This document shows positions 1-64,000 of a stretch of 64,000 bases of DNA, piece after piece (position 1 is the first letter of the stretch; each line of letters opens with the position of its first letter). The DNA is from Antarcticirhabdus aurantiaca. Its GTDB lineage: Bacteria; Pseudomonadota; Alphaproteobacteria; Rhizobiales; Rhizobiaceae. The notes under the pieces are model-generated. The model saw nothing but the letters and a program-made list of their open reading frames with translations, was not told the DNA's origin and made no database searches. The stretch spans positions 1-64,000 of the forward strand of contig NZ_VTOM01000017.1 of NCBI RefSeq assembly GCF_009765365.1, written 5' to 3'. A program made the position numbers and the translations under genes.

Positions 1-28
1 CCCGCAGGGCCATCATCGGGTCGGTCAT
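1..28 (-). CDS. IS256-family transposase, first nine codons only
   Basis: The ATG at 28 on the minus strand reads MTDPMMALR before the window ends. Transposases of the IS256 (mutator-type) family in Rhizobiales commonly begin MT-D/E-x-MMxLRxLV, so the match is good but very short. The family has a DDE catalytic domain and moves by a copy-out mechanism; none of that is visible here. Only the N-terminus is present. Confidence 0.5.
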
Positions 29-132
29 CGGTGGTCTCTCGGTTCGGGGTTGGCTGTCGCAACCCGATCCTAACCGGCAACCGCCGATGACCGCCTCTCA
101 GCTACACCACCACCTGGGACACGACCCTCGAC
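1..132 (-). mobile_element. Right-hand edge of an IS256-family insertion sequence
   Basis: The minus strand from about 132 down to 29 reads as the untranslated leader of an insertion sequence, and a transposase start codon follows at 28. The leader contains GTCGTGTCCCAGGTGGTG close to its outer end, which resembles the terminal region of rhizobial IS256-type elements as I remember them. The exact outer end is not certain (about 127-134), because the other terminal repeat is outside the window. The IS sits immediately to the left of the recombinase module and may hide or have displaced that module's left end. Confidence 0.45.
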
Positions 133-262
133 CGGGCTAAACGCGAAGGCCCCGGGTCGACGATCGCTCCTGACGCCTAGAGATGATTGGGAACAAAAGT
201 TCGATGGCGCGCTCGTCGCGAAGGTGCTCGCCGGGCAGCAAAGCGCCAGGAGAGGCGCGGCC
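133..262 (+). promoter_or_regulatory. Leader of the recombinase operon, with a small inverted repeat
   Basis: This is the non-coding stretch between the IS edge and the first recombinase gene and should hold its promoter. A perfect inverted repeat GAAC-AAAA-GTTC lies at 191-202, a possible operator. The nine bases ACGCCTAGA at 173-181 recur at the right end of the module (6626-6634). No convincing -35/-10 pair was identified. Confidence 0.3.
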
Positions 263-2086
263 ATGTTTCTCTCCTGGCTCCACGACAGTCGATCCGGTTC
301 GAGGGCCGGCAAGGTGCGCGCGGCGTTCGCCCATGACGATCCGGTTCCGCTGTTCGGCGACGTGGGCCACGAGATCGCGTTCGTAGAGACGTTCAAGGAG
401 TGGCGCGACGCGGTCCTAGCCGCGCCTGGTCCGATGAAAAGGTCGAGCCGCCTCCAAACGATCGGCAACGCGAAGAAGCTTTTTCAAGACATTGCCGAAG
501 CCGGACATCGAGGCATTCCGCGCAACTTCAGGGCGTCATGGATACGCCTGCCCGCACTTGGCGAGGAGGCAGACTCTCCAAGCCTTGGCGAGGCTCCCTG
601 GCCGGAATTGGCGGACCTAAAGGGAGCTGCCCGAGAGGAACATGCGCTCAGCCTCGTGCGGGCGGACTTCCTCGATGAATTCCTGCTCCAGGAGAGTTTC
701 TTCCACTTCGGCCAATCGGTGCTGCGCGGAGACACGCCTCATGGAACCGACCCTGAAGCGCGAGGCGTGATCCGCAACGTCCTCCTCGGCTATCTCCGCG
801 TGATCGGCGATGGCCCACAGGTCGGCGACAGGGCTACGCGTATCATACCGCAGGCGCACCCCATCCGGTCGCGGGACCTCTGGCTTCGCGCCGGTGGCCC
901 GGATCCGCACGCGCTTACGAGCGGCAATCGCATGTACCACATGGCTTGCCTGGCGGCGGTGGGACCGAGCGCGTCGATGGCGGACGCCGTCATGGGTGTC
1001 CTGCTGTGCGACACTGGATGGAACGTGCAGCCGACACTCGACCTGAGCAGGAGCTGCTTTGTCTTCGTGTCGGAGGATGGCGCCCAACTCGCGTCTTCGG
1101 CGTTCTTGAGCAGCTTCAAGAACCGGGCCGGCAAGCTCGTGCTGTCCTATCTGGAGCGGACAGCCCTTACCGATCCAAGCTGGCGGGCAACCGCACTCCC
1201 GTTTTGGAACGAGACGGTGGAGGAACTGGATCCACAGGGCGGACTCGATGGTCACGCATTCCTCGGCGAACGCGGCGAGGACAGCGTCCTAGGCGGCCTT
1301 GATGTACTGAGGCGCTACATGGCCATGACCGAGATCCTCAGGAGCCGGTGCCCGGCAGTCAGCGGATGCGAGGCCATGTGGCTGGCACTCACCGACAGGT
1401 GGCGGGTGCGGTCGTACGGGTGCGACGGGAATGGCACGAAGCCGCGCCCCATGGGTTATCCTCGAGCGAGGGTTCTGTCGCGCAAGGGCTTCACGCGCCG
1501 CGCGATCAGGAAAAGCGTACTGCTCATCCGGCAGCGCGAGTCATCCTCGATGTCCGCTGCGGCGTCCTATGCGGGGCATCAAGGCAAGTCGACGATCATG
1601 CCTCATTACATGAACACGCTGCCGATGAACGCCGAGTTGGACGCGAGCGTGCGAACCTATCAAGACTCTTTCCAAGCCGTTCTCGTGCGGGCCCACGACC
1701 AGGATGCCGTTTCGATGCGCCTGGGCATGACGCCCCGCGAACTCCAGGAACTCCGAGAAACGGCGGAACGCTCGGGGGTGGCTCTCATCCTCGGCTTCTG
1801 CGACGACGACCCTGAGGCCGAGGATGCGCCCGGGCTCCACTTCCGGCCGGAGCCCGAGGCACTCGGAGAATTGTACCTGTGTCATCTGGCGCTTCGGCGC
1901 ATGCAGACATTCTACCTGAACCGCCTGCGGTTCCGACAGCGCTTTCTACCGCTGCTAGGCCTAATCAAGGCCTTGGGTCGGATGGTTTTCGAGAAGCACC
2001 TCGGACCAGCCTACTGGAGCGCCGCCCGCGCCGTCGCTTCCAAGCTGCGCGCGGGCGAAGTCGCCATCCCGGCGTTCGAGGACTGA
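263..2086 (+). CDS. Degenerate tyrosine-recombinase-like protein, first gene of the module
   Basis: A 607-aa protein starting at the ATG at 263, chosen because AGGAGAG lies eight bases upstream; a GTG at 224 is the longer alternative. The C-terminal half has the tyrosine-recombinase pattern AGHQGKSTIMPHY, giving His439 and the candidate nucleophile Tyr449. Two canonical positions look changed: the arginine expected in the TGLR-like box is Asn254 (DTGWNVQPTL), and the HxxR box reads R413-x-x-R416. It may therefore be catalytically weak or an accessory subunit, as suggested for some multi-recombinase transposons. The N-terminal 230 residues match no domain I know. Size and position resemble the first protein of Gamma-Mobile-Trio elements, but homology is unchecked. 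It is followed after two bases by the next recombinase, implying translational coupling. Confidence 0.6.
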   Translation: MFLSWLHDSRSGSRAGKVRAAFAHDDPVPLFGDVGHEIAFVETFKEWRDAVLAAPGPMKRSSRLQTIGNAKKLFQDIAEAGHRGIPRNFRASWIRLPALGEEADSPSLGEAPWPELADLKGAAREEHALSLVRADFLDEFLLQESFFHFGQSVLRGDTPHGTDPEARGVIRNVLLGYLRVIGDGPQVGDRATRIIPQAHPIRSRDLWLRAGGPDPHALTSGNRMYHMACLAAVGPSASMADAVMGVLLCDTGWNVQPTLDLSRSCFVFVSEDGAQLASSAFLSSFKNRAGKLVLSYLERTALTDPSWRATALPFWNETVEELDPQGGLDGHAFLGERGEDSVLGGLDVLRRYMAMTEILRSRCPAVSGCEAMWLALTDRWRVRSYGCDGNGTKPRPMGYPRARVLSRKGFTRRAIRKSVLLIRQRESSSMSAAASYAGHQGKSTIMPHYMNTLPMNAELDASVRTYQDSFQAVLVRAHDQDAVSMRLGMTPRELQELRETAERSGVALILGFCDDDPEAEDAPGLHFRPEPEALGELYLCHLALRRMQTFYLNRLRFRQRFLPLLGLIKALGRMVFEKHLGPAYWSAARAVASKLRAGEVAIPAFED

Positions 2087-2088
2087 CG

Positions 2089-4542
2089 ATGCAGGTCATC
2101 GACGCGAGCGCGGGAGAGCCTGCGCTCTCCGCATATGGGGACCTTTGGTACGTGGTCGCAACGAGGCCTTCCAGGGCCTCGAAGGTGAAGTTCGAACGGC
2201 CCTTCACCGATCTTTCCCATAATGTATGGTACATCCAGACCGAAGACCCTGAGAAGGTTGTCGACGCGATAAAAGAGGTGCACTTCGAGCACGTCGTTGC
2301 CGAAGGCGGATCTCGACTATGCGATCCACGCTTTTCCCGTGATCTCGTCACCGCGAAGATTCTCGTCGTCGAAAGCCTTCGCGGCCACTACATGCGCCCT
2401 GTCTCCGCAGACGTGGTGCTTGATCGATTACTTCATTTCACCTGGAACGTAAGGTGGCGGAACGCCCTTGGCATTACTAGAATGTCTTACATCAACGCAG
2501 CATTGTTCGACCAACATTGCGAGTTGATTGAGAACGAGGGCGTTCAAGGCTTGGTACCCATCGCCGACCGCATTTCGCGCATGGAAGCCGAGGTGCGCCA
2601 GGGCACGGCGGCATGGCCAACCTATCGTATCCATCAAAAAACGTTCTTGGATATGACGGCAGTCGCTGACGAACTGGGCATGCCGGTTGCCATGCTCAGG
2701 CGGACGCGCCCGCGATCCCTTCTGATGGCTGCCATATCCCGGACTTCCGCCCAATCGCCCCCGATCGCGGGTGACAATGATGATGGCGGCGGCAATGAGC
2801 CCGGCGAATTGTCGGCGGAGAAACTTACCTACACGTCGGCGTTGCGACGCCTGCACGTATGGAAGGCATTGTACGAACTTTCCACTTTTGGTCTGCTTCA
2901 TCATGACCCACTCGGTTTCGACCCCTTCGCGGAGGTCGACATGAGCGCACGGGCCAGGCAGATCGGGACGACCGACGAGGCGAGGACGGACAACATCGAA
3001 CCCGAGCAGTGGCTTGCCTTGATGGATGGCGCGGCTCGCTGGGTCTTGGACTACGGAGAGCCTCTTCTAAAAATAATCGAGGAGTCAAAGGAACTCAATA
3101 CATCCATCCTCGGAGGCACAAGCAAGGGACGTTCGCGTAGTCGGGTAGTCGAATTTAAGGGCCGCGTCCAGCATGTAATCGACAAGTACTGGAGATCGTC
3201 GAAATCAACCCTCCCGCCGCTCGCACCAGTTTGGCGGCGCAGCAACACCTGGATGGAGGAGGATGAGAGGATTCCGTTAGATCTGGCTCTCACACTTCTA
3301 GTGACGGCTTGCTTTATCCTGATTGGCGGTCTCTCCGCACGACGCAAATCGGAGATGCGGAGTCTTCAGGTCGACTGCACCTGGCAGGATGCATTTGGCA
3401 ACTGGTGGTTGTCATGCTACATTTTGAAGACGCTTCGCGATATCGACAAGATCCCGGTACCCGCATCGGTCGCAGCGGCGGTGCGGCTGATGGAGACGAT
3501 CAGCGCGCCGACACGCCGGGAGACCGGCAAGCGGTGGATCTTCAAGGTCAGCCGCCCCGCCAAGTTGCCCGGAAGCGTTAACAGGACCAATCTGGAACTT
3601 GATTTCTCGGAGTCGATCAACGTCTTCGCCAGGATTATCGGCGTCCCCTCCCTTCCCAACGGAACAACCTTCCATTTCGCCATTCATCAGTTGCGCCGAG
3701 CGTTTGGTATATACTACTATCACGGTAACCGATTTGGCAATCTCGATGCATTAAGCCGCTTTCTGCGTCACTTCGACCCTGAAATGACAAGGAAGTACAT
3801 CACCGGAGTCATGCAAGGAGCATTCTTGAGCATGGCGGAGGCCATCAAGGCTCGGCTGAAATCTCGAGCCAACGCCCTGAACAAGGCAAAGCTTCCCGAT
3901 CACGCAACGACGGAAAAGCAAATCGATAAGGCGCTGCGCGAACTTTCGCAGCGCGCGCAGGCTTTCGAGGAAGTCCGGCAGGATGCATACGTCACGCGCA
4001 CCTTGGATGTCTTCGATGGGGCAGAGTCGCCCATCGGCCTCGGTGCGGCTCGGCTTTATGACGACTTGGAACGGATGGCCACCCATGCACGGACCCGCAT
4101 CACCATAGGTGGTAGGTCGAACGCGCCTCCTGACGAGGTGCGCGCTTCCTTGGCTGCCGATTTGAAGCGTGTAGCGCGGACCCGACACCGCGAGCCCGTT
4201 CCCGGGGGCCATGCTCATTGCGCCTTCGAACCCGGCAATTCCGAACATATCGCGGATGCTCGATGCCTACGTGAGAAGTGCGCCAGGTTGGGCAGCATCT
4301 CGGATGACAGTCCCGACTACGCCTTCGCCACCGTCGACAACTGCACCACGTGCGTTCACGGCATCCTTTTCTCGGAGAACCAACGCGTTCTGAACGAGAG
4401 AACGGCAAGGCTCGCCGTCGTGGCAGCGACTGGATCCTCGCAGGAAGTAAGTCGCGCCGCGGACCTGAAGTTCAAGTCTATCAAGGCCGGCGTGGCGGCG
4501 GCACGACTTGCGGTGTCCGGCAAGGGGCGGCTCGATGGCTGA
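2089..4542 (+). CDS. Tyrosine recombinase with complete catalytic set, 817 aa
   Basis: The start is the ATG at 2089, two bases after the preceding stop. The catalytic set is visible: Arg419 in ARRKSE, Lys447 in ILKTLRD, His533-x-x-Arg536 (HQLR), His561 in RHFDPE and Tyr570 in RKYITG. The protein should cut and rejoin DNA through a 3'-phosphotyrosine link. It is much larger than phage integrases (about 350-450 aa). The first 330 residues are unassigned. The C-terminal region has a cysteine cluster (Cys711, 726, 731, 752, 755) that may bind metal. Large recombinases with extra C-terminal domains occur as TnpB of Tn554 and as GmtZ-like proteins of Gamma-Mobile-Trio elements. It overlaps the next gene by eight bases. 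Confidence 0.7.
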   Translation: MQVIDASAGEPALSAYGDLWYVVATRPSRASKVKFERPFTDLSHNVWYIQTEDPEKVVDAIKEVHFEHVVAEGGSRLCDPRFSRDLVTAKILVVESLRGHYMRPVSADVVLDRLLHFTWNVRWRNALGITRMSYINAALFDQHCELIENEGVQGLVPIADRISRMEAEVRQGTAAWPTYRIHQKTFLDMTAVADELGMPVAMLRRTRPRSLLMAAISRTSAQSPPIAGDNDDGGGNEPGELSAEKLTYTSALRRLHVWKALYELSTFGLLHHDPLGFDPFAEVDMSARARQIGTTDEARTDNIEPEQWLALMDGAARWVLDYGEPLLKIIEESKELNTSILGGTSKGRSRSRVVEFKGRVQHVIDKYWRSSKSTLPPLAPVWRRSNTWMEEDERIPLDLALTLLVTACFILIGGLSARRKSEMRSLQVDCTWQDAFGNWWLSCYILKTLRDIDKIPVPASVAAAVRLMETISAPTRRETGKRWIFKVSRPAKLPGSVNRTNLELDFSESINVFARIIGVPSLPNGTTFHFAIHQLRRAFGIYYYHGNRFGNLDALSRFLRHFDPEMTRKYITGVMQGAFLSMAEAIKARLKSRANALNKAKLPDHATTEKQIDKALRELSQRAQAFEEVRQDAYVTRTLDVFDGAESPIGLGAARLYDDLERMATHARTRITIGGRSNAPPDEVRASLAADLKRVARTRHREPVPGGHAHCAFEPGNSEHIADARCLREKCARLGSISDDSPDYAFATVDNCTTCVHGILFSENQRVLNERTARLAVVAATGSSQEVSRAADLKFKSIKAGVAAARLAVSGKGRLDG

Positions 4543-4996
4543 CAAGGAGCGCGACCCGTCCAAGTCGCCGAGGCGCCGACGCGAAGCCACTTTCGAAGCC
4601 CTCAAGATGAAGGTGCTGCTTCTCGAGGACTGGGCGAAGAACGGCCTCCCGTACCAAGCGACCTATCCCAGGGATCAGAAGGCGCTGCGCGAATGGACGG
4701 GCCCCAATGGGACCTTCGCGACCTGGAAGGACCCCACGATCGAGCGCTCGGGAGAAGGGGGCAAGTACCCAGATTGGGGTAAGCGATTTCTGAAGGCGGT
4801 CGACGATCTCGGCAAGCGCGGGAGCGAGCGCGACGCCGAACTGCGTCAGGCGGAAGCCGACCGGGACCGCTATGCCGCAGAGAACCGAGCCCTCCGCATT
4901 CAGAATGCCGACCTGATTGGTCAAGTCGATGCACTCGAGCGCGCCAACCGCTTCTTGAAAGGATTGGCCTCCGCGCGAGAAGCCTCGCGATCATGA
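4535..4996 (+). CDS. Small coiled-coil protein of the recombinase module
   Basis: This 153-aa protein starts at the ATG at 4535, inside the last codons of the large recombinase, so the two are probably translationally coupled. It is very charged. Residues 1-20 are basic, the middle holds WAKNGLPYQ and FATWKDP, and residues of about 88-140 form a heptad-rich coiled coil (ELRQAEADRDRYAAENRALR). The place and size match TnpC of Tn554, an accessory factor that influences transposition efficiency and orientation, and GmtX-type proteins. No enzymatic motif is seen. The role of a DNA-binding or recombinase-bridging accessory factor is inference. Confidence 0.55.
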   Translation: MADKERDPSKSPRRRREATFEALKMKVLLLEDWAKNGLPYQATYPRDQKALREWTGPNGTFATWKDPTIERSGEGGKYPDWGKRFLKAVDDLGKRGSERDAELRQAEADRDRYAAENRALRIQNADLIGQVDALERANRFLKGLASAREASRS

Positions 4997-5076
4997 TCCC
5001 AAGCCCCACCCACGGGGTGTCGGAGTCGAGCCGCAAGCCACATTGCCCTTCCCCATGAACCTCGCTGGAGACTTGG

Positions 5077-6633
5077 ATGACACGGCTGGAGCACGAGATC
5101 GAATTCGCCCCACCGGGGTTTCGCTGGAACGGACAGGACGCGGAGGGCCTGCCGCTGATTGCCGATGTGGATGGAACGATATGCGTGCCCCTCCTGCGGT
5201 TCTTCGGCTGGTCGCGACGCTACAAGCGCGTAAAGATCTCCTCGATGAAGCCCGAAGCCTACGTTCTTCGCGAGTGGTGGCATCACCTACACTCCATCGG
5301 ACGCATGTGGAACGACGTCGACGACAGGGTACTGAACGAGTGGAGAGAGCTTCAAAAAACCGAGTTGAACGAGAAGGGTCGACGGGTTCGCAACGATCGG
5401 TCCGTGGCTCGGAAGATGGAGATCGTATTCACCTTCTATGATCGAGCGATGGCTGCCACCATAGGTGAGTTCGACCTGGTCAGCACGAATGGCCCGATAA
5501 CTTGCAGTGAGCCACTCAACATATCCGAAAAGCTGGCGAGGAAGTTCGGGCTCCGAACAGCGCGCACTTGGGCCTCAGCCGACAAGGCCAGTTATTCGAC
5601 CAAGAAGCGTGCAACCCCGGACGACTCCGCAGTGTCGGTGATCCTCGCGCATCTACGCAGTTCTGCCGCTGACGTCGGCTTGTGCGAGCGAAATTGGTGC
5701 ATCGGCCGTGCCATGAGCGACTGTGGATTGCGTGCAATGGAGGTAGCGGGGCTCACCATTCAAGCACTTGAGGAGGGTTTGGCAAAAAAGGGGATTGTGG
5801 TCTCCCAACACACCAGAGCATTAGGCAACCGCCCCGTTCGCCTAGATGAGCTAGACGAGACAGACGAGCGCAGAACCCACATCATCAATGCACTACGACT
5901 ACTCAAAAGAAAGCACCATGAAAACATACATATCCCCATAAAAGGGAAGGGCGACAATGAGCGAGAGGCACCTTTTCCAATCGATTACGTAATGGATTTA
6001 CTTGAAAATTACATCTGGTCCAGCAGGCAAGATTTGATAAGGGCAAAGAGCCAATTGCCACCCGATGCGGTGTTTCTGTCTGACAGCACAGCGACCGCCC
6101 TTGGCAAGGGGGCAATCGGAAATCTAATGAAGAAGGCATTCAAGGCCAAGAACATCTCTGGTAGTGGGCAGCGCCTGCGAGCATACTTTGGCCATAGCAT
6201 CGCATCGCGTTATTGGAGCGAGTTCTACGCAGGCAACGGCTTCCGCTGGGACCAGACAGTCGAAAACATGACCCTGGACATGGTTGCGGAAGCGCTTGGG
6301 CATAAGTCAGTCAGTACCACGGTCAGATTCTACGTCGAGACCGCGATGGTAAGCTTTTTCAAACTGCCGGGTAAAAGCGCTCTTCCAGAGCTTCGAGAAA
6401 TCTCAAAATTGTTCGCAAGGCATCACAGATCCCTTGACAGACGGCATTACCGCAAGATCGCAGGGATCGTTGAGCGAATGGCAGCGCAGACACCCGGCTT
6501 CGAGGACGTCCTTGATGCCCTTCTGGCCGACCCAGACTATGCGATGCAGGACGCGTCCAGAGCAGTGGCCGCGGCCTTGCAGCCGATGGCCTCACCTCAA
6601 CACTCGCTTCAGCTTGTGCCCAAAAACGCCTAG
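5077..6633 (+). CDS. Second complete-looking tyrosine recombinase, 518 aa
   Basis: It starts at the ATG at 5077, 80 bases after the coiled-coil gene, with only a weak ribosome-binding site. The recombinase fold is shown by Arg219 in DCGLRAMEVAGL, a beta-hairpin lysine candidate in IKGKGDNE, His373 and Arg378 in FGHSIASRYW (wider than the usual HxxR), and ALGHKSVSTTVRFY with His409 and nucleophile Tyr419. The segment around 5880-6160 is clearly AT-richer than neighbouring chromosomal genes. Its stop codon lies eight bases before the disrupted channel gene, so it is the terminal gene of the element, the usual place for the enzyme that recognises the attachment site. It is extra relative to the three-gene Tn554 and Gamma-Mobile-Trio plans. 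Confidence 0.7.
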   Translation: MTRLEHEIEFAPPGFRWNGQDAEGLPLIADVDGTICVPLLRFFGWSRRYKRVKISSMKPEAYVLREWWHHLHSIGRMWNDVDDRVLNEWRELQKTELNEKGRRVRNDRSVARKMEIVFTFYDRAMAATIGEFDLVSTNGPITCSEPLNISEKLARKFGLRTARTWASADKASYSTKKRATPDDSAVSVILAHLRSSAADVGLCERNWCIGRAMSDCGLRAMEVAGLTIQALEEGLAKKGIVVSQHTRALGNRPVRLDELDETDERRTHIINALRLLKRKHHENIHIPIKGKGDNEREAPFPIDYVMDLLENYIWSSRQDLIRAKSQLPPDAVFLSDSTATALGKGAIGNLMKKAFKAKNISGSGQRLRAYFGHSIASRYWSEFYAGNGFRWDQTVENMTLDMVAEALGHKSVSTTVRFYVETAMVSFFKLPGKSALPELREISKLFARHHRSLDRRHYRKIAGIVERMAAQTPGFEDVLDALLADPDYAMQDASRAVAAALQPMASPQHSLQLVPKNA

Positions 6634-6640
6634 ATGCGAA

Positions 6641-6877
6641 AAGGTGACCACGACCGGCTACGGCGACATCACGCTGCCCGGCCCCTGGGGCAAGCTGACG
6701 GCCATCGTGATCATGATTATCGGGATCACGCTGTTCGTGCGCTTGGCGCAGGCGATCTTCCGGCCGGAGAAGGTGTTCTTCACCTGTCCGAAATGCGCCC
6801 TGACCCGGCACGACCCGGACGCCGTCCACTGCAAGCACTGCGGCGAGGTGCTGGCGATCCCCGACGAGGGCGCCTGA
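6641..6877 (+). pseudogene. 3' part of a potassium-channel gene, cut at the selectivity filter
   Basis: From 6641 the frame reads VTTTGYGDITLPGPWGKL, the potassium-channel selectivity filter TTxGYGD, then a hydrophobic inner helix (IVIMIIGITLFVRLAQ) and a zinc-ribbon-like tail CPKC-x12-CKHC. This is the C-terminal third of a two-TM potassium channel of a type common in Alphaproteobacteria. No pore helix or first membrane helix precedes it; the upstream bases belong to the recombinase element, and the open frame there continues only as out-of-frame sequence of the recombinase. The gene has therefore been interrupted, and the 5' part is not in the window. Its TGA at 6875-6877 abuts the convergent transporter gene with no gap. 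Confidence 0.8.
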
Positions 6878-7635
6878 TCAGCTCTTCAGGCGCCAGCCCG
6901 TGCGGAAGATCGCGACCACCGCGGCAAGGCAGAGGCCGAGAAAGACGAAGGTCATGACGAGGCTCACCGTCACCGACACGTCGGCCTGCCCGAAGAAGCT
7001 CCAGCGAAAGCCCGAGATGAGGTAGACGACCGGGTTGAGGAGCGACACGTCCTGCCAGAACTCGGGCAGCATGCGGATGGAGTAGAAGGCGCCGCCCAGG
7101 AAGGCGAGCGGCGTGACGATCAGGAGCGGCACGAGCTGCAGCTTCTCGAAGCCGTCCGCCCAGATGCCGATCACGAAGCCGAACATCGAGAAGGTGACGG
7201 CGGTGAGGACCAGGAACAGCAGCATCACGAGCGGGTGCTGGATGCGAAGATCGACGAAGAGCGCGGCGGTCAGGAGAATGATCGCGCCGAGGATCACCGA
7301 TTTCGTCGCCGCCGCCCCGACATAGCCCGCGACGATCTCGAAGGGCGAGACGGGCGCGGAGAGGATCTCGTAGATCGTGCCGGAAAAGCGCGGGAAGTAG
7401 ATGCCGAAGGAGGCGTTCGACAGACTCTGCTGGAGGAGCGAGAGCATCACGAGGCCCGGCACGATGAAGGCGCCGTAGGACACGCCCTCGACCTCGGGGA
7501 TGCGCGAGCCGATCGCCGCGCCGAACACGACGAAATAGAGCGAGGTCGAGATGACGGGCGAGACGATGCTCTGGAGGATCGTGCGGCGCCAGCGGTTCAT
7601 CTCGAAGACGTAGATCGCCCAGATGGCGGACAGGT

Positions 7636-7639
<4 letters not shown>
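6878..7639 (-). CDS. ABC-2 type transporter permease
   Basis: A 253-aa integral membrane protein with about six hydrophobic segments, including [33 protein letters not shown] and [16 protein letters not shown]. This is the ABC-2 (NodJ/DrrB-like) exporter permease pattern, including the conserved region before the fifth helix. It is the second gene of a two-gene operon and overlaps the ATPase gene by four bases. Such pairs export drugs, lipids or polysaccharides; the substrate cannot be read from sequence. The stop codon abuts that of the convergent channel remnant. Confidence 0.88.
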
Positions 7640-8589
<950 letters not shown>

Positions 8590-8761
8590 GGGAATCGCCT
8601 TCCGCGAGAGCGCGGCGGAACATAGGCAGGACGACATAGGAAGGGAACGGCCGGGGTCGGTGGAAAAACCGTTTCAAATTCCGCGCGGGATGGCATAACC
8701 GGGCGACGGGGGATCCGGGCGGTGCGGTGTGGGGCCGGGCCGCGGTCACGGGGGGAGGCTC

Positions 8762-9301
8762 ATGGGTGCGCTTCTGGCGTTCAGCCGCGGCGTCGACCGG
8801 CTCAATGCCGGCTTCGCGGCGGTGGCCGACTATCTCGTTCTCTTCGCCGTCCTGATCTCGGCCGGCAACGCGCTCCTGCGCTATACGCTGAACATCTCGT
8901 CGAACGGCGCGCTGGAGATCCAGTGGTACATGTTCGCCGGCATGGTGCTGCTCGGGGCGAGCTATACGTTGAAGATGAACGAGCACGTGCGCGTCGACCT
9001 GATCTACTCGCAGCTCTCGACGCGCGGCCGGCTGATCCTCGACATCGCCGGCTTCCTGATCCTGTTCCTGCCGGTGATCGGCTACCTCTTCACGCTGACC
9101 CTGCCCTTCTTCCTCATGTCCTTCCGCTCGGGCGAAGGCTCGATGAACGCGGGCGGGCTGATCCTCTGGCCGGCCAAGGCGACGCTGCCGCTCGGCTTCG
9201 GGCTCCTGTTCCTGCAAGGGCTGTCGGAGGTGATCAAGCGGGTGGCGGCGCTGAAAGGGCTGATCGTCCTCGAAACCAAGTACGAGAAGCCGCTGCAGTA
9301 A
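8762..9301 (+). CDS. dctQ: TRAP transporter small permease (DctQ-type)
   Basis: A 179-aa protein with four predicted membrane helices; the start at 8762 is preceded by a GGGGGAGG ribosome-binding site. The segment ALEIQWYMFAGMVLLGASY is a hallmark of the DctQ family (E-x-Q-W before the second helix). TRAP transporters import organic acids using a sodium gradient, and the small subunit forms a complex with the large one. The large subunit follows 41 bases downstream. No DctP-type substrate-binding protein gene is adjacent, so the substrate cannot be guessed from context. Confidence 0.88.
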   Translation: MGALLAFSRGVDRLNAGFAAVADYLVLFAVLISAGNALLRYTLNISSNGALEIQWYMFAGMVLLGASYTLKMNEHVRVDLIYSQLSTRGRLILDIAGFLILFLPVIGYLFTLTLPFFLMSFRSGEGSMNAGGLILWPAKATLPLGFGLLFLQGLSEVIKRVAALKGLIVLETKYEKPLQ

Positions 9302-9342
9302 GCGGCCGCGCCAGATCATCGACTCGGGGGACACGCGCTTTC

Positions 9343-11100
9343 ATGTTCGAATACGGACCGATGCCGCCGCTGATGTTCGGCGCGATGATCCTCTTCCTCC
9401 TGATCGGCTTTCCCGTCGCGTTCTCGCTGGCGGCGGTCGGGCTGCTCTTCGGCGTACTCGGCGTCCTCAACGACCACTTCAACCCATCGCTGCTCGCCGC
9501 CCTCCCTTTCCGCTTCTACGGCATCATCTCGAACGACCTGCTGCTGGCCATCCCCTTCTTCACCTTCATGGGGGCGGTGCTGGAGCGCTGCGGCCTCGCC
9601 GAGGACCTTCTCGAAGGCTCGGGCCAGCTCTTCGGCAAGGTGCCGGGGGGCCTCGCCTACGCCGTCGTCATCGTCGGCGCGGTGCTGGGCGCCATCACCG
9701 GCACGGTCGCGGCCTCGGTGATCGCGATGGGCGTCGTGTCGCTGCCGGTGATGATGCGCTACGGCTACGACAAGCGGATCGCCACGGGCGTCATCGCCGC
9801 GTCCGGCACGATCACGCAGGTCATCCCGCCCTCGCTGGTCCTCATCATCCTCGCCGACCAGCTCGGCCGCTCGGTCGGCGACATGTATGCCGGCGCCATC
9901 GGCCCCTCGCTCCTCCAGATCGCGCTGTTCCTTCTTTTCATCCTCGGCGTCTCGATCGTCGCGCCGCATAAAGTTCCGCCCCTGCCGCCGGAAGCCCGCA
10001 CCAAGAGCGGCCGCGCGCTGCTCTGGCAGGTCGCCAAGGGCATGGTGCCCTCTCTGGCGCTGATCTTCCTCGTTCTCGGCACGATGTTCATGGGGCTCGC
10101 GACGCCGACGGAAGCCGGCGCCATGGGCTCGGTCGGCGCGATCCTGCTCGCAGCCGGCCACCGCCGCCTGTCCTGGCCGCTGATCCGCCAGGCCATGGCG
10201 ATGACCATGCGCCTCACCGCCATGGTGGTCTTCATCCTCATCGGCTCCACCGTCTTCTCCCTGGTCTTCCAGGGCATGGACGGTGGTCACTGGATCGAAT
10301 ACCTCCTGTCGCACATTCCCGGCGGCGTCGTCGGCTTCCTGATCTTCGTCAACATCTTCATCTTCTTCATCGCCTTCTTTCTCGACTTCTTCGAGATCGC
10401 CTTCATCATCGTGCCGCTGCTGGCACCCGTCGCCGATTCGCTCGGCATCGATCTCGTCTGGTTCGGCGTCCTCCTCTGCGTGAACATGCAGACGGCGTTC
10501 ATGCACCCGCCCTTCGGCTTCGCGCTCTTCTACCTGCGCGGCATCGCGCCGCCGACAATCAAGAGCTCGGACATCTACCTCGGCGCGATCCCCTGGCTCG
10601 GGCTTCAGCTGGTGCTCGTCGCCATCCTGATCCTCTGGCCGCAATCGGTGACCTACTTCCTGAAGGAGGAAGTCGTGGTCGATCCCTCGACCATCCAGCT
10701 CAACGTGCCGATGCCGGGCGACGCGGGCGCGAACCCGTTCTCGACGGGCGGCGGCGCTGCGCCGAGCTTCGGCAGCGGCGCGGCCGCGCCGAGCTTCGGG
10801 GTGGCACCGGCACCGAGCTTCGGGGGCGCTACGCCGGCGCCCGCGCCGGCTCCCGGCGGCGCCGCGCCGGCGGGCGCGGGTCAGGGCAACGCGCTGCCGG
10901 CCCCGAGCTTCGGTGGAACGCCCGCGCCGAGCTTCGGTGCGACGCCGGCTCCCAGCTTCGGCGGCGCGGCGCCCGCGCCTGCTCCGCTGGAACGGTCAGC
11001 GCCGCCCGTGCCGGCGCCTGGCGCGAACGCTCTGCCCGCGCCGAGCTTCGGCTCAGCGCCGGCCCCGAGCTTCGGTGCGCCGGCACAAGCCGAACAGTAG
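9343..11100 (+). CDS. dctM: TRAP transporter large permease (DctM-type) with PSFG-repeat tail
   Basis: A 585-aa protein. Residues 1 to about 450 are the ordinary DctM transporter core of some twelve hydrophobic segments, including AITGTVAASVIAMGVVSLP and FMHPPFGFALFYLRG. From about residue 450 to the end it carries a soluble low-complexity tail of Ala, Pro and Gly with eight copies of PSFG, mostly as PAPSFGG or PAPSFGA. DctM proteins usually end near residue 430-460, so the tail adds about 130 residues. The start is the ATG at 9343. It pairs with the DctQ gene just upstream. The tail should be disordered; its role is unknown. Confidence 0.88.
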   Translation: MFEYGPMPPLMFGAMILFLLIGFPVAFSLAAVGLLFGVLGVLNDHFNPSLLAALPFRFYGIISNDLLLAIPFFTFMGAVLERCGLAEDLLEGSGQLFGKVPGGLAYAVVIVGAVLGAITGTVAASVIAMGVVSLPVMMRYGYDKRIATGVIAASGTITQVIPPSLVLIILADQLGRSVGDMYAGAIGPSLLQIALFLLFILGVSIVAPHKVPPLPPEARTKSGRALLWQVAKGMVPSLALIFLVLGTMFMGLATPTEAGAMGSVGAILLAAGHRRLSWPLIRQAMAMTMRLTAMVVFILIGSTVFSLVFQGMDGGHWIEYLLSHIPGGVVGFLIFVNIFIFFIAFFLDFFEIAFIIVPLLAPVADSLGIDLVWFGVLLCVNMQTAFMHPPFGFALFYLRGIAPPTIKSSDIYLGAIPWLGLQLVLVAILILWPQSVTYFLKEEVVVDPSTIQLNVPMPGDAGANPFSTGGGAAPSFGSGAAAPSFGVAPAPSFGGATPAPAPAPGGAAPAGAGQGNALPAPSFGGTPAPSFGATPAPSFGGAAPAPAPLERSAPPVPAPGANALPAPSFGSAPAPSFGAPAQAEQ

Positions 11101-11124
11101 GAGCAAACAACAGCTTCGCAGGAC

Positions 11125-11300
11125 GAGGCGCATCCCCTCGCCCGCTTGCGGGAGAGGGTGCCGAGCGCAGCGAGGCGGGTGAGGGTGTCGGCCGCGCAAG
11201 CGGCCAAGCAAAGAACCGTCGACGTCGCGCTCCTGAGGAGCCACCCTCATCCCCCTGCCGGGACCTTCTCCCGCCGGCGGGAGAAGGGAGCAGCTTTGGG
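11125..11300. repeat. Intergenic palindromic repeats between convergent genes
   Basis: The 216-bp gap between dctM and xoxJ holds two palindromes. One is CCCTCGCCCGC-TT-GCGGGAGAGGG at about 11135-11158, followed by the phrase GCGAGGCGGGTGAGGGTG. The other is a perfect 24-bp palindrome at 11264-11287 with arm CCTTCTCCCGCC. These phrases look like the dispersed intergenic palindromic units of many rhizobial genomes. They could end transcription from both sides. A related hairpin sits at 42796-42829. Confidence 0.55.
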
Positions 11301-11316
11301 GTGACGGCTTGTCGCC

Positions 11317-12264
11317 CTACCCGCCGCCCTGCCCGGTCGCCGGGGTCACCGGCTCGTCGGCCGGGCCCGCCACGCCCGTTTCCACATCCGCTGGCGCCGC
11401 CGAGGAGTTCGCGATCGGGCGGCCCGCATCGTCGAACAGGGGAACGCCGTAGGAAGCGAGGATGCGCTGGAGTTCGGGCTCGTTGGCGGCGATGAAGCGG
11501 TTGAGCGTGCGCTTCCATTCCTGATCGGAGGCCCGCACGCCCATGGTGATGCGGAACACCGTCGCGGGCAGCGTCGGCTGCTTGGCGATGGGCGCGATCT
11601 GGAAGTTCCCGCCTGCCTTCCTGGCGTAGTAGCCGCCGATCGGGCCCCACATCACGGCAGCATCCGTTTCGCCCTTCATCATGTCGGCGATCATGTCCTC
11701 GCCGACATTGGTGAGGCGCGTGTCGACCATGAGCTGATAGGGCTTCGCCCGCCCGATCAGGCCGGCCTTGGCGAGGTAGGTGGCGGCTGGCGTTCCCGCG
11801 ACGACCCCGACGCGCTTGCCCTTCAGGCGCTCGTCGTCAAGCGAGGTGACGCCCGCCAGATCCCCGTCGGCGGGCACGATCAGGACGTAGGCGGTCGTGT
11901 AATAGGCATTGGTGTTCTGGACGAGCTCGTCGCCTTGCGGATAGCTCATGATGACGTCGCAGTCGTAGGCGCCGAGCGTCATGCGCACGAAGCCGGTGGC
12001 CTGCGGGAAGTAGGTGTAGGCGACGCGCGCGCGGCCGAGCTTCTCGGCGAGGAGCTTGGCCACCGCCTGCTCGAAGCCTTCTTCCTTCTCGTTGGAAAAG
12101 GGCATGTTGTCCGGGTCGGCGCAGACGCGCAGGACGTTCTGGTCGACGAGCTCGATCTCGCTGCCGAACTCGCGGTCTTGCGCCGCGGCCGGGACGGCAA
12201 GCGCCGCGGCCAGGGCGAGAGCCCCGGCCGCGGCGGAGAAGCGGGTGTACGGGCCGGCGCGCAT
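11317..12264 (-). CDS. xoxJ: XoxJ/MoxJ-type periplasmic binding protein
   Basis: A 315-aa exported protein, with a signal peptide ending near AAAQ. The body has the solute-binding fold used by quinoprotein-associated proteins: RVCADPDNMPFSNEKEEGFE, DCDVIMSYPQGDE and VGVVAGTPAATYLA. In methylotrophs XoxJ (MoxJ) binds methanol dehydrogenase and is thought to help its activation or maturation; it is not known to import a substrate. It is the last gene of xoxF-xoxG-xoxJ, 14 bases after xoxG. The ATG at 12264 was chosen because the signal peptide begins there; the longer frame upstream is out of character. Confidence 0.85.
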   Translation of the reverse strand: MRAGPYTRFSAAAGALALAAALAVPAAAQDREFGSEIELVDQNVLRVCADPDNMPFSNEKEEGFEQAVAKLLAEKLGRARVAYTYFPQATGFVRMTLGAYDCDVIMSYPQGDELVQNTNAYYTTAYVLIVPADGDLAGVTSLDDERLKGKRVGVVAGTPAATYLAKAGLIGRAKPYQLMVDTRLTNVGEDMIADMMKGETDAAVMWGPIGGYYARKAGGNFQIAPIAKQPTLPATVFRITMGVRASDQEWKRTLNRFIAANEPELQRILASYGVPLFDDAGRPIANSSAAPADVETGVAGPADEPVTPATGQGGG

Positions 12265-12278
12265 GGCGCGGATCCCCC

Positions 12279-13049
12279 TTACTGGCCGAGGCACGCGTAT
12301 TCGGCGTCCTGGGCTTCCTTGTTCTTGACGTGGGGCTTGGGCTCGCCGCGGCCGATGGCCCCGTCGGCGCGGCCGCGCAGGTAGACGTAGATCGCGTCGA
12401 GCGAGCACATGACGTTGGGATCCTCGCCCCAGGCCGGCATGATCGAGTTCACCGGGTGCCACTTGTTCTGCTGGCCGGACACGATGATGCCGGCGAAGTC
12501 GAAGTAGTTGATGCGCTGGAGCGATTCGGTGAGGTTCGGCGCGAAGGACGAGCCCGCGCCGTCCGGGCCGTGGCACTGGAGGCAGTTGGCGCCGAACTTC
12601 TTGTAGCCGCGCCAGGCGAACCAGTCCGCCCCTTCCGCCGAGATGTTGTAGGTCGGGTTGCCCGCGGCGTCGACGAACATGCCGTTGGCGCCGGTCGGCT
12701 GGCCGGCATTGCCGCTGGCGGCCGAATCGGCGGACGGATGCGCGTCGAGCTGCATGCCGCCCGTCGGCGGCGCCTCGGCAGCGGCCTGCTGCGTTTCCTC
12801 GGGAGCGGCGGGAGCCGTGGCTGCGGCGGCGGCTCCGCCGGCCGCGGGGGCCGGCGCGGCCTGCGCGGCCTGGGCAGGCGCGGGCGGTGCAGGCTGGGGC
12901 GCCGCGGGAGCCGGCGCGGGCGTGGCGCCCGGCGCGGTCTGCCCGGCGGGCACCACCGTCACGCCCGCGGCGGGCGCGCCTTGCGCGAGGGCGAGGCCTG
13001 CGGTGGACAGAAGCACAGCACCGGCGCAGGCAAGGATCGTCTTCGGCAT
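12279..13049 (-). CDS. xoxG: Cytochrome c electron acceptor of XoxF
   Basis: A 256-aa periplasmic c-type cytochrome with one heme-binding motif, Cys156-Leu-Gln-Cys159-His160, in the C-terminal half. Residues 1-23 form a signal peptide. Residues of about 25-110 are an Ala/Pro-rich low-complexity linker that ordinary cytochrome cL proteins lack. The heme domain contains WFAWRGYKKFGANCLQCHG and SIMPAWGEDPNVMC, typical of XoxG/MxaG. It takes electrons from PQQ in XoxF. A strong hairpin lies between xoxF and this gene. The start is at 13049, preceded by GAGAGG. Confidence 0.85.
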   Translation of the reverse strand: MPKTILACAGAVLLSTAGLALAQGAPAAGVTVVPAGQTAPGATPAPAPAAPQPAPPAPAQAAQAAPAPAAGGAAAAATAPAAPEETQQAAAEAPPTGGMQLDAHPSADSAASGNAGQPTGANGMFVDAAGNPTYNISAEGADWFAWRGYKKFGANCLQCHGPDGAGSSFAPNLTESLQRINYFDFAGIIVSGQQNKWHPVNSIMPAWGEDPNVMCSLDAIYVYLRGRADGAIGRGEPKPHVKNKEAQDAEYACLGQ

Positions 13050-13164
13050 GAAAACCTCTCGGAGGCGAAGGGGTTCGGGCGCGGGCGCGTCCTCGAGCGG
13101 CGCACCGCCTCGTTCAGGCGGGCGGCAACGCCCTGGCCTCGGGCCCCGCATCCTCGGACAAAAC

Positions 13165-13193
13165 GGGTCCCGGCCGGGGCGCGGCCGGGACCC
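13165..13193 (-). terminator. Hairpin between xoxF and xoxG, likely partial terminator
   Basis: On the coding strand an 11-bp perfect stem (arm GGGTCCCGGCC) with a 7-base loop is followed by GTTTT. It sits 22 bases after the xoxF stop and 116 bases before the xoxG start. It could lower the amount of xoxG message relative to xoxF or protect the xoxF 3' end. This is inferred from the structure only. Confidence 0.55.
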
Positions 13194-13214
13194 TTTCGCG
13201 GGCGTTCCGCGGCT

Positions 13215-15098
13215 TCAGTTCGCCGCGGGAGCCGCGGGAGCTGCGGCCGGCGCGGCGTTCGACGCCGTCTGGTCGGGCACGGTGAAGACGGTGAGCTGTC
13301 CGCCGAGCGCGGTGTACTTCGAGAGCGAAGCGTAGCCGCCGACGGCGCCCAGGCCCGCATTCGGATCGGTCAGGCCGGCGGCGAGACCGATGCCCGCCCA
13401 GCCGCCGATGCCCGAGAGCACCGCGACGTACTGCTGGCCGCCATGCTCGTAGGTCATCACGTTGCCGATGATGCCGGACGGGGTCTTGAACTTGTAGAGC
13501 TCCTCGCCCGTCTGCGAGTCCACCGCCTTCAGGTAGCCTTCGAGCGTGCCGTAGAAGACGATGTCGCCGGCGGTGGCGAGCGCTCCGGACCAGACCGAGA
13601 ACTGCTCGGGCAGCGACCAGACGATCTCGCCCTTGCCCGCGTCCCAGGCGATGAAGTTGCCCATGCCGCCGTGGCTGTTGGGGGCCGGGAACATCGACAG
13701 CGTCGCGCCGACATAGGGCTGGCCGGCGGTGTAGGCGACGCGGAACGGCTCGTAGTCCATGCAGACGTGGTTGGTCGGCACGTAGAAGAGGCCGGTCTTG
13801 GGCGAGAAGGATGCGGGCTGCTGGTCCTTCGTGCCGAGCGCGGCCGGGCAGATGCCCGTCGTGTTGACGTCCTCGCCGTTGAACTCGGTCGAATACTGAT
13901 CGACCACCTGCGGCCGGCCGTACTGGTCCGAGTTCGGATCCATGACGACTTCGGTCGCCCAGTTGACGGCCGGGTCGTACTTCTTGGCCACCAGAAGCTC
14001 GCCCGTCTCGCGGTCGAGCGTGTAGGCGAAGCCGTTGCGATCGAAGTGGACGAGAGCCTTCCTCTGCTGGCCGCCGACGTCGATGTCGGCGAGGATCATC
14101 TCGTTGACGCCGTCGAAGTCCCACTCGTCGTGCGGGGTCATCTGGTAGACCCACTTGGCCACGCCCGTGTCCGCGTCGCGGGCCATGATGGTCATGGACC
14201 ACTTGTTGTCGCCGGGGCGCTGGGCCGGGTTCCAGGTCGAGGGGTTGCCGGTGCCGTAGTAGATGAGGTTCAGCGCCGGGTCATAGGCGTACCAGCCCCA
14301 GGTGGTGCCGCCGCCGATCTGCCACTGATCGCCTTCCCAGGTCTTGATCGAGGAATCCGGACCGACCGGCTTGCCGAGCGACATCGTCTTTTCCGGATCG
14401 AACAGCATCTCGGCGTCCGGGCCCGTTGAATAGGCGCGCCAGGCCTGCTTGCCGTCGGCGAGATTGTAGGCCGTCACCGAGCCGCGCACGCCGAACTCGC
14501 CGCCGGAAATGCCGATCAGCACCTTGTCCTTGAACACCATCGGCGCGGCGGTGCCGGTCTCGCCCTTGGAGGCGTCGCCGTTCTTCACCGACCAGATCTG
14601 CTCGCCGGTGTCGGCGTTGAGCGCGACGACGGTGGTGTCGGCCTGATGGAGGATGATCGTGCCGGGCTGACCATTCGCGCCGGGAGCGTAGGCGACGCCG
14701 CGGTTGACGGTGTCGCAGCACATCACCGGGATGACGTTCGGGTCCTGCTGCGGCTCGTACTTCCACTTGATCGCGCCATCCTCGTTCAGGTCGAGCGCGT
14801 AGACCATGTTGGGGAACGGCGTGTGCACGTACATCGTGTCGCCGACGACGAGGGGACTGCCCTCGTGGCCGCGCAGGACGCCCGTCGAGAAGGACCAGGC
14901 CGGCTGCAGGTCGCCGACATTGTTCTTGTTGATCGCGGCCAGCGTCGAATAGCGCTGGTTGGCGTAGTTGCCGGTGGGCTGCACCCACTGCTTGGCATCA
15001 CCTTCGAGCTGGATCAGGCCCTCGTTCGCCGAGGCGACCGAGCCGAGCCCGACCATGAGGCAGGACGCCAGCATGGCCTTCGTCATCATCTTCAGCAT
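13215..15098 (-). CDS. xoxF: XoxF lanthanide-dependent methanol dehydrogenase
   Basis: A 627-aa PQQ-dependent alcohol dehydrogenase with signal peptide ([20 protein letters not shown]). It oxidises methanol, and probably other primary alcohols, in the periplasm. The beta-propeller tryptophan-docking repeats are visible, as is the adjacent disulfide pair Cys127-Cys128 ([10 protein letters not shown]). The metal-site motif [11 protein letters not shown] gives Asp327-Phe-Asp329. The second aspartate separates lanthanide-using XoxF from calcium-using MxaF, which has alanine there. Electrons pass to the cytochrome encoded downstream. The start at 15098 lies just before the signal peptide. No pqq biosynthesis genes are in the window. 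Confidence 0.93.
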
Positions 15099-15580
15099 AG
15101 CGTTCCTCCCATAGGTCCATTCGGTCGACCGCCCCGTCGCGTCCACGCGCGGCGGGGTGCAGTCCATGGCGATCCTGGGGAAGGTTTCCGGCAGCGTGTC
15201 ACGACCACCATAGGGGTCTTGGTGGGCACCGTTGAGAGACGCCCTACCGTAGCCTTCGAGCATCGTCGGTGCTCCCAACACCGACGACCTTGAAGCCGGA
15301 AACCATGGGAGGATGCTAGAGCGGGAAATTTTCCCGCGCAAGCGCCATTTGGAAGATTCGTTATGTGCAACGCACAATGCGCGCGCGGTCGCACGGCAGA
15401 GCGCTGTTGAGGGTCAAGCATTTCCCGCGAAACGCCGCGGGCCGAAACACCCGGAGCTTGCACCAAAGTCGGAACATGCGAGTGCTGTCCTTGCCGATAC
15501 GTCAACCGGACACAGATTAGACCGGAAAGCGTCGCCGCCAGGTCTCGACAGGACTGGGCGCAGCATGGTTTCGCGCGACT
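15099..15580 (-). promoter_or_regulatory. 482-bp xoxF upstream region with three inverted repeats
   Basis: No gene was recognised here; it should hold the xoxF promoter. Three inverted repeats stand out: TCGTCGGTG-N7-CACCGACGA at 15263-15287, GCGGGAAA-T-TTTCCCGC at 15321-15337 and TGTGC-AAC-GCACA at 15364-15376. The GGGAAA/TTTCCC palindrome looks most like an operator. A half-site-like CATTTCCCGCG occurs near 15419. Which one serves a regulator is unknown. Confidence 0.4.
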
Positions 15581-15964
15581 TCATTCGAAGCAGAGCACCT
15601 CCGCTTCGGCCTGCGCGCGGCGCAGGTCCCCGATCGCCGCCTTCGATTCGGCTCCGGTGCGGAACAAGACGCCCTTCTCGCCGGTCACCTGCCCCATCGA
15701 CAAGAAGGTCGAGGCCTCGACGTAGCGCTCGTAGGGCACGAGCGAGGCCACGACGTCGAAGGAACAGGCGCAGCGTTCCAGCGCGTCGCGGGTCCGGCCG
15801 CCGGCCTGCATGCAGCCGAAGACGTAGTCCGCGCTGGCCGCCGTGGGGTAGTCGGCGCCCGGGCGGCTCGCGGGCGCCGCGGAGGGCGCCGCGAGGGCCG
15901 ACGCGCCCGCCGCGAGAAGCGCGCCCGCGGCAAGGCCGGCCTTGATGCGATAGGATCGAGTCAT
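15581..15964 (-). CDS. Small exported cysteine-containing protein of the PQQ-associated operon
   Basis: A 127-aa protein with a clear signal peptide (residues 1-25, AGLAAGALLAAGASALA). The mature part has four cysteines: one in YVFGCMQAGG, two in ALERCACSFD and one near the C-terminus in EVLCFE. They probably form disulfides in the periplasm. I do not recognise the family. The gene overlaps the beta-propeller gene by four bases (ATGA) and lies upstream of xoxF on the same strand, so a role in periplasmic PQQ-linked oxidation is likely by context only. Confidence 0.7.
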   Translation of the reverse strand: MTRSYRIKAGLAAGALLAAGASALAAPSAAPASRPGADYPTAASADYVFGCMQAGGRTRDALERCACSFDVVASLVPYERYVEASTFLSMGQVTGEKGVLFRTGAESKAAIGDLRRAQAEAEVLCFE

Positions 15965-16962
15965 GGATTTCCTCCCGTTGCGGCGGGCCGGGGCGCGACG
16001 AAGCGGCCGAAGGCCCGCGGGCCGTCGCCCGTGTCGAGCGAGCCGACGATCTCCAGCGTGTCGGCGTCGATCTTCACGAGCATGTTGTCGAACCAGTGGG
16101 CGACGAAAACGAAGCGCCCGTCCGAGGACACGTCGATGCCCTCGGGATACTCGCCGGTTTCCAGCGTCGCGAGGCGCGCGCGGGTCTCGGCGTCCAGGAC
16201 GGAAACGGTGCCGCCATACTGATCGGTGACGAAGATCCGCCCCCGCGTCTCGGCCGCGCCGTAGGGGTGCGAGCCGACGGGAAGGTCGGCGAGGCGGCGC
16301 CAGGTTCCGACCTCGACGACGCTCACGCTGTTCGCGCCGACATTGGCGACGTAGAGGCGCCGCCCGTCCGGCGAGAAGGACAGGCCGAAGGGGCGCGCGC
16401 CGACGGGAATGCGGGCGATCACCGCCCCGTTTTCCGCGTCGAAGACGGAGACCTGATCCGAATCGCGGTCGGCCGTGACGACGAGCCGGCCGTCCGCCGA
16501 AACGGCGACGCCCGAGGGCGAATCGCCGGTCTCCCAGCGCGTGACGATCGCGCCGCGCTCGGGATCCACCACGAGAAGGTGGCGGGCGTACCAGTCGGCG
16601 ACGAAGACCGGAGCGCCGGATGGATGCACCGCGACGCCGAGCGGCCCCCCTTCGAGCGGCACGCGGCGCAGGAGAGCGCCGCTCCGGCCGTCGATGACGC
16701 TCAGCGCCTTCGCCTCCGGGCTCGTCACGTAGACCCGCGCGCCGTCCGGCGTCGCGGCGACGCCCGCGGGCTTGCCGGGGATCGGAACGCTGCCCAGCAC
16801 CGTCATCGCGTCGAGGTCGACAATCGAGAGCGATTCGCCCTCCTGCTCGGTGACGAAGCCGACGTCGCCGGCTCCGGCCGGGGCTGCGACCAGGACGAGG
16901 GCGGCGAGGAGAAGGGCGGCGGGAAGCCTCCCTCCTCCGGCCCTTCCGCGCTCGGCGAGCAT
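15961..16962 (-). CDS. YVTN-type beta-propeller protein, PQQ-catabolism associated
   Basis: A 333-aa exported protein. After a signal peptide (residues 1-31) come repeated blades with phrases such as GVAATPDGARVYVTS, GVAVSADGRLVVTAD, GLSFSPDGRRLYVAN and GIDVSSDGRFVFVAH, the YVTN seven-bladed propeller signature. Proteins of this type occur beside quinoprotein alcohol dehydrogenase genes and are annotated as PQQ-dependent catabolism-associated beta-propeller proteins; the exact role is unknown. It is the middle gene of a three-gene operon, 20 bases after the SRPBCC gene and overlapping the next. Confidence 0.8.
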   Translation of the reverse strand: MLAERGRAGGGRLPAALLLAALVLVAAPAGAGDVGFVTEQEGESLSIVDLDAMTVLGSVPIPGKPAGVAATPDGARVYVTSPEAKALSVIDGRSGALLRRVPLEGGPLGVAVHPSGAPVFVADWYARHLLVVDPERGAIVTRWETGDSPSGVAVSADGRLVVTADRDSDQVSVFDAENGAVIARIPVGARPFGLSFSPDGRRLYVANVGANSVSVVEVGTWRRLADLPVGSHPYGAAETRGRIFVTDQYGGTVSVLDAETRARLATLETGEYPEGIDVSSDGRFVFVAHWFDNMLVKIDADTLEIVGSLDTGDGPRAFGRFVAPRPAATGGNP

Positions 16963-16982
16963 GGGCCGAACTGCCCGGCGCT

Positions 16983-17519
16983 TCAGGCGCCGGCCTCCAC
17001 GACCGTCTTCAGGTTGGCGAGCCCCTCCTTCATGAAGGCGGACACGCCCGCGACGGCTGCTTCGTCGTTCAGCTCCGGCGGCGGGTCGTTGTTGGGATAG
17101 CCGCGATAAAAGGCCGCGCGCCACTCGACGATCGACGTGCCGGGCGCCGCGCCGGGCTTCACCGTCACGGTGGACGAGTAGTTGGTGGCCGGCAGCAGCT
17201 CGACGTTCACCTGGCCGATAAAGGTCGAGAAGCTCATCTTCGCCGGATCGTACTTCGAAAGCTCCTCCTCCATCAGGCCGCCGGACGAGAAGCCGAGGAC
17301 GCGCTTGGAGCCCGGCGCGCTGCCGGAGGGAGCGTCGGTCATGGCGATCCGCGGATGCCAGGACATGTCGCCGAACGTGCCGAGCTTGGCCCAGACCGCT
17401 TCGGGCGGGGCGGCGATCTCGATGGTTTCGGTGTGCTTCTGCCGGGTCGGACCGTGGGCGAACGCCAGCGACGGCAGAAGAAGAAGCGCCACGAGGGCGC
17501 CTAGGAAACGGGCAACCAA
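16983..17519 (-). CDS. Exported SRPBCC-fold protein
   Basis: A 178-aa protein with a signal peptide (LGALVALLLLPSLAFA) and an SRPBCC/polyketide-cyclase-like domain (TETIEIAAPPEAVWAKLGTF at the start, a C-terminal helix FMKEGLANLKTVVEAG). These domains bind hydrophobic ligands in a deep pocket. It starts with TTG at 17519; the choice is supported by a GGAGGA site eight bases upstream and a stop codon just before it in frame. It is first in the operon with the beta-propeller and small Cys proteins, so a periplasmic role in PQQ-dependent oxidation is inferred. Confidence 0.75.
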   Translation of the reverse strand: MVARFLGALVALLLLPSLAFAHGPTRQKHTETIEIAAPPEAVWAKLGTFGDMSWHPRIAMTDAPSGSAPGSKRVLGFSSGGLMEEELSKYDPAKMSFSTFIGQVNVELLPATNYSSTVTVKPGAAPGTSIVEWRAAFYRGYPNNDPPPELNDEAAVAGVSAFMKEGLANLKTVVEAGA

Positions 17520-17787
17520 ACTTCAGTTCCTCCACGGGGTAGCCGCCGGACCAATCGGTGCCCACCGGAGGCGACGCGGGGAGCCTACAGGGCCGACGCC
17601 GGGAAAAAAAGCCGGGCCGGATCGAGCCGCCCCGAAAGTACGGGACGCCGGATCATAACCCGAAGATATACTGCGACAGGATGCCGCCGACCGTGGCGTT
17701 ACATGGCCCGCGAAGAAGATCGTCGCGATCTGGAGGCGATTAATACGTTTACCAGACTATCATCCTTGTTGCGTAGCCTGCTGCGCC

Positions 17788-20259
17788 ATGAGCTTCATCG
17801 TGGCCCTCGCGGCGTCCCATTCGGTCGGCTTCGTTCTTCTGGCGGCCTGCGTCTGCACGCTGATGGCGATTCTCGTCGTGACCTTCGGCGAGCACGCGCG
17901 CGGCATGCGCGGCCGGCGTCGGATTGGCTGGCTCGCGGCCATCGCGGTGATCGCGGGCTTTGGCGTCTGGACGACGCACTTCGTCGCGATCATCGGCTAC
18001 CGCCCCGACATCGTGTGGAGCTTCGACCTTCGGCTGACGCTGGCATCGGCGCTGCTCAGCATCCTCCTCGCCGGCGGCCCGCTTGCACTGGCTGCGATCA
18101 TGCGCCGGCGCGCGGCGAGCATGGCCTGCGGGGCGACGGCCGGCCTCGGCATCGGCGCGATGCACTTCACCGGCATGGCGGCCCTCGAAGGCTGCGTCGC
18201 TTCGCATTCCGCCCCGACCATCGCGCTTTCCCTGAGCTTCGGCATGGTCTTCGCCGCCCTCGCCTTCGCGATGCGACCGGTCGGCTTGCGCCTGCCCGTC
18301 GCGGCCGGCATGCTGGTGCTCGCGGTCTGCTTCCTGCACTTCACGGCCGTCGCGGGGGTCGACCTCCAGTTCCTGCGGAGCGCTCGCGACGGCGGCGATT
18401 CGCTGCCTTCGCACGTCATGGCCGTGGCCGTAGCGGCGGTCGCCATGATGATCATCGTCGTCGCCCTCCTCACGGCCGTCCACCAGAGCCGGCTCGACGC
18501 GAGCGACGCCCGGCAGGCGCGCGCGCTCGCCGAGCAGGCCGATCTCCTCTCGAACGCCCTCCACAACATGTCGAACGGCCTCGTCATGCTGGGGGCGGAC
18601 GAGCGTGTCGTCCTGCACAACCAGCGCGCCGTCGAGCTGCTGAACCTCGCGCCGGGCGAGATCGCGCCGGGCCTCCACCTCACCGTCTTTCTCGGCAACG
18701 TCGCCGCCCGCCACGGCTGGAGCGCGGACAAGACGATGCGGGCGATCGCCAACCACAGGCGCTGGATGGCGCAGACCGGCTCGATCCGCGTCGAGGAGAC
18801 CTTCGAGAGCGGCAGCGTCGTCAGCGTGTCGTGCCGTCCCCTGAACGGCGGCGCCATCCTGACCTTCGACGACGTCACGCGCGAGCACCAGACGCAGAGC
18901 CGGATGGCCCACATGGCCCATCACGACGAACTGACGGGCCTGCCCAACCGACGCGCCTTTCGCGGCCGGCTGGAAGCGGCGGTGGCCGCGGGACGCGACA
19001 TCGCCCTTCTCGTGATCGACCTCGACCGCTTCAAGGAGATCAACGATACGCTGGGCCATGCCGCGGGCGACAAGGTGCTGGTGCGCACCGCCGATCGGCT
19101 TCGGGCCGCCTGCGGGCCGGGCGACTTCCTGGCGCGTCTGGGAGGCGACGAGCTGGCGGTGATCCACGAGCGCGAGGGTAATTCCCGCGCGAACGCGGCA
19201 GCCGAACTCGCCGCCCGGCTGATCCACGCCGTCGCGCCCTCCGACGGGACGGACGAAGCGGGCCTGCACGTCGGCTGCTCGGTGGGCATGGCCGAAACGG
19301 CGGACATGGCGGGCGTATCGACGGAAATGAACGGCGCCGAGCTGATCATGCGTCAGGCCGACCTCGCGCTCTACCGGGCGAAGGAATCCGGTCGCGGCCG
19401 GGTCCAGCGCTTCGAGCAGAGCATGATGGAGGCAGCCGCCCGGCGCAGGCGCCTGGAAACGGACATGGCCCGGGCGCTGGCGGAGAACGAGCTCTCCCTC
19501 GCCTTCCAGCCGCTCTTCGACATCGAGGCGATGCGCGTCGCAAGTTTCGAGGCGCTGGTGCGATGGAAGCACCCCGAGCGCGGCTGGATCTCCCCGGCCG
19601 AGTTCATCCCGGAGGCCGAGCGCACCGGCCAGATCCTGGCGATCGGGGAGTTCGTGCTGCGCGAGGCCTGCCGCCGGGCGGCCGACTGGCCGACGGAGAT
19701 CGGCGTGGCGATCAACGTCTCGCCGGTGCAGATCCGAACGCCCGGCTTCCCGCTCCTCGTCGCCTCGGCGCTGTCGGCCAACCGGCTGATGCCCTCGCGC
19801 CTCGAGATCGAGCTGACGGAAACGGCGATGGTGGAGGACGGGACGATGATCGCGACGAGCCTGTCCGCGCTGCGCGCACTCGGCGTCGGCGTGTCGATGG
19901 ACGATTTTGGAACGGGCTATTCGTCGCTCGCGCACCTGCGCAACTTCGAGCTCGACCGTATCAAGATCGACCGCTCCTTCGTGGACGCGGCACCGAGCGA
20001 TCCGGGATGCCTCGCCGTGCTGCGCGCCGTGACGCAGCTCGGCCGCGAGCTCGGCGTGAAGACGCTGGGCGAAGGCGTCGAAACGCCCGAGCAACTCGCC
20101 ATCCTGCGCGACCTCGGCTGCGACGGGGCGCAGGGCTTCCTGCTCGGACGCCCCCTGCCCGCCGAAGAGGTGGCGGACTTCATCGCCCTGAGCGGCTGGA
20201 CGGTGGGCGGCTCGAAGCAGCCCGGTGCCCACGTCGCCAAGCGCGGCCGGATTGCGTGA
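17788..20259 (+). CDS. MHYT-PAS-GGDEF-EAL cyclic-di-GMP signalling protein
   Basis: An 823-aa membrane sensor. The N-terminal 230 residues hold seven hydrophobic helices and three MHYT-like motifs: His64 (TTHFVAIIG), His126 (AMHFTGMAA) and His184 (FLHFTAVAG), proposed to bind metal and sense gases or redox state. A PAS-like segment (NALHNMSNGLVMLGADERVV) follows. The diguanylate cyclase domain has GGDEL at 452-456 instead of GGDEF, which may still be active or may only bind GTP. The phosphodiesterase domain is intact, with Glu588-Ala-Leu, DDFGTGYSSL, IKIDRSF and GEGVET. Net activity is likely c-di-GMP breakdown, but that is inference. The gene stands alone. Confidence 0.9.
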   Translation: MSFIVALAASHSVGFVLLAACVCTLMAILVVTFGEHARGMRGRRRIGWLAAIAVIAGFGVWTTHFVAIIGYRPDIVWSFDLRLTLASALLSILLAGGPLALAAIMRRRAASMACGATAGLGIGAMHFTGMAALEGCVASHSAPTIALSLSFGMVFAALAFAMRPVGLRLPVAAGMLVLAVCFLHFTAVAGVDLQFLRSARDGGDSLPSHVMAVAVAAVAMMIIVVALLTAVHQSRLDASDARQARALAEQADLLSNALHNMSNGLVMLGADERVVLHNQRAVELLNLAPGEIAPGLHLTVFLGNVAARHGWSADKTMRAIANHRRWMAQTGSIRVEETFESGSVVSVSCRPLNGGAILTFDDVTREHQTQSRMAHMAHHDELTGLPNRRAFRGRLEAAVAAGRDIALLVIDLDRFKEINDTLGHAAGDKVLVRTADRLRAACGPGDFLARLGGDELAVIHEREGNSRANAAAELAARLIHAVAPSDGTDEAGLHVGCSVGMAETADMAGVSTEMNGAELIMRQADLALYRAKESGRGRVQRFEQSMMEAAARRRRLETDMARALAENELSLAFQPLFDIEAMRVASFEALVRWKHPERGWISPAEFIPEAERTGQILAIGEFVLREACRRAADWPTEIGVAINVSPVQIRTPGFPLLVASALSANRLMPSRLEIELTETAMVEDGTMIATSLSALRALGVGVSMDDFGTGYSSLAHLRNFELDRIKIDRSFVDAAPSDPGCLAVLRAVTQLGRELGVKTLGEGVETPEQLAILRDLGCDGAQGFLLGRPLPAEEVADFIALSGWTVGGSKQPGAHVAKRGRIA

Positions 20260-20397
20260 TACCGTCGCGCGTTCGAGACGATCCGTTCGGGTACATACCG
20301 CGCAGCGGCAGTCCGCGCGGCGTTCGAGCGTTCTCCGGCACCGCGTAACCTGGCCCGGTGGGGCCGTTCATCGGTGGGCCGGGAGAAGACCTCGGCC

Positions 20398-20670
20398 TCA
20401 GGATGCCTTGCGGATCGAGGCGGTGGCCGGGATCTCGATGTCGACTTCGAGGGTCGAGACGATCTCGCCCTTCTCCATCTTCACCTGGACCCGGTCGCTG
20501 TCGACCGACACGTGCTTGGCGATCACGGCGAGGATCTCCTCGCGCAGGACCCCGACGAGGTCGGAATGGCCGACGGCGGCGCGCTCGTGGGCGAGCAGCA
20601 CCTGCAGGCGCTCCCGCGCGACCGGCGCGGTGTTGCGCCGGTTGAAGTTGAGGAATTGGAAGAGGCTCAT
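20398..20670 (-). CDS. minE: Cell-division topological specificity factor MinE
   Basis: A 90-aa protein with the MinE order: N-terminal membrane-binding and MinD-stimulating segment ([14 protein letters not shown]) and C-terminal beta domain ([21 protein letters not shown]-like). It stimulates the MinD ATPase and drives pole-to-pole oscillation that keeps the division ring at midcell. It overlaps minD by four bases and is last in minC-minD-minE. The start is the ATG at 20670. Confidence 0.95.
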
Positions 20671-21476
20671 GCGGCCCTCCGGCCGAACAGCTTGCCGAAG
20701 AGTCCCCGCTTCTCGCCGGGAACGGTGATCGGGATCGACTCGCCGGCCAGGCGCCGCGCCGCGTCGCGATAGGCCGAGGACGGCGCGCTCTCGACGAGGG
20801 TGACGGGCGTGCCGAGGTTGGAGGCGCGCAGGACGTCGGGGCTTTCCGGGATGATGCCGAGGAGCGGGATCGAGAGGATCTCGAGGACGTCCTCGACCTT
20901 CAGCATGTCGCCGCGCTCGGCGCGGATCGGGTCGTAGCGGGTGAGAAGCAGGTGCTTCTCGATGCGCTGGCCCTTCTCGGCGCGCTCGGTCTTGGCGTCG
21001 AGGAGGCCGATGATGCGGTCGCTGTCGCGCACCGACGAGACTTCCGGGTTGGTCACGACCACCGCGATGTCGGCGTGGCGCATGGCCAGCGTCGCGCCGC
21101 GCTCGATGCCGGCGGGGCTGTCGCAGACCACCCAGTCGAAGTGCTGCTTGAGCTCGGCCATGACGGTGGCCACGCCCTCGGCCGTCAGGTTGTCCTTGTC
21201 GCGGGTCTGCGAGGCCGGCAGCAGGAACAGGGTGTCCAGCCGCTTGTCGCGGATCAGCGCCTGGGCGAGCTTGGCGTCGCCCTGGACCACGTTGATCAGG
21301 TCGTAGACCACGCGCCGCTCGGCGCCCATCACCAGATCCAGATTGCGAAGGCCGACGTCGAAGTCGACGACCGCCACCTTCTCGCCGCGCTGAGCCAGCG
21401 CCGCGCCGAGGGCAGCCGTCGACGTCGTCTTGCCGACGCCGCCCTTGCCGGACGTCACCACGATTACCTTTGCCAT
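20667..21476 (-). CDS. minD: Septum-site-determining ATPase MinD
   Basis: A 269-aa ParA-family ATPase with the deviant Walker A motif [10 protein letters not shown] near residues 9-18, switch region [13 protein letters not shown] and a C-terminal amphipathic helix ([10 protein letters not shown]) that attaches to membrane when ATP is bound. It recruits MinC to block FtsZ rings and is regulated by MinE. The ATG at 21476 was preferred over a nine-codon extension because the family begins [13 protein letters not shown]. It is 50 bases downstream of minC. Confidence 0.96.
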
Positions 21477-21526
21477 CGCCGAACTCTCTTTCCTTTCGTC
21501 CAATCGTTCTTTCGAAGCCGATCAGC

Positions 21527-22297
21527 TCAACCGAGCGCCTGCGCCTTGATGGCGTCGCCCTCAAGCCAGACCTGCACGGCCTGGCCGCGCAGTCGGGCGT
21601 CCATGTCGTCGACCATCTTGTAGAGGCCGTCGATCGCCACGAGCTCGGCTTCGAGCTTGCGGCAGAAGATGCGGGCGTCGGCATTGCCGACCGACCCCGC
21701 CAGCGCCCGGCCGCGCAGCGCGCCGTAGACGTGGATCGAGCCGCCGGCGACGATCTCGGCGCCGCTCGACACGGAGCCAAGCACGGTGACGTCGCCTTCG
21801 GGGAAGATGATCGTCTGGCCCGAGCGCACCGGCTCCTCCAGGATCAGCGAGGGAACGGTGCGCGGCTGGGCCAGGGCCGCCGGCAGGGCGGCGACGACCG
21901 GCTCGTCGCTGGCCGGGGCACCGCCCTCGGCGGGAGCGGCGGCGGGCGCCGCCTCGCCGGCCTCGGGCGCGGCGATGTCGCCGGCCGGGCGGCCGCCGCG
22001 CATTGCGGGCGGCATGCCGGGGGCGAGCTGCGAGGGAAGCGCGCCTTCGATGCCCATGATCCGCACGCCGCGGCTGGACAGCTCGTCGACGAGGGTCTTC
22101 AGCTCGGCCTTGCCGACCTCGATGTTCTCGACGTCGAGAACGATCGGCCGGCCCAGAAAGAAGCCGGTGGAGCGCCGCGCGAGGTCGTCGAGGCCGTCGA
22201 GCCAGCGGTCGAAGGGCTGTTCCGGAGACAACACGAGCGCCAGGAAGGAGCGGCCTTTCAACCGGATGGGCTTGGGAGCGAGGGTCGGGTCGGTCAT
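21527..22297 (-). CDS. minC: Septum formation inhibitor MinC
   Basis: A 256-aa protein. The N-terminal domain binds FtsZ; a variable Ala/Pro-rich linker spans about residues 95-140; the C-terminal beta-helix ([29 protein letters not shown]-type turns) binds MinD and MinC partners. The motif [20 protein letters not shown] is diagnostic. It is the first gene of the minCDE operon and its start at 22297 is divergent from the ggt gene. The linker is longer than in E. coli. Confidence 0.95.
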
Positions 22298-22490
22298 TGG
22301 TTCAGAGGGTCCTGCCGGCCCGTCGATAGCGGGCGGTTAAGAGAGGGTTAAGCCCGGTAACTTGCGCGGGGCGTGCGGTTGGGCGGCGATGTTTACCATT
22401 GCCCAGCCTGTGGCGCGGCCGCGCCGCGCCTTGCGGCGGCGGCGCGAGGCGCTACCCTCCCGGCCGGGATTGCGATGGAGGGTGGTCGTC

Positions 22491-24281
22491 ATGCGCCGAG
22501 GTTTCCTGTCATGCGCGCTTGTTGCCGCGCTTCTGGCCGGCGCGCCGCTCTCGTGGGCGCAGGATCAGGCGAGCGACGCCGTCGCGCCGGAGGCCCGCTC
22601 CGACGCTCCGGCCCCCTCCCCGGCGCTGCCGCCGGCCGCCGCGCCCGTGCGCGCCGAGCGGCAGATGGTGACGGCCGCCCATCCGCTGGCGGCCGAGGCG
22701 GGTCTGGCGATTCTGCGGGCCGGCGGTAGCGCGATCGACGCCACCGTCGCGGTGCAGCTCGTGCTCGGCCTCGTTGAGCCGCAGTCCTCCGGCATCGGCG
22801 GCGGCGCCTTTCTCGTCTACTTCGACGCGGCCGGCGGCCGGCTGACGACCTTCGACGGGCGCGAAACCGCGCCGCGCGCAGCCACGCCGAAGCTCTTCCT
22901 CGACGAGGCCGGCGAGCCGCTGGAGTTCTACGACGCCGTGGTCGGCGGGCGCTCTGTCGGCACGCCGGGAACGGTGAAGCTCCTCGCGGAGACCCACGCG
23001 CGCTACGGCAAGCTGCCCTGGGCCGACGTCGTCGCGCCGGCGATCGAACTTGCGGAAGCCGGCTTCGCCGTGTCGCCGCGGCTCGCCCGGCTGATCGCGG
23101 AGGACGGCGACCGGCTGAAGAGGTTCGAGACGACCCGCGCTTATTTCTTCGACAACGAAGGTCGCCCGCTCGCGGCCGGCCATCGCCTGAAGAACCCCCA
23201 ATATGCCGCGACGCTTCGGCGGATCGCGGAACGGGGGGCTGCCGGCTTCTACGAGGGACCGGTCGCCGAGGACATCGTCCGGACCGTCACGCAGGCGCCG
23301 AACAATCCGGGCCTCCTGTCTCTGGAGGATCTCCGGGCCTATCGCATCGCCGAGCGCGAGCCGGTCTGCACCGATTATCGCGGCCACGAGGTCTGCGGCA
23401 TGGGCCCGCCCTCCTCCGGCGCGCTGACCGTCGGGCAGATCCTGGAGCTGATCGAGCCCTTCGACGTGAAGGCGATGGCCCCGCTCGCCCCCGAGACCTG
23501 GCGGCTGATCGGCGACGCCTCGCGCCTCGCCTTCGCCGACCGCGGTCGCTACATGGCCGACATCGACTTCGTGCCGATGCCGCTGAAGGGCCTCCTCGAC
23601 GAGAGCTACATGGCCGAGCGCGCCAAGCTCCTCGGCGGGCCGCGAGCCCTGCCCGACGACGCGGTGACGCCGGGCGAGCCGCCCTGGGACCACGCGATGC
23701 GGCTCGGCGACGACGCGGCGATCGAGCTGCCCTCGACCACCCACTTCAACGTGGTGGACGCGAGCGGCAACGTCGTCTCGATGACGACCACGATCGAGAA
23801 CGGTTTCGGCTCACGGCTGATGACCGGCGGCTTCCTTCTCAACAACGAACTGACCGACTTCTCCTTCGAGACGCACGAGAACGGCTATCCCGTCGCCAAC
23901 CGCGTCGAGCCGGGCAAGCGCCCGCGCTCGTCCATGGCGCCGACCATCGTGATGCGCGAGGGGCGGCCGGTGCTGGCCATCGGCTCGCCGGGCGGCAGCC
24001 GCATCATCGGCTTCGTGGCGCAGTCGCTGATCGCCTGGATCGACTGGGGCATGGACCCGCAGGCCGCCATCTCCATGCCCCGCTTCGGAAACCGTTTCGG
24101 CGCCTTCGACGTCGAGGCCGGCACGCCCGGCGAAGCCGCCGCCGAGGGCCTGCGGTCGCTCGGCTACGAGACGGTCGAGGCGATCGCCCCCGATTCGGGC
24201 CTCCACGCCATCGCCATCACCCCGAACGGCCTCCTCGGCGGCGCCGACCCGCGGCGCGAGGGCGTGGCGGTGGGGGATTGA
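22491..24281 (+). CDS. ggt: Gamma-glutamyltransferase
   Basis: A 596-aa precursor with a signal peptide (ALVAALLAGAPLSWA) and the full family fold. It hydrolyses or transfers the gamma-glutamyl group of glutathione in the periplasm. The proenzyme cleaves itself before the catalytic threonine in PSTTHFNVVD, giving a large and a small subunit. Other family motifs are ADRGRYMADIDF, NNELTDFS and GSPGGSRII. The ATG at 22491 was chosen because the signal peptide starts there and GGAGGG lies upstream; the 43-codon extension is not family-like. Monocistronic as far as visible. Confidence 0.93.
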   Translation: MRRGFLSCALVAALLAGAPLSWAQDQASDAVAPEARSDAPAPSPALPPAAAPVRAERQMVTAAHPLAAEAGLAILRAGGSAIDATVAVQLVLGLVEPQSSGIGGGAFLVYFDAAGGRLTTFDGRETAPRAATPKLFLDEAGEPLEFYDAVVGGRSVGTPGTVKLLAETHARYGKLPWADVVAPAIELAEAGFAVSPRLARLIAEDGDRLKRFETTRAYFFDNEGRPLAAGHRLKNPQYAATLRRIAERGAAGFYEGPVAEDIVRTVTQAPNNPGLLSLEDLRAYRIAEREPVCTDYRGHEVCGMGPPSSGALTVGQILELIEPFDVKAMAPLAPETWRLIGDASRLAFADRGRYMADIDFVPMPLKGLLDESYMAERAKLLGGPRALPDDAVTPGEPPWDHAMRLGDDAAIELPSTTHFNVVDASGNVVSMTTTIENGFGSRLMTGGFLLNNELTDFSFETHENGYPVANRVEPGKRPRSSMAPTIVMREGRPVLAIGSPGGSRIIGFVAQSLIAWIDWGMDPQAAISMPRFGNRFGAFDVEAGTPGEAAAEGLRSLGYETVEAIAPDSGLHAIAITPNGLLGGADPRREGVAVGD

Positions 24282-24285
24282 GCCG

Positions 24286-24672
24286 TCAGCTCCGCGGCTC
24301 GATGCGATAGGGCCGGATCAGCACCTCCGCGGGAATCTTCCACTCGGTGCTGAGCCGATAGGCCATGTCCATCGACAAAGGCCGGCGATGGCGCAGCACC
24401 TCGGAGGCGCGCGATCGCGAACCGAGAAGCGCGGCGAGGTCCGATTGGGTGAAGCCGTGGCGCTCCATCGTTTCCCGGATCGCCTCCACAGGATCGGGCG
24501 CCTCGATCGGCCAATGCCTGGCCTCGTAGGCCGCGATCAGATCGGACAGGACGTCGAAGCGCTCGGCCTCCGGCGTGCCTCGGACAGGCTCCCGCTCGAA
24601 ATATGCGGCCACCTCGGAAAGGGCCCAGTCGTAATCGGCCTCGGTGCGCAGGGCGCGAAGGTCCATCTGCAT
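24286..24672 (-). CDS. higA: HigA-type antitoxin with HTH domain
   Basis: A 128-aa protein. Residues of about 70-125 are an Xre-type helix-turn-helix (GFTQSDLAALLGSRSRASEVLRH). The N-terminal part (RTEADYDWALSEVAAYFE) is typical of HigA-like antitoxins, where it covers the toxin. The gene directly follows the toxin gene; the stop and start codons share one base (TGATG). The order toxin-first is characteristic of higBA. It should repress its own promoter alone or with the toxin. Confidence 0.85.
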   Translation of the reverse strand: MQMDLRALRTEADYDWALSEVAAYFEREPVRGTPEAERFDVLSDLIAAYEARHWPIEAPDPVEAIRETMERHGFTQSDLAALLGSRSRASEVLRHRRPLSMDMAYRLSTEWKIPAEVLIRPYRIEPRS

Positions 24673-24968
24673 CAGATCGTCTCCGGGTCGATGCGGTCGT
24701 ATTCCTTATGCGTGCCGACGAACTTCACGAGCACCCGCGCATACTCATAGGAGACGTGAACGACCAGCCGGTACTTGTTGCCGCCGATGTCGAAGATCGC
24801 TCTGTTGTCCGCGACGAAGTCGACCGTGGTCCCGAACTCCGCCTTCACGTCGTTCGGCGTTCTCCACTGCGCCCTCTCGGCGGCCGCGTGCCACGTCTGC
24901 AAGGGCGTGCGGGCTCGCGGTTCACGCTCCCAGAACAGCCTGAGCGTCCGCTTGGCGATGACCTGCAT
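24672..24968 (-). CDS. higB: HigB-type mRNA interferase toxin
   Basis: A 98-aa RelE/ParE-superfamily toxin. The pattern VIAKRTLRLFWEREP, VDFVADNRAIFDIGGNKYRLVVHVSYEYARVLVKFVGTHKEYDRID is that of HigB proteins that cut mRNA on the ribosome. The central NKYRL and the C-terminal KFVGTHKEYD supply the presumed catalytic residues. It is first in the operon with the HigA antitoxin downstream. Confidence 0.88.
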   Translation of the reverse strand: MQVIAKRTLRLFWEREPRARTPLQTWHAAAERAQWRTPNDVKAEFGTTVDFVADNRAIFDIGGNKYRLVVHVSYEYARVLVKFVGTHKEYDRIDPETI

Positions 24969-25006
24969 GCACGAGGCCTATCATGTTCCCAAATCGGGAA
25001 CAAGCC

Positions 25007-26311
25007 TCACACCAACACCTCGCGGCGGTCGTAGACGCCCTGGCCGAAGACGCGGCGGTAGCGCTCGACTTCCGCGGCCGAACCGGTCGCCTTGGCGGAA
25101 TTGTCGGACAGCTTGACGGCGGGACGGCCGTTGGCGCTCGACACCTTGCAGACCAGCGAGATCGGATCGAGGCCGGGATTGGGCGTCGGCGTCATGCCAC
25201 GGAAGTCGTTGGTGAGGTTGGTGCCCCAGCCGAAGCTCATGCGCACCCGGCCGTGGAAGTGGTGGTAGGTCTTCTCGATCGAGTCGATGTCGAGCCCGTC
25301 GGAGAAGACGAGCAGCTTGTCGCGCGGATCCTGCCCCATCTTCTGCCACCAGGCGATGATCTCCTCGCCCCCCTCGATGGGCGGCGCGGAGTCGGGACGG
25401 AAGCCGGTCCAGTCGGCGAGCCATTGCGGCGCCCCGCGCAGGAAGGCCGCCGTGCCGAAGGTGTCGGGAAGCACCACGAGGAGATTGCCGCCGTAGTAGC
25501 TCTGCCATTCCGCCAGCACGCGGTAGGGCGCGGCGAGAAGCTCCTCGTCCGAGCGCGCGAGCGCGGCGCGCACCATCGGCAGCTCGTGCGCGTTGGTGCC
25601 GATCGCCTCGACGTCGGTCTCCATGGCCAGAAGCACGTTGGAGGAGCCGATGAAGGCCTCGCCCAGCCCCTCCTTCAGCGCCTCCACGCACCAGCGCTGC
25701 CACAGGAACGAGTGTCGGCGGCGCGTGCCGAAGTCGGAGATGCGAAGATCGGGCAGCTTCTGCAGCCGCTGCACCTTCTCCCACATCTTGGCCTTGGCGC
25801 GGGCATAGGTGACGTCGAGCTCGAAGCGCTTCATGTCGCGCATGGCCGCGCGCGAGCGCAGCTCGTTGATGATGGCGAGAGCCGGGATCTCCCACATCAT
25901 CGTGTCGGTCCAGCGCCCTTCGAAGCGCAGCTCGAACTGACCGTCGACGCGCCGGAGCTCGTAGGGCGGCAGGCGGAAGCGGGCGAGCCATTCGAGGAAG
26001 TCGGGGCGGAAGATCTGGCGCGTGCCGTAGAAGGTGTTGCCGGCCAGCCAGATCATCTCGCGATGGCTGATCGAGAGCGACCGGGCGTGGTCGAGCTGGG
26101 CGCGCAGCTCGTCCTCGTCGATGATGTCGGCGAGACGCACGGAGGCCGTGCGGTTGGTCAGGCTGAAGGTCGCGTCGACGTCCGGATGGAGCCCGCGGAT
26201 CATCTGCAGCATCAGGAGCTTGTAGAAGTCCGTGTCGAGAAGGCTCCGGACGATCGGATCGAGCTTGAACGTGTGGTTCCAGACCCGCGTGGCGATGTCG
26301 GTGGCGACCAT
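25007..26311 (-). CDS. pncB: Nicotinate phosphoribosyltransferase
   Basis: A 434-aa enzyme that joins nicotinate to PRPP with ATP hydrolysis, feeding NAD salvage. Family motifs: [15 protein letters not shown] at the N-terminus, [26 protein letters not shown] containing the histidine phosphorylated during catalysis, and [17 protein letters not shown]. Length matches the family. The start at 26311 gives the expected N-terminus. It is transcribed alone, upstream of the higBA pair on the same strand, with 38 bases between. Confidence 0.95.
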
Positions 26312-26434
26312 CGCGCCCTCTCTGTGCCGGTTCGCGCCCGGCGCGAAGAGGCCGGGCTTGTCGACCCTCTAGAGCATCACCGGCGGCAAAGCGAAAGGCC
26401 CTTCGCGCCCAGGATCCGGCCGATCATGGGCCGC

Positions 26435-26632
26435 TCAGCCTTCGATCCGCTTCACGAGGCGCCGCAGCGCGCCCATCGACTGCTGGACGTTGGCGCATTG
26501 ATGGATGGCGTGGCCGAGCCGCTCGCGGTCGAGGTCGGCGCCCTCGTCGAGGGCGCGAAGAAAAGCGAAGACCTCCTCGAGGCGCTTGTCCATGCCGTCC
26601 ACGGCTTCAACCAGCATCTGCGCTCGGCTCAT
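26435..26632 (-). CDS. Hypothetical 65-aa helical protein
   Basis: A short protein (MSRAQMLVEAVDGMDKRLEE...) that is almost entirely amphipathic helix, with one cysteine in HAIHQCANVQQ. I do not recognise it. The ATG at 26632 was chosen because the preceding 26 codons are low-complexity. It is divergently or independently placed from pncB (123 bases downstream of it on the same strand). Coding potential rests on length, start and codon use only. Confidence 0.45.
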   Translation of the reverse strand: MSRAQMLVEAVDGMDKRLEEVFAFLRALDEGADLDRERLGHAIHQCANVQQSMGALRRLVKRIEG

Positions 26633-26826
26633 GAGCTTCCCACACCACCCTCGATCGATTCGCCGCCTGAGGCGACAGGACAAAGGAAGGGCGCGCGGGC
26701 GCGGGGGCAACCACCGCGCCGATGGAATCGGCGTGACCGGCTATCGGCTCGGGCCGTGCGAATGGCTTTGGGCGCCCCCGCGATGAGGGCGAGGTCGGGC
26801 TCGATCCAAAATTGTCGGCGCCGCGA
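26633..26826. other. Gap with no recognised gene
   Basis: This 194-bp stretch between two small minus-strand genes contains no convincing coding sequence, RNA gene or terminator. It presumably holds the promoter of the 65-aa gene at 26435-26632. Confidence 0.3.
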
Positions 26827-27084
26827 TTAGCGCCCGCTCTGCAGGCCGCCCGGCCGAGGCGCGAGGTCGCCGAAGCGGCGGTCGTCGTCGTCCGTGTCGA
26901 TGCCCACGGTGTCGTCGTCGGCAACGCCGATCGTGCCGTCGTCGCCGTCCACGGGATCGGGGTCGCCATCGTCCTCCGCGGCTTCGGCCTCGGCCTCCTC
27001 GGCCGCTTCGATGTCGGCGCCGTGCGCTTCCTCGGTGGTGCCGCCGGGCAGCGGGGCGCGTGCCGTCTCGTCGATCTCGGTCAT
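26827..27084 (-). CDS. Hypothetical acidic, probably disordered 85-aa protein
   Basis: Starts with MTEIDETARAPLPGG and continues with long runs of Asp and Glu (EAAEEAEAEAAEDDGDPDPVDGDD). No fold, signal or membrane segment. Such extremely acidic short proteins may chelate metals or be spurious; the reading frame is plausible by start codon and GC-skew of codon positions. No homologue recognised. Confidence 0.4.
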   Translation of the reverse strand: MTEIDETARAPLPGGTTEEAHGADIEAAEEAEAEAAEDDGDPDPVDGDDGTIGVADDDTVGIDTDDDDRRFGDLAPRPGGLQSGR

Positions 27085-27336
27085 GCCGGGTCTCCTCGTT
27101 GTGCCGTCTCGATGCGGAAGGCCGCAGGCGCGAGCCGGTTCCCCATCGGAGCTGCGGGAGGGCGACGGCCGGCTAAGGATCATCAACGATACCGCGCGAA
27201 ACCTCCGCCGCGGGACGACGTTTCAGAGGCATTTCGAGGGCCGCGCAATCCGGTCGAAACGATGCGCGGCTAATCCTCGACACCATCAGAACAGCGCCGC
27301 GATCCAAGCGGCCGGGGCACGAAACGGGGAACCTAT

Positions 27337-27435
27337 ATGACGATCGAAACCATGGTCTCGGTGTTCATCAACACGACGGCTCTCGCTGCCCTCGCGGCCG
27401 TCGGAAGCTTCGCCTACGTCTTCCTGATTCCGTGA
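27337..27435 (+). CDS. Small 32-aa single-membrane-helix protein
   Basis: The frame reads MTIETMVSVFINTTALAALAAVGSF and ends VFLIP. A ribosome-binding-like GGGGA lies seven bases before the ATG. Nearly the whole peptide is hydrophobic, so it would span the membrane once. A strong terminator lies 52 bases downstream and there is a 252-bp gap upstream for a promoter. These together make a real small membrane protein likely, although no homologue is known to me. Confidence 0.5.
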   Translation: MTIETMVSVFINTTALAALAAVGSFAYVFLIP

Positions 27436-27487
27436 GGCCAAGGAAGGCCAGGGCGCTCAGCGCCCTGCAACGAGACCCATGAAAAAA

Positions 27488-27528
27488 GGCTGGCGGCCTT
27501 CCGAGTTTCCTGCGGAAGGCCGCCAGCC
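27488..27528. terminator. Strong bidirectional rho-independent terminator
   Basis: A perfect 16-bp inverted repeat (arm GGCTGGCGGCCTTCCG) with a 9-base loop is flanked by six A on the left and TTTCATT on the right. It can end transcription of the 32-aa gene on the plus strand and of the 64-aa gene on the minus strand, which stops at 27570. Confidence 0.9.
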
Positions 27529-27569
27529 TTTCATTCGTCGGATCGCCGGATCGCGAAGTGGCCTTCGCT

Positions 27570-27764
27570 CTAATTCTCGCGGCCGAAGCCGCGGCGCACG
27601 TAGCCGGCCGAGACGACCCGGCTCATCTGGCCTTCGAGGAGGTGCTGACCGCGCACCAGACCGAGAATGGCCTTGCGCACGTCGCCGCCCGCCGCGGCGA
27701 TCACCTCGTCGACGAGATCGTCGAGATTGTCCTGCCCGTTCGTCTTCGCCGCCGCCTGGATCAT
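27570..27764 (-). CDS. Hypothetical 64-aa protein
   Basis: The sequence begins MIQAAAKTNGQDNLDDLVDEVIAAAGGDVRKAI and ends YVRRGFGREN. It is helical and soluble with no known domain; similar short proteins are annotated as conserved hypotheticals in rhizobia. The start at 27764 was chosen because an upstream extension is Arg/Thr-rich and not helical. The convergent terminator at 27488-27528 lies after its stop. Confidence 0.55.
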   Translation of the reverse strand: MIQAAAKTNGQDNLDDLVDEVIAAAGGDVRKAILGLVRGQHLLEGQMSRVVSAGYVRRGFGREN

Positions 27765-27915
27765 GGGTCGTCTCCTCGTCTCGCGGGTGAGCGTCGTCAC
27801 CCGTAGCGCGGAAGATGGACGCCTCGTTCCGGAAGGGCGACGCCGAATCAGCGATGATTCACAGGAAAGAACGATGACGGCGCAAAATCGCCGCCATCGC
27901 GGGAACCGGAGCGCG

Positions 27916-28536
27916 TCACGGGTAGAGGCGGCGCGTCGTCCAGCCCGCGCCCTCCGCGTCCCGCTCGAAGACGATGCGGTCGTGCAGCCGGAAGGCGCCG
28001 TCCTGCCAGAACTCGATGCGCGCCGGCACGATCCGGAAGCCCGACCAATGCGGCGGGCGCGGAACCGCCTCGTCCCCGAAGCGCGCCTCGATCTCGGCCA
28101 CCCGCGCTTCTAGGACCGCGCGGGATGCGAGCGGGCGGGACTGCTGCGAAGCCCAGGCGCCGATGCGGCTGCCGCGCGGGCGCGAATCGAAATAGGCGTC
28201 GGCCTCCGCCTCGCTCACCTGCTCCACCGCCCCCCTCACCCGCACCTGCCGCCGCTGCGTCTTCCAGTGGAAACAGAGCGCGGCGCGTGGATTGGCGAGG
28301 AGCTGGCGCCCCTTGTCGCTCTCGAAGTTCGTGTAGAAGGCGAAGCCCCGCTCGTCGACGCCGCGCATCAGGACCATGCGCGCATCGGGCATGCCGTCCG
28401 AATCGACGCTCGCCAGCGTCATGGCGGAGGGATCGTTCGGCTCGCTCGCCTCCGCATCCGCCAGCCAGCGGCGGAACAGGGCGATGGGATCGCGTCCCGC
28501 CGTTTCTTCATCGAGGGTTAAGGGTGGAGAAGCCAT
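27916..28536 (-). CDS. pdxH: Pyridoxamine 5'-phosphate oxidase
   Basis: A 206-aa FMN enzyme that oxidises pyridoxine or pyridoxamine 5'-phosphate to pyridoxal 5'-phosphate. Motifs: [52 protein letters not shown] (FMN site), [15 protein letters not shown] and the C-terminal [23 protein letters not shown]. Length and start match the family. It is divergent from the lipoprotein gene at 28596. Confidence 0.96.
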
Positions 28537-28595
28537 GATGGGATCCCAATTCGGTGCTGTGTCGCAAACGGCGCGTTGAACCCGCGCCGAACCAT

Positions 28596-29069
28596 ATGGT
28601 GGCCATGCCGTTCAACAAGAGCTTTCGCGTCGATCGCGTCCTGTTTGCCGCACCGGTCACGGCGATGCTGGCGCTCGGCGGCTGCGTCGTCTCGGGTCCG
28701 AGCCTCGACACGGTGGTCGACCGCGAAACGGTAACCGGGTCGATCGCCCCGCCGCCCGCCGAGCCGGCGCTCGACGCCATGCTGCCGACGATGACCGCGC
28801 CCGATCAGATCTCGGACCAGCGCATGGTGCGCAACGCCGTGTCGGCCGCCGACCTCTCGCGCGCCGGTGAGCCGGTGGCCTGGGCCAACTCCGAGACCGG
28901 GGCGAGCGGCACGATCACCGCCATCAACGAAACGCGGGAGGGCAGCCGCACCTGCCGCGCCTTCACCACCACGCGCCAGCGCTTCGACGGCATCGCCCTT
29001 TATTCGGGCGAGGCCTGCACGCGCGGCGCCGGCGAATGGGTGCTCGTCAGCTTCGCCGAGAATGGCTGA
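28596..29069 (+). CDS. Surface lipoprotein of the RT0821/Lpp0805 type
   Basis: A 157-aa protein with an N-terminal hydrophobic segment and lipobox LALGGC, then a Ser/Pro-rich linker and a C-terminal domain ([57 protein letters not shown]). The C-terminal part resembles the RT0821/Lpp0805 (17-kDa antigen-related) surface proteins. The two cysteines in that domain may form a disulfide. The ATG at 28596 or the one at 28605 could be the start. Its stop lies in a hairpin shared with the next, convergent gene. Confidence 0.7.
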
Positions 29070-29084
29070 GCGGTTCGGCTCAGC
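29065..29084. terminator. Hairpin containing both stop codons of a convergent pair
   Basis: GCTGAGC-GGTTCG-GCTCAGC: a 7-bp perfect stem in which the TGA of the lipoprotein gene and the TCA (stop on the minus strand) of its neighbour lie in opposite arms. There is no U-tract, so any termination would be weak. Confidence 0.4.
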
Positions 29085-30378
29085 GGTCCAGAACGGCGAA
29101 ATAGCGCGCCCCGTCCTCCGTCAGCAGATCGCGCGCCTCGGCCAGCGGAACGACGAGAAGGTCGTCCTGGCAAGCCTGGAGGGCATGCGGCAGGCCATCC
29201 AGGGTGAAGACGAGGCTGTCCTGGCGGAAAAACACGGCAAGGTTCGTGCCGATGAAATCGTCCAGCGAGCAGCCGCCTTCCATGTCGGCGTCGAAACGCT
29301 TGCGCTTCGTGCGCACGAAGTCGGCGAGCGCGGCGTCCGGCCCCCAGGTCAGCATGTCCGGATCGACGCCGAACGCCTTCGGGTCGACCGGGTTCCCGTC
29401 GGCGTCGGTGGCCGTCCAGCCGCGCAGCAGGGTTTCCGGCTCGACGCGCGCACCGGTCGAGACGTCGGCGACGGTGTGGATCGTGTAGTTGTCGAAGTGA
29501 GCGCCGCCGCAGTAGAAGCTGCCGCTCTCGGTGAAGCCCATCAACCGCTCGGACAGGTGGTCGACGACGACGCTGCCGGCCTCGGGCGGCTCGAAGCCGT
29601 TGCTTCCCTCGCCCATCTGGCCGCTCCAGCCCATGCCGAGATAGGCTCGGGAGAGGCACGAAAAGGACGAGAACGAGCTCGATAAACGCTCGGCGGCGAG
29701 GAAGGCGTCGATCGGGGCGACGTCGGCGCGCCCGATCGACAAAACGGTCGGAAAGGCGAGGCCGATGCGCGGGTCCCGGTCGAAGCGGTAGACGCCCTCG
29801 CCCAGGCGCTCCTCGGCGCCGGCTTCCAGGGGCGCTTCCATCTTGAGGACGTCGAAGGGCAGACGCTCGAAGCTCGGCTCGTCGCTGCCGGTCTCGGTGA
29901 ACAGCGCCGATTGCGGATCGAGCGCGTCGAAAGGGGCGTAATCGGTCTCTTCCACGCTGCGCGCGCCCCGGCGCTCCAGGGCGACGGGCAGCGACTGGGT
30001 GGAGCCCGCCTTGGTCCAGCTGCCCGACAAGCGCGTCCCGTCGCTCTCGCTTCGCAGCTGCCAGGTCGCTCCGACGGGGTAAACGCCGTCCTCGCGCGCC
30101 AGACCGTCCGGGCCGGCGCAGAGCGCCGGGGTGCACGGCGCTTCCTCCGTCAGGGTCAGGCCGCCGTCGCCCCCGCCGTGGAGCGGAATGTCGATGCCTT
30201 TGGAAATATAAGCGTAGCGCCCGATCGATACGGCGCCGCCCTCGTCCGGCCGCACGAGTTCGACCACCACCGGTAGCGTTCCAAGCGTGCCCGAATAGGT
30301 CACGGCTTCGGCGGCGAGCGCGGGGACGGCCGTCCCCACAACAAGGGCGGCGAGGCCGCTCGTCACGATCGGGCGCAT
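29080..30378 (-). CDS. Exported hypothetical protein, 432 aa
   Basis: A protein with signal peptide (residues 1-22, LAALVVGTAVPALA). The C-terminal third (ESGSFYCGGAHFDNYTIHTVADVSTGARVEPETLL and LLVVPLAEARDLLTEDG) resembles DUF3298/RsiV-type periplasmic domains, and the N-terminal part is beta-rich. Several cysteines are present. I do not know its function. The gene is convergent with the lipoprotein gene, and their ends overlap in a hairpin. Promoter would lie in 30379-30601, which has no other gene. Confidence 0.7.
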   Translation of the reverse strand: MRPIVTSGLAALVVGTAVPALAAEAVTYSGTLGTLPVVVELVRPDEGGAVSIGRYAYISKGIDIPLHGGGDGGLTLTEEAPCTPALCAGPDGLAREDGVYPVGATWQLRSESDGTRLSGSWTKAGSTQSLPVALERRGARSVEETDYAPFDALDPQSALFTETGSDEPSFERLPFDVLKMEAPLEAGAEERLGEGVYRFDRDPRIGLAFPTVLSIGRADVAPIDAFLAAERLSSSFSSFSCLSRAYLGMGWSGQMGEGSNGFEPPEAGSVVVDHLSERLMGFTESGSFYCGGAHFDNYTIHTVADVSTGARVEPETLLRGWTATDADGNPVDPKAFGVDPDMLTWGPDAALADFVRTKRKRFDADMEGGCSLDDFIGTNLAVFFRQDSLVFTLDGLPHALQACQDDLLVVPLAEARDLLTEDGARYFAVLDR

Positions 30379-30601
30379 GCGGGGGGTGTTCCGTGTTCGG
30401 ATGGGTTCCGCGGGTCGATTAGCAGGGAACGGCGCGCCGCGCGAGCGGCGCGCCTCAACCGCTGATCAAGGGCGCGCCTCTTAACAGGGCCGTGATGGGC
30501 CGCCATATAGAGGTGTCGAAAGGCCGGGCTCTCCGCACCGGCCGCCAGCCAGTCTCCGCCTCCTCCGGAGGCCGACCTTCCCGAAGGAACGACACCCGAC
30601 G

Positions 30602-31588
30602 ATGCGCGACCCCTATTCCGTTCTGGGCGTTGCCAAGAACGCGAGCGAGAAGGACATCAAGTCGGCCTTCCGCAAGCTTGCCAAGAAGTACCATCCGGAC
30701 ACCAACGCGGACGATCCGACCGCGCAGGCGCGCTTTGCCGAGATCAGCCAGGCCTACGAGATCCTCGGCGACAAGGACAAGCGCGGCCAGTTCGACCGCG
30801 GCGAGATCGACGCGGAGGGCAAGCCGAAGTTCGCGGGCTTCTCCGGCTTCGGCGGCGGGAGCGGCGGGGCCAGCGCCAATCCGTTCGGCGGACGGGCGGG
30901 CGCCGGGGGCTTCGACTTCCGGTCGGCCGGCGGGGGCGGCCCGCAGGGCTTCGAGTTCCGCTCGGGCGGAGGCGGCGGCGAAGGCGTCTTCTCCGACATC
31001 TTCGAGCAGGCCTTCGGGGGCTTCGGCGGCGCGCGGCGCGGCAGCGCCGGAGGCGGCGCGCGCGTCCCGACCAAGGGCGAGGATCTGCGCGCCACGCTCA
31101 AGGTCCGCCTCGAGGACACGGTGGGCGAGGAGAAGGTCGAGGCGATCTTTCCCTCCGGCAAGCGCCTCGCCATCCGCCTGCCGGACGGCGTGGAGAACGG
31201 GCAGGTCATCCGCTTGAAGGGCCAGGGCCAGCCCTCGGTCTCCGGCGGCGAGCCGGGCGACGCGCTGGTGACGATCGAGTTCGCCGAGCATCCGCGCTTC
31301 CGGGTCGAGGGGCGCGACCTCGTCGGCACCGTGCGCGTGCCGCTCGCCGACGCGGTGCTGGGCGGCAAGGTCTTCGTGGCGACGCTGGGTGGGCGCGTGG
31401 CGATGAACATCAAGCCCTGGACCGATTTCGGGCGCACGCTGCGCCTGAAGGGCAAGGGCCTGTCCACCAAAGGCGGCGGCCACGGCGACCTGCGCGTCAC
31501 CGTCGAGATCGCCCTGCCCGAGGGGGGAGATCCGGAGCTGACGGCGCTGATGAAGGCGCGGCGGGAGGCGTCCGGCGGGGAAGACTGA
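30602..31588 (+). CDS. DnaJ-family co-chaperone (CbpA/DnaJ C-terminal type)
   Basis: A 328-aa type II Hsp40. Residues 1-70 are the J domain with the HPD motif at 31-33, which stimulates DnaK ATPase. A Gly/Phe-rich linker (about 75-150) follows, then the two beta-sandwich substrate-binding domains and no zinc-finger cysteines. The missing zinc finger distinguishes it from DnaJ itself and fits CbpA. It is followed by fabI on the same strand after 150 bases. Confidence 0.9.
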   Translation: MRDPYSVLGVAKNASEKDIKSAFRKLAKKYHPDTNADDPTAQARFAEISQAYEILGDKDKRGQFDRGEIDAEGKPKFAGFSGFGGGSGGASANPFGGRAGAGGFDFRSAGGGGPQGFEFRSGGGGGEGVFSDIFEQAFGGFGGARRGSAGGGARVPTKGEDLRATLKVRLEDTVGEEKVEAIFPSGKRLAIRLPDGVENGQVIRLKGQGQPSVSGGEPGDALVTIEFAEHPRFRVEGRDLVGTVRVPLADAVLGGKVFVATLGGRVAMNIKPWTDFGRTLRLKGKGLSTKGGGHGDLRVTVEIALPEGGDPELTALMKARREASGGED

Positions 31589-31738
31589 TCCCGCCGCGAC
31601 GGGCCGGCGCTCCGCTCCGCGCTTGAAGCGTGGCGCGTGGCTGTGCCATACCCGCCGCGGACGCACCCCTTCCAGCCAGGCTTCACGTCTCGTGCCGGCC
31701 CGGGTGCCCGAGGGACGGCATACGCGAAGGTTTCCCCG

Positions 31739-32560
31739 ATGACCCAATCCACCGGCCTGATGAACGGCAAGCGCGGGCTCGTGATGGGTGTCGCCAACAA
31801 CCGCTCGATCGCCTACGGCATCGCCAAGGCGCTGGCGCGCGAGGGCGCCGAGATCGCCCTCACCTACCAGGGCGATGCGCTCAAGAAGCGCGTCGAGCCG
31901 CTCGCGGCCGAACTCGGCGCGGTGCTCGCCGGCCACTGCGACGTGGCGGACGCGGCGACGATCGACGCGGTCTTCGCGGGGCTCGAGCAGCGCTGGGGCA
32001 AGATCGACTTCCTCGTCCACGCCATCGGCTTCTCCGACAAGGACGAGCTGACCGGGCGCTACGTCGACACGAGCGAAGGCAACTTCACCAAGACCATGCT
32101 GATCTCGGTCTACTCGCTGACGGCGGTCGCCCAGCGCGCCGAGAAGCTGATGACCGAGGGCGGCTCGATCCTGACGCTGACCTATTACGGCGCCGAGAAG
32201 GTGATGCCGCACTACAACGTCATGGGCGTCGCCAAGGCGGCCCTGGAGGCGTCGGTGCGCTACCTCGCGGTCGACCTCGGCAACAAGGCGATCCGCGTCA
32301 ACGCGATCTCGGCCGGCCCCATCAAGACGCTGGCCGCCTCCGGCATCGGCGACTTCCGCTACATCCTGAAGTGGAACGAGTACAATTCGCCCTTGAAGCG
32401 CACGGTCACGATCGACGAGGTCGGCAACTCCGCCCTCTACTTCCTGTCGGATTATTCGAGCGCGGTGACGGGCGAGGTCCACCACGTCGATTCGGGCTAC
32501 CACACGATCGGCATGAAGGCCGTCGACGCGCCCGACATTTCCGTCGTCAAGGACGCCTGA
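31739..32560 (+). CDS. fabI: Enoyl-[acyl-carrier-protein] reductase (NADH)
   Basis: A 273-aa short-chain dehydrogenase-like reductase for the last step of each fatty-acid elongation cycle. Cofactor-binding start GKRGLVMGVANNRSIAYGIA, the YNVMGVAK catalytic Tyr-x6-Lys motif, and the tail NSALYFLSDYSSAVTGEVHHVDSGYH are all typical. The ATG at 31739 was chosen by family length; a 34-codon extension exists. Rhizobia often carry two FabI copies. Confidence 0.94.
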   Translation: MTQSTGLMNGKRGLVMGVANNRSIAYGIAKALAREGAEIALTYQGDALKKRVEPLAAELGAVLAGHCDVADAATIDAVFAGLEQRWGKIDFLVHAIGFSDKDELTGRYVDTSEGNFTKTMLISVYSLTAVAQRAEKLMTEGGSILTLTYYGAEKVMPHYNVMGVAKAALEASVRYLAVDLGNKAIRVNAISAGPIKTLAASGIGDFRYILKWNEYNSPLKRTVTIDEVGNSALYFLSDYSSAVTGEVHHVDSGYHTIGMKAVDAPDISVVKDA

Positions 32561-32580
32561 GGCGCTTCTTCGTCCACCTC

Positions 32581-33174
32581 ATGACGCATCAGCTCTATCT
32601 CTGCCGCCACGGCGAGACCGCCTGGAACGCCGAGCGGCGCTTCCAGGGACAGGTCGACATCCCGCTCGACGCGCTCGGCCGCATACAGGCCAAGCGCAAC
32701 GGGCGCTATCTCCGCAACGTCCTGGGCAACAGCGTCTCCGAGTTCGGCTTCCTGTCCTCGCCGCTCGGCCGCTCGGTCGAGACGATGCGCATCATCCGCT
32801 ACGAGCTGGGGCTCGAGCCCGACGACTTCGCGCGCGACGACCGCTTGAAGGAGGTGCATTTCGGCGACTGGCAGGGCTCGACCCTGACCGAGCTGGAAGC
32901 GCGCTTGCCCGGCGTTTCGGCGCAGCGCTCGGCCGACAAGTGGAACTTCCTGCCCCCGGGACCCGGCGCCGAGACCCTGGCGGATCTCGAACGCCGCGTC
33001 GCGCCGGTGTTCGAAGGGTTCGATCGGCCGATGATCGTCACCGCACATGGCGGCGTGACGCGGGCTTATCTCCGGCGCTTCGCCGGCTGGAGCGAGCGGG
33101 AGGCCGCCCGGATCGACGTGCCGCAGGACCGGATCCTCGCGATCACCGGCGAGGGCCGTGTCGACTGGGTCTGA
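32581..33174 (+). CDS. Histidine phosphatase family protein (phosphoglycerate-mutase-like)
   Basis: A 197-aa protein of the histidine phosphatase superfamily with the catalytic RHGE motif ([11 protein letters not shown]), a second histidine in [15 protein letters not shown], and the acid [14 protein letters not shown]. Substrate may be a sugar phosphate or a nucleotide; not decidable here. It starts 20 bases after fabI and may be cotranscribed. Confidence 0.88.
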
Positions 33175-33232
33175 GGTCGAAGCGCACCGGCCGAGGGTCT
33201 CGCCGGCGCGCCATCCGAAGGGTCGGCCGCTG

Positions 33233-33487
33233 TCAGCCGACGAGACGCAGCGCCGGCACCACGGGCGTCGTCGGATCGAGCAGGACCAGCACCTGCATGC
33301 CCGGCTTCACCGCCTCGTAGTCGAAGGCGTGCGGCAGCTCGAAGGTCGATCCGTCGTCGAGGACCAGGAGCGAGCGCTCCTCGTCGATCTCCGACACCGT
33401 GCCGCTCGCTTCCTCCGCCTTGGCGGGGATGTTCATCGAGACAGACAGGAAGGAGCACGCGAAGAAGGCGATGATCTTTCTGGTCAT
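33233..33487 (-). CDS. DUF1344 exported protein
   Basis: An 84-aa protein with a signal peptide ([20 protein letters not shown]) and a small beta domain [39 protein letters not shown], the DUF1344 pattern found in rhizobia. Function unknown. The start at 33487 was chosen because the signal peptide begins there. It is convergent with the phosphatase gene. Confidence 0.82.
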
Positions 33488-33742
33488 GGTGACTGCTACC
33501 CTCGTTTTTTCATGGCTTGCCTCGTCCCGCGCTCCGCGTCCCGTCCCCCGGAGCGCGCGGCGCGGCGCAGCCGGTTCCGTCCGCTTCGGAACCGCTTGCC
33601 GGCAAAATTTCGTTCTCGATTGTGTCAAATGTCGTACCTCAGCGCGGCGCGACAACGACCTTTCTATCTATTTGACGCTCATGGTGAAGCTGCCGTAAAC
33701 GCGGCGGCCTCGCTTCTCGATTTTCACGCCGGTGGTCGCCCC

Positions 33743-34834
33743 ATGTCACACAACAGCTTCGGCCATCTGTTTCGGGTCACCACCTGGGGGGAAAGCCATG
33801 GGCCGGCGATCGGTTGCGTGGTGGACGGCCTGCCGCCCGGCCTTTCCTTCACGCAGGGCGACATCCAGGACCTCCTCGACAAGCGCCGTCCGGGCCAGTC
33901 GCGCTTCACGACGCAGCGCCGCGAGCCGGACGAGGTGAAGGTGCTCTCCGGCGTGGTGGAAGGACCGAACCTCGGCGAGCTGATCTCGACGGGAACGCCG
34001 ATCGCGCTGGAGATCCAGAACGTCGACCAGCGCTCCAAGGACTACGCCAACATCGCGCAGTCCTACCGGCCGGGCCACGCCGACATCGCCTACGACATGA
34101 AGTACGGCCTGCGCGACCATCGCGGCGGCGGGCGCTCCTCCGCGCGCGAAACGGCCTGCCGCGTGGCGGCGGGGGCGCTGGCGCGGCTCGTCGTGCCGGG
34201 CGTCACCATCCGCGGCGCGCTCGTCCAGATCGGCGCCGACCGCATCGACCGGGCGAACTGGGACTGGGACGAAGTTTCGAACAATCCGTTCTTCTGCCCG
34301 GACCGAGAGGCCGCGGCGCGCTGGGAAGGTCTCCTCGACGGCGTGCGCAAGAGCGGGTCCTCGGTCGGTGCGGTGATCGAGATCGTCGCGGAGAACGTGC
34401 CCGCTGGCCTCGGCGCGCCCCTCTACGGCAAGCTCGACGCCGACATCGCGGCGAACCTGATGTCGATCAACGCGGTCAAGGGCGTCGAGATCGGCGAGGG
34501 CTTCGCCGCGGCCGAGCTGTCGGGCGAGGACAATGCCGACGAGATCCGCAACGGGCCGGACGGCAAGCCCGTCTTCCTGTCGAACCATGCCGGCGGCATT
34601 CTCGGCGGCATCTCGACGGGCCAGCCGATCGTCGCGCGCTTCGCGGTCAAGCCGACCTCCTCGATCCTCACTCCCCGCCGCTCGATCGACGCGAACGGCC
34701 AGGAGGTCGATGTGATGACCAAGGGGCGGCACGACCCCTGCGTCGGCATCCGAGCGGTGCCGATCGGCGAGGCGATGATCGCCTGCGCGCTCGCCGACCA
34801 CGCCTTGCGCCACCGCGGCCAGACCGGCCGCTGA
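33743..34834 (+). CDS. aroC: Chorismate synthase
   Basis: A 363-aa enzyme that makes chorismate from EPSP using reduced FMN, the last step of the shikimate pathway. Motifs: [56 protein letters not shown] and [16 protein letters not shown]. The ATG at 33743 gives the standard N-terminus [12 protein letters not shown] 255-bp region separates it from the divergent DUF1344 gene and should hold its promoter. Confidence 0.96.
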
Positions 34835-34919
34835 CGCGAATTGCCGGGAACCGCCCCGGCACTATCTCCGACGCTTCCGGGCAAGGCCGGGTCATCGACG
34901 CGCGAGGACGCTCTTCCCC

Positions 34920-35852
34920 GTGAACAACACCCGGCTCTTCTTCCATCCGATCTTTGCCGAGCACCTGACCGGCCCCGGCCACCCCGAGCGGCCGGACCGC
35001 ATTCGGGCCGTCGAGGCGGCGCTGGAGGACGAGGCCTTCCAGAACCTCGACCGGGCCGAGTGCCCCGAAGCGCCGCTCGAGGCGATCTATCGCTGCCATC
35101 CGGAAGACTTCGTCCGCAAGCTCGCCAAGGCGGTGCCGGTGGAAGGCTTGGCGCGCATCGACGGCGACACGCTGATGAGCCCGAAGAGCTTCGCCGCGGC
35201 CCTCCACGGCGTCGGCGGCGCGGTGCAGGCGGTGGACGACGTGGTCTCCGGCAGCGCGCGCAACGCCTTCGTCGCCGCCCGCCCGCCCGGCCACCACGCC
35301 GAGCGCGGCACGGCCATGGGCTTCTGCCTGTTCAACCAGGCGGCGATCGCGGCCCGGCACGCGCAAGTCCGGCACGGGCTGGAGCGGGTCGCCATCGTCG
35401 ATTGGGACGTCCATCACGGCAACGGCACGCAGGACATCTTCTTCGACGACGCGACTGTCCTCTACGCCTCCACCCACCAGATGCCGCTCTATCCCGGTAC
35501 GGGCGCCGCGAGCGAGCGCGGCACGCACGACACCATGGTCAACGCGCCCCTGTCGGCCGGCGACGGCAGCGACACCTTCCGCGAGGCCTTCGAGGTGCGG
35601 ATCCTGCCCGCCCTTCACGCCTTTCAGCCGGACCTCGTGATCGTCTCGGCCGGCTTCGACGCCCATCACCGGGACCCGCTCGGGAGCCTTCGCCTGACCG
35701 AGGCCGACTTCGACTGGGCGACGGGCAAGCTCCTCGACGTCGCCGAGCGCCATGCGGGCGGGCGGCTTGTGAGCCTTCTCGAAGGAGGCTACGACCTTCA
35801 GGGCCTCGGCTCCTCCGTCGCCGCTCACGTCAAGCGGCTGATGACCGGCTGA
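34920..35852 (+). CDS. Histone deacetylase-family deacylase
   Basis: A 310-aa arginase-fold metal enzyme of the class II HDAC type. Active-site features: [19 protein letters not shown] (catalytic His pair), [14 protein letters not shown] (metal Asp and His), [14 protein letters not shown] (metal Asp) and EGGYDL (transition-state Tyr). Bacterial members deacetylate polyamines or acetoin-pathway proteins; the actual substrate is open. It starts with GTG at 34920. xseB follows after 19 bases. Confidence 0.9.
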
Positions 35853-35871
35853 ACCTCGAAAGCGTTGTCCC

Positions 35872-36144
35872 ATGTCCGATCTCAACGAGCCCGTCCTTCC
35901 GCCGGACGATTCCGACGTCAAGCGCATGAGCTTCGAGGAGGCGCTCGCCGAGCTGGAGCGAATCGTCTCGCAGCTGGAGCGCGGCGACGTGCCGCTCGAC
36001 CGCTCGATCCGCATCTACGAGCGCGGCGAGAAGCTGAAGAGCCATTGCGACCGGCTGCTCACGGCCGCCGAGGACAAGGTCGAGAAGATCAAGCTGAACC
36101 GCGCCGGCAAGCCGACCGGCACCGAGCCGCTCGACTCCGCCTGA
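35872..36144 (+). CDS. xseB: Exodeoxyribonuclease VII small subunit
   Basis: A 90-aa all-helical subunit ([45 protein letters not shown]). With XseA it degrades single-stranded DNA from both ends. XseA is not in the window. The gene is between the deacylase and dxs, a frequent alphaproteobacterial order. Confidence 0.93.
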
Positions 36145-36278
36145 CGGCGCCCGATCGCGGGCCGCGACGGCGCAGTCGCCGACGCGGCAACGTCGCACGC
36201 CTTGATCGAGCGGATTTCGAACCGATCTAACAACGAATTGTCTGTTTCCAGCCCCCGCACCTCGGAGGTTTCCTTCTC

Positions 36279-38195
36279 TTGTCCCAACCGTCGAAAACGC
36301 CGCTGCTCGACCAGATCTCGTCGCCGGCCGACCTGCGCCGTTTTCCCCCGAAGGACCTTCGCCAGATCGCCGACGAGCTGCGCACCGATCTCGTCGACGC
36401 GGTGTCGACGACGGGCGGGCACCTCGGCGCGGGGCTCGGCGTCGTCGAGCTGACGGTGGCGCTGCACTACGTCTTCGATACGCCCGAGGACCGGCTGATC
36501 TGGGATGTCGGCCATCAGGCTTATCCGCACAAGATCCTGACCGGGCGCCGCGCGGCGATGCGCACCGTTCGCCAAGAGAACGGGCTGTCCGGCTTCGCCA
36601 AGCGCACCGAAAGCGAATACGACCCCTTCGGCGCGGGCCATTCCTCGACCTCGATCTCGGCCGGCCTCGGCATGGCGGTGGCGCGCGACCTCGATCGCGG
36701 CACCCGCAACGTCGTCGCCGTGATCGGCGACGGGGCGATGTCGGCGGGCATGGCCTACGAGGCGATGAACAATGCCGGCGCGCTCGATGCCCGGCTCGTC
36801 GTCATCCTCAACGACAACGACATGTCGATCGCCCCGCCGACCGGCGCGATGAGCGCCTATCTGGCGCGTCTCGTCTCCGGCAAGGCCTACCGCTCGCTTC
36901 GCGACCGGGCGAAGACCGTGTCGAAGCTCCTGCCCGAGTTCATGCGCGAGGGCGCGCGGAAGACCGAGGAGTTCACCCGCGGCTTCTTCACCGGGGGGAC
37001 CATGTTCGAGGAGCTCGGCTTCTACTATGTCGGGCCGATCGACGGGCACGACCTCGACCACCTCCTGCCGGTTCTCAAGAACGTCCGCGACGCCAAGCAG
37101 GGCCCGATCCTCGTCCACGTCGTGACCAAGAAGGGCAAGGGCTACGCGCCGGCCGAAAACTCGGCCGACAAGTATCACGGCGTCTCGACCTTCGACGTCA
37201 TCACGGGCGCGCAGGCGAAGGCCAAGAACACGGCGCCGAGCTACACCAGCGTCTTTGCCAAATCCCTCGTCCGCGAGGCGGAGAGCGACGACAAAATCGT
37301 CGCGATCAACGCCGCCATGCCCAACGGCACCGGGCTCGACCTCTTCGGCGAGGCCTTTCCCAAGCGCACCTTCGACGTCGGCATCGCCGAGCAGCATGCC
37401 GTGACCTTCGCCGCGGGTCTCGCCGCCGAGGGCTACAAGCCCTTCGTCGCGATCTACTCGACCTTCCTGCAGCGCGCCTACGACCAGATCGTCCACGACG
37501 TCGCGATCCAGCACCTGCCCGTGCGCTTCGCCATCGACCGCGCCGGCTTCGTCGGCGCCGACGGCGCGACCCATGCGGGGTCCTTCGACACCTCCTTCCT
37601 CGTGCCGCTGCCGGGCATGGTCGTGATGGCGCCGAGCGACGAGGCGGAGCTGCGGCACATGGTGGCCACCGCCGTCGCCTATGACGAGGGGCCGATCTCC
37701 TTCCGCTACCCCCGCGGCAACGGCGTCGGCGTCGAGCTGCCCGACCGCGGCACGGTGCTCGACATCGGCAAGGGGCGGATCGTCAAGCAGGGCACGAAGG
37801 TCGCGATCCTCTCCTTCGGCACGCGCCTCGCCGACAGCCTCGCCGCGGCCGAGGAGCTCGACACCTTCGGCCTGTCGACCACCGTCGCCGACGCGCGCTT
37901 CGCCAAGCCCCTCGATGCCGACCTCGTGTCGCGCCTCGCCCGCGAGCACGAGGTGCTGCTCCTCGTCGAGGAGGGGGCGAGCGGCGGCTTCGCGCATCAT
38001 GTGCTCGGCCACCTCGCCGCGAACGGCCTTCTCGACGAAGGCTTGAAGGTGCGCCCCGTGCTGATGCCCGATCGCTTCGCGGAGCACGCGGCCCCGGACG
38101 TGATGATCGCGAAGGCCGGCCTCGACAAGGCCGGTATCGTGGAGGCGGCCATGAAGGCGCTCGGCGCCTCCGCCCGCCAAGCCTTGAAAGCCTGA
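36279..38195 (+). CDS. dxs: 1-deoxy-D-xylulose-5-phosphate synthase
   Basis: A 638-aa thiamine-diphosphate enzyme that condenses pyruvate and glyceraldehyde 3-phosphate, the first step of the MEP isoprenoid pathway. Motifs: [15 protein letters not shown], the cofactor site [30 protein letters not shown] and [13 protein letters not shown]. It starts with TTG at 36279; GGAGG lies ten bases upstream and no ATG fits the family start MSQ-PLLDQI. Confidence 0.95.
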
Positions 38196-38203
38196 TCGCC
38201 GAT

Positions 38204-38980
38204 ATGCCCCAGACCATGCCGCACCGCCCGCCGCGCGTGGATCGCGTCCGCCTCGACGCGCTGATGATCGAGCGGGGCCTCGCCGAAAGCCGCTCGCGCG
38301 CCGCAGACGCCGTGAAGCGCGGCCACGTCGTCGTGGAGGGCGAGACGGCCTCCAAGGCCTCGATGATGGTCCTGCCGGACGCGGCAATCGAGGTTTCCGA
38401 CCCCGCCAGCCCTTACGTCTCGCGCGCCGCGCTGAAGCTCCTCGCCGGCCTCGACGCCTTCGCCATCGACCCGGCGGGCAGGCTCTGCCTCGACGTCGGG
38501 GCGTCCACCGGCGGCTTCACGCAGGTGCTTCTCGAGCGCGGCGCGACCCACGTCGTCGCGGTCGACGTCGGACAGGGGCAGATGCACGACACGATCCGGG
38601 CGGACGGTCGCGTCACCGAGATCGACGGGCTGAACGCCCGCGACATGACGCTCGAGGACATCGGCGGCGAGGCTCCAAGCCTCGTCGTCGCCGACGTGTC
38701 CTTCATCTCGCTGACCCTTGCCCTGCCGCCGGCGCTCGACATGGCGCTTCCCGGCGCCGAGGCCGTCCTCCTCGTCAAGCCGCAGTTCGAGGCGGGGCGC
38801 GAGGCCGTCGGCAAAGGCGGCATGCTGCGCGATCCCGACAGCGCGCCGGCGGTCGCCGAGCGGCTGCGCGATTGGCTCGACGGCCTGCCCGGCTGGCGTG
38901 CGCTCGGGCTCGTCCCCTCCCCCATCCGCGGCGGCGACGGCAATGTCGAATACGTGCTGGGCGGCAGGAAGGACCGATGA
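38204..38980 (+). CDS. tlyA: TlyA-family rRNA 2'-O-methyltransferase
   Basis: A 258-aa protein. Residues of about 5-70 form an S4 RNA-binding domain (RLDALMIERGLAESRSRAADAVKRGHVVV); the rest is an FtsJ-like methyltransferase (CLDVGASTGGFTQVLLERGA SAM site, KPQFEAGREAVGKGG). It modifies ribosomal RNA and in some species behaves as a hemolysin. It is 9 bases after dxs and overlaps the next methyltransferase gene by four bases. Confidence 0.88.
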   Translation: MPQTMPHRPPRVDRVRLDALMIERGLAESRSRAADAVKRGHVVVEGETASKASMMVLPDAAIEVSDPASPYVSRAALKLLAGLDAFAIDPAGRLCLDVGASTGGFTQVLLERGATHVVAVDVGQGQMHDTIRADGRVTEIDGLNARDMTLEDIGGEAPSLVVADVSFISLTLALPPALDMALPGAEAVLLVKPQFEAGREAVGKGGMLRDPDSAPAVAERLRDWLDGLPGWRALGLVPSPIRGGDGNVEYVLGGRKDR

Positions 38981-40236
38981 GCGTCGCGATTTCCAGGGAT
39001 GCGCGGGCGCTGCTGATCGAGCGGCTCGCCGCCAAGGGCGACGGCGTGGGTCACGGGGCCGACGGGAGCCTGCGCTTCGTGCCCTTCACGCTGCCGGGCG
39101 AGCGGGTGACGGCGGGCGGCGACGGCCCGCGCCTCCATCTCCTGTCCGTGGACGTGCCTTCGCCGCACCGCGTCGCGCCGCCCTGCCCGCATTTCGGCGT
39201 TTGCGGCGGATGCGATCTCCAGCACGCCGACGCCGAGACCTACCGCGCCTTCAAGCGCGACCTCGTCGCATCCGCGCTCGCCCGCGAGGGCGTCGAGGCC
39301 GAGGTGGCGCCGCTGATCCCCTGTGCCCCCGCGACGCGCCGGCGCGCCGTCTTCGCCGCGCAGAAGCGGCCGGACGGGCGCCCGACCTTCGGCTTCTTCG
39401 AGGCCGAAACCCACCGCGTCGTCGACATCGAGACCTGCAAGGTCGTAACCCCCGCCATCGAGCGGCGCATCCCGGCGCTTCGGCGCATCGCCGCCACGGC
39501 GATCGGGCGCAAGGCGCCGCTCAAGATCACGGTGATCGACACGCAGGTCGGGCTGGACGTATCGCTGGCCGACGCGGCCAAGCTCACCGAGGACGCCCGG
39601 CGCCGCGTCGTTTCCATGGCGCTCGCCGAGGATTTTGCCCGCATCACCGTCGACGGCGAGGTCCTGGCCGAGTCGCGGCCACCGAGCGTCAGCTTCGGCG
39701 CGGTCGCGGTGCGCCCGCCGCCCGGCGCCTTTCTCCAGGCCGTGCGCTCGGCCGAGGAAGCGATGGCCGATCTCGTCGCGGCGCACCTTGCCGGCGCCAA
39801 GCGCGTCGCCGACCTGTTCTGCGGCGCCGGCACCTTCGCGCTGCGGCTCGCCGCGAACTCGGCCGTCCACGGCGTCGAGAACGACGCGCCGGCGCTCGCC
39901 GCGCTGGAGGCGGCGGTTCGCGGCGCGCGCGGCGCGCGGCTGAAGCCCGTCACGGTGGAGCGGCGCGACCTGTTCCGCCGGCCGATGCAGCCCAAGGACC
40001 TGAAGCCCTTCGACGGGCTCGTCTTCGACCCGCCGCGCGCGGGCGCCGAAGCGCAGGCGCGCGAGCTGGCGGCGTCGAGCGTCAAGCGCGTCGCGGCCGT
40101 GTCCTGCAACCCGGCGACGCTCGCCCGCGACCTCGCGATCCTGACGGCCGGCGGCTACCGCGTCCTGTCCGTCACGCCGGTCGACCAGTTCCTCTGGTCG
40201 CATCACGTCGAGGCCGTCGCGCTCCTGGAGCGCTGA
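38977..40236 (+). CDS. TrmA/RlmD-family rRNA (uracil-5-)-methyltransferase
   Basis: A 419-aa enzyme that puts a methyl group on C5 of a uridine in RNA. It has the iron-sulfur cysteines Cys70, Cys76 and Cys79 (CPHFGVCGGC) with a fourth in DIETCKV, a SAM site (VADLFCGAGTFALRLA) and the catalytic SCNPATLARDL with the nucleophilic cysteine. An N-terminal TRAM-like domain is present. RlmD or RlmC specificity cannot be separated by eye. It is translationally coupled to tlyA. Confidence 0.88.
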   Translation: MSVAISRDARALLIERLAAKGDGVGHGADGSLRFVPFTLPGERVTAGGDGPRLHLLSVDVPSPHRVAPPCPHFGVCGGCDLQHADAETYRAFKRDLVASALAREGVEAEVAPLIPCAPATRRRAVFAAQKRPDGRPTFGFFEAETHRVVDIETCKVVTPAIERRIPALRRIAATAIGRKAPLKITVIDTQVGLDVSLADAAKLTEDARRRVVSMALAEDFARITVDGEVLAESRPPSVSFGAVAVRPPPGAFLQAVRSAEEAMADLVAAHLAGAKRVADLFCGAGTFALRLAANSAVHGVENDAPALAALEAAVRGARGARLKPVTVERRDLFRRPMQPKDLKPFDGLVFDPPRAGAEAQARELAASSVKRVAAVSCNPATLARDLAILTAGGYRVLSVTPVDQFLWSHHVEAVALLER

Positions 40237-40335
40237 GGCGCGTCGCGAGAGCCTTGCGCGCTTTTGCCGCCTGCCTCTAAACCAGCTGTCGCGAAGGGCC
40301 TCAGCGCCCCGGCTTGACGGCTGGACGACATTTCC

Positions 40336-41289
40336 ATGGCACGAACCCGCGACGACGAAGCTTCCCGCCTCGACGAGGCCGCGCGCGCCGGCTGGCTCTA
40401 CTACGTCGCCGGCAAGACACAGGACGAGATCGCCCAGGCGCTCGGGCTGTCGCGCCAGAGCGTCCAGCGCCTCGTATCGCTCTCCACCTCGGCCGGCCTC
40501 GTGCGGGTGCGCATCGACCATCCGATCGCCGCCTGCCTCGACCTCGCCGCCCGGCTGAAGGACCGATTCGGCCTGCGCTTCGCCGAGGTGACGCCGAGCG
40601 ACCCGGCCTCGGCCTCGACGACGCTCGGCATCGCCGACGCCTGCGCGGCCGACCTCGAGCGGCGCTTGTCGCAGCCGGACCCGATCATCCTCGCCATCGG
40701 CACCGGGCGCACCCTCAAGGCGGCCGTCGAGCACCTGCCGCCCATGCAGTGCCGCCAGCACCGCATCGTCTCGCTCACCGGCAATGTCGGGCTCGACGGT
40801 GCGGCCTCGATCTACAACGTCGTCTTCTCCATGGCCGACCGGGTCGGCGCCCCGCACTATCCGATGCCGCTGCCCGTTGTCGCGACTTCGCCGGAGGAGC
40901 GGGCCTTCCTTCACGAGCAGAAGATGATTCGCGCGACCCTGTCGCTTGCCGCGAGCGCCGACGTCGCCTTCGTCGGCATCGGCCAGCTCGGTACCGGCGC
41001 GCCGCTCGTCTCGGACGGATTCATCTCCGAGGCCGAGCTCGAGGCCGTCCGGCGGGCGGGTGCCGTCGGCGAGATCTGCGGCTGGCTCTTCGACGCGGCG
41101 GGGCGCATCGTCGACTGCGCCTTCAACCGCCGCGTCGCCGGCGCGCCGCTGCCGGACATCGCCACCTGCGAGGTGGTCGCCGTCGCCATGGGACCGGCGA
41201 AGCAGGCGGGCCTGCACGCCGCCCTCGGCACGCTCGTCAACGGCGTCATCACCGACGAGGCGACCGCGATCGCGCTGCTCGCCGATTAA
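40336..41289 (+). CDS. SorC/DeoR-type sugar-binding transcriptional regulator
   Basis: A 317-aa protein: an N-terminal helix-turn-helix (AGKTQDEIAQALGLSRQSVQRLVSL) and a C-terminal sugar-phosphate-binding domain (IGTGRTLKAAVEHLPPM, NVGLDG, FVGIGQLGTGAPLVSDGF). SorC-family members respond to phosphorylated sugars. It precedes the polyol importer on the same strand by 137 bp and is likely its regulator. Confidence 0.88.
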   Translation: MARTRDDEASRLDEAARAGWLYYVAGKTQDEIAQALGLSRQSVQRLVSLSTSAGLVRVRIDHPIAACLDLAARLKDRFGLRFAEVTPSDPASASTTLGIADACAADLERRLSQPDPIILAIGTGRTLKAAVEHLPPMQCRQHRIVSLTGNVGLDGAASIYNVVFSMADRVGAPHYPMPLPVVATSPEERAFLHEQKMIRATLSLAASADVAFVGIGQLGTGAPLVSDGFISEAELEAVRRAGAVGEICGWLFDAAGRIVDCAFNRRVAGAPLPDIATCEVVAVAMGPAKQAGLHAALGTLVNGVITDEATAIALLAD

Positions 41290-41317
41290 GCAGCGTGCTG
41301 GATTGAAGGGCTCGGCG

Positions 41318-41350
41318 AAGCCGAATTGCTGCGCTGCCGCACGGCTTTTT
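41318..41350 (+). terminator. Possible terminator after the SorC regulator
   Basis: AAGCCG at 41318-41323 pairs with CGGCTT at 41342-41347, followed by TTT. The loop is long (18 bases) and GC-rich. It lies just before the promoter-like sequence of the importer, so it could separate the two units. Confidence 0.3.
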
Positions 41351-41352
41351 CG

Positions 41353-41382
41353 TTGACACTCCGATCAAGTCGTCCGAACAAT
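41353..41382 (+). promoter_or_regulatory. Promoter-like sequence of the polyol importer
   Basis: TTGACA at 41353-41358 and AACAAT at 41377-41382 are 18 bases apart, a fair sigma-70 pair. It is 45 bases upstream of the substrate-binding protein start, and the importer gene has CGGGAGG as ribosome-binding site. Confidence 0.45.
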
Positions 41383-41426
41383 TGCCCCGGCTTTGGTCAT
41401 TTGCTCATCGACCTTCGGGAGGCCTC

Positions 41427-42743
41427 ATGTATCTCAACCGCCTAATCGCGGGCGCGGCGTCGCTGCTCGCCCTGACCGTATCGGCCGGCGCCCAGACGAC
41501 TCTGACGATCGGAACGGTCAACAACAGCGACATGATCCGCATGCAGGGTCTGACGGACGAGTTCACCAAGGCTCATCCGGACATCACCGTGAACTGGGTG
41601 ACGCTGGAAGAGAACGTTCTTCGCCAGCGCGTCACCACCGACATCGCCACGAATGGCGGCCAGTTCGACATCATGACCATCGGCACCTACGAGGTCCCGA
41701 TCTGGTCGAAGCAGGGCTGGCTGGCGCCGCTCGACAATCTCGGGCAGGCCTACGACGTCGACGACATTCTGCCGCCGATCCGCAACGCCCTGTCGACGGA
41801 CGGCCAGCTCTTCGCCGCCCCCTTCTACGCCGAGAGCGTGATGACGCTCTACCGCACCGACCTTCTGGAGAAGGCCGGGCTGACCATGCCCGAGAAGCCG
41901 ACCTGGACCTTCATCTCGGAAGCCGCGGAGAAGATGACCGACAAGGATGCCGGCGTGTACGGCATCTGCCTGCGCGGCAAGCCGGGCTGGGGCGAGAACA
42001 TGGCCTTCCTCGGCAACATGGCGCGCGAGTTCGGAGCGAACTACTTCGACGCGTCCTGGCAGCCGCAGTTCGAGAGCGACGGCTGGAAGCAGGCCGTCAC
42101 CCTCTACGTCGACCTGATGACGAAGTACGGTCCTCCGGGCGCCGCCTCCAACGGCTTCAACGAGAACCTGTCGCTGTTCGGCCAGGGCAAGTGCGGCATG
42201 TGGATGGATGCCACCGTCGCGGCCTCCTTCGTCACCGACCCCAAGCAGAGCCAGGTGCCGGACAAGGTCGGCTTCGCGCCCGCCCCTTGCGGCATCGACA
42301 ACTGCCCGAACGAGGGGGCGAACTGGCTCTGGGCCTGGTCGCTCGCCATCCCGCAGTCCTCGCAGAAGAAGGAAGCCGCGCAGACCTTCATCGCCTGGGC
42401 GACCTCGAAGGACTACCTGGACCTCGTGGCCTCCAAGGAAGGCTGGGCGAACGTGCCTCCGGGCACCCGCACCTCGCTCTACGAGAACCCGGAATACACG
42501 AAGGCCGCGCCCTTCGCCGAGGCGACGCTCGCGGCGATCAACAAGGCCGACCCCTCGGCCGGCGAGAACAAGCCCTATGTCGGCCTGCAGTTCGCCGCGA
42601 TCCCCGAGTTCCAGGGTCTCGGCACCGCCGTCGGCCAGGTGATGGCGGCCGCTCTCTCCGGTCAGCAGAGCGTCGATCAGGCGCTGGCCGCCGCGCAGGC
42701 CCAGGCGACGCGCGAGATGACCCGCGCGGGCTACATCAAGTAA
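41427..42743 (+). CDS. smoE: Sugar-alcohol ABC transporter substrate-binding protein (SmoE-like)
   Basis: A 438-aa periplasmic protein with signal peptide (residues 1-22, AGAASLLALTVSAGA) and the family-1 binding fold. The phrases NGGQFDIMTIGTYEVPIWSKQGWLAPL and FAPAPCGIDNCPNEGANWLWAWSLAIP match SmoE/MtlE for sorbitol and mannitol. It starts with ATG at 41427. A hairpin follows before the permease genes, suggesting higher expression than the permeases. Confidence 0.85.
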   Translation: MYLNRLIAGAASLLALTVSAGAQTTLTIGTVNNSDMIRMQGLTDEFTKAHPDITVNWVTLEENVLRQRVTTDIATNGGQFDIMTIGTYEVPIWSKQGWLAPLDNLGQAYDVDDILPPIRNALSTDGQLFAAPFYAESVMTLYRTDLLEKAGLTMPEKPTWTFISEAAEKMTDKDAGVYGICLRGKPGWGENMAFLGNMAREFGANYFDASWQPQFESDGWKQAVTLYVDLMTKYGPPGAASNGFNENLSLFGQGKCGMWMDATVAASFVTDPKQSQVPDKVGFAPAPCGIDNCPNEGANWLWAWSLAIPQSSQKKEAAQTFIAWATSKDYLDLVASKEGWANVPPGTRTSLYENPEYTKAAPFAEATLAAINKADPSAGENKPYVGLQFAAIPEFQGLGTAVGQVMAAALSGQQSVDQALAAAQAQATREMTRAGYIK

Positions 42744-42795
42744 GACCGGCCTCGGCCGCCCGGCGCCGCCTCCGATAGGACGGCGGCGCCACCGC

Positions 42796-42829
42796 CTTCC
42801 CCCTTTCCCGCAGGCGGGCGAGGGGGAAG
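42796..42829 (+). repeat. Hairpin between binding protein and permease genes
   Basis: CTTCCCCC at 42796-42803 pairs with GGGGGAAG at 42822-42829 and CCCGC pairs with GCGGG inside, with mismatches. It resembles the palindromes near 11264. In ABC operons a hairpin at this position commonly protects the upstream mRNA and reduces downstream expression. Confidence 0.5.
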
Positions 42830-42889
42830 CGCCTTTTAGGCTCCGCTCCGGCGGCTCCCGCCCCTCCCCTCCCTTCCCGGATGCGTTTC

Positions 42890-43753
42890 ATGGCGACACT
42901 CCATACGAAGTCGGCGGCGCGCGCGATGATGGCTCCGGCGGTCATCGCGCTCTTCGTGTGGATGATCGTGCCGCTGGCGCTGACGCTCTGGTTCTCGACG
43001 CTGCGCTACAGCTTCTACGGGATCGACACGCCCTTCGTGGGCTTCGAGAACTACACCTACTTCCTCACCGATCCACGCTTCCTCAGCGCCTTCCAGAACA
43101 CGCTGATCCTGGTTCTCGGCGTCCTGTTCGTCACGGTCGTCGGCGGCACGCTGATCGCGCTTCTCCTCGATCAGGCCTTCTTTGGCCAGTCGGCCGTGCG
43201 CCTCCTCGTTCTCGCGCCCTTCTTCGTCATGCCGACGGTCGCCGCGCTGGTGTGGAAGAACATGATGATGAACCCGGTCTACGGGGTCATCAGCCAGGTG
43301 CTCGCCGCCCTCGGCCTGCCACCCGTCGACTGGCTGAACAATTATCCGCTCCTGTCCATCATCATCATCGTCGCCTGGCAGTGGCTGCCCTTCGCGACGC
43401 TGATCCTCCTCACCTCGCTGCAATCGCTGTCCGAGGACCAGAAGGAAGCGGCCGAGATGGACGGAGCCGGGCCGCTGTCGATCTTCTTCTACATCACGCT
43501 GCCGCACATGAAGCGCGCGATCACCGTCGTGATCCTGATCCAGACCATCTTCATCCTGTCGATCTACGCCGAGATCTTCGTCACCACCGGCGGCGGCACG
43601 TCCTCCTCCAACCTCACCTTCTTCATCGCGACGCTGATCCAGCTCGACGGCGACGTCGGCACGGCCTCGGCGGGCGGCATCGTCGCCGTCATCCTCGCCA
43701 ACATCGTCTCGATCTTCCTCGTGCGCCTCGTCGGCAAGAACCTGGAGGCCTGA
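42890..43753 (+). CDS. smoF: Sugar-alcohol ABC transporter permease (SmoF-like)
   Basis: A 287-aa inner-membrane permease with six predicted helices and the cytoplasmic EAA-type loop EAAEMDGAGPLSIFFYITLPHM. The start is either 42890 (MATLHTKSAARAMMAPAV, matching the family) or three codons earlier at 42881; neither has a clear ribosome-binding site. It is 5 bases before its partner permease. Confidence 0.87.
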   Translation: MATLHTKSAARAMMAPAVIALFVWMIVPLALTLWFSTLRYSFYGIDTPFVGFENYTYFLTDPRFLSAFQNTLILVLGVLFVTVVGGTLIALLLDQAFFGQSAVRLLVLAPFFVMPTVAALVWKNMMMNPVYGVISQVLAALGLPPVDWLNNYPLLSIIIIVAWQWLPFATLILLTSLQSLSEDQKEAAEMDGAGPLSIFFYITLPHMKRAITVVILIQTIFILSIYAEIFVTTGGGTSSSNLTFFIATLIQLDGDVGTASAGGIVAVILANIVSIFLVRLVGKNLEA

Positions 43754-43758
43754 CACGC

Positions 43759-44589
43759 ATGGCCCGCGGCATCTCTCCCACCCGCAAGATCGGCATGACG
43801 GTGCTCGCCTGGGCCGTCGGCTTCCTGATCTTCTTCCCGATCCTCTGGACGGTGCTGACCTCGTTCAAGACCGAGCTCGACGCCATCGCCATCCCGCCGA
43901 AGTTCCTCGTCTTCGACTGGACCACCGAGAACTACGCGGCGATCCAGGAACAGCGGAACTACTTCTCCTTCCTGATGAACTCGATCTACCTGTCGCTCGG
44001 ATCGACCGCGCTCGGGCTCCTGATCGCCATCCCCGCCGCCTGGGCCATGGCCTTCTCGCCGACCAAGCGCACGAAGGACGTCCTTCTCTGGATGCTGTCG
44101 ACGAAGATGATGCCGGCGGTCGGCGCGCTCGTGCCGATCACCATCCTGTTCCGCAACTTCGGCCTTCTCGACTCGCGCATCGGCCTCATCGTCATCCTGT
44201 GCCTGATCAACCTGCCGATCATCGTCTGGATGCTCTACACCTACTTCAAGGAGATCCCCGGCGAGATCCTGGAGGCCGCGCGCATGGACGGCGCCTCGCT
44301 GGTCAAGGAGATCACGCAGGTTCTCACGCCCATGGCGCTGCCGGGCATCGCCTCGACCATCCTCCTCAACGTCATCCTCGCCTGGAACGAGGCCTTCTGG
44401 ACGCTCCTGCTGACGACCACGAACGCGGCGCCCCTGTCGGCCTTCATCGCCTCCTTCTCCTCCCCGCAGGGCAACTTCTACGCCAAGCTCTCCGCCGCCT
44501 CGACGCTCGCCATCGCGCCGATCCTCATCATCGGCTGGTTCTCGCAGAAGCAGCTCGTGCGCGGCCTCACCTTCGGCGCGGTGAAATGA
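43759..44589 (+). CDS. smoG: Sugar-alcohol ABC transporter permease (SmoG-like)
   Basis: A 276-aa second permease with six helices and [21 protein letters not shown] as EAA loop. It forms a heterodimer with the SmoF-like protein and is energised by the ATPase gene 28 bases downstream. The start at 43759 fits the family. Confidence 0.88.
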
Positions 44590-44617
44590 CGACGCACGCC
44601 AGACAAGGATCGCCCCG

Positions 44618-45619
<1,002 letters not shown>

Positions 45620-45714
45620 CATCACGGCCCGCCCGCGTCGCGGGAACCCCGCCCCATTTCCAGACCCTCGCAAATCTTCTAGGTCCTTGAAGCGAGGACC
45701 TTGGAGGGGCGGGG

Positions 45715-47349
45715 ATGGACAGTCTTTTTCTGGGGGTCGACGTCGGCACCGGCAGTGCCCGCGCCGGCCTCTTCGACGCGCGCGGGGCGCTTCTCGGCGC
45801 GGCGCGGCGTCCCATCCGGCTCTGGCACGAGGACGGCTCGATCGTCGAGCAGTCCTCCGCCGACATCTGGGCTGCGGTCTGCGACAGCGTGCGCGAGGCG
45901 CTCCGGCTGGCCGGCGTGGCGGGCCGGGACGTGAAGGGCGTCGGCTTCGACGCCACCTGCTCGCTCGTCGTCCTCGACGCGCAAGGCCGCTCGCTTCCCG
46001 TCGGACCGTCCGAGGATCCGCAGCGCGACGTCGTGGTCTGGATGGATCACCGCGCCATCGACCAGGCCCGCCGCATCAACGCCACCGGCCATCCGGTCCT
46101 GCGCTACGTGGGGGGCGCGGTCTCGCCCGAGATGGAGACCCCGAAGCTCCTGTGGCTGAAGGAGAACCGGCCGGCGGTCTTCGCGAAGGCAGGCCACTTC
46201 TTCGACCTCGCCGACTACCTGTCCTGGCGCGCCACCGGCAGCCTCCAGCGCTCGGTCTGCACGCTCACCTGCAAGTGGACCTATCTCGCCCATGCCGGCG
46301 GGTGGGACGCCGGGTTCCTGCGCGAGATCAGCCTCGGCGAGCTCGCCGCCGACGGTTTCGCCCGCATCGGCGCGGACGTGGTCGATATCGGCACGCCGCT
46401 CGGCCGCGGCCTGACGCGCGAAGCCGCGCAGGCGCTCGGCCTCGAGCCGGGCACGCCCATCGGCGCCTCGCTGATCGACGCCCATGCCGGCGCGGTCGGA
46501 ACGCTCGGAAGCCGGCGGCTGGCCGGGGAGCCGTCCGATCCAGCGAACGAGCTGGCGCTGATCCTCGGCACCTCGTCCTGCGCCATGGCTGTGACGCGCG
46601 AGCCGGCCTTCGTGGACGGCGTCTGGGGGCCCTACTTCCGCGCGCTCCTGCCGGGAACCTGGATGCTGGAGGGCGGCCAGTCCGCCTATGGCGCGGCGCT
46701 CGATCACCTCGTGTCGCTGCACCCGGCGGCGACCGCCGCGCGCGAGGAAGCCGAGCGGCGCGGCCTGTCGCTCCTCGACCATCTGGAAGCCCGCGCGGTG
46801 GCGATGGCCGGCTCGGCGGACGAGGCGGCACGGCTCGCGCGCGACATCCACATCGTGCCCGAATTCCTCGGCAACCGCTCGCCCGAGGCCGATCCGGCGG
46901 CACGGGCGGCGCTCGCCGGCCTGACGCTGGAGGCGGGGGGCGACCATCTCGTCCGCCTCTTCGTCGCTGGGCTCTGCGGCCTGTCCTACGGCACGCGCCA
47001 GATCGTCGAGGCGATGCGGGAGAAGGGCGTCGGGCTCGGCGCCATCGTCGCCTCGGGCGGTGCCTCGCGTTCGCCCCTCCTGCGCCGCATCTTGTCCGAC
47101 GCGACGGGCCTTGCGGTCGCGCTTCCGCAAACGCGCGAGCCGGTGCTTCTGGGCAGCGCCATGGTCGGATCGGTCGCGGCCGGCGCTTATCCGGATCTGT
47201 CGGCCGCGGCCGACGCCATGTGCCGGATCGGCGAGGAAACGCGGCCGAGCGCGGCGATGACCGCGTTTCACGGCGCCAAGTTCGAGGCCTTCGAGGCGCT
47301 GCAGCGCGCCGAGCGGGAGACCCGGAGGATCATGGCGCGCCTGGGCTGA
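45715..47349 (+). CDS. FGGY-family pentulose/sugar kinase
   Basis: A 544-aa kinase with two actin-like domains: LFLGVDVGTGSARAGLFD (phosphate 1), VVVWMDHRAIDQARRIN, IGASLIDAHAGAVGT and the C-terminal ASGGASRSPLLRRILSD. Length and the WMDHRA motif fit D-ribulokinase-type FGGY kinases rather than glycerol kinase. Next to the polyol importer it would phosphorylate the ketose formed from the imported sugar alcohol, but no polyol dehydrogenase is in the cluster. Confidence 0.85.
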   Translation: MDSLFLGVDVGTGSARAGLFDARGALLGAARRPIRLWHEDGSIVEQSSADIWAAVCDSVREALRLAGVAGRDVKGVGFDATCSLVVLDAQGRSLPVGPSEDPQRDVVVWMDHRAIDQARRINATGHPVLRYVGGAVSPEMETPKLLWLKENRPAVFAKAGHFFDLADYLSWRATGSLQRSVCTLTCKWTYLAHAGGWDAGFLREISLGELAADGFARIGADVVDIGTPLGRGLTREAAQALGLEPGTPIGASLIDAHAGAVGTLGSRRLAGEPSDPANELALILGTSSCAMAVTREPAFVDGVWGPYFRALLPGTWMLEGGQSAYGAALDHLVSLHPAATAAREEAERRGLSLLDHLEARAVAMAGSADEAARLARDIHIVPEFLGNRSPEADPAARAALAGLTLEAGGDHLVRLFVAGLCGLSYGTRQIVEAMREKGVGLGAIVASGGASRSPLLRRILSDATGLAVALPQTREPVLLGSAMVGSVAAGAYPDLSAAADAMCRIGEETRPSAAMTAFHGAKFEAFEALQRAERETRRIMARLG

Positions 47350-47484
47350 AAGCTGAGCCGAGGTCGTTGAGATCGTTTGACATTCCGGGCGGAGAGGAGA
47401 AAGGAAGAGGTGCGGGCGCAGCGCGCCGCCTCTCGTTCCCTCCGCCCTCCCCCGACGCCTGACATCAAGCGGCCGACATTTCCC

Positions 47485-48402
47485 GTGGATTCACGACAGA
47501 ACCTCGCGCCCGGCATCGTCCTGACGCTCCTCGCCGGCGTGCTCTTCGCCGGCATGGACGCGCTGGGCAAGCATCTCACCGGGCTCGTTCCCGTGCTCCA
47601 GGTCGTCTGGGGGCGCTACTTCTTCCAGACCCTCTTCGTCAGCGGCTATCTCGCCACGACCTCCGGCACATCCTTCCTGAAGCCACGGCGACCCGTCCTC
47701 CAGGTGCTGCGGGGCTTCGCGATCCTGGCCGCGACCATCTGCATGTACGAGGCGCTGGCCTTTGTGCCGCTGGCGGACGCGACGGCCGTCCTGTTCTTCA
47801 CCCCGATCCTCGTCACGCTCTTTTCCGTCGCCTTTCTCAGCGAGCGGATCGGCATTCACCGCATCGCCGCCGTCCTGGCGGGTTTCGGAGGCATGCTCCT
47901 GATCCTGAGACCCGGCTTCTCGGACATCCATCCCGCGCTGTTCCTGGTGCTGATCGCCGCGATCTTCAACGCGACCTACCTCCTCCTGACGCGGCGGCTC
48001 TCCGGAACGGAGGACGCAGCCGCCACGCAGTTCAACACGACGGCGGTGGGCGCGGTGGTGATGACGCTGGTGGTGCTGCCGAGCTGGGAGACGCCGTCCG
48101 CGACGGGCTTCGCGCTGCTGGCGGCGGCAGGCGGGGCCGGCTCGCTCGGGCACTTCATCCTGGTCAAGGCTTTCGCCAGCGCGCCCGCCTCGCTGCTGTC
48201 GCCGTTTCTCTACAGCCAGGTCATCGCCGCCGGTCTCCTCAGCGTCCTTCTGTTCGGCGACGCCTTGCGGGAAACGACACTGATCGGTACCGCCATCCTG
48301 ATCCTGAGCGGCCTCTATATCTGGAAGCGCGAGAACCGCCGCATCCTTGCAGCTCGCGCGGCCTCGGCGCCGCACCTTGAAACAACGGAGGAAACGCGAT
48401 GA
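47485..48402 (+). CDS. EamA-family DMT transporter
   Basis: A 305-aa membrane protein of ten hydrophobic segments arranged as two EamA repeats (GKHLTGLVPVLQVVWGRYFFQ, VPLADATAVLFFTPILVTLFS and ALLAAAGGAGSLGHFILVKAF, PLLSPFLYSQVIAAGLLSVL-type). Such proteins export amino acids or other small solutes. The GTG at 47485 is a reasonable start without a strong ribosome-binding site; an upstream TTG at 47377 is possible. It overlaps the next gene by four bases. Confidence 0.8.
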   Translation: MDSRQNLAPGIVLTLLAGVLFAGMDALGKHLTGLVPVLQVVWGRYFFQTLFVSGYLATTSGTSFLKPRRPVLQVLRGFAILAATICMYEALAFVPLADATAVLFFTPILVTLFSVAFLSERIGIHRIAAVLAGFGGMLLILRPGFSDIHPALFLVLIAAIFNATYLLLTRRLSGTEDAAATQFNTTAVGAVVMTLVVLPSWETPSATGFALLAAAGGAGSLGHFILVKAFASAPASLLSPFLYSQVIAAGLLSVLLFGDALRETTLIGTAILILSGLYIWKRENRRILAARAASAPHLETTEETR

Positions 48403-49706
48403 GCTTCACTGGCATCGTCGGAGAGGTCGTGGCGCTGGTCGGCGCCGCCGCGGTGAGGCTGCGCCACGGGCGCCAGGGCGAGCTTGCCCAGGCCGTCGGC
48501 GCCCAGCCCAGCATCCCGCCCGCCAAGCCGCAAGGCGCGATCCCGACGCTGAAGATGCCGACCGCCCGCGGATGGCACGCCGGCGAGGCGCCGGTGGCTG
48601 CCCCCGGCCTCAAGGTCAACGCCTTCGCCCGCGGCCTGGAGCACCCCCGCTGGATCCACGTCCTGCCGAACGGCGACGTCCTGGTGGCCGAAGCGCTGAG
48701 CGTTCCCGGCGGCATCAAGAACGCCTTCGACCTCGCGATGAGCGCGACCATGAAGCGCGCCGCCGCCGCGGGCGTTTCCGCCAACCGCGTGACGCTCCTG
48801 CGCGACGGGGACGGCGACGGCACGGCCGAGACGCGCTACGCGCTCGTCGAAAACCTCAATCAGCCCTTCGGCATGGCTCTCGTCGGCGACGAGCTCTTCG
48901 TCGGCAACACCGACGGCGTCGTCGCCTTCCCCTTCGCCGTCGGCCAGACGAAGATCTCGGCGCAGCCGCGCCGCGTCTCGACCTACAAGCCGGGCGGCCA
49001 CTGGACGCGCTCACTCCTCCTCTCGCCGGACGGCACCAAGCTCTATGTCGGCGTCGGCTCGCTGACCAACATCGGCGACAGCGGCATGGAAGCGGAGGAA
49101 GGCCGCGCGCTGATCGACGAGATCGATCTCGCGACCGGCACGAACCGCACCTTCGCCAGCGGCCTGCGCAACCCGGTCGGCCTCGCCTTCGAGCCGACCA
49201 CCGGCGCATTGTGGACCGTCGTCAATGAGCGCGACGGCCTCGGCGACGAGACGCCGCCGGACTATCTCACCTCCGTCCAGGAGGGCGGCTTCTACGGCTG
49301 GCCCTTCTGCTACTGGGGGCAGACGGTGGACGACCGCGTGCCGCAGGATCCCGCCCTCGTCGCCCGCGCCATCCGGCCGGACTACGCGCTCGGCGGCCAC
49401 ACGGCCTCGCTCGGCCTCTGCTGGATGCCGGGCGGCACGCTGCCGGGCTTCTCCGAGGACGGCATGGTGATCGGCCAGCACGGCTCCTGGAACCGCTCGA
49501 AGCTGTCGGGCTACCGCGTGATCTTCGTACCCTTCGCCAGCGGCAAGCCGAGCGGCGCGCCGCCGCGCGATATCCTGTCGGGCTTCCTCGGCGAGGACGA
49601 GAAGTTCTCCTACGGCCGCCCGGTCGGCGTGACGCTCGGCCCCGACGGCTCGCTGCTCGTCGCCGACGACGTCGGCAACGTGGTGTGGCGCGTGACGGGC
49701 GCCTGA
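48399..49706 (+). CDS. Sorbosone-dehydrogenase-like PQQ quinoprotein
   Basis: A 435-aa protein of the soluble glucose/sorbosone dehydrogenase family: GLEHPRWIHVLPNGDVLVAEA, RVTLLRDGDGDGTAETRY, LLLSPDGTKLYVGVGSLTNIG, GLRNPVGLAFEP and GQHGSWNRSKLSGYRV. It needs PQQ and oxidises sugars or sorbosone in the periplasm. The N-terminus has only a short hydrophobic stretch (FTGIVGEVVALVGAAAV), which could be a weak anchor. Translationally coupled to the DMT transporter, and part of the window's PQQ theme. Confidence 0.87.
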   Translation: MSFTGIVGEVVALVGAAAVRLRHGRQGELAQAVGAQPSIPPAKPQGAIPTLKMPTARGWHAGEAPVAAPGLKVNAFARGLEHPRWIHVLPNGDVLVAEALSVPGGIKNAFDLAMSATMKRAAAAGVSANRVTLLRDGDGDGTAETRYALVENLNQPFGMALVGDELFVGNTDGVVAFPFAVGQTKISAQPRRVSTYKPGGHWTRSLLLSPDGTKLYVGVGSLTNIGDSGMEAEEGRALIDEIDLATGTNRTFASGLRNPVGLAFEPTTGALWTVVNERDGLGDETPPDYLTSVQEGGFYGWPFCYWGQTVDDRVPQDPALVARAIRPDYALGGHTASLGLCWMPGGTLPGFSEDGMVIGQHGSWNRSKLSGYRVIFVPFASGKPSGAPPRDILSGFLGEDEKFSYGRPVGVTLGPDGSLLVADDVGNVVWRVTGA

Positions 49707-49745
49707 AACGGAGCAACCCTAAGAGGCCAATACTGTCCCTTTACT

Positions 49746-49786
49746 CGCAGGACGTTCCGACCAGTTAACGGACGGAGGGTCCTGCG
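49746..49786. promoter_or_regulatory. Inverted repeat in the leader of the peptide importer
   Basis: CGCAGGAC at 49746-49753 pairs with GTCCTGCG at 49779-49786 around a 25-base loop. It occupies the short gap before the importer gene, 18 bases from its start. Whether it is an operator or an attenuator is not known. Confidence 0.3.
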
Positions 49787-49804
49787 GGCGACAAGGGGTG
49801 AGAC

Positions 49805-51370
49805 ATGCGGCGTCGAACGGTTCTTCAGGGCTTCGCGGCCGCTGCGGCGATTACGGCACTGCCGCGGCTCGGCTTCGCGCAGATCCCGCCGGGCGTTCTC
49901 GCCGTTGGCCAGATCGCCGAGCCGCAGTCGCTCGACCCGCATGTCGCGACCGCCACCAACGACTTCCGCATCGCCGTCAATCTCTATGACGGCCTCGTGC
50001 GCTTCCGCTCCGGCACGCTGGAGGTCGAGCCGGCGCTCGCGACGGAGTGGACGATCGCGCCGGACGGCCTCCTCTACCGCTTCACCTTGCGCGACGGCGT
50101 GACCTTCCACGACGGCTCGCCCTTCGATGCCGCATCCGTCGTGTTCAACTTCGACCGGATGCTGAAGGACGACCACCCCTTCCACGACACCGGCCCCTTT
50201 CCCCTCTCCTTTTTCTTCTCGACCGTGGAGAGCGTGACGGCGGTCGACCCGCGCACCGTCGAGTTCCGTCTGAAGGAGCCTTTCGCGCCTTTCCTGTCGA
50301 ACCTCGCCTATCCCACGGGGCTCATCGTCTCACCGGCCGGGGTCGAGGCCAAGGCCAAGGACTTCGGCCGCGCGCCGTCCGGCACCGGCCCCTTCCGCTT
50401 CGGCGAATGGCAGGCGAACCAGCGCGTGGTGATCGCTCGCAACGAGGGCTATTGGGACGGCGCGCCGGCGCTGGAAGCGGTGATCTTCCGGCCGGTCGCG
50501 GACGCCAACACCCGCACCGCCGAGATGCTGTCGGGCGGCCTCGACCTCATGGTGGAGGTGCCGGCCGACAGCATCGCGCTCTTCCGCGACGATCCGAGCT
50601 TCGTCCTCCAGGAGGCGCCGGGGCCGCACGTCTGGTTCCTGATCCTCAACACGCGCGAAGGGCCTTTCGCCGACAAGCGCGTGCGCCAGGCGGTGAACTA
50701 CGCGGTGAACAAGGCGGCGATCGTCGACAGCCTCCTCCAGGGCACGGCGAGCGTCGCGGATGGACCGATCCCCCGCGCCTTCGGCTTCGCCAATGACGGC
50801 TCGACCGAGCCCTATCCTCACGATCCCGAGCGCGCCAAGGCGCTCCTGGCCGAGGCCGGCGTCACGCAGGCCACGCTGCGCTTCCTCGTGCCTCAGGGCG
50901 GCTCGGGCATGCTGGAGCCCGTCGCCATGGCCACCGCCATCCAGGCCGACCTCGCAGCGGTCGGGCTGACGGCGGCGATCGAGACCTTCGAGTGGAACAC
51001 CTATCTCTCGACCGTCAATCCGGGCCTCGCCGGCAAGGGCGACATGGCCGCCATGGCCTGGATGACCAACGATCCCGACACCCTGCCCTTCCTGACGCTG
51101 CGCGCCGACGCGCTGCCGGAGAACGGCGGCTTCAACTCCGGCTACTACACCAACCCGGACGTCGACGCGCTTCTGGACAAAGCCCGCCGCAGCACCGACC
51201 AGGCCGAGCGCGGCCGGCTCTACGAGGAGGTCCAGCGCCTCGTCCACGACGACGCGCCCTGGCTCTTCGTCGCCAACTGGAAGCAGACCACCGCCTCGAC
51301 CGCCGCGGTGCAGGGCTTCAAGCCGGAGCCTTCCTTCCTCCTGCCGCTCAAGGGCGTCTCCAAGGCCTGA
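49805..51370 (+). CDS. Peptide-type ABC transporter substrate-binding protein
   Basis: A 521-aa family-5 binding protein. RRRTVLQGFAAAAAITALP is a twin-arginine-type signal, so export may use the Tat route. Family motifs: AEPQSLDPHVATATNDFRIAVNLYDGLVRF, EWTIAPDGLLYRFTLRDGVTFHDG, RQAVNYAVNKAAIVDSLLQG. The ATG at 49805 has GGGGTGAG upstream. It is first of a four-gene importer operon. Peptide, nickel or other small ligands are possible. Confidence 0.9.
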   Translation: MRRRTVLQGFAAAAAITALPRLGFAQIPPGVLAVGQIAEPQSLDPHVATATNDFRIAVNLYDGLVRFRSGTLEVEPALATEWTIAPDGLLYRFTLRDGVTFHDGSPFDAASVVFNFDRMLKDDHPFHDTGPFPLSFFFSTVESVTAVDPRTVEFRLKEPFAPFLSNLAYPTGLIVSPAGVEAKAKDFGRAPSGTGPFRFGEWQANQRVVIARNEGYWDGAPALEAVIFRPVADANTRTAEMLSGGLDLMVEVPADSIALFRDDPSFVLQEAPGPHVWFLILNTREGPFADKRVRQAVNYAVNKAAIVDSLLQGTASVADGPIPRAFGFANDGSTEPYPHDPERAKALLAEAGVTQATLRFLVPQGGSGMLEPVAMATAIQADLAAVGLTAAIETFEWNTYLSTVNPGLAGKGDMAAMAWMTNDPDTLPFLTLRADALPENGGFNSGYYTNPDVDALLDKARRSTDQAERGRLYEEVQRLVHDDAPWLFVANWKQTTASTAAVQGFKPEPSFLLPLKGVSKA

Positions 51371-51420
51371 CGCCGCTCGCCGCCCGCTCCGCCATCCCGA
51401 AGGGAGACCTGACGCCCGGC

Positions 51421-52365
51421 ATGACCGCCTTCGTCGCCAAGCGGCTGCTCGCCGCAATACCCGTGCTCTTCGGCCTGTCCGTGATCGTCTTCCTGATGAT
51501 CGCGCTGATCCCCGGCGACGCGGCGACGGCCATCCTCGGCTCCTTCGCGACTCCCGAGAACGTCGCCCGGCTGAACGCCGACCTCGGCCTCGACCGCTCG
51601 CTCCCCGAGCAGTACGGCCTTTGGATCTCCGGGGTCCTCAAGGGCGATCTCGGCCAGTCCTTCACGCTCAACCGGCCGGTGCTGGACGAGGTCGGCCAGC
51701 GCTTCGGCGCGACGCTGATCCTGGCGGGCGCAGCCCTCGTCCTGTCGTCCGTGATCGGGCTCCTCGCCGGCATCGTGTCGGCGGCGCGCCAGTTCGGCTG
51801 GGCCGACCGGGCGATCACGCTCGCCGTTCTCGTCGGCATCTCAGTTCCCTCCTTCTGGCTCGGCCTGATCCTCATCCTCGCCTTCGCCGTCGCCTGGCCG
51901 GTCTTTCCGCCGAGCGGGATGGTCGCGATCTACGGCGGCGGCGGGCCGCTCGACGTCGCGCACCACCTCGTGCTGCCGGCCGTGACGCTGGCGGTGGTGG
52001 CGAGCGGCGTCATCGCGCGGCTCACGCGCACCGCCATGCTGGAGGTGCTGCGCCAGGACTTCGTGCGCACCGCCCGCGCCAAGGGCCTCAGCGAACGCCG
52101 GGTCCTCTTCGGCCACGCCTTCCGCGCCGCGCTCGTCTCGGTGATCCCGGTGATCGGCATCCAGGCCGGCTTCGTGCTCGGCGGCGCCGTCTACGTCGAG
52201 ACGGTGTTCCAGTGGCCGGGCATCGGCGCCATGCTGGTCGAGGCGATCGCCAAGCGCGACGTGCTGCTCGTGCAAGGGGGCGTCCTCGTGGTGGCGGCCT
52301 CCTACGTCCTCTTCAACCTCGCCGCCGACCTCGCCCAGGCGCTTCTCGATCCGAGGCTCGCATGA
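51421..52365 (+). CDS. Peptide-type ABC transporter permease (DppB-like)
   Basis: A 314-aa permease: MTAFVAKRLLAAIPVLFGLSV at the N-terminus, the DppB domain EVLRQDFVRTARAKGLSERRVLFGHAFRAAL with EAA-like loop, and a C-terminal VETVFQWPGIGAMLVEAIAKRDV. Six membrane helices. It overlaps the fused permease-ATPase gene by four bases. Confidence 0.92.
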   Translation: MTAFVAKRLLAAIPVLFGLSVIVFLMIALIPGDAATAILGSFATPENVARLNADLGLDRSLPEQYGLWISGVLKGDLGQSFTLNRPVLDEVGQRFGATLILAGAALVLSSVIGLLAGIVSAARQFGWADRAITLAVLVGISVPSFWLGLILILAFAVAWPVFPPSGMVAIYGGGGPLDVAHHLVLPAVTLAVVASGVIARLTRTAMLEVLRQDFVRTARAKGLSERRVLFGHAFRAALVSVIPVIGIQAGFVLGGAVYVETVFQWPGIGAMLVEAIAKRDVLLVQGGVLVVAASYVLFNLAADLAQALLDPRLA

Positions 52366-54308
52366 GCGCCGTCGTCGACGCGCCTCCGGTCGCGCCCGCC
52401 GTGGACAGCCGTGCCGCCCGGCGCCCCTCCTCGCTGGCGCTCCTCCTCCACAACAGGCCGGCCGCGCTCGGGCTCGTTCTCCTGATCCTGGTCGCCCTCG
52501 TCGCGCTTCTCGCGCCGGTCCTGCCGCTGCCCGACCCGAACGCCACCGCACCGGCGGACCGGCTGAAGCCCTTGTTCTCGCCCGGCCACCTCCTCGGCAC
52601 CGATCCGCTCGGCCGCGACGTCCTTTCCCGCCTCATCTGGGGCACGCGCGTCTCGCTGAGCGTCGGCATCGCCGCCTCGCTCATCGCGGCCGTGGTCGGC
52701 TCGGCGATCGGCCTTGCCGCCGGCTATTGCGGGCGCTTCGTCGATTCGGCGCTGATGCGCGGCGTCGACACGCTGATGGCCTTTCCCTACATCCTCCTCG
52801 CGCTCGCCATCGTCGCGATCCTCGGCCCCGGCCTCGTCAACGCCCTCTACGCCATCGCGCTCGTCAACATCCCCTTCTTCGCCCGCAACATCCGCGGCGT
52901 GACGATGGGCCTCGCGCGCCGCGACTTCGTCGACGCGGCCCGGCTGTCGGGGAAGAGCGAGCTCAACATCGTCCTCACCGAGATCCTGCCCAATGTGCTT
53001 CCGGTGATCGTCGTGACGCTCTCGACGACCGTCGGCTGGATGATCCTGGAAACGGCGGGCCTGTCCTTCCTCGGCCTCGGCGCGCAGCCGCCGCAGGCCG
53101 ACCTCGGCTCAATGCTCGGCGAAGGGCGGCGCCTTCTGTTCACCGCGCCGATGGTCTCGCTGGTGCCGGGCGCGATGATCTTCCTCATCGTCGTATCGAT
53201 CAACCTCCTCGGCGACGGCATCCGCGACGTCCTCGACCCGCGCCTGCGCTCGGGCGCCCTGGCCCGCCCCTCGGCGCGCACGGCCGTCGATCCCGGCCGC
53301 GCGCGGCCGTCGAGGGCCCCGGCGCCCGGCGCCGTCCTCGACGTGGCGGGCCTCCGGGCGGAGTTCCGCACGGGGTCCGAGACCTTTCATGCCGTCGGCG
53401 GCGTGGATCTCGTCCTCGCGCCCGGCGAATGCCTCGGCCTCGTCGGCGAATCGGGCTCGGGCAAGTCGGTGACGGCGCTGAGCCTCGCCGGGCTCGTGCC
53501 CTCGCCGCCCGCTCACATCACCGGAGGCAGCGTAGGCTTTGGTGGTGAAGACCTCCTCGACGCGCCGTTGTCGAAGCTGCAGGCGCTGCGCGGCGACGCG
53601 ATCGCTTACGTCTTCCAGGATCCGCTCTCGACGCTCCACCCCATGATGCGCGTCGGCGATCAGGTGATGGAGGCGGTGCGGGCGCATCGCAAGGTGTCGC
53701 GCGAGGCAGCCGAAGCGCGCTGCCGCGAGCTGTTCGAGACGGTGCGCATTCCCAACCCGGAGGCGCGCATGCGCGCTTTTCCGCACGAATTGTCGGGGGG
53801 CCTTCGCCAGCGCGTCGCCATCGCCATGGCGCTCGCCAACGATCCCGTGCTCCTCGTCGCGGACGAGCCGACGACGGCGCTCGACGTGACCGTCCAGGCG
53901 GAGGTGCTGCGCCTTCTCGACCGGCTGCGGCGCGAGCGCGGCATGGCCGTCCTCTTCATCACCCACGACTTCGGGGTGGTCTCGCAGCTCTGCGATCGCA
54001 TCGCGGTGATGTATGCCGGCCGCATCGTCGAGACCGGCCCGGTGAAGGCGGTGCTCGACGCGCCGCGCCACCCCTATACGCGCAAGCTGATCGACTGCGT
54101 GCCGGTGGTCGGGCGACCGGAGCGCGAGCTCGCCGCGATCCCCGGCCGGGTGCCGGCGCTGAACCGCCTGCCGCCCGGCTGCGCCTTCGCCGAGCGCTGC
54201 GAGCGAGTGCGCGACGACTGCCGCCGGGGCGAGATCCCGCTCGCGTCCGTAGCCGCCGACCGCGCCGTCCGCTGCCTCCATCCGCTCGCACCGGGAGCAG
54301 CGGCATGA
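52362..54308 (+). CDS. Fused peptide ABC transporter permease and ATPase (DppC-DppD)
   Basis: A 648-aa fusion. Residues 1 to about 300 are a DppC-like permease (GTDPLGRDVLSRLIWGTRVS, FVDAARLSGKSELNIVLTEILP). After a Pro/Arg-rich linker (about 303-325), the rest is a DppD-like ATPase with Walker A GESGSGKS, LSGGLRQRV and DEPTTALD, ending in a Cys-containing oligopeptide C-terminal domain (PPGCAFAERCERV). Normally these are separate genes; the fusion is seen elsewhere in Alphaproteobacteria as annotated permease/ATP-binding proteins. The reading frame is continuous through the linker, so it is not a sequencing frameshift. Confidence 0.9.
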   Translation: MSAVVDAPPVAPAVDSRAARRPSSLALLLHNRPAALGLVLLILVALVALLAPVLPLPDPNATAPADRLKPLFSPGHLLGTDPLGRDVLSRLIWGTRVSLSVGIAASLIAAVVGSAIGLAAGYCGRFVDSALMRGVDTLMAFPYILLALAIVAILGPGLVNALYAIALVNIPFFARNIRGVTMGLARRDFVDAARLSGKSELNIVLTEILPNVLPVIVVTLSTTVGWMILETAGLSFLGLGAQPPQADLGSMLGEGRRLLFTAPMVSLVPGAMIFLIVVSINLLGDGIRDVLDPRLRSGALARPSARTAVDPGRARPSRAPAPGAVLDVAGLRAEFRTGSETFHAVGGVDLVLAPGECLGLVGESGSGKSVTALSLAGLVPSPPAHITGGSVGFGGEDLLDAPLSKLQALRGDAIAYVFQDPLSTLHPMMRVGDQVMEAVRAHRKVSREAAEARCRELFETVRIPNPEARMRAFPHELSGGLRQRVAIAMALANDPVLLVADEPTTALDVTVQAEVLRLLDRLRRERGMAVLFITHDFGVVSQLCDRIAVMYAGRIVETGPVKAVLDAPRHPYTRKLIDCVPVVGRPERELAAIPGRVPALNRLPPGCAFAERCERVRDDCRRGEIPLASVAADRAVRCLHPLAPGAAA

Positions 54309-55249
54309 GCGCGGTTCTCCAGGCCCGGGCCCTTGCCAAGCGCTTCGGCGGCGGCCGCTCGCTGCCCTTCGCACCGCCCCGGCGCGCGATCCACGCTCTG
54401 CGCGGCGTCGATCTCGACCTCGTCGCCAGCGAAACGCTCGGCATCGTCGGCGAGTCGGGCTGCGGCAAGTCGACCCTCGCCCGCCTCCTCGCCGGTCTCG
54501 ACAGCCCGAGCGAGGGCTCGGTCCGCGCGGCAGACGGAGGAGACGGGCGGGGCGGCGCCGTGCAGTACGTGTTCCAGGACCCGGCGGCTTCGCTCAACCC
54601 GCGCCTGACCGTCGGCCGGGCGATCGAGGCGCCGCTGCGCCACCGGCTCGGGCTTCCGGCGGGGGAGCGGCAGCGCCGCCTGCCCGAGCTGATGGACGCC
54701 GTGGGGCTCGGGCCGGACGCGCTGGAGCGCTATCCGCACGAGTTCTCCGGCGGGCAGGCGCAGCGCATCGCCATCGCCCGCGCGCTCGCCGCCGAGCCGC
54801 GAACGCTGGTGCTCGACGAGCCGGTCTCGGCGCTCGACGTGTCGATCCAGGCGCAAGTCCTGAAGCTGCTGCGCGGGCTTCAGGACGAGCGCGGCCTCGC
54901 CTACGTCTTCATCACCCACGACCTGTCGGTGGTGGAGGCGATCGCCGACCGGATCGCGGTGATGTATTTCGGCCGGGTGGTCGAGGAGTCGCCGGCGCGT
55001 GCCATCTTCGCCGCTCCGCGCCACCCCTATACCCGCCTTCTCCTGGACTCCGCGCCCGTGCCGGGCCGGCGCCTGGCGGGTTCCCGAGCCGATGCGGGCG
55101 AGCTGCCGGACCCGGCGAACCCGCCGCCCGGCTGCGCCTTCGCCTCGCGCTGTCCCCGCGTGCAGGCCGACTGCCGCGAGCGGCAGCCGGACCTTGATGC
55201 GGCCGGCGGCGGCGCCCACCGCGCCGCCTGCTTCCACCCGTTGGCCTGA
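54305..55249 (+). CDS. Peptide-type ABC transporter ATP-binding protein (DppF-like)
   Basis: A 314-aa ATPase: Walker A GESGCGKST, FSGGQAQRI, Walker B TLVLDEPVSALDVS, and the C-terminal PPGCAFASRCPRVQADC typical of peptide importers. It forms the second nucleotide-binding subunit with the ATPase half of the fused protein. It overlaps that gene by four bases. Confidence 0.93.
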   Translation: MSAVLQARALAKRFGGGRSLPFAPPRRAIHALRGVDLDLVASETLGIVGESGCGKSTLARLLAGLDSPSEGSVRAADGGDGRGGAVQYVFQDPAASLNPRLTVGRAIEAPLRHRLGLPAGERQRRLPELMDAVGLGPDALERYPHEFSGGQAQRIAIARALAAEPRTLVLDEPVSALDVSIQAQVLKLLRGLQDERGLAYVFITHDLSVVEAIADRIAVMYFGRVVEESPARAIFAAPRHPYTRLLLDSAPVPGRRLAGSRADAGELPDPANPPPGCAFASRCPRVQADCRERQPDLDAAGGGAHRAACFHPLA

Positions 55250-55260
55250 GGTCTCAGGCC
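55243..55260. terminator. Inverted repeat with both stop codons of a convergent pair
   Basis: GGCCTGAG-GT-CTCAGGCC: two 8-bp arms with a 2-base centre. The TGA of the ATPase gene and the TCA (minus-strand stop) of the oxidoreductase gene lie in opposite arms. A cruciform or weak terminator is possible; there is no U-tract. Confidence 0.4.
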
Positions 55261-56489
55261 GGCTGGGGCTCGATGGCGACCGATCCGCCGGCGCGCGCGC
55301 TCTGGAGGGCGGCGAGCCCGGTGAGCACGGACATGGCGCCGGCGCGCGAGCCGGCGCGCTGCTTCAGGCGGTCGTTGGAGCCCGGCTTGAAGATCATGTC
55401 GCGCATGCGGTTGTCGCCGCCGTAATGACCGCCCGGCTCGTGCGGCACCCAGATCCGCTCGACGCCGCCGCCGAAGCTCTTGACGAGAAGGATCTCGTCG
55501 GCCGGCGGCTCGCTCCAGGGCTGGCGCTCGTATTGCCGCATCTCGATGCGGCCGCGCCGGCCGTTGAAGGCGATGTGGTGCCCCTCGATCGGCATGTAAG
55601 TGTTCAGGGAATAGGAGACCTGGACGCCGCTGGCATAGCGGATCGAGGCCGTCATCGTGTCGGGGATGTCGATGTCCTCGCGGAACACGCAGGCGTCGCG
55701 GAAGTAGCCGTCGACGGCGGACGGCTCCTCGTAGAGCGCGTCGAGGAACGGGTCGGCCGCAAGGTCCATGTAGTAGTCGCATTCGGACTTGTGCGGGCAG
55801 GTCTTGCAGCGGGGCCCGCGGAAGGGGCCGTTGCGGCCGTAATGAAGGAGCTGGCCGAAGCCCTTCACCTCGACGGGGTCGGATTCGAGATACCAGTTGA
55901 GGAGGTCGAAGTGGTGGGTCGCCTTGTGAACGAAGAGCGAGCCCGAATGCTTGGTGAAGGCGTGCCAGCGGCGGAAGTAGTCGGCGCCATGGGCGTTGTC
56001 CAAGTACCAGTGGAAGTCGACGGAGGTGACCTCACCGATCGCGCCGTCCTGGATCAGCTCCTTCATGCGCGCGGCGGTCGGCGCGAAGCGGTAGTTGAAG
56101 GACACGTCGACGCGGCGCCCGGTGCGCTTCTCCGCCTCGCGGATGCGCTCGATCTTCTCGAAGCTCGTCGTCATCGGCTTCTCGCTGATGACGTCGGCGC
56201 CCGCTTCCATCGCCTTGACGATGATGTCGTCGTGGGTGTCGTCGGGCGTGCAGACGATCACGAGGGCGGGCTTCAGCTCGGCCATCATCGCGTCGAAGTC
56301 GGCGTAGAGCGGGGCGTTCGAGCCGATCATCGCCCGCGCGCGCTCCGCCCGCATCAGGTTCAGGTCGCAGATGCCGACGAGCTCGACGTGGCTCGACCAG
56401 CCCGCGAGAAGCTCGCGCCCCCACATCGTCGTGCCGCGATTGCCCGTGCCGACGAGGACGTAGCGGGTGCGGGTCGTTTGCGATGCCAT
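55254..56489 (-). CDS. Gfo/Idh/MocA-family dehydrogenase
   Basis: A 411-aa NAD(P)-dependent sugar dehydrogenase-like protein. N-terminal Rossmann motif VLVGTGNRGTTMW, the EKP motif (VISEKPMTTSFEKI) and a C-terminal substrate domain with HKATHHFDLLNWYL and a cysteine motif CKTCPHKSEC. The ATG at 56489 has GGGAGG seven bases upstream; an ATG six bases earlier is too close to it. It is the last gene of the catabolic operon. Confidence 0.87.
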   Translation of the reverse strand: MASQTTRTRYVLVGTGNRGTTMWGRELLAGWSSHVELVGICDLNLMRAERARAMIGSNAPLYADFDAMMAELKPALVIVCTPDDTHDDIIVKAMEAGADVISEKPMTTSFEKIERIREAEKRTGRRVDVSFNYRFAPTAARMKELIQDGAIGEVTSVDFHWYLDNAHGADYFRRWHAFTKHSGSLFVHKATHHFDLLNWYLESDPVEVKGFGQLLHYGRNGPFRGPRCKTCPHKSECDYYMDLAADPFLDALYEEPSAVDGYFRDACVFREDIDIPDTMTASIRYASGVQVSYSLNTYMPIEGHHIAFNGRRGRIEMRQYERQPWSEPPADEILLVKSFGGGVERIWVPHEPGGHYGGDNRMRDMIFKPGSNDRLKQRAGSRAGAMSVLTGLAALQSARAGGSVAIEPQPA

Positions 56490-56539
56490 TTTCATTCCTC
56501 CCGGCCGCGCCTCTTCCCGCGCGGCCACCTGTCGAAGTC

Positions 56540-57367
56540 TCAGCACACCGTCCGATAACGCTCGACGATCGTGTCGAGCACCTCGCCGGCGGGCCGCGCG
56601 CCCCAGCGGTGCGAGAAGATCTCGACCTCCTGGGGGCCGTGAAAACCGGCGGCCTCGATGAGGCCGCGGAAGCGCTTCAGATCGATCACGCCGTCGCCCA
56701 TCATGCCGCGATCGTTGAGGATGTCGGTGGTCGGCACCAGCCAGTCGCAGATGTGGTGGGCGTAGATCTGGCCGGCGCGGCCGGCGCGGGCGATCTGCGC
56801 CTCGAGCTCGGGGTCCCACCAGACGTGGTAGACGTCGATGGCGACGCCGGCGCCCTCGCCGAGCGCGTCGCAAAGGTCGAGCGACTGCTTGAGCGTGTTG
56901 AAGCAGGCGCGATCGCCCGCGTAGGACGGGTGCAGCGGCTCGACCGCGAGCTTGACCCCGGCCGAGCGGGCGTAAGGCAGGAGCTCGGCCATGCCGTCGG
57001 CGACCATGGCGCGGGCGCCGGGCAGATCGCGCGAGCCCTTGGGCAGGCCGCCCACCACCATCACCAGGCAGTCCGCGCCGAGCGCCGCGGCCTCGTCGAC
57101 GGCGCGGCGGTTGTCGTCCAGCGCGGCGCGGCGGCCGGCCTCGTCGGGCGCGGGAAAGAAGCCGCCGCGGCAGTAGCCGGTGACCCGAAGACCGTTGTCG
57201 CGCACGATGCGCGCGGCCTCGTCGAGCCCCGCTCCGGCGACGTGCTCGCGCCAGGGGGAGATCGCGCGGATGCCCCGCGACAGGCAGGCATCGACGATCT
57301 CGCCGAAGGAGCCGGCCTGACGGACGGTCGCGAAGTTGATGGAGAGGCCGGAGAGGTCCGTGCTCAT
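56540..57367 (-). CDS. Sugar phosphate isomerase/epimerase-type TIM-barrel protein
   Basis: A 275-aa xylose-isomerase-like TIM barrel: SINFATVRQAGSFGEIVDACLSRG, KLAVEPLHPSYAGDRACF and VAIDVYHVWWDPELEAQI, with metal-ligand Glu/His/Asp in VEPLHP and DVYHVWWD. These enzymes isomerise, epimerise or eliminate on sugars. The start at 57367 overlaps the upstream enolase gene (ATGA). A role after oxidation by the MocA dehydrogenases, as in 3-keto-sugar beta-elimination, is plausible but unproven. Confidence 0.84.
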   Translation of the reverse strand: MSTDLSGLSINFATVRQAGSFGEIVDACLSRGIRAISPWREHVAGAGLDEAARIVRDNGLRVTGYCRGGFFPAPDEAGRRAALDDNRRAVDEAAALGADCLVMVVGGLPKGSRDLPGARAMVADGMAELLPYARSAGVKLAVEPLHPSYAGDRACFNTLKQSLDLCDALGEGAGVAIDVYHVWWDPELEAQIARAGRAGQIYAHHICDWLVPTTDILNDRGMMGDGVIDLKRFRGLIEAAGFHGPQEVEIFSHRWGARPAGEVLDTIVERYRTVC

Positions 57368-58794
57368 GCCGCGATGTCCTTTTCCGACAAGCTTGCGAAG
57401 GCGGCCTCGGCCGCCGGGGCCGCGACGCCGAGGCCGGGGCTCGCCAGAACCGAGCCGAGCGCGATGCGGCCCGCCTCGACGCGCAGCCGGAGGTTGGCGC
57501 CATGCGGCCGATAAAGGTCGGGATGGACGTCGAGGAAGGCGCCGGCCTCCCGCGCATCCGCCCCGGCCATGCCGTCGACGTAGTGGTGGCCGTTGCGCTC
57601 GACGTGGCCGAGCGAGAGGAGGCTCGCCAGCGCGAGGTCCTGCTGGACGGCGATGCCGGCCTGGGTGGTCAGGTCCTCGGCCGACATGAAGAAGCACTCG
57701 CTTCCGGCTTGCGCGTTCCACTGTGCGACACGCGCGGCGTTGAGGACGGCGCGGTAGAAGCCCTTGCAGGACTTGGAAGAGATGCCGGTGTAGCCGCAGG
57801 CGCGCGCTTCCAGGAAGGCGTTCGGCGTGCCGTCGGATTCGTCGATCTCGACGGGCACGCGCACGGCGAGGCGCGCGACCGGCTCGGAGAGCGCCTTGGC
57901 TCGATTGATCGGCTGCTCGACGAAGAGGATCGAAGACCGGAGGCGCTTGAGGGCCGGCTCGGCCTCGATGCGGTCCCAGAGGTCGAGGACATGGGCCTCG
58001 TCGTCGAACTGCTCGTTGCCGTCGAGGGTCGCGCGGTAGCGGTCAAAGCGGTCGAGAACGCCGGCGACGGCTTTGAGCCGCTCGACGTCGGCTTCCGGAC
58101 GGCCGGAGAGCTTGATCTTGAAGTGCGAGATGCCGAGCGCCTCGATCTCCTCCGTCAGGCTCTCAGGCAGTCCGTCGCCGAGGCGGGTGCCCACCTCCTC
58201 CGGCCGCAGCGCGTCGGCGTAGCCGACAGTGTGGCGGAGATGGAGACTCGGCTGTGGGCGGAGGCCGGCGAGGAAGGCAGGCAGGTCGAAGCCCGCGAGG
58301 TCCCGCGTCGTCGAGGCGTCGATGCCCGGACGGTTGGCGCGAATGGCGTCCGTGACCGGCAGGTCGTCGAGCCGGCAAAGGGCGTCGAGGATGGCACGGT
58401 CGACGAGGGCGAGACCGAAGGAGGCGATGAGGCCGTTGAGCCCTTCCGCGCCGGCCGCGCGGTGGTGAGCCGGCTCAAGAGCGGCGTGGAGGCCGAAGGC
58501 GCTGGCAGGCGCGGCCTCCAGCGCGAGGCCGGCGGCGATCTGCAGCGAGCGGCGCAGCTGCGCCTCGTTGTCTTCGTTGGACAGCTCCGGGTTCTTGTCG
58601 AACCACTTCGGCACCATCAGCTCGGCGGCGTAGCCCTCCGCCTGCCGACCGGCACCGTCCTCGACGCGCAGGCGCAGGAAGGCCTGGCGCGCGCGCGTCA
58701 CCGTCGCCGCGCCGAAGCGGAAGGGCAAGCGCATCGCGACGGGCCGCTCGAAGAGCCCGGCCTCGACGACGCGAAGGGTGGGCGCGTCCGTCAA
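57364..58794 (-). CDS. Enolase-superfamily (mandelate racemase/MLE-like) enzyme
   Basis: A 476-aa protein with the superfamily signature: Lys226-x-Lys228 (FKIKLSG), metal ligands in TLDGNEQ, FVEQPI and IDESDG. It removes an alpha-proton from a carboxylate, as in sugar-acid dehydratases; substrate is unknown. It starts with TTG at 58794, supported by a TTGA overlap with the DUF993 gene stop and by the family-like N-terminus beginning after it. Confidence 0.8.
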   Translation of the reverse strand: MTDAPTLRVVEAGLFERPVAMRLPFRFGAATVTRARQAFLRLRVEDGAGRQAEGYAAELMVPKWFDKNPELSNEDNEAQLRRSLQIAAGLALEAAPASAFGLHAALEPAHHRAAGAEGLNGLIASFGLALVDRAILDALCRLDDLPVTDAIRANRPGIDASTTRDLAGFDLPAFLAGLRPQPSLHLRHTVGYADALRPEEVGTRLGDGLPESLTEEIEALGISHFKIKLSGRPEADVERLKAVAGVLDRFDRYRATLDGNEQFDDEAHVLDLWDRIEAEPALKRLRSSILFVEQPINRAKALSEPVARLAVRVPVEIDESDGTPNAFLEARACGYTGISSKSCKGFYRAVLNAARVAQWNAQAGSECFFMSAEDLTTQAGIAVQQDLALASLLSLGHVERNGHHYVDGMAGADAREAGAFLDVHPDLYRPHGANLRLRVEAGRIALGSVLASPGLGVAAPAAEAAFASLSEKDIAA

Positions 58795-59963
58795 TGGACG
58801 CCCCGGACGCTCAGGAACTGCGCCATGCGCCGCGCCGCCTCGTCGGGATCGGCGAGGACGCCGGCGCGGTCGGCGAGGCGGAAGAGCTTGGCGAGGTGCA
58901 GCGTCGAGCGGGCGCTTTCCTGGCCGCCCACCATGGTGAAGTGGTCCTGGAGCCCGTTCAGCCAGGCCAGGAAGACGACGCCGGTCTTGTAGAAGCGGGT
59001 CGGCGCCCGGAAGATGTGGCGCGACAGGGCGACGGTCGGCTCCAGCGTCGCGTGGAACCCGTCGAGGCGGCCGTTTTTCAGGTCCGCCAGCGCCTGCGAG
59101 GCGGCTGGGGCGATGGCGTCGAAGATGCCGAGAAGCGCGTCGGAATGGCCGTGCTCGTCGCCGGCGATGAGTTCGGCATAGTTGAAGTCGTCGCCGGTAT
59201 ACATGCGGACGCCCGCCGGAAGCCGCCGGCGCATGGCGATCTCCTTCTCCTTCGACAGGAGCGAGACCTTGATGCCGTCGATCCTGGCGGCGTTCGCCTC
59301 GATCATCGCCAAGCACGTGTCCATCGCTTCGAGATGGTCGCTCGACCCCCAATAGCCTTCGAGGGCGGGATCGAACATCTCGCCGAGCCAGTGGATGATC
59401 ACCGGGCGCTCGGTCTTGGAGAGGACGTGGTCGTAGACTTCGAGGTAGTCCTCGGGGTCCCTGGCGTGGGCGGCGAGCGCGCGGCTCGCCATGAGGATGA
59501 CCTGCCCGCCCTCCCCTTCCACGAAGGCCACTTGTTCGTCATAGGCGTTGGCGATGTCGCGCAGCGACTGGCCGGGGCCGGGCGCGAGATGGTCGGTGCC
59601 GGCGCCGCAGGCGATGAGGCCGTCGCCCTCGCCGCGCGAGCGGGCCTCCTTCAGCGAGCGGCGGATCAGCTCCTGCGCGTCCTCGTAAGCGAGGCCCATG
59701 CCGCGCTGGGCCGTGTCCATGGCTTCGGCGACGCCGAGGCCGAGGTCCCAGAGCCGATGGCGGAAGCGCAGCGTCGCGTCCCAGTCGATGGCGGGCGCGA
59801 CCCAGGGATCGCTCTCGGCGAGCGGGTCGGAGACGACGTGCGCCGCGGCATAGGCGATGCGGTCGAAGTCGGAGGCCCGGCGGCGGGCGAGCGGCACGGG
59901 GGTGCCGGTCAGTCGGTATGTCTCGGTGCGGCGGTTCGGGGTCGGCAGGACGATCTCGGTCAT
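58791..59963 (-). CDS. DUF993 family, dihydrodipicolinate-synthase-like
   Basis: A 390-aa protein annotated in databases as DUF993 or DHDPS-like. GIKVSLLSKEKEIAMRRRLPAGVRMYTGDDFNYAELI contains the likely Schiff-base lysine of a class I aldolase fold. Function has not been established; in an operon with dehydrogenases and an enolase enzyme it could split or dehydrate a keto-sugar acid. Start at 59963, 17 bases after the dehydrogenase gene. Confidence 0.8.
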   Translation of the reverse strand: MTEIVLPTPNRRTETYRLTGTPVPLARRRASDFDRIAYAAAHVVSDPLAESDPWVAPAIDWDATLRFRHRLWDLGLGVAEAMDTAQRGMGLAYEDAQELIRRSLKEARSRGEGDGLIACGAGTDHLAPGPGQSLRDIANAYDEQVAFVEGEGGQVILMASRALAAHARDPEDYLEVYDHVLSKTERPVIIHWLGEMFDPALEGYWGSSDHLEAMDTCLAMIEANAARIDGIKVSLLSKEKEIAMRRRLPAGVRMYTGDDFNYAELIAGDEHGHSDALLGIFDAIAPAASQALADLKNGRLDGFHATLEPTVALSRHIFRAPTRFYKTGVVFLAWLNGLQDHFTMVGGQESARSTLHLAKLFRLADRAGVLADPDEAARRMAQFLSVRGVH

Positions 59964-59980
59964 GGGGGTCGCGCGCCTCC

Positions 59981-61123
59981 TCAGCCGATCGCCGGCACGT
60001 CGAGCCAGCGGCGCTCGCGCCAGGACTTCAGGCCGAGTTCGGCGAGCTGCACGCCCTTCACGCCCTCCATCAGCCCGTAGGGCCAGGGGCCGCCCTCAAC
60101 GAGGTGGCGGACATACATTTCCCACTGCGCCTTGAAGCCGTTGTCGTAGGTCACGTTGTCCGGCACCTCGTCCCAGGTCCGGTAGAAGTCGATGGTCTGG
60201 GACTGGTCGGGGTTCCAGACGGGCTTCGGCGTGTTCACCCGGTGCTGCGTCCAGCACTTGGTGAGGCCGGCGACGGCCGAGCCGAGGGTCCCGTCGACCT
60301 GGAAGGTGACGAGGTCGTCGCGGCGCACGCGCACGGCCCAGGACGAGTTGATCTGCGCGATCACGCCGCCTTCCAGTTCGAAGGTGGCATAGGCCGCGTC
60401 GTCCGCGTCGGCCTCGTAGCGCCGGCCGTGCTCGTCGACGCGGGACGGGATGTGCGTGGCGCCGAGGCACGAGACGGCCTTCACCTCGCCGAAGAGGTCG
60501 TCGAGGACGTAGCGCCAGTGGCACAGCATATCGAGGATGATGCCGCCGCCGTCCTTCAGGCGGTAGTTCCAGGACGGGCGCTGGGCCGGCTGCCAGTCGC
60601 CCTCGAAGACCCAGTAGCCGAACTCGCCGCGCACCGAGAGGATCTGGCCGAAGAAGCCGCTGTCGCGCAGCATTGCGAGCTTGCGAAGCCCCGGCAGGAA
60701 GAGCTTGTCCTGGACGACGCCGTGGCGCACGCCGGCGCTTTCGGCGAGGCGCGCGACCTCCAGCGCCTCCTCCATCGTGTCGGCGATGGGCTTCTCGCAG
60801 TAGACGTCCTTGCCGGCGCGGATGGCTTTCGCGAGCAGTTGCCCACGCATCTGCGTCGTGCCGGCGTCGAAGAACAGCGTGTCGTCGGGGTTCTTCAGGG
60901 CCGCGTCGAGATCGTCGGTCCAGCGCTCGATGCCGTGGCGCTTGGCGATCTCGCCGACCTTCTCGATGTTGCGGCCGACGAGGATCGGGTCGAGCATGAC
61001 CTTCTCGCCGGTCGAAAGCGTGACGCCGCCCTGCGCCCGGATGGCCACCACCGAGCGCACGAGGTGCTGGTTGTAGCCCATGCGCCCGGTGATCCCGTGC
61101 ATGATCACGCCGATCCGCTTCAT
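59981..61123 (-). CDS. Gfo/Idh/MocA-family dehydrogenase, first gene of catabolic operon
   Basis: A 380-aa Rossmann-fold oxidoreductase: GVIMHGITGRMGYNQHLVRS at the N-terminus, CEKPIADTMEEALEVARLAE and GGGIILDMLCHWRYVLDDLFG. It differs from the other MocA protein at 55254 in its N-terminus and cysteine content, so they act on different steps or substrates. The ATG at 61123 is 77 bases downstream of an operator-like 14-mer. Confidence 0.87.
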   Translation of the reverse strand: MKRIGVIMHGITGRMGYNQHLVRSVVAIRAQGGVTLSTGEKVMLDPILVGRNIEKVGEIAKRHGIERWTDDLDAALKNPDDTLFFDAGTTQMRGQLLAKAIRAGKDVYCEKPIADTMEEALEVARLAESAGVRHGVVQDKLFLPGLRKLAMLRDSGFFGQILSVRGEFGYWVFEGDWQPAQRPSWNYRLKDGGGIILDMLCHWRYVLDDLFGEVKAVSCLGATHIPSRVDEHGRRYEADADDAAYATFELEGGVIAQINSSWAVRVRRDDLVTFQVDGTLGSAVAGLTKCWTQHRVNTPKPVWNPDQSQTIDFYRTWDEVPDNVTYDNGFKAQWEMYVRHLVEGGPWPYGLMEGVKGVQLAELGLKSWRERRWLDVPAIG

Positions 61124-61199
61124 CGCGATGCCTCCGCTTGAGAACCGGTCCGACGCCACTCCCATGCTGCGCCGCACGCGCCTTTGCTGCAGGCGCTAG

Positions 61200-61213
61200 T
61201 AACCGTTTGGTTA
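61200..61213. promoter_or_regulatory. Operator copy 1, before the catabolic operon
   Basis: TAACCGTTTGGTTA, whose reverse complement differs in one base from the 14-mer at 62025-62038. It is 77 bases upstream of the catabolic operon's first start codon and 50 bases downstream of the TetR gene's stop. Dyad symmetry TAACC/GGTTA fits a TetR-family binding site. Confidence 0.65.
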
Positions 61214-61262
61214 TTTGTGGAGAGGAATCGCCGTGCTTGTCAACCGGGTAATTGCCGGCGCC

Positions 61263-61979
61263 TCACGCGCGGCAGGCGGCGATCACGGTCGCGGCGATAT
61301 GATCGCCCCAGCGCTCCAGCTCGGTCGGCGACTGGAGGTCGCGGCGGAAGATGGTCGAGAGCGTGTAGCGGTTGGACAGGTAGAAATAGCCGAGCGAGGC
61401 GATGGTGAGGTACACCGTCACCGGATCGAGACCGGCCCGGAACACGCCGCCGTCCGTGCCGCGCCGCAGCACGTCGGCCAGTTCGCCCTGGAAGTTCGAG
61501 TGCATCTCGGGGATGTCCTCGGCCTGGCGCAGGTACCTCGCCTTGTTGAGGTTCTCGGTCGCGAGGAGGCTGAGGAACTCCGGGTGATCGAGGTAATAGT
61601 GCCAGGTGAAGAGGGCGAGCTCGCGCAACCCCTCCTCCGGGTCGCGACGCGTGAGGTTCAGCCGCCGCTCGGCATGGCGGATCTGCCGGTAGGCGTCGGA
61701 CAGGACGGCGAGGTAGAGCGCGTCCTTGTCGCCCCAGTAGTGGTAGATCATCCGCTTGTTGGTGCCGGCGCGCCGGGCGACGACGTCGATGCGCGCCCCC
61801 GCCAACCCCTTCTCCGCGAATTCGCGCTTGGCGGCCTCGAAGATCGCGGCCTTCGTGCGCTCGGGGTTGCGCGTCGACCCAGCCGTACGGCGCGCCGCCG
61901 CCTTGCGAACCGGCGCCTTCGCCGTCTCCACCGCGGCCTCTCCGACACCGTCCGCAACCTCAGACCGAGCGTCCTCCAT
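61263..61979 (-). CDS. TetR-family transcriptional regulator of the sugar locus
   Basis: A 238-aa protein with an N-terminal basic extension (about 40 residues) and the TetR helix-turn-helix (RTKAAIFEAAKREFAEKGLAGARIDVVARRAGTNKRMIYHYWGDKDALYLAVL). The rest is a ligand-binding helical domain. The start at 61979 begins the extension. It lies between the catabolic operon, in the same direction, and the divergent transporter operon; near-identical operators flank it on both sides, implying that it controls both and itself. Confidence 0.9.
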   Translation of the reverse strand: MEDARSEVADGVGEAAVETAKAPVRKAAARRTAGSTRNPERTKAAIFEAAKREFAEKGLAGARIDVVARRAGTNKRMIYHYWGDKDALYLAVLSDAYRQIRHAERRLNLTRRDPEEGLRELALFTWHYYLDHPEFLSLLATENLNKARYLRQAEDIPEMHSNFQGELADVLRRGTDGGVFRAGLDPVTVYLTIASLGYFYLSNRYTLSTIFRRDLQSPTELERWGDHIAATVIAACRA

Positions 61980-62000
61980 TCCCTGCACCTCTGCTTGACA

Positions 62001-62018
62001 ACCACTTCGATCAGTGGT
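62001..62018. promoter_or_regulatory. Additional inverted repeat in the tetR/transporter intergenic region
   Basis: ACCACT-TCGATC-AGTGGT, six-base arms and six-base centre. It is seven bases from the operator at 62025 and could be a second regulator site. Confidence 0.35.
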
Positions 62019-62024
62019 CCGTTG

Positions 62025-62038
62025 TAACCAAACAGTTA
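62025..62038. promoter_or_regulatory. Operator copy 2, between tetR and the sugar importer
   Basis: TAACCAAACAGTTA, 13 of 14 bases identical to the reverse complement of the site at 61200-61213. It is 46 bases upstream of the tetR start and 77 bases upstream of the importer start. Confidence 0.65.
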
Positions 62039-62114
62039 TAAGTCGGCAACAAGCCGGCGCGCGATTATCCGGTGGGAGAGCCGGGCGCGGCGGTTTTGAT
62101 CGGGAGGACACCGC

Positions 62115-63407
62115 ATGACCCCATCCATGAATCGCCGCAGCATCCTCAAAGCCGGCGCGGCCGCCTTGTCGCTGGCCGCTCTCGGGGCGCCCGGCTTGGC
62201 GCTCGCCCAGGAGCAGCGCCTGCGCTTCCTGTGGTGGGGCAGCCAGGAGCGGGCCGACCGCACCAACCGCGCCCTCGAGGCCTACAAGGCCGCCGCGCCC
62301 CAGACGCAGATCGTCGGCGAGTTCGCCGGCTGGTCCGACTACTGGCCGCGGCTCGCGACGCAGGTCGCCGGCCGCAACGCCCCCGACCTCATCCAGATGG
62401 ATTACCGCTACATCTTCGAATATGCGCGGCGCGGCGCGCTGCTGCCGCTCGACGAGTATCTGGGCCAAACCCTCAAGATCGAGGATTTCGGCGCGGCCAA
62501 CATCGATTCCGGCCGTGTCGACGGCAAGCTCTACGGCATCAATCTCGGCGTGAACTCCTCTTCCATCGCCTTCGACGCGGCGGCCTGGGAGGGCACGGGC
62601 GCGACGCCGCCGACGCCCGAGACGACCTGGGAGGAATTCGCGGAAGCAGCGACGACGTTCGGCGAGAACAAGCCCAAGCCCGGCTACTACGCCTCCGCCG
62701 ATGCGGGCGGCGTCGAGCCGGCCTTCGAGCTCTGGCTGCGCCAGAACGGCAAGGCGCTCTACACGCCCGAAGGCGGCCTCGGCTACGAGCCGGCGGACGC
62801 GGCGAAATGGTTCGCGCTCTGGGCCGACATGCGCGAGCGCGGCGCCTGCGTGCCGCCCGACATCCAGGCGCTCGACCAGCTCAACATCGAGACGAACGCG
62901 CTCACCACCGGCAAGGCGGCCACCGCCTTCATGCATTCCAACCAGTTCGTCGGCTACCAGGCGCTGAACAAGGCCAAGCTCACCCTCGGCCCCTACCCCA
63001 AGGGCGCGAAGGACGGCCCGTCGGGCCACTATCTCAAGCCCTCCATGCTGCTCTCGCTCTCGGCCGCGACCGGCGGGGCGGACGCCGCGGTCGCCTTCGC
63101 CAACTTCCTCGTCGCCGACATCGCGGGCGCCAAGGCCATCGGCATCGAGCGCGGCGTTCCCGCCTCCCAGGCCATCCGCGAGGCGCTGACGCCGGAGCTG
63201 AACGAGGTCGACACGGCGATGGTCGACTACATCGCGCTGATCACGCCGGGCGTCGGCCCGCTGCCGGCCGCCCCGCCGTCGGGCGCGGGCGAGATCCAGT
63301 TCGTCCAGAAGCGCGTCAACGAGGAAGTGGGCTTCGGCCAGATCACGCCCGAACAGGCGGGCGAGACCCTCCATTCGGAAGCGAGCGCCATCCTCCAGCG
63401 GGGTTGA
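62115..63407 (+). CDS. Sugar ABC transporter substrate-binding protein
   Basis: A 430-aa family-1 sugar-binding protein with a twin-arginine-type signal (NRRSILKAGAAALSLAAL). Body motifs include AGWSDYWPRLATQVAGRNAPDLIQMDYRYIFEYARRG and GKAATAFMHSNQFVGYQ. The ATG at 62115 has CGGGAGGA upstream. It is the first gene of the importer operon divergent from tetR; the permease gene follows after 4 bases. Confidence 0.88.
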   Translation: MTPSMNRRSILKAGAAALSLAALGAPGLALAQEQRLRFLWWGSQERADRTNRALEAYKAAAPQTQIVGEFAGWSDYWPRLATQVAGRNAPDLIQMDYRYIFEYARRGALLPLDEYLGQTLKIEDFGAANIDSGRVDGKLYGINLGVNSSSIAFDAAAWEGTGATPPTPETTWEEFAEAATTFGENKPKPGYYASADAGGVEPAFELWLRQNGKALYTPEGGLGYEPADAAKWFALWADMRERGACVPPDIQALDQLNIETNALTTGKAATAFMHSNQFVGYQALNKAKLTLGPYPKGAKDGPSGHYLKPSMLLSLSAATGGADAAVAFANFLVADIAGAKAIGIERGVPASQAIREALTPELNEVDTAMVDYIALITPGVGPLPAAPPSGAGEIQFVQKRVNEEVGFGQITPEQAGETLHSEASAILQRG

Positions 63408-63411
63408 TCCC

Positions 63412-64000
63412 ATGACGATGCAGTCCGTGGCGACGGACCTCGGCGGCGCGAACGCGCCCGCCGGGGCCGTCCCCGGCGCCGCGCGCCGAGCCTGGGCGCG
63501 AAACGGCCCGGCCTATCTCTTCCTTCTGCCCTGGCTCATCGGCTTTTTCGGGCTGACGCTCGGGCCGGCCCTCGCCTCGCTCTACCTGTCCTTCACCAAT
63601 TACGACCTGATCCGCTCGCCGGACTGGGTCGGCGCGGCCAACTACGTGCGCATCGCCACCGCCGACCCGAAGTTCGCGGCGGCGATGAAGGTGACCTTCC
63701 TCTACGTGGTCCTGTCGGTGCCGCTGAAGCTCGCCTTCGCGCTGCTCGTCGCCATGGCCTTCAACCGCGGGCTCAAGGGCCTGCCGGTCTACCGGGCGAT
63801 CTTCTACCTGCCATCGCTCCTCGGCGCCTCCGTCGCCATCGCGGTCCTCTGGCGCCAGCTCTTCGCCTCCGACGGCCTCGTCAACATGGTCCTCTGGCAG
63901 CTCTTCGGCATCGAGGGGCCGAGCTGGATCTCGAACCCGAACTATTCGCTCTATACCCTCGTGATCCTGTCGGTCTGGCAGTTCGGCTCGCCGATGATCA
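63412..64000 (+). CDS. Sugar ABC transporter permease, N-terminal 196 residues (cut by window end)
   Basis: The frame from the ATG at 63412 stays open to the last base. It reads PAYLFLLPWLIGFFGLTLGPALASLYLSFTNYDLI and NYVRIATADPKFAAAMKVTFLY, a MalF/UgpA-type permease N-terminus with four membrane helices so far. The C-terminus with its EAA loop lies beyond the window. Confidence 0.88.
   Translation, partial: MTMQSVATDLGGANAPAGAVPGAARRAWARNGPAYLFLLPWLIGFFGLTLGPALASLYLSFTNYDLIRSPDWVGAANYVRIATADPKFAAAMKVTFLYVVLSVPLKLAFALLVAMAFNRGLKGLPVYRAIFYLPSLLGASVAIAVLWRQLFASDGLVNMVLWQLFGIEGPSWISNPNYSLYTLVILSVWQFGSPMI

What the first reader, a model, noticed from the sequence alone, without database searches (positions are those of the whole stretch)
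61200..62038. Twin TetR operators frame a complete sugar regulon
The 14-mers at 61200-61213 and 62025-62038 are reverse-complement copies with one mismatch, each 77 bases before the first start of an operon it would control. This defines a three-way regulon (catabolic operon, tetR, importer).
Basis: seen in the sequence. Interest (0 to 1): 0.6.

Follow-up and report, generated by a model that had tools for sequence, protein, structure and literature searches.

The report
Conserved operator pair of a TetR repressor
Two near-identical DNA switches flank a repressor gene and probably let it turn on a sugar-like uptake and breakdown gene set as a unit; many related bacteria keep the same arrangement, but the compound involved is unknown.

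Summary
TAACCGTTTGGTTA (61200-61213) and the reverse complement of TAACTGTTTGGTTA (62025-62038) sit 77 bp before a dehydrogenase-led catabolic operon and a binding-protein-led importer. They are the only TAACYGTTTGGTTA sites in the 5.9 Mb genome. A dyad ranking made without the motif puts TAAC-N6-GTTA first, in 32 of 32 and 37 of 37 upstream regions and 0 of 69 gene middles. Where the cluster is rearranged, sites stay with promoters. A TTGACA lies 24 bp before both window operators, and at 24-25 bp in most relatives. Conservation fades: 18 of 40 loci from other families keep such a site. The core equals the PcaQ box; two further genomic matches are PcaQ boxes, separable by flanking bases. Most likely an ordinary autoregulated TetR repressor with two operators. 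Binding, effector and substrate are untested; neither 'DUF993' nor six operator 14-mers was found in the searched papers.

The parts
61200..61213 (-). Operator A, TAACCAAACGGTTA read towards GfoA; would control the catabolic operon
62025..62038 (+). Operator B, TAACCAAACAGTTA read towards SBP; between divergent tetR and importer, so may control both
61238..61243 (-). TTGACA, -35-like box 24 bp upstream of operator A, towards GfoA (a promoter is inferred)
   Evidence: sequence; spacing; no full sigma-70 match
61995..62000 (+). TTGACA, -35-like box 24 bp upstream of operator B, towards SBP (a promoter is inferred)
   Evidence: sequence; spacing; no full sigma-70 match
61263..61979 (-). tetR gene (238 aa; TetR_N + TetR_C_29)
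59981..61123 (-). GfoA, Gfo/Idh/MocA oxidoreductase; close relative of structure 3oqb, named only 'Oxidoreductase'
58791..59963 (-). DUF993 protein; close relative of structure 4dnh, named 'Uncharacterized protein'
57364..58794 (-). Enolase-superfamily-like enzyme (probable TTG start); no Pfam match at 0.001, assigned by predicted fold and weak profile matches
56540..57367 (-). Xylose-isomerase-like TIM barrel (AP_endonuc_2); relative of 3ju2 (SMc04130)
55254..56489 (-). GfoB, second Gfo/Idh/MocA oxidoreductase (start may be 56495)
62115..63407 (+). Solute-binding protein (SBP_bac_1), first importer gene
63412..64000 (+). First permease, cut by the window end (continues to 64368 of the contig). 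Beyond the window: permease to 65254, two Gfo/Idh/MocA genes to 67339, MalK/UgpC-like ATPase to 68454

Best explanation
A TetR-family repressor, probably a dimer, binds two pseudo-palindromic operators (consensus about WTRTAACYA-WW-TRGTTAYAW). Operator A blocks the promoter of the catabolic operon GfoA-DUF993-enolase-like-isomerase-GfoB. Operator B blocks the importer promoter and probably the divergent tetR promoter. The operators lie just downstream of TTGACA boxes, where the -10 region and transcription start would be, so repression would be by blocking RNA polymerase. An intermediate of the imported carbohydrate would release TetR and induce everything together. Shown here: the sites, their conservation, their positional tie to these promoters, and the TetR family. 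Inferred: binding, sign of regulation, autoregulation, effector and substrate.
For: Only two TAACYGTTTGGTTA sites in the genome, both here. 190 of 190 TAACYNNNNRGTTA sites in 97 tetR loci lie upstream (up to 400 bp from the projected start) of a cluster gene, tetR included; 80 of 80 in 42 representatives, the window being one of them, against a simulated mean of 0.05 (20 runs, largest 1); 77 of 80 named loci have two or more. Inverted 4-mer dyad ranking made without the motif puts TAAC-N6-GTTA first: 32/32 GfoA and 37/37 SBP upstream regions, 0/69 gene middles. Sites stay with promoters through rearrangements: L048, L053, L054, L055 (importer or tetR moved or turned), L047 and L080 (site before GfoB, no GfoA found there), L051 (tetR about 5 kb away, site before GfoA); L053 has a third site 187 bp before tetR. 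TTGAC lies 24-25 nt before the operator in 31 matches among 37 importer sites and 35 among 42 catabolic sites. TetR_N + TetR_C_29 with a confident TetR fold; the stretch N-K-R-M-x-Y-H-Y, in the predicted third helix, is invariant in 22 aligned proteins. Same gene order with TetR annotated, and both sites, in S. meliloti Ak57.
Against: No binding or expression data. Of 40 loci from other families only 18 have a site within 400 bp upstream of a cluster gene, 18 have none in the fetched stretch and 4 have one elsewhere, although 38 of 40 have a TetR homologue. Of the 28 sites in those 40 loci about 6 are not assigned to a cluster gene start (my count). No full sigma-70 promoter is recognised. The same palindrome core is used by PcaQ. 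Loci are related, so counts are not independent; several of the 97 loci are the same contig fetched by two tools. In the gene-middle control other dyads reach 33 of 69 through conserved codons, so dyad frequency alone is not proof.
Confidence: 0.87

Rival explanations
1. The sites are PcaQ (LysR) boxes, or are shared with PcaQ, because the PcaQ motif ATAACC-N4-GGTTAT has the same core.
For: The PcaQ motif is quoted as ATAACC-N4-GGTTAT in PMC3557286 (passage). Two of the five genome-wide matches lie between pcaQ (TIGR02424 above cut-off in both loci) and the next divergent gene, which is pcaDC in L038.
Against: 0 of 80 representative sites carry A before and T after the core, as both PcaQ boxes of this genome do; at least one flank is G (before) or C (after). 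The sites go with the TetR cluster, and the two pcaQ genes lie on other contigs.
Confidence: 0.04
2. TetR binds the sites but acts as an activator, or has a dual role, because the -10 regions are poor and the operator sits 24 bp after the -35-like box.
For: Fixed spacing between TTGACA and operator without a recognisable -10.
Against: An operator over the predicted -10/start region is a repressor position, and most characterised TetR proteins are repressors (general knowledge, no call).
Confidence: 0.07
3. Chance or non-regulatory repeats.
For: Within the 64 kb window alone, 3 of 100 shuffles gave at least two matches at up to 3 mismatches.
Against: Only two exact sites in the genome, and conservation across genera with diverged surroundings.
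Confidence: 0.01

Closest known systems
Local autoregulated TetR-family repressors (closest solved structures 3npi; then RutR 4xk4, 4jyk)
   Same: TetR_N HTH, helical C-domain, palindromic site between divergent genes
   Different: A second operator before a separate catabolic operon; 28% (3npi) and 20-21% (RutR) identity in the fold search; NCBIfam RutR score 46.1 against cut-off 368
S. meliloti cluster: LZK74_16645-16700 of strain Ak57, probably SMc04130-SMc04139 of strain 1021 (the latter inferred from tags)
   Same: Same gene order: transporter, two Gfo/Idh, TetR, Gfo/Idh, DUF993 homologue (annotated dihydrodipicolinate synthase family), mandelate racemase, isomerase, Gfo/Idh; both sites present
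   Different: TetR 60% identical; no functional assignment seen in the passages read
PcaQ box (LysR)
   Same: TAACC-N4-GGTTA core
   Different: Both flanks A..T in the two PcaQ boxes of this genome; 0 of 80 here
3-keto-glycoside / levoglucosan-type pathways (Gfo/Idh dehydrogenase plus eliminase or hydratase)
   Same: Gfo/Idh enzymes plus a sugar-isomerase-like TIM barrel plus an importer; an A. tumefaciens example is in PMC10628242 (passages)
   Different: Levoglucosan dehydrogenase model scores 62.7 and 67.8 against cut-off 650; DUF993 and an enolase-like enzyme are added

Membership tests
TetR family regulator | TetR_N helix-turn-helix above Pfam cut-off | tested here: met
   51 bits against cut-off 24
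TetR family regulator | All-helical ligand-binding C-terminal domain | tested here: met
   TetR_C_29 140.4 bits against 26.2; model mean pLDDT 84.2 with residues 1-34 under 50; best PDB match 3npi, probability 1.00
TetR family regulator | Binds a palindromic operator near its own gene | tested here: inconclusive
   Conserved palindromes next to tetR; binding not measured
TetR family regulator | Ligand releases it from DNA | not testable with these tools
   Needs a binding assay with candidate ligands
RutR | NCBIfam RutR equivalog cut-off | tested here: not met
   46.1 bits against 368
PcaQ regulon | ATAACC-N4-GGTTAT with A/T flanks | tested here: not met
   0 of 80 representative sites; both PcaQ boxes of this genome have A..T flanks
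Levoglucosan pathway | Levoglucosan dehydrogenase (NF052479) above cut-off | tested here: not met
   62.7 and 67.8 bits against 650 for the two Gfo/Idh enzymes of the catabolic operon; the two in the importer operon were not scanned with NCBIfam
Carbohydrate ABC importer (MalK/UgpC type) | SBP_bac_1, MalF/MalG- or UgpA/UgpE-like permeases, ATPase with TOBE and MalK OB fold | tested here: met
   SBP_bac_1 68.6 bits against 26; ATPase 460.7 bits against UgpC subfamily cut-off 432; permeases match these families but below equivalog cut-offs

The most novel reading that the evidence does not exclude
An undescribed TetR regulon spread through Hyphomicrobiales controls an uncharacterised carbohydrate pathway (up to four Gfo/Idh oxidoreductases, DUF993, an enolase-fold enzyme and a xylose-isomerase-like barrel). 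Its operator is a look-alike of the PcaQ box, and only the bases flanking the shared core keep sugar and aromatic regulation apart.
Probability: 0.5. Interest if true: 0.5.

Novelty: new member of a known kind. Interest (0 to 1): 0.33.

Why it matters
It assigns a target set and an operator to a widespread TetR subfamily in Hyphomicrobiales. It also ties DUF993 and an enolase-like family without a Pfam match into one co-regulated, probably carbohydrate, pathway. Inducer screening with an operator reporter would be a direct way to find the unknown substrate.

Tried and rejected
Other genomic sites as extra regulon members: of five TAACYNNNNRGTTA places, two are here, two are PcaQ boxes and one (L040) lies inside an ORF, so no further exact-pattern target was found in this genome. 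Mismatched sites genome-wide were not searched.

Substrate: Pfam, NCBIfam and PDB sequence searches gave close relatives with family names at most (3oqb, 4dnh, 3ju2, 3qc0, 7vpf) or distant ones. Literature searches: DUF993, six operator 14-mers, SMc04131-04135 and SMc04137, SMc04134 with TetR, SMc04130, and combined terms. DUF993, the 14-mers and SMc04130 gave no paper; in the other listings (titles and abstract starts only) I saw none describing this regulon. SMc04136 and other locus tags were not searched.

Low-identity TetR homologues as a contrast: in the 8 loci L030-L037 (46-50% identical; L033 is short) no site with up to 3 mismatches was seen; L057-L059 (46-49%) have none beside tetR.

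A fold search of the enolase-like model lists enolase, mandelate racemase, muconate/chloromuconate and related isomerase entries in its 50 rows, at 13-20% identity and query TM-score 0.52-0.59. A promoter scan found no full sigma-70 match; the one terminator-like match, overlapping site A, is at chance level (0.7 expected).

Rows dropped: one search kept 80 of 419 relatives. One search used L005, L041-L056 and L061-L140 (97 loci) and left out L057-L060 (low-identity TetR, no cluster). Several of the 97 are the same contig fetched twice; the 42 representatives (TetR under 90% identity) avoid this. In some searches ATPase hits under 50% identity and dpp hits were removed before display. Of 45 other-family genomes with a GfoA match I fetched 40; G277, G365, G425, G456 and G486 were left out. 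The enolase alignment used the window plus 18 of the 25 rows printed.

Full report
OBSERVATION. Each is a pseudo-palindrome, TAAC-N6-GTTA. Read towards its target gene, site A is TAACCAAACGGTTA and site B is TAACCAAACAGTTA, so they share orientation as well as sequence. The distances to the GfoA start (61123) and the SBP start (62115) are both 77. Each operator also lies 24 bp downstream of a TTGACA (61238-61243 minus; 61995-62000 plus). In the whole 5.9 Mb genome TAACYGTTTGGTTA occurs only at these two places. Within the window alone chance is less sharply excluded: 3 of 100 shuffles gave two or more matches at up to 3 mismatches.

SURROUNDINGS. On the minus strand GfoA, DUF993, an enolase-like enzyme, a xylose-isomerase-like protein and GfoB are tightly packed from 61123 to 55254. 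tetR (61979-61263) lies upstream of them on the same strand. The importer runs the other way: SBP, two permeases, two more Gfo/Idh/MocA oxidoreductases and a MalK/UgpC-like ATPase, ending at 68454 of the contig, beyond the window. The enolase-like gene has no Pfam match at 0.001; its predicted model (mean pLDDT 89.9) matches enolase-superfamily structures at 13-20% identity and query TM-score 0.52-0.59.

CONSERVATION. In 247 genomes of the family, 107 have a tetR relative at E <= 1e-40, and loci of the best 30 were fetched. With up to 3 mismatches to site A, two sites flank tetR in L009-L018, L020, L021, L023 and L024; one is seen in L025, L027 and L028; none in L019, L022, L026 and L030-L037; L029 has one 1.2 kb off. 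These loci are only about 3.6 kb. One profile scan of named genomes found 419 relatives and kept the best 80, from Aurantimonadaceae, Agrobacterium, Rhizobium, Neorhizobium, Brucella endophytica, Kaistia, Chelativorans and others. Over 97 loci (L005, L041-L056, L061-L140; some are one contig fetched twice) 190 of 190 TAACYNNNNRGTTA sites are within 400 bp upstream of the projected start of a cluster gene, tetR included. In 42 representatives with TetR identity under 90%, the window among them, it is 80 of 80, against a mean of 0.05 in 20 first-order Markov simulations. 77 of 80 named loci have two or more sites; the three exceptions (L114, L131, L137, all Chelativorans) have one, before GfoA. 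The surrounding intergenic sequence differs widely while the site stays. A ranking of all inverted 4-mer dyads in 200-bp upstream regions, made without my motif, puts TAAC-N6-GTTA first: 32 of 32 GfoA and 37 of 37 SBP regions, 0 of 69 gene middles. In the gene middles the best dyad reached 33 of 69, as conserved codons will do.

REARRANGEMENTS. The site stays with the promoter rather than with tetR. In L054 and L055 tetR sits between the importer and GfoA, and sites remain before SBP and GfoA. In L048 and L053 the importer is turned or moved and a site goes with it; L053 has a third site 187 bp before tetR. In L047 and L080 no GfoA was found and the site is before GfoB. In L051 tetR is about 5 kb away and the site is before GfoA. 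S. meliloti Ak57 has the same order with annotation and both sites.

LIMITS OF CONSERVATION. In 249 genomes drawn from the order, 48 have a close GfoA (E <= 1e-110) and 19 a tetR relative at E <= 1e-60. Of the 45 GfoA genomes from other families I fetched 40. 38 of 40 have a TetR homologue in the stretch, but only 18 of 40 have a site within 400 bp upstream of a cluster gene; 18 have no site at all, and 4 have one elsewhere. In several of the site-less loci the upstream stretch reads to me like coding sequence of another gene, so the promoter may lie further out (not tested). The operator therefore belongs to one broad TetR clade and not to every relative of the enzymes.

PROMOTER LOGIC. TTGAC lies 24-25 nt before the operator in 31 matches among 37 importer sites and 35 among 42 catabolic sites, and within 40 nt in 65 of 67. 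With a 17-nt spacer the operator would start at about the transcription start. No full sigma-70 promoter is scored, so this is inference.

LOOK-ALIKE. The core equals the PcaQ motif ATAACC-N4-GGTTAT, quoted for S. meliloti PcaQ in PMC3557286 (passage). Two of the other three genomic matches are PcaQ boxes beside pcaQ genes; the third is inside an ORF. In 0 of 80 representative TetR sites are both flanks A..T; the base before TAAC is a purine in every half-site counted, G in 65%. This is a testable rule separating the two.

LITERATURE. DUF993 is in no paper of the searched library, and none of six operator 14-mers is. S. meliloti SMc04132, 04133, 04135, 04138 and 04139 appear in a table of PMC12542648 (one passage; I did not use its values), and SMc04134 is listed as a transcription factor in PMC11387232 (passages). 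That these are the orthologous cluster is inferred from the tags, the PDB name of 3ju2 (SMc04130) and the Ak57 gene order. A 3-keto-glycoside pathway with related enzyme families is described in A. tumefaciens in PMC10628242 (passages only); whether this cluster works that way is open.

VERDICT. The finding is real and the reading is right in its core: a local TetR repressor with two operators and a three-way regulon. It is ordinary in kind, well supported by comparison, unproven at the bench, and its substrate is unknown.

Noticed in passing
L038 (G000:C11:121594) and L039 (G000:C23:51199): The genome holds two pcaQ genes (TIGR02424 above cut-off), each divergent from a pcaDC-like ORF (scanned in L038 only) with one ATAACT-N4-GGTTAT box between them.
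   Followed up: partly
window 57364-58794: Enolase-fold enzyme family without a Pfam match at 0.001; 19 aligned members share many invariant residues, among them the stretch E-R-N-G-H-H.
   Followed up: partly
L005 15265-17339 (contig 65265-67339): Two further Gfo/Idh/MocA oxidoreductases sit inside the importer operon, between the second permease and the ATPase.
   Followed up: no
L051, L114, L131, L137: Two TetR genes of this family (60-61% and 49-52% identical to the window's) converge, some kilobases from GfoA; only one operator is seen, before GfoA.
   Followed up: no
L109-L112, L115-L120: In these Rhizobium loci no GfoA, DUF993 or isomerase hit was found in the stretch, but both operators remain and a second SBP lies downstream.
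   Followed up: no
window 51421-55249: ABC transporter genes (called dpp-like by me from the translations, not scanned against a library) converge on the catabolic operon; not followed.
   Followed up: no
PV425003.1 48072-48686 (phage record): The one phage record hit by the TetR protein (39% identical) is a Pseudomonas phage with an annotated AcrR family regulator.
   Followed up: no
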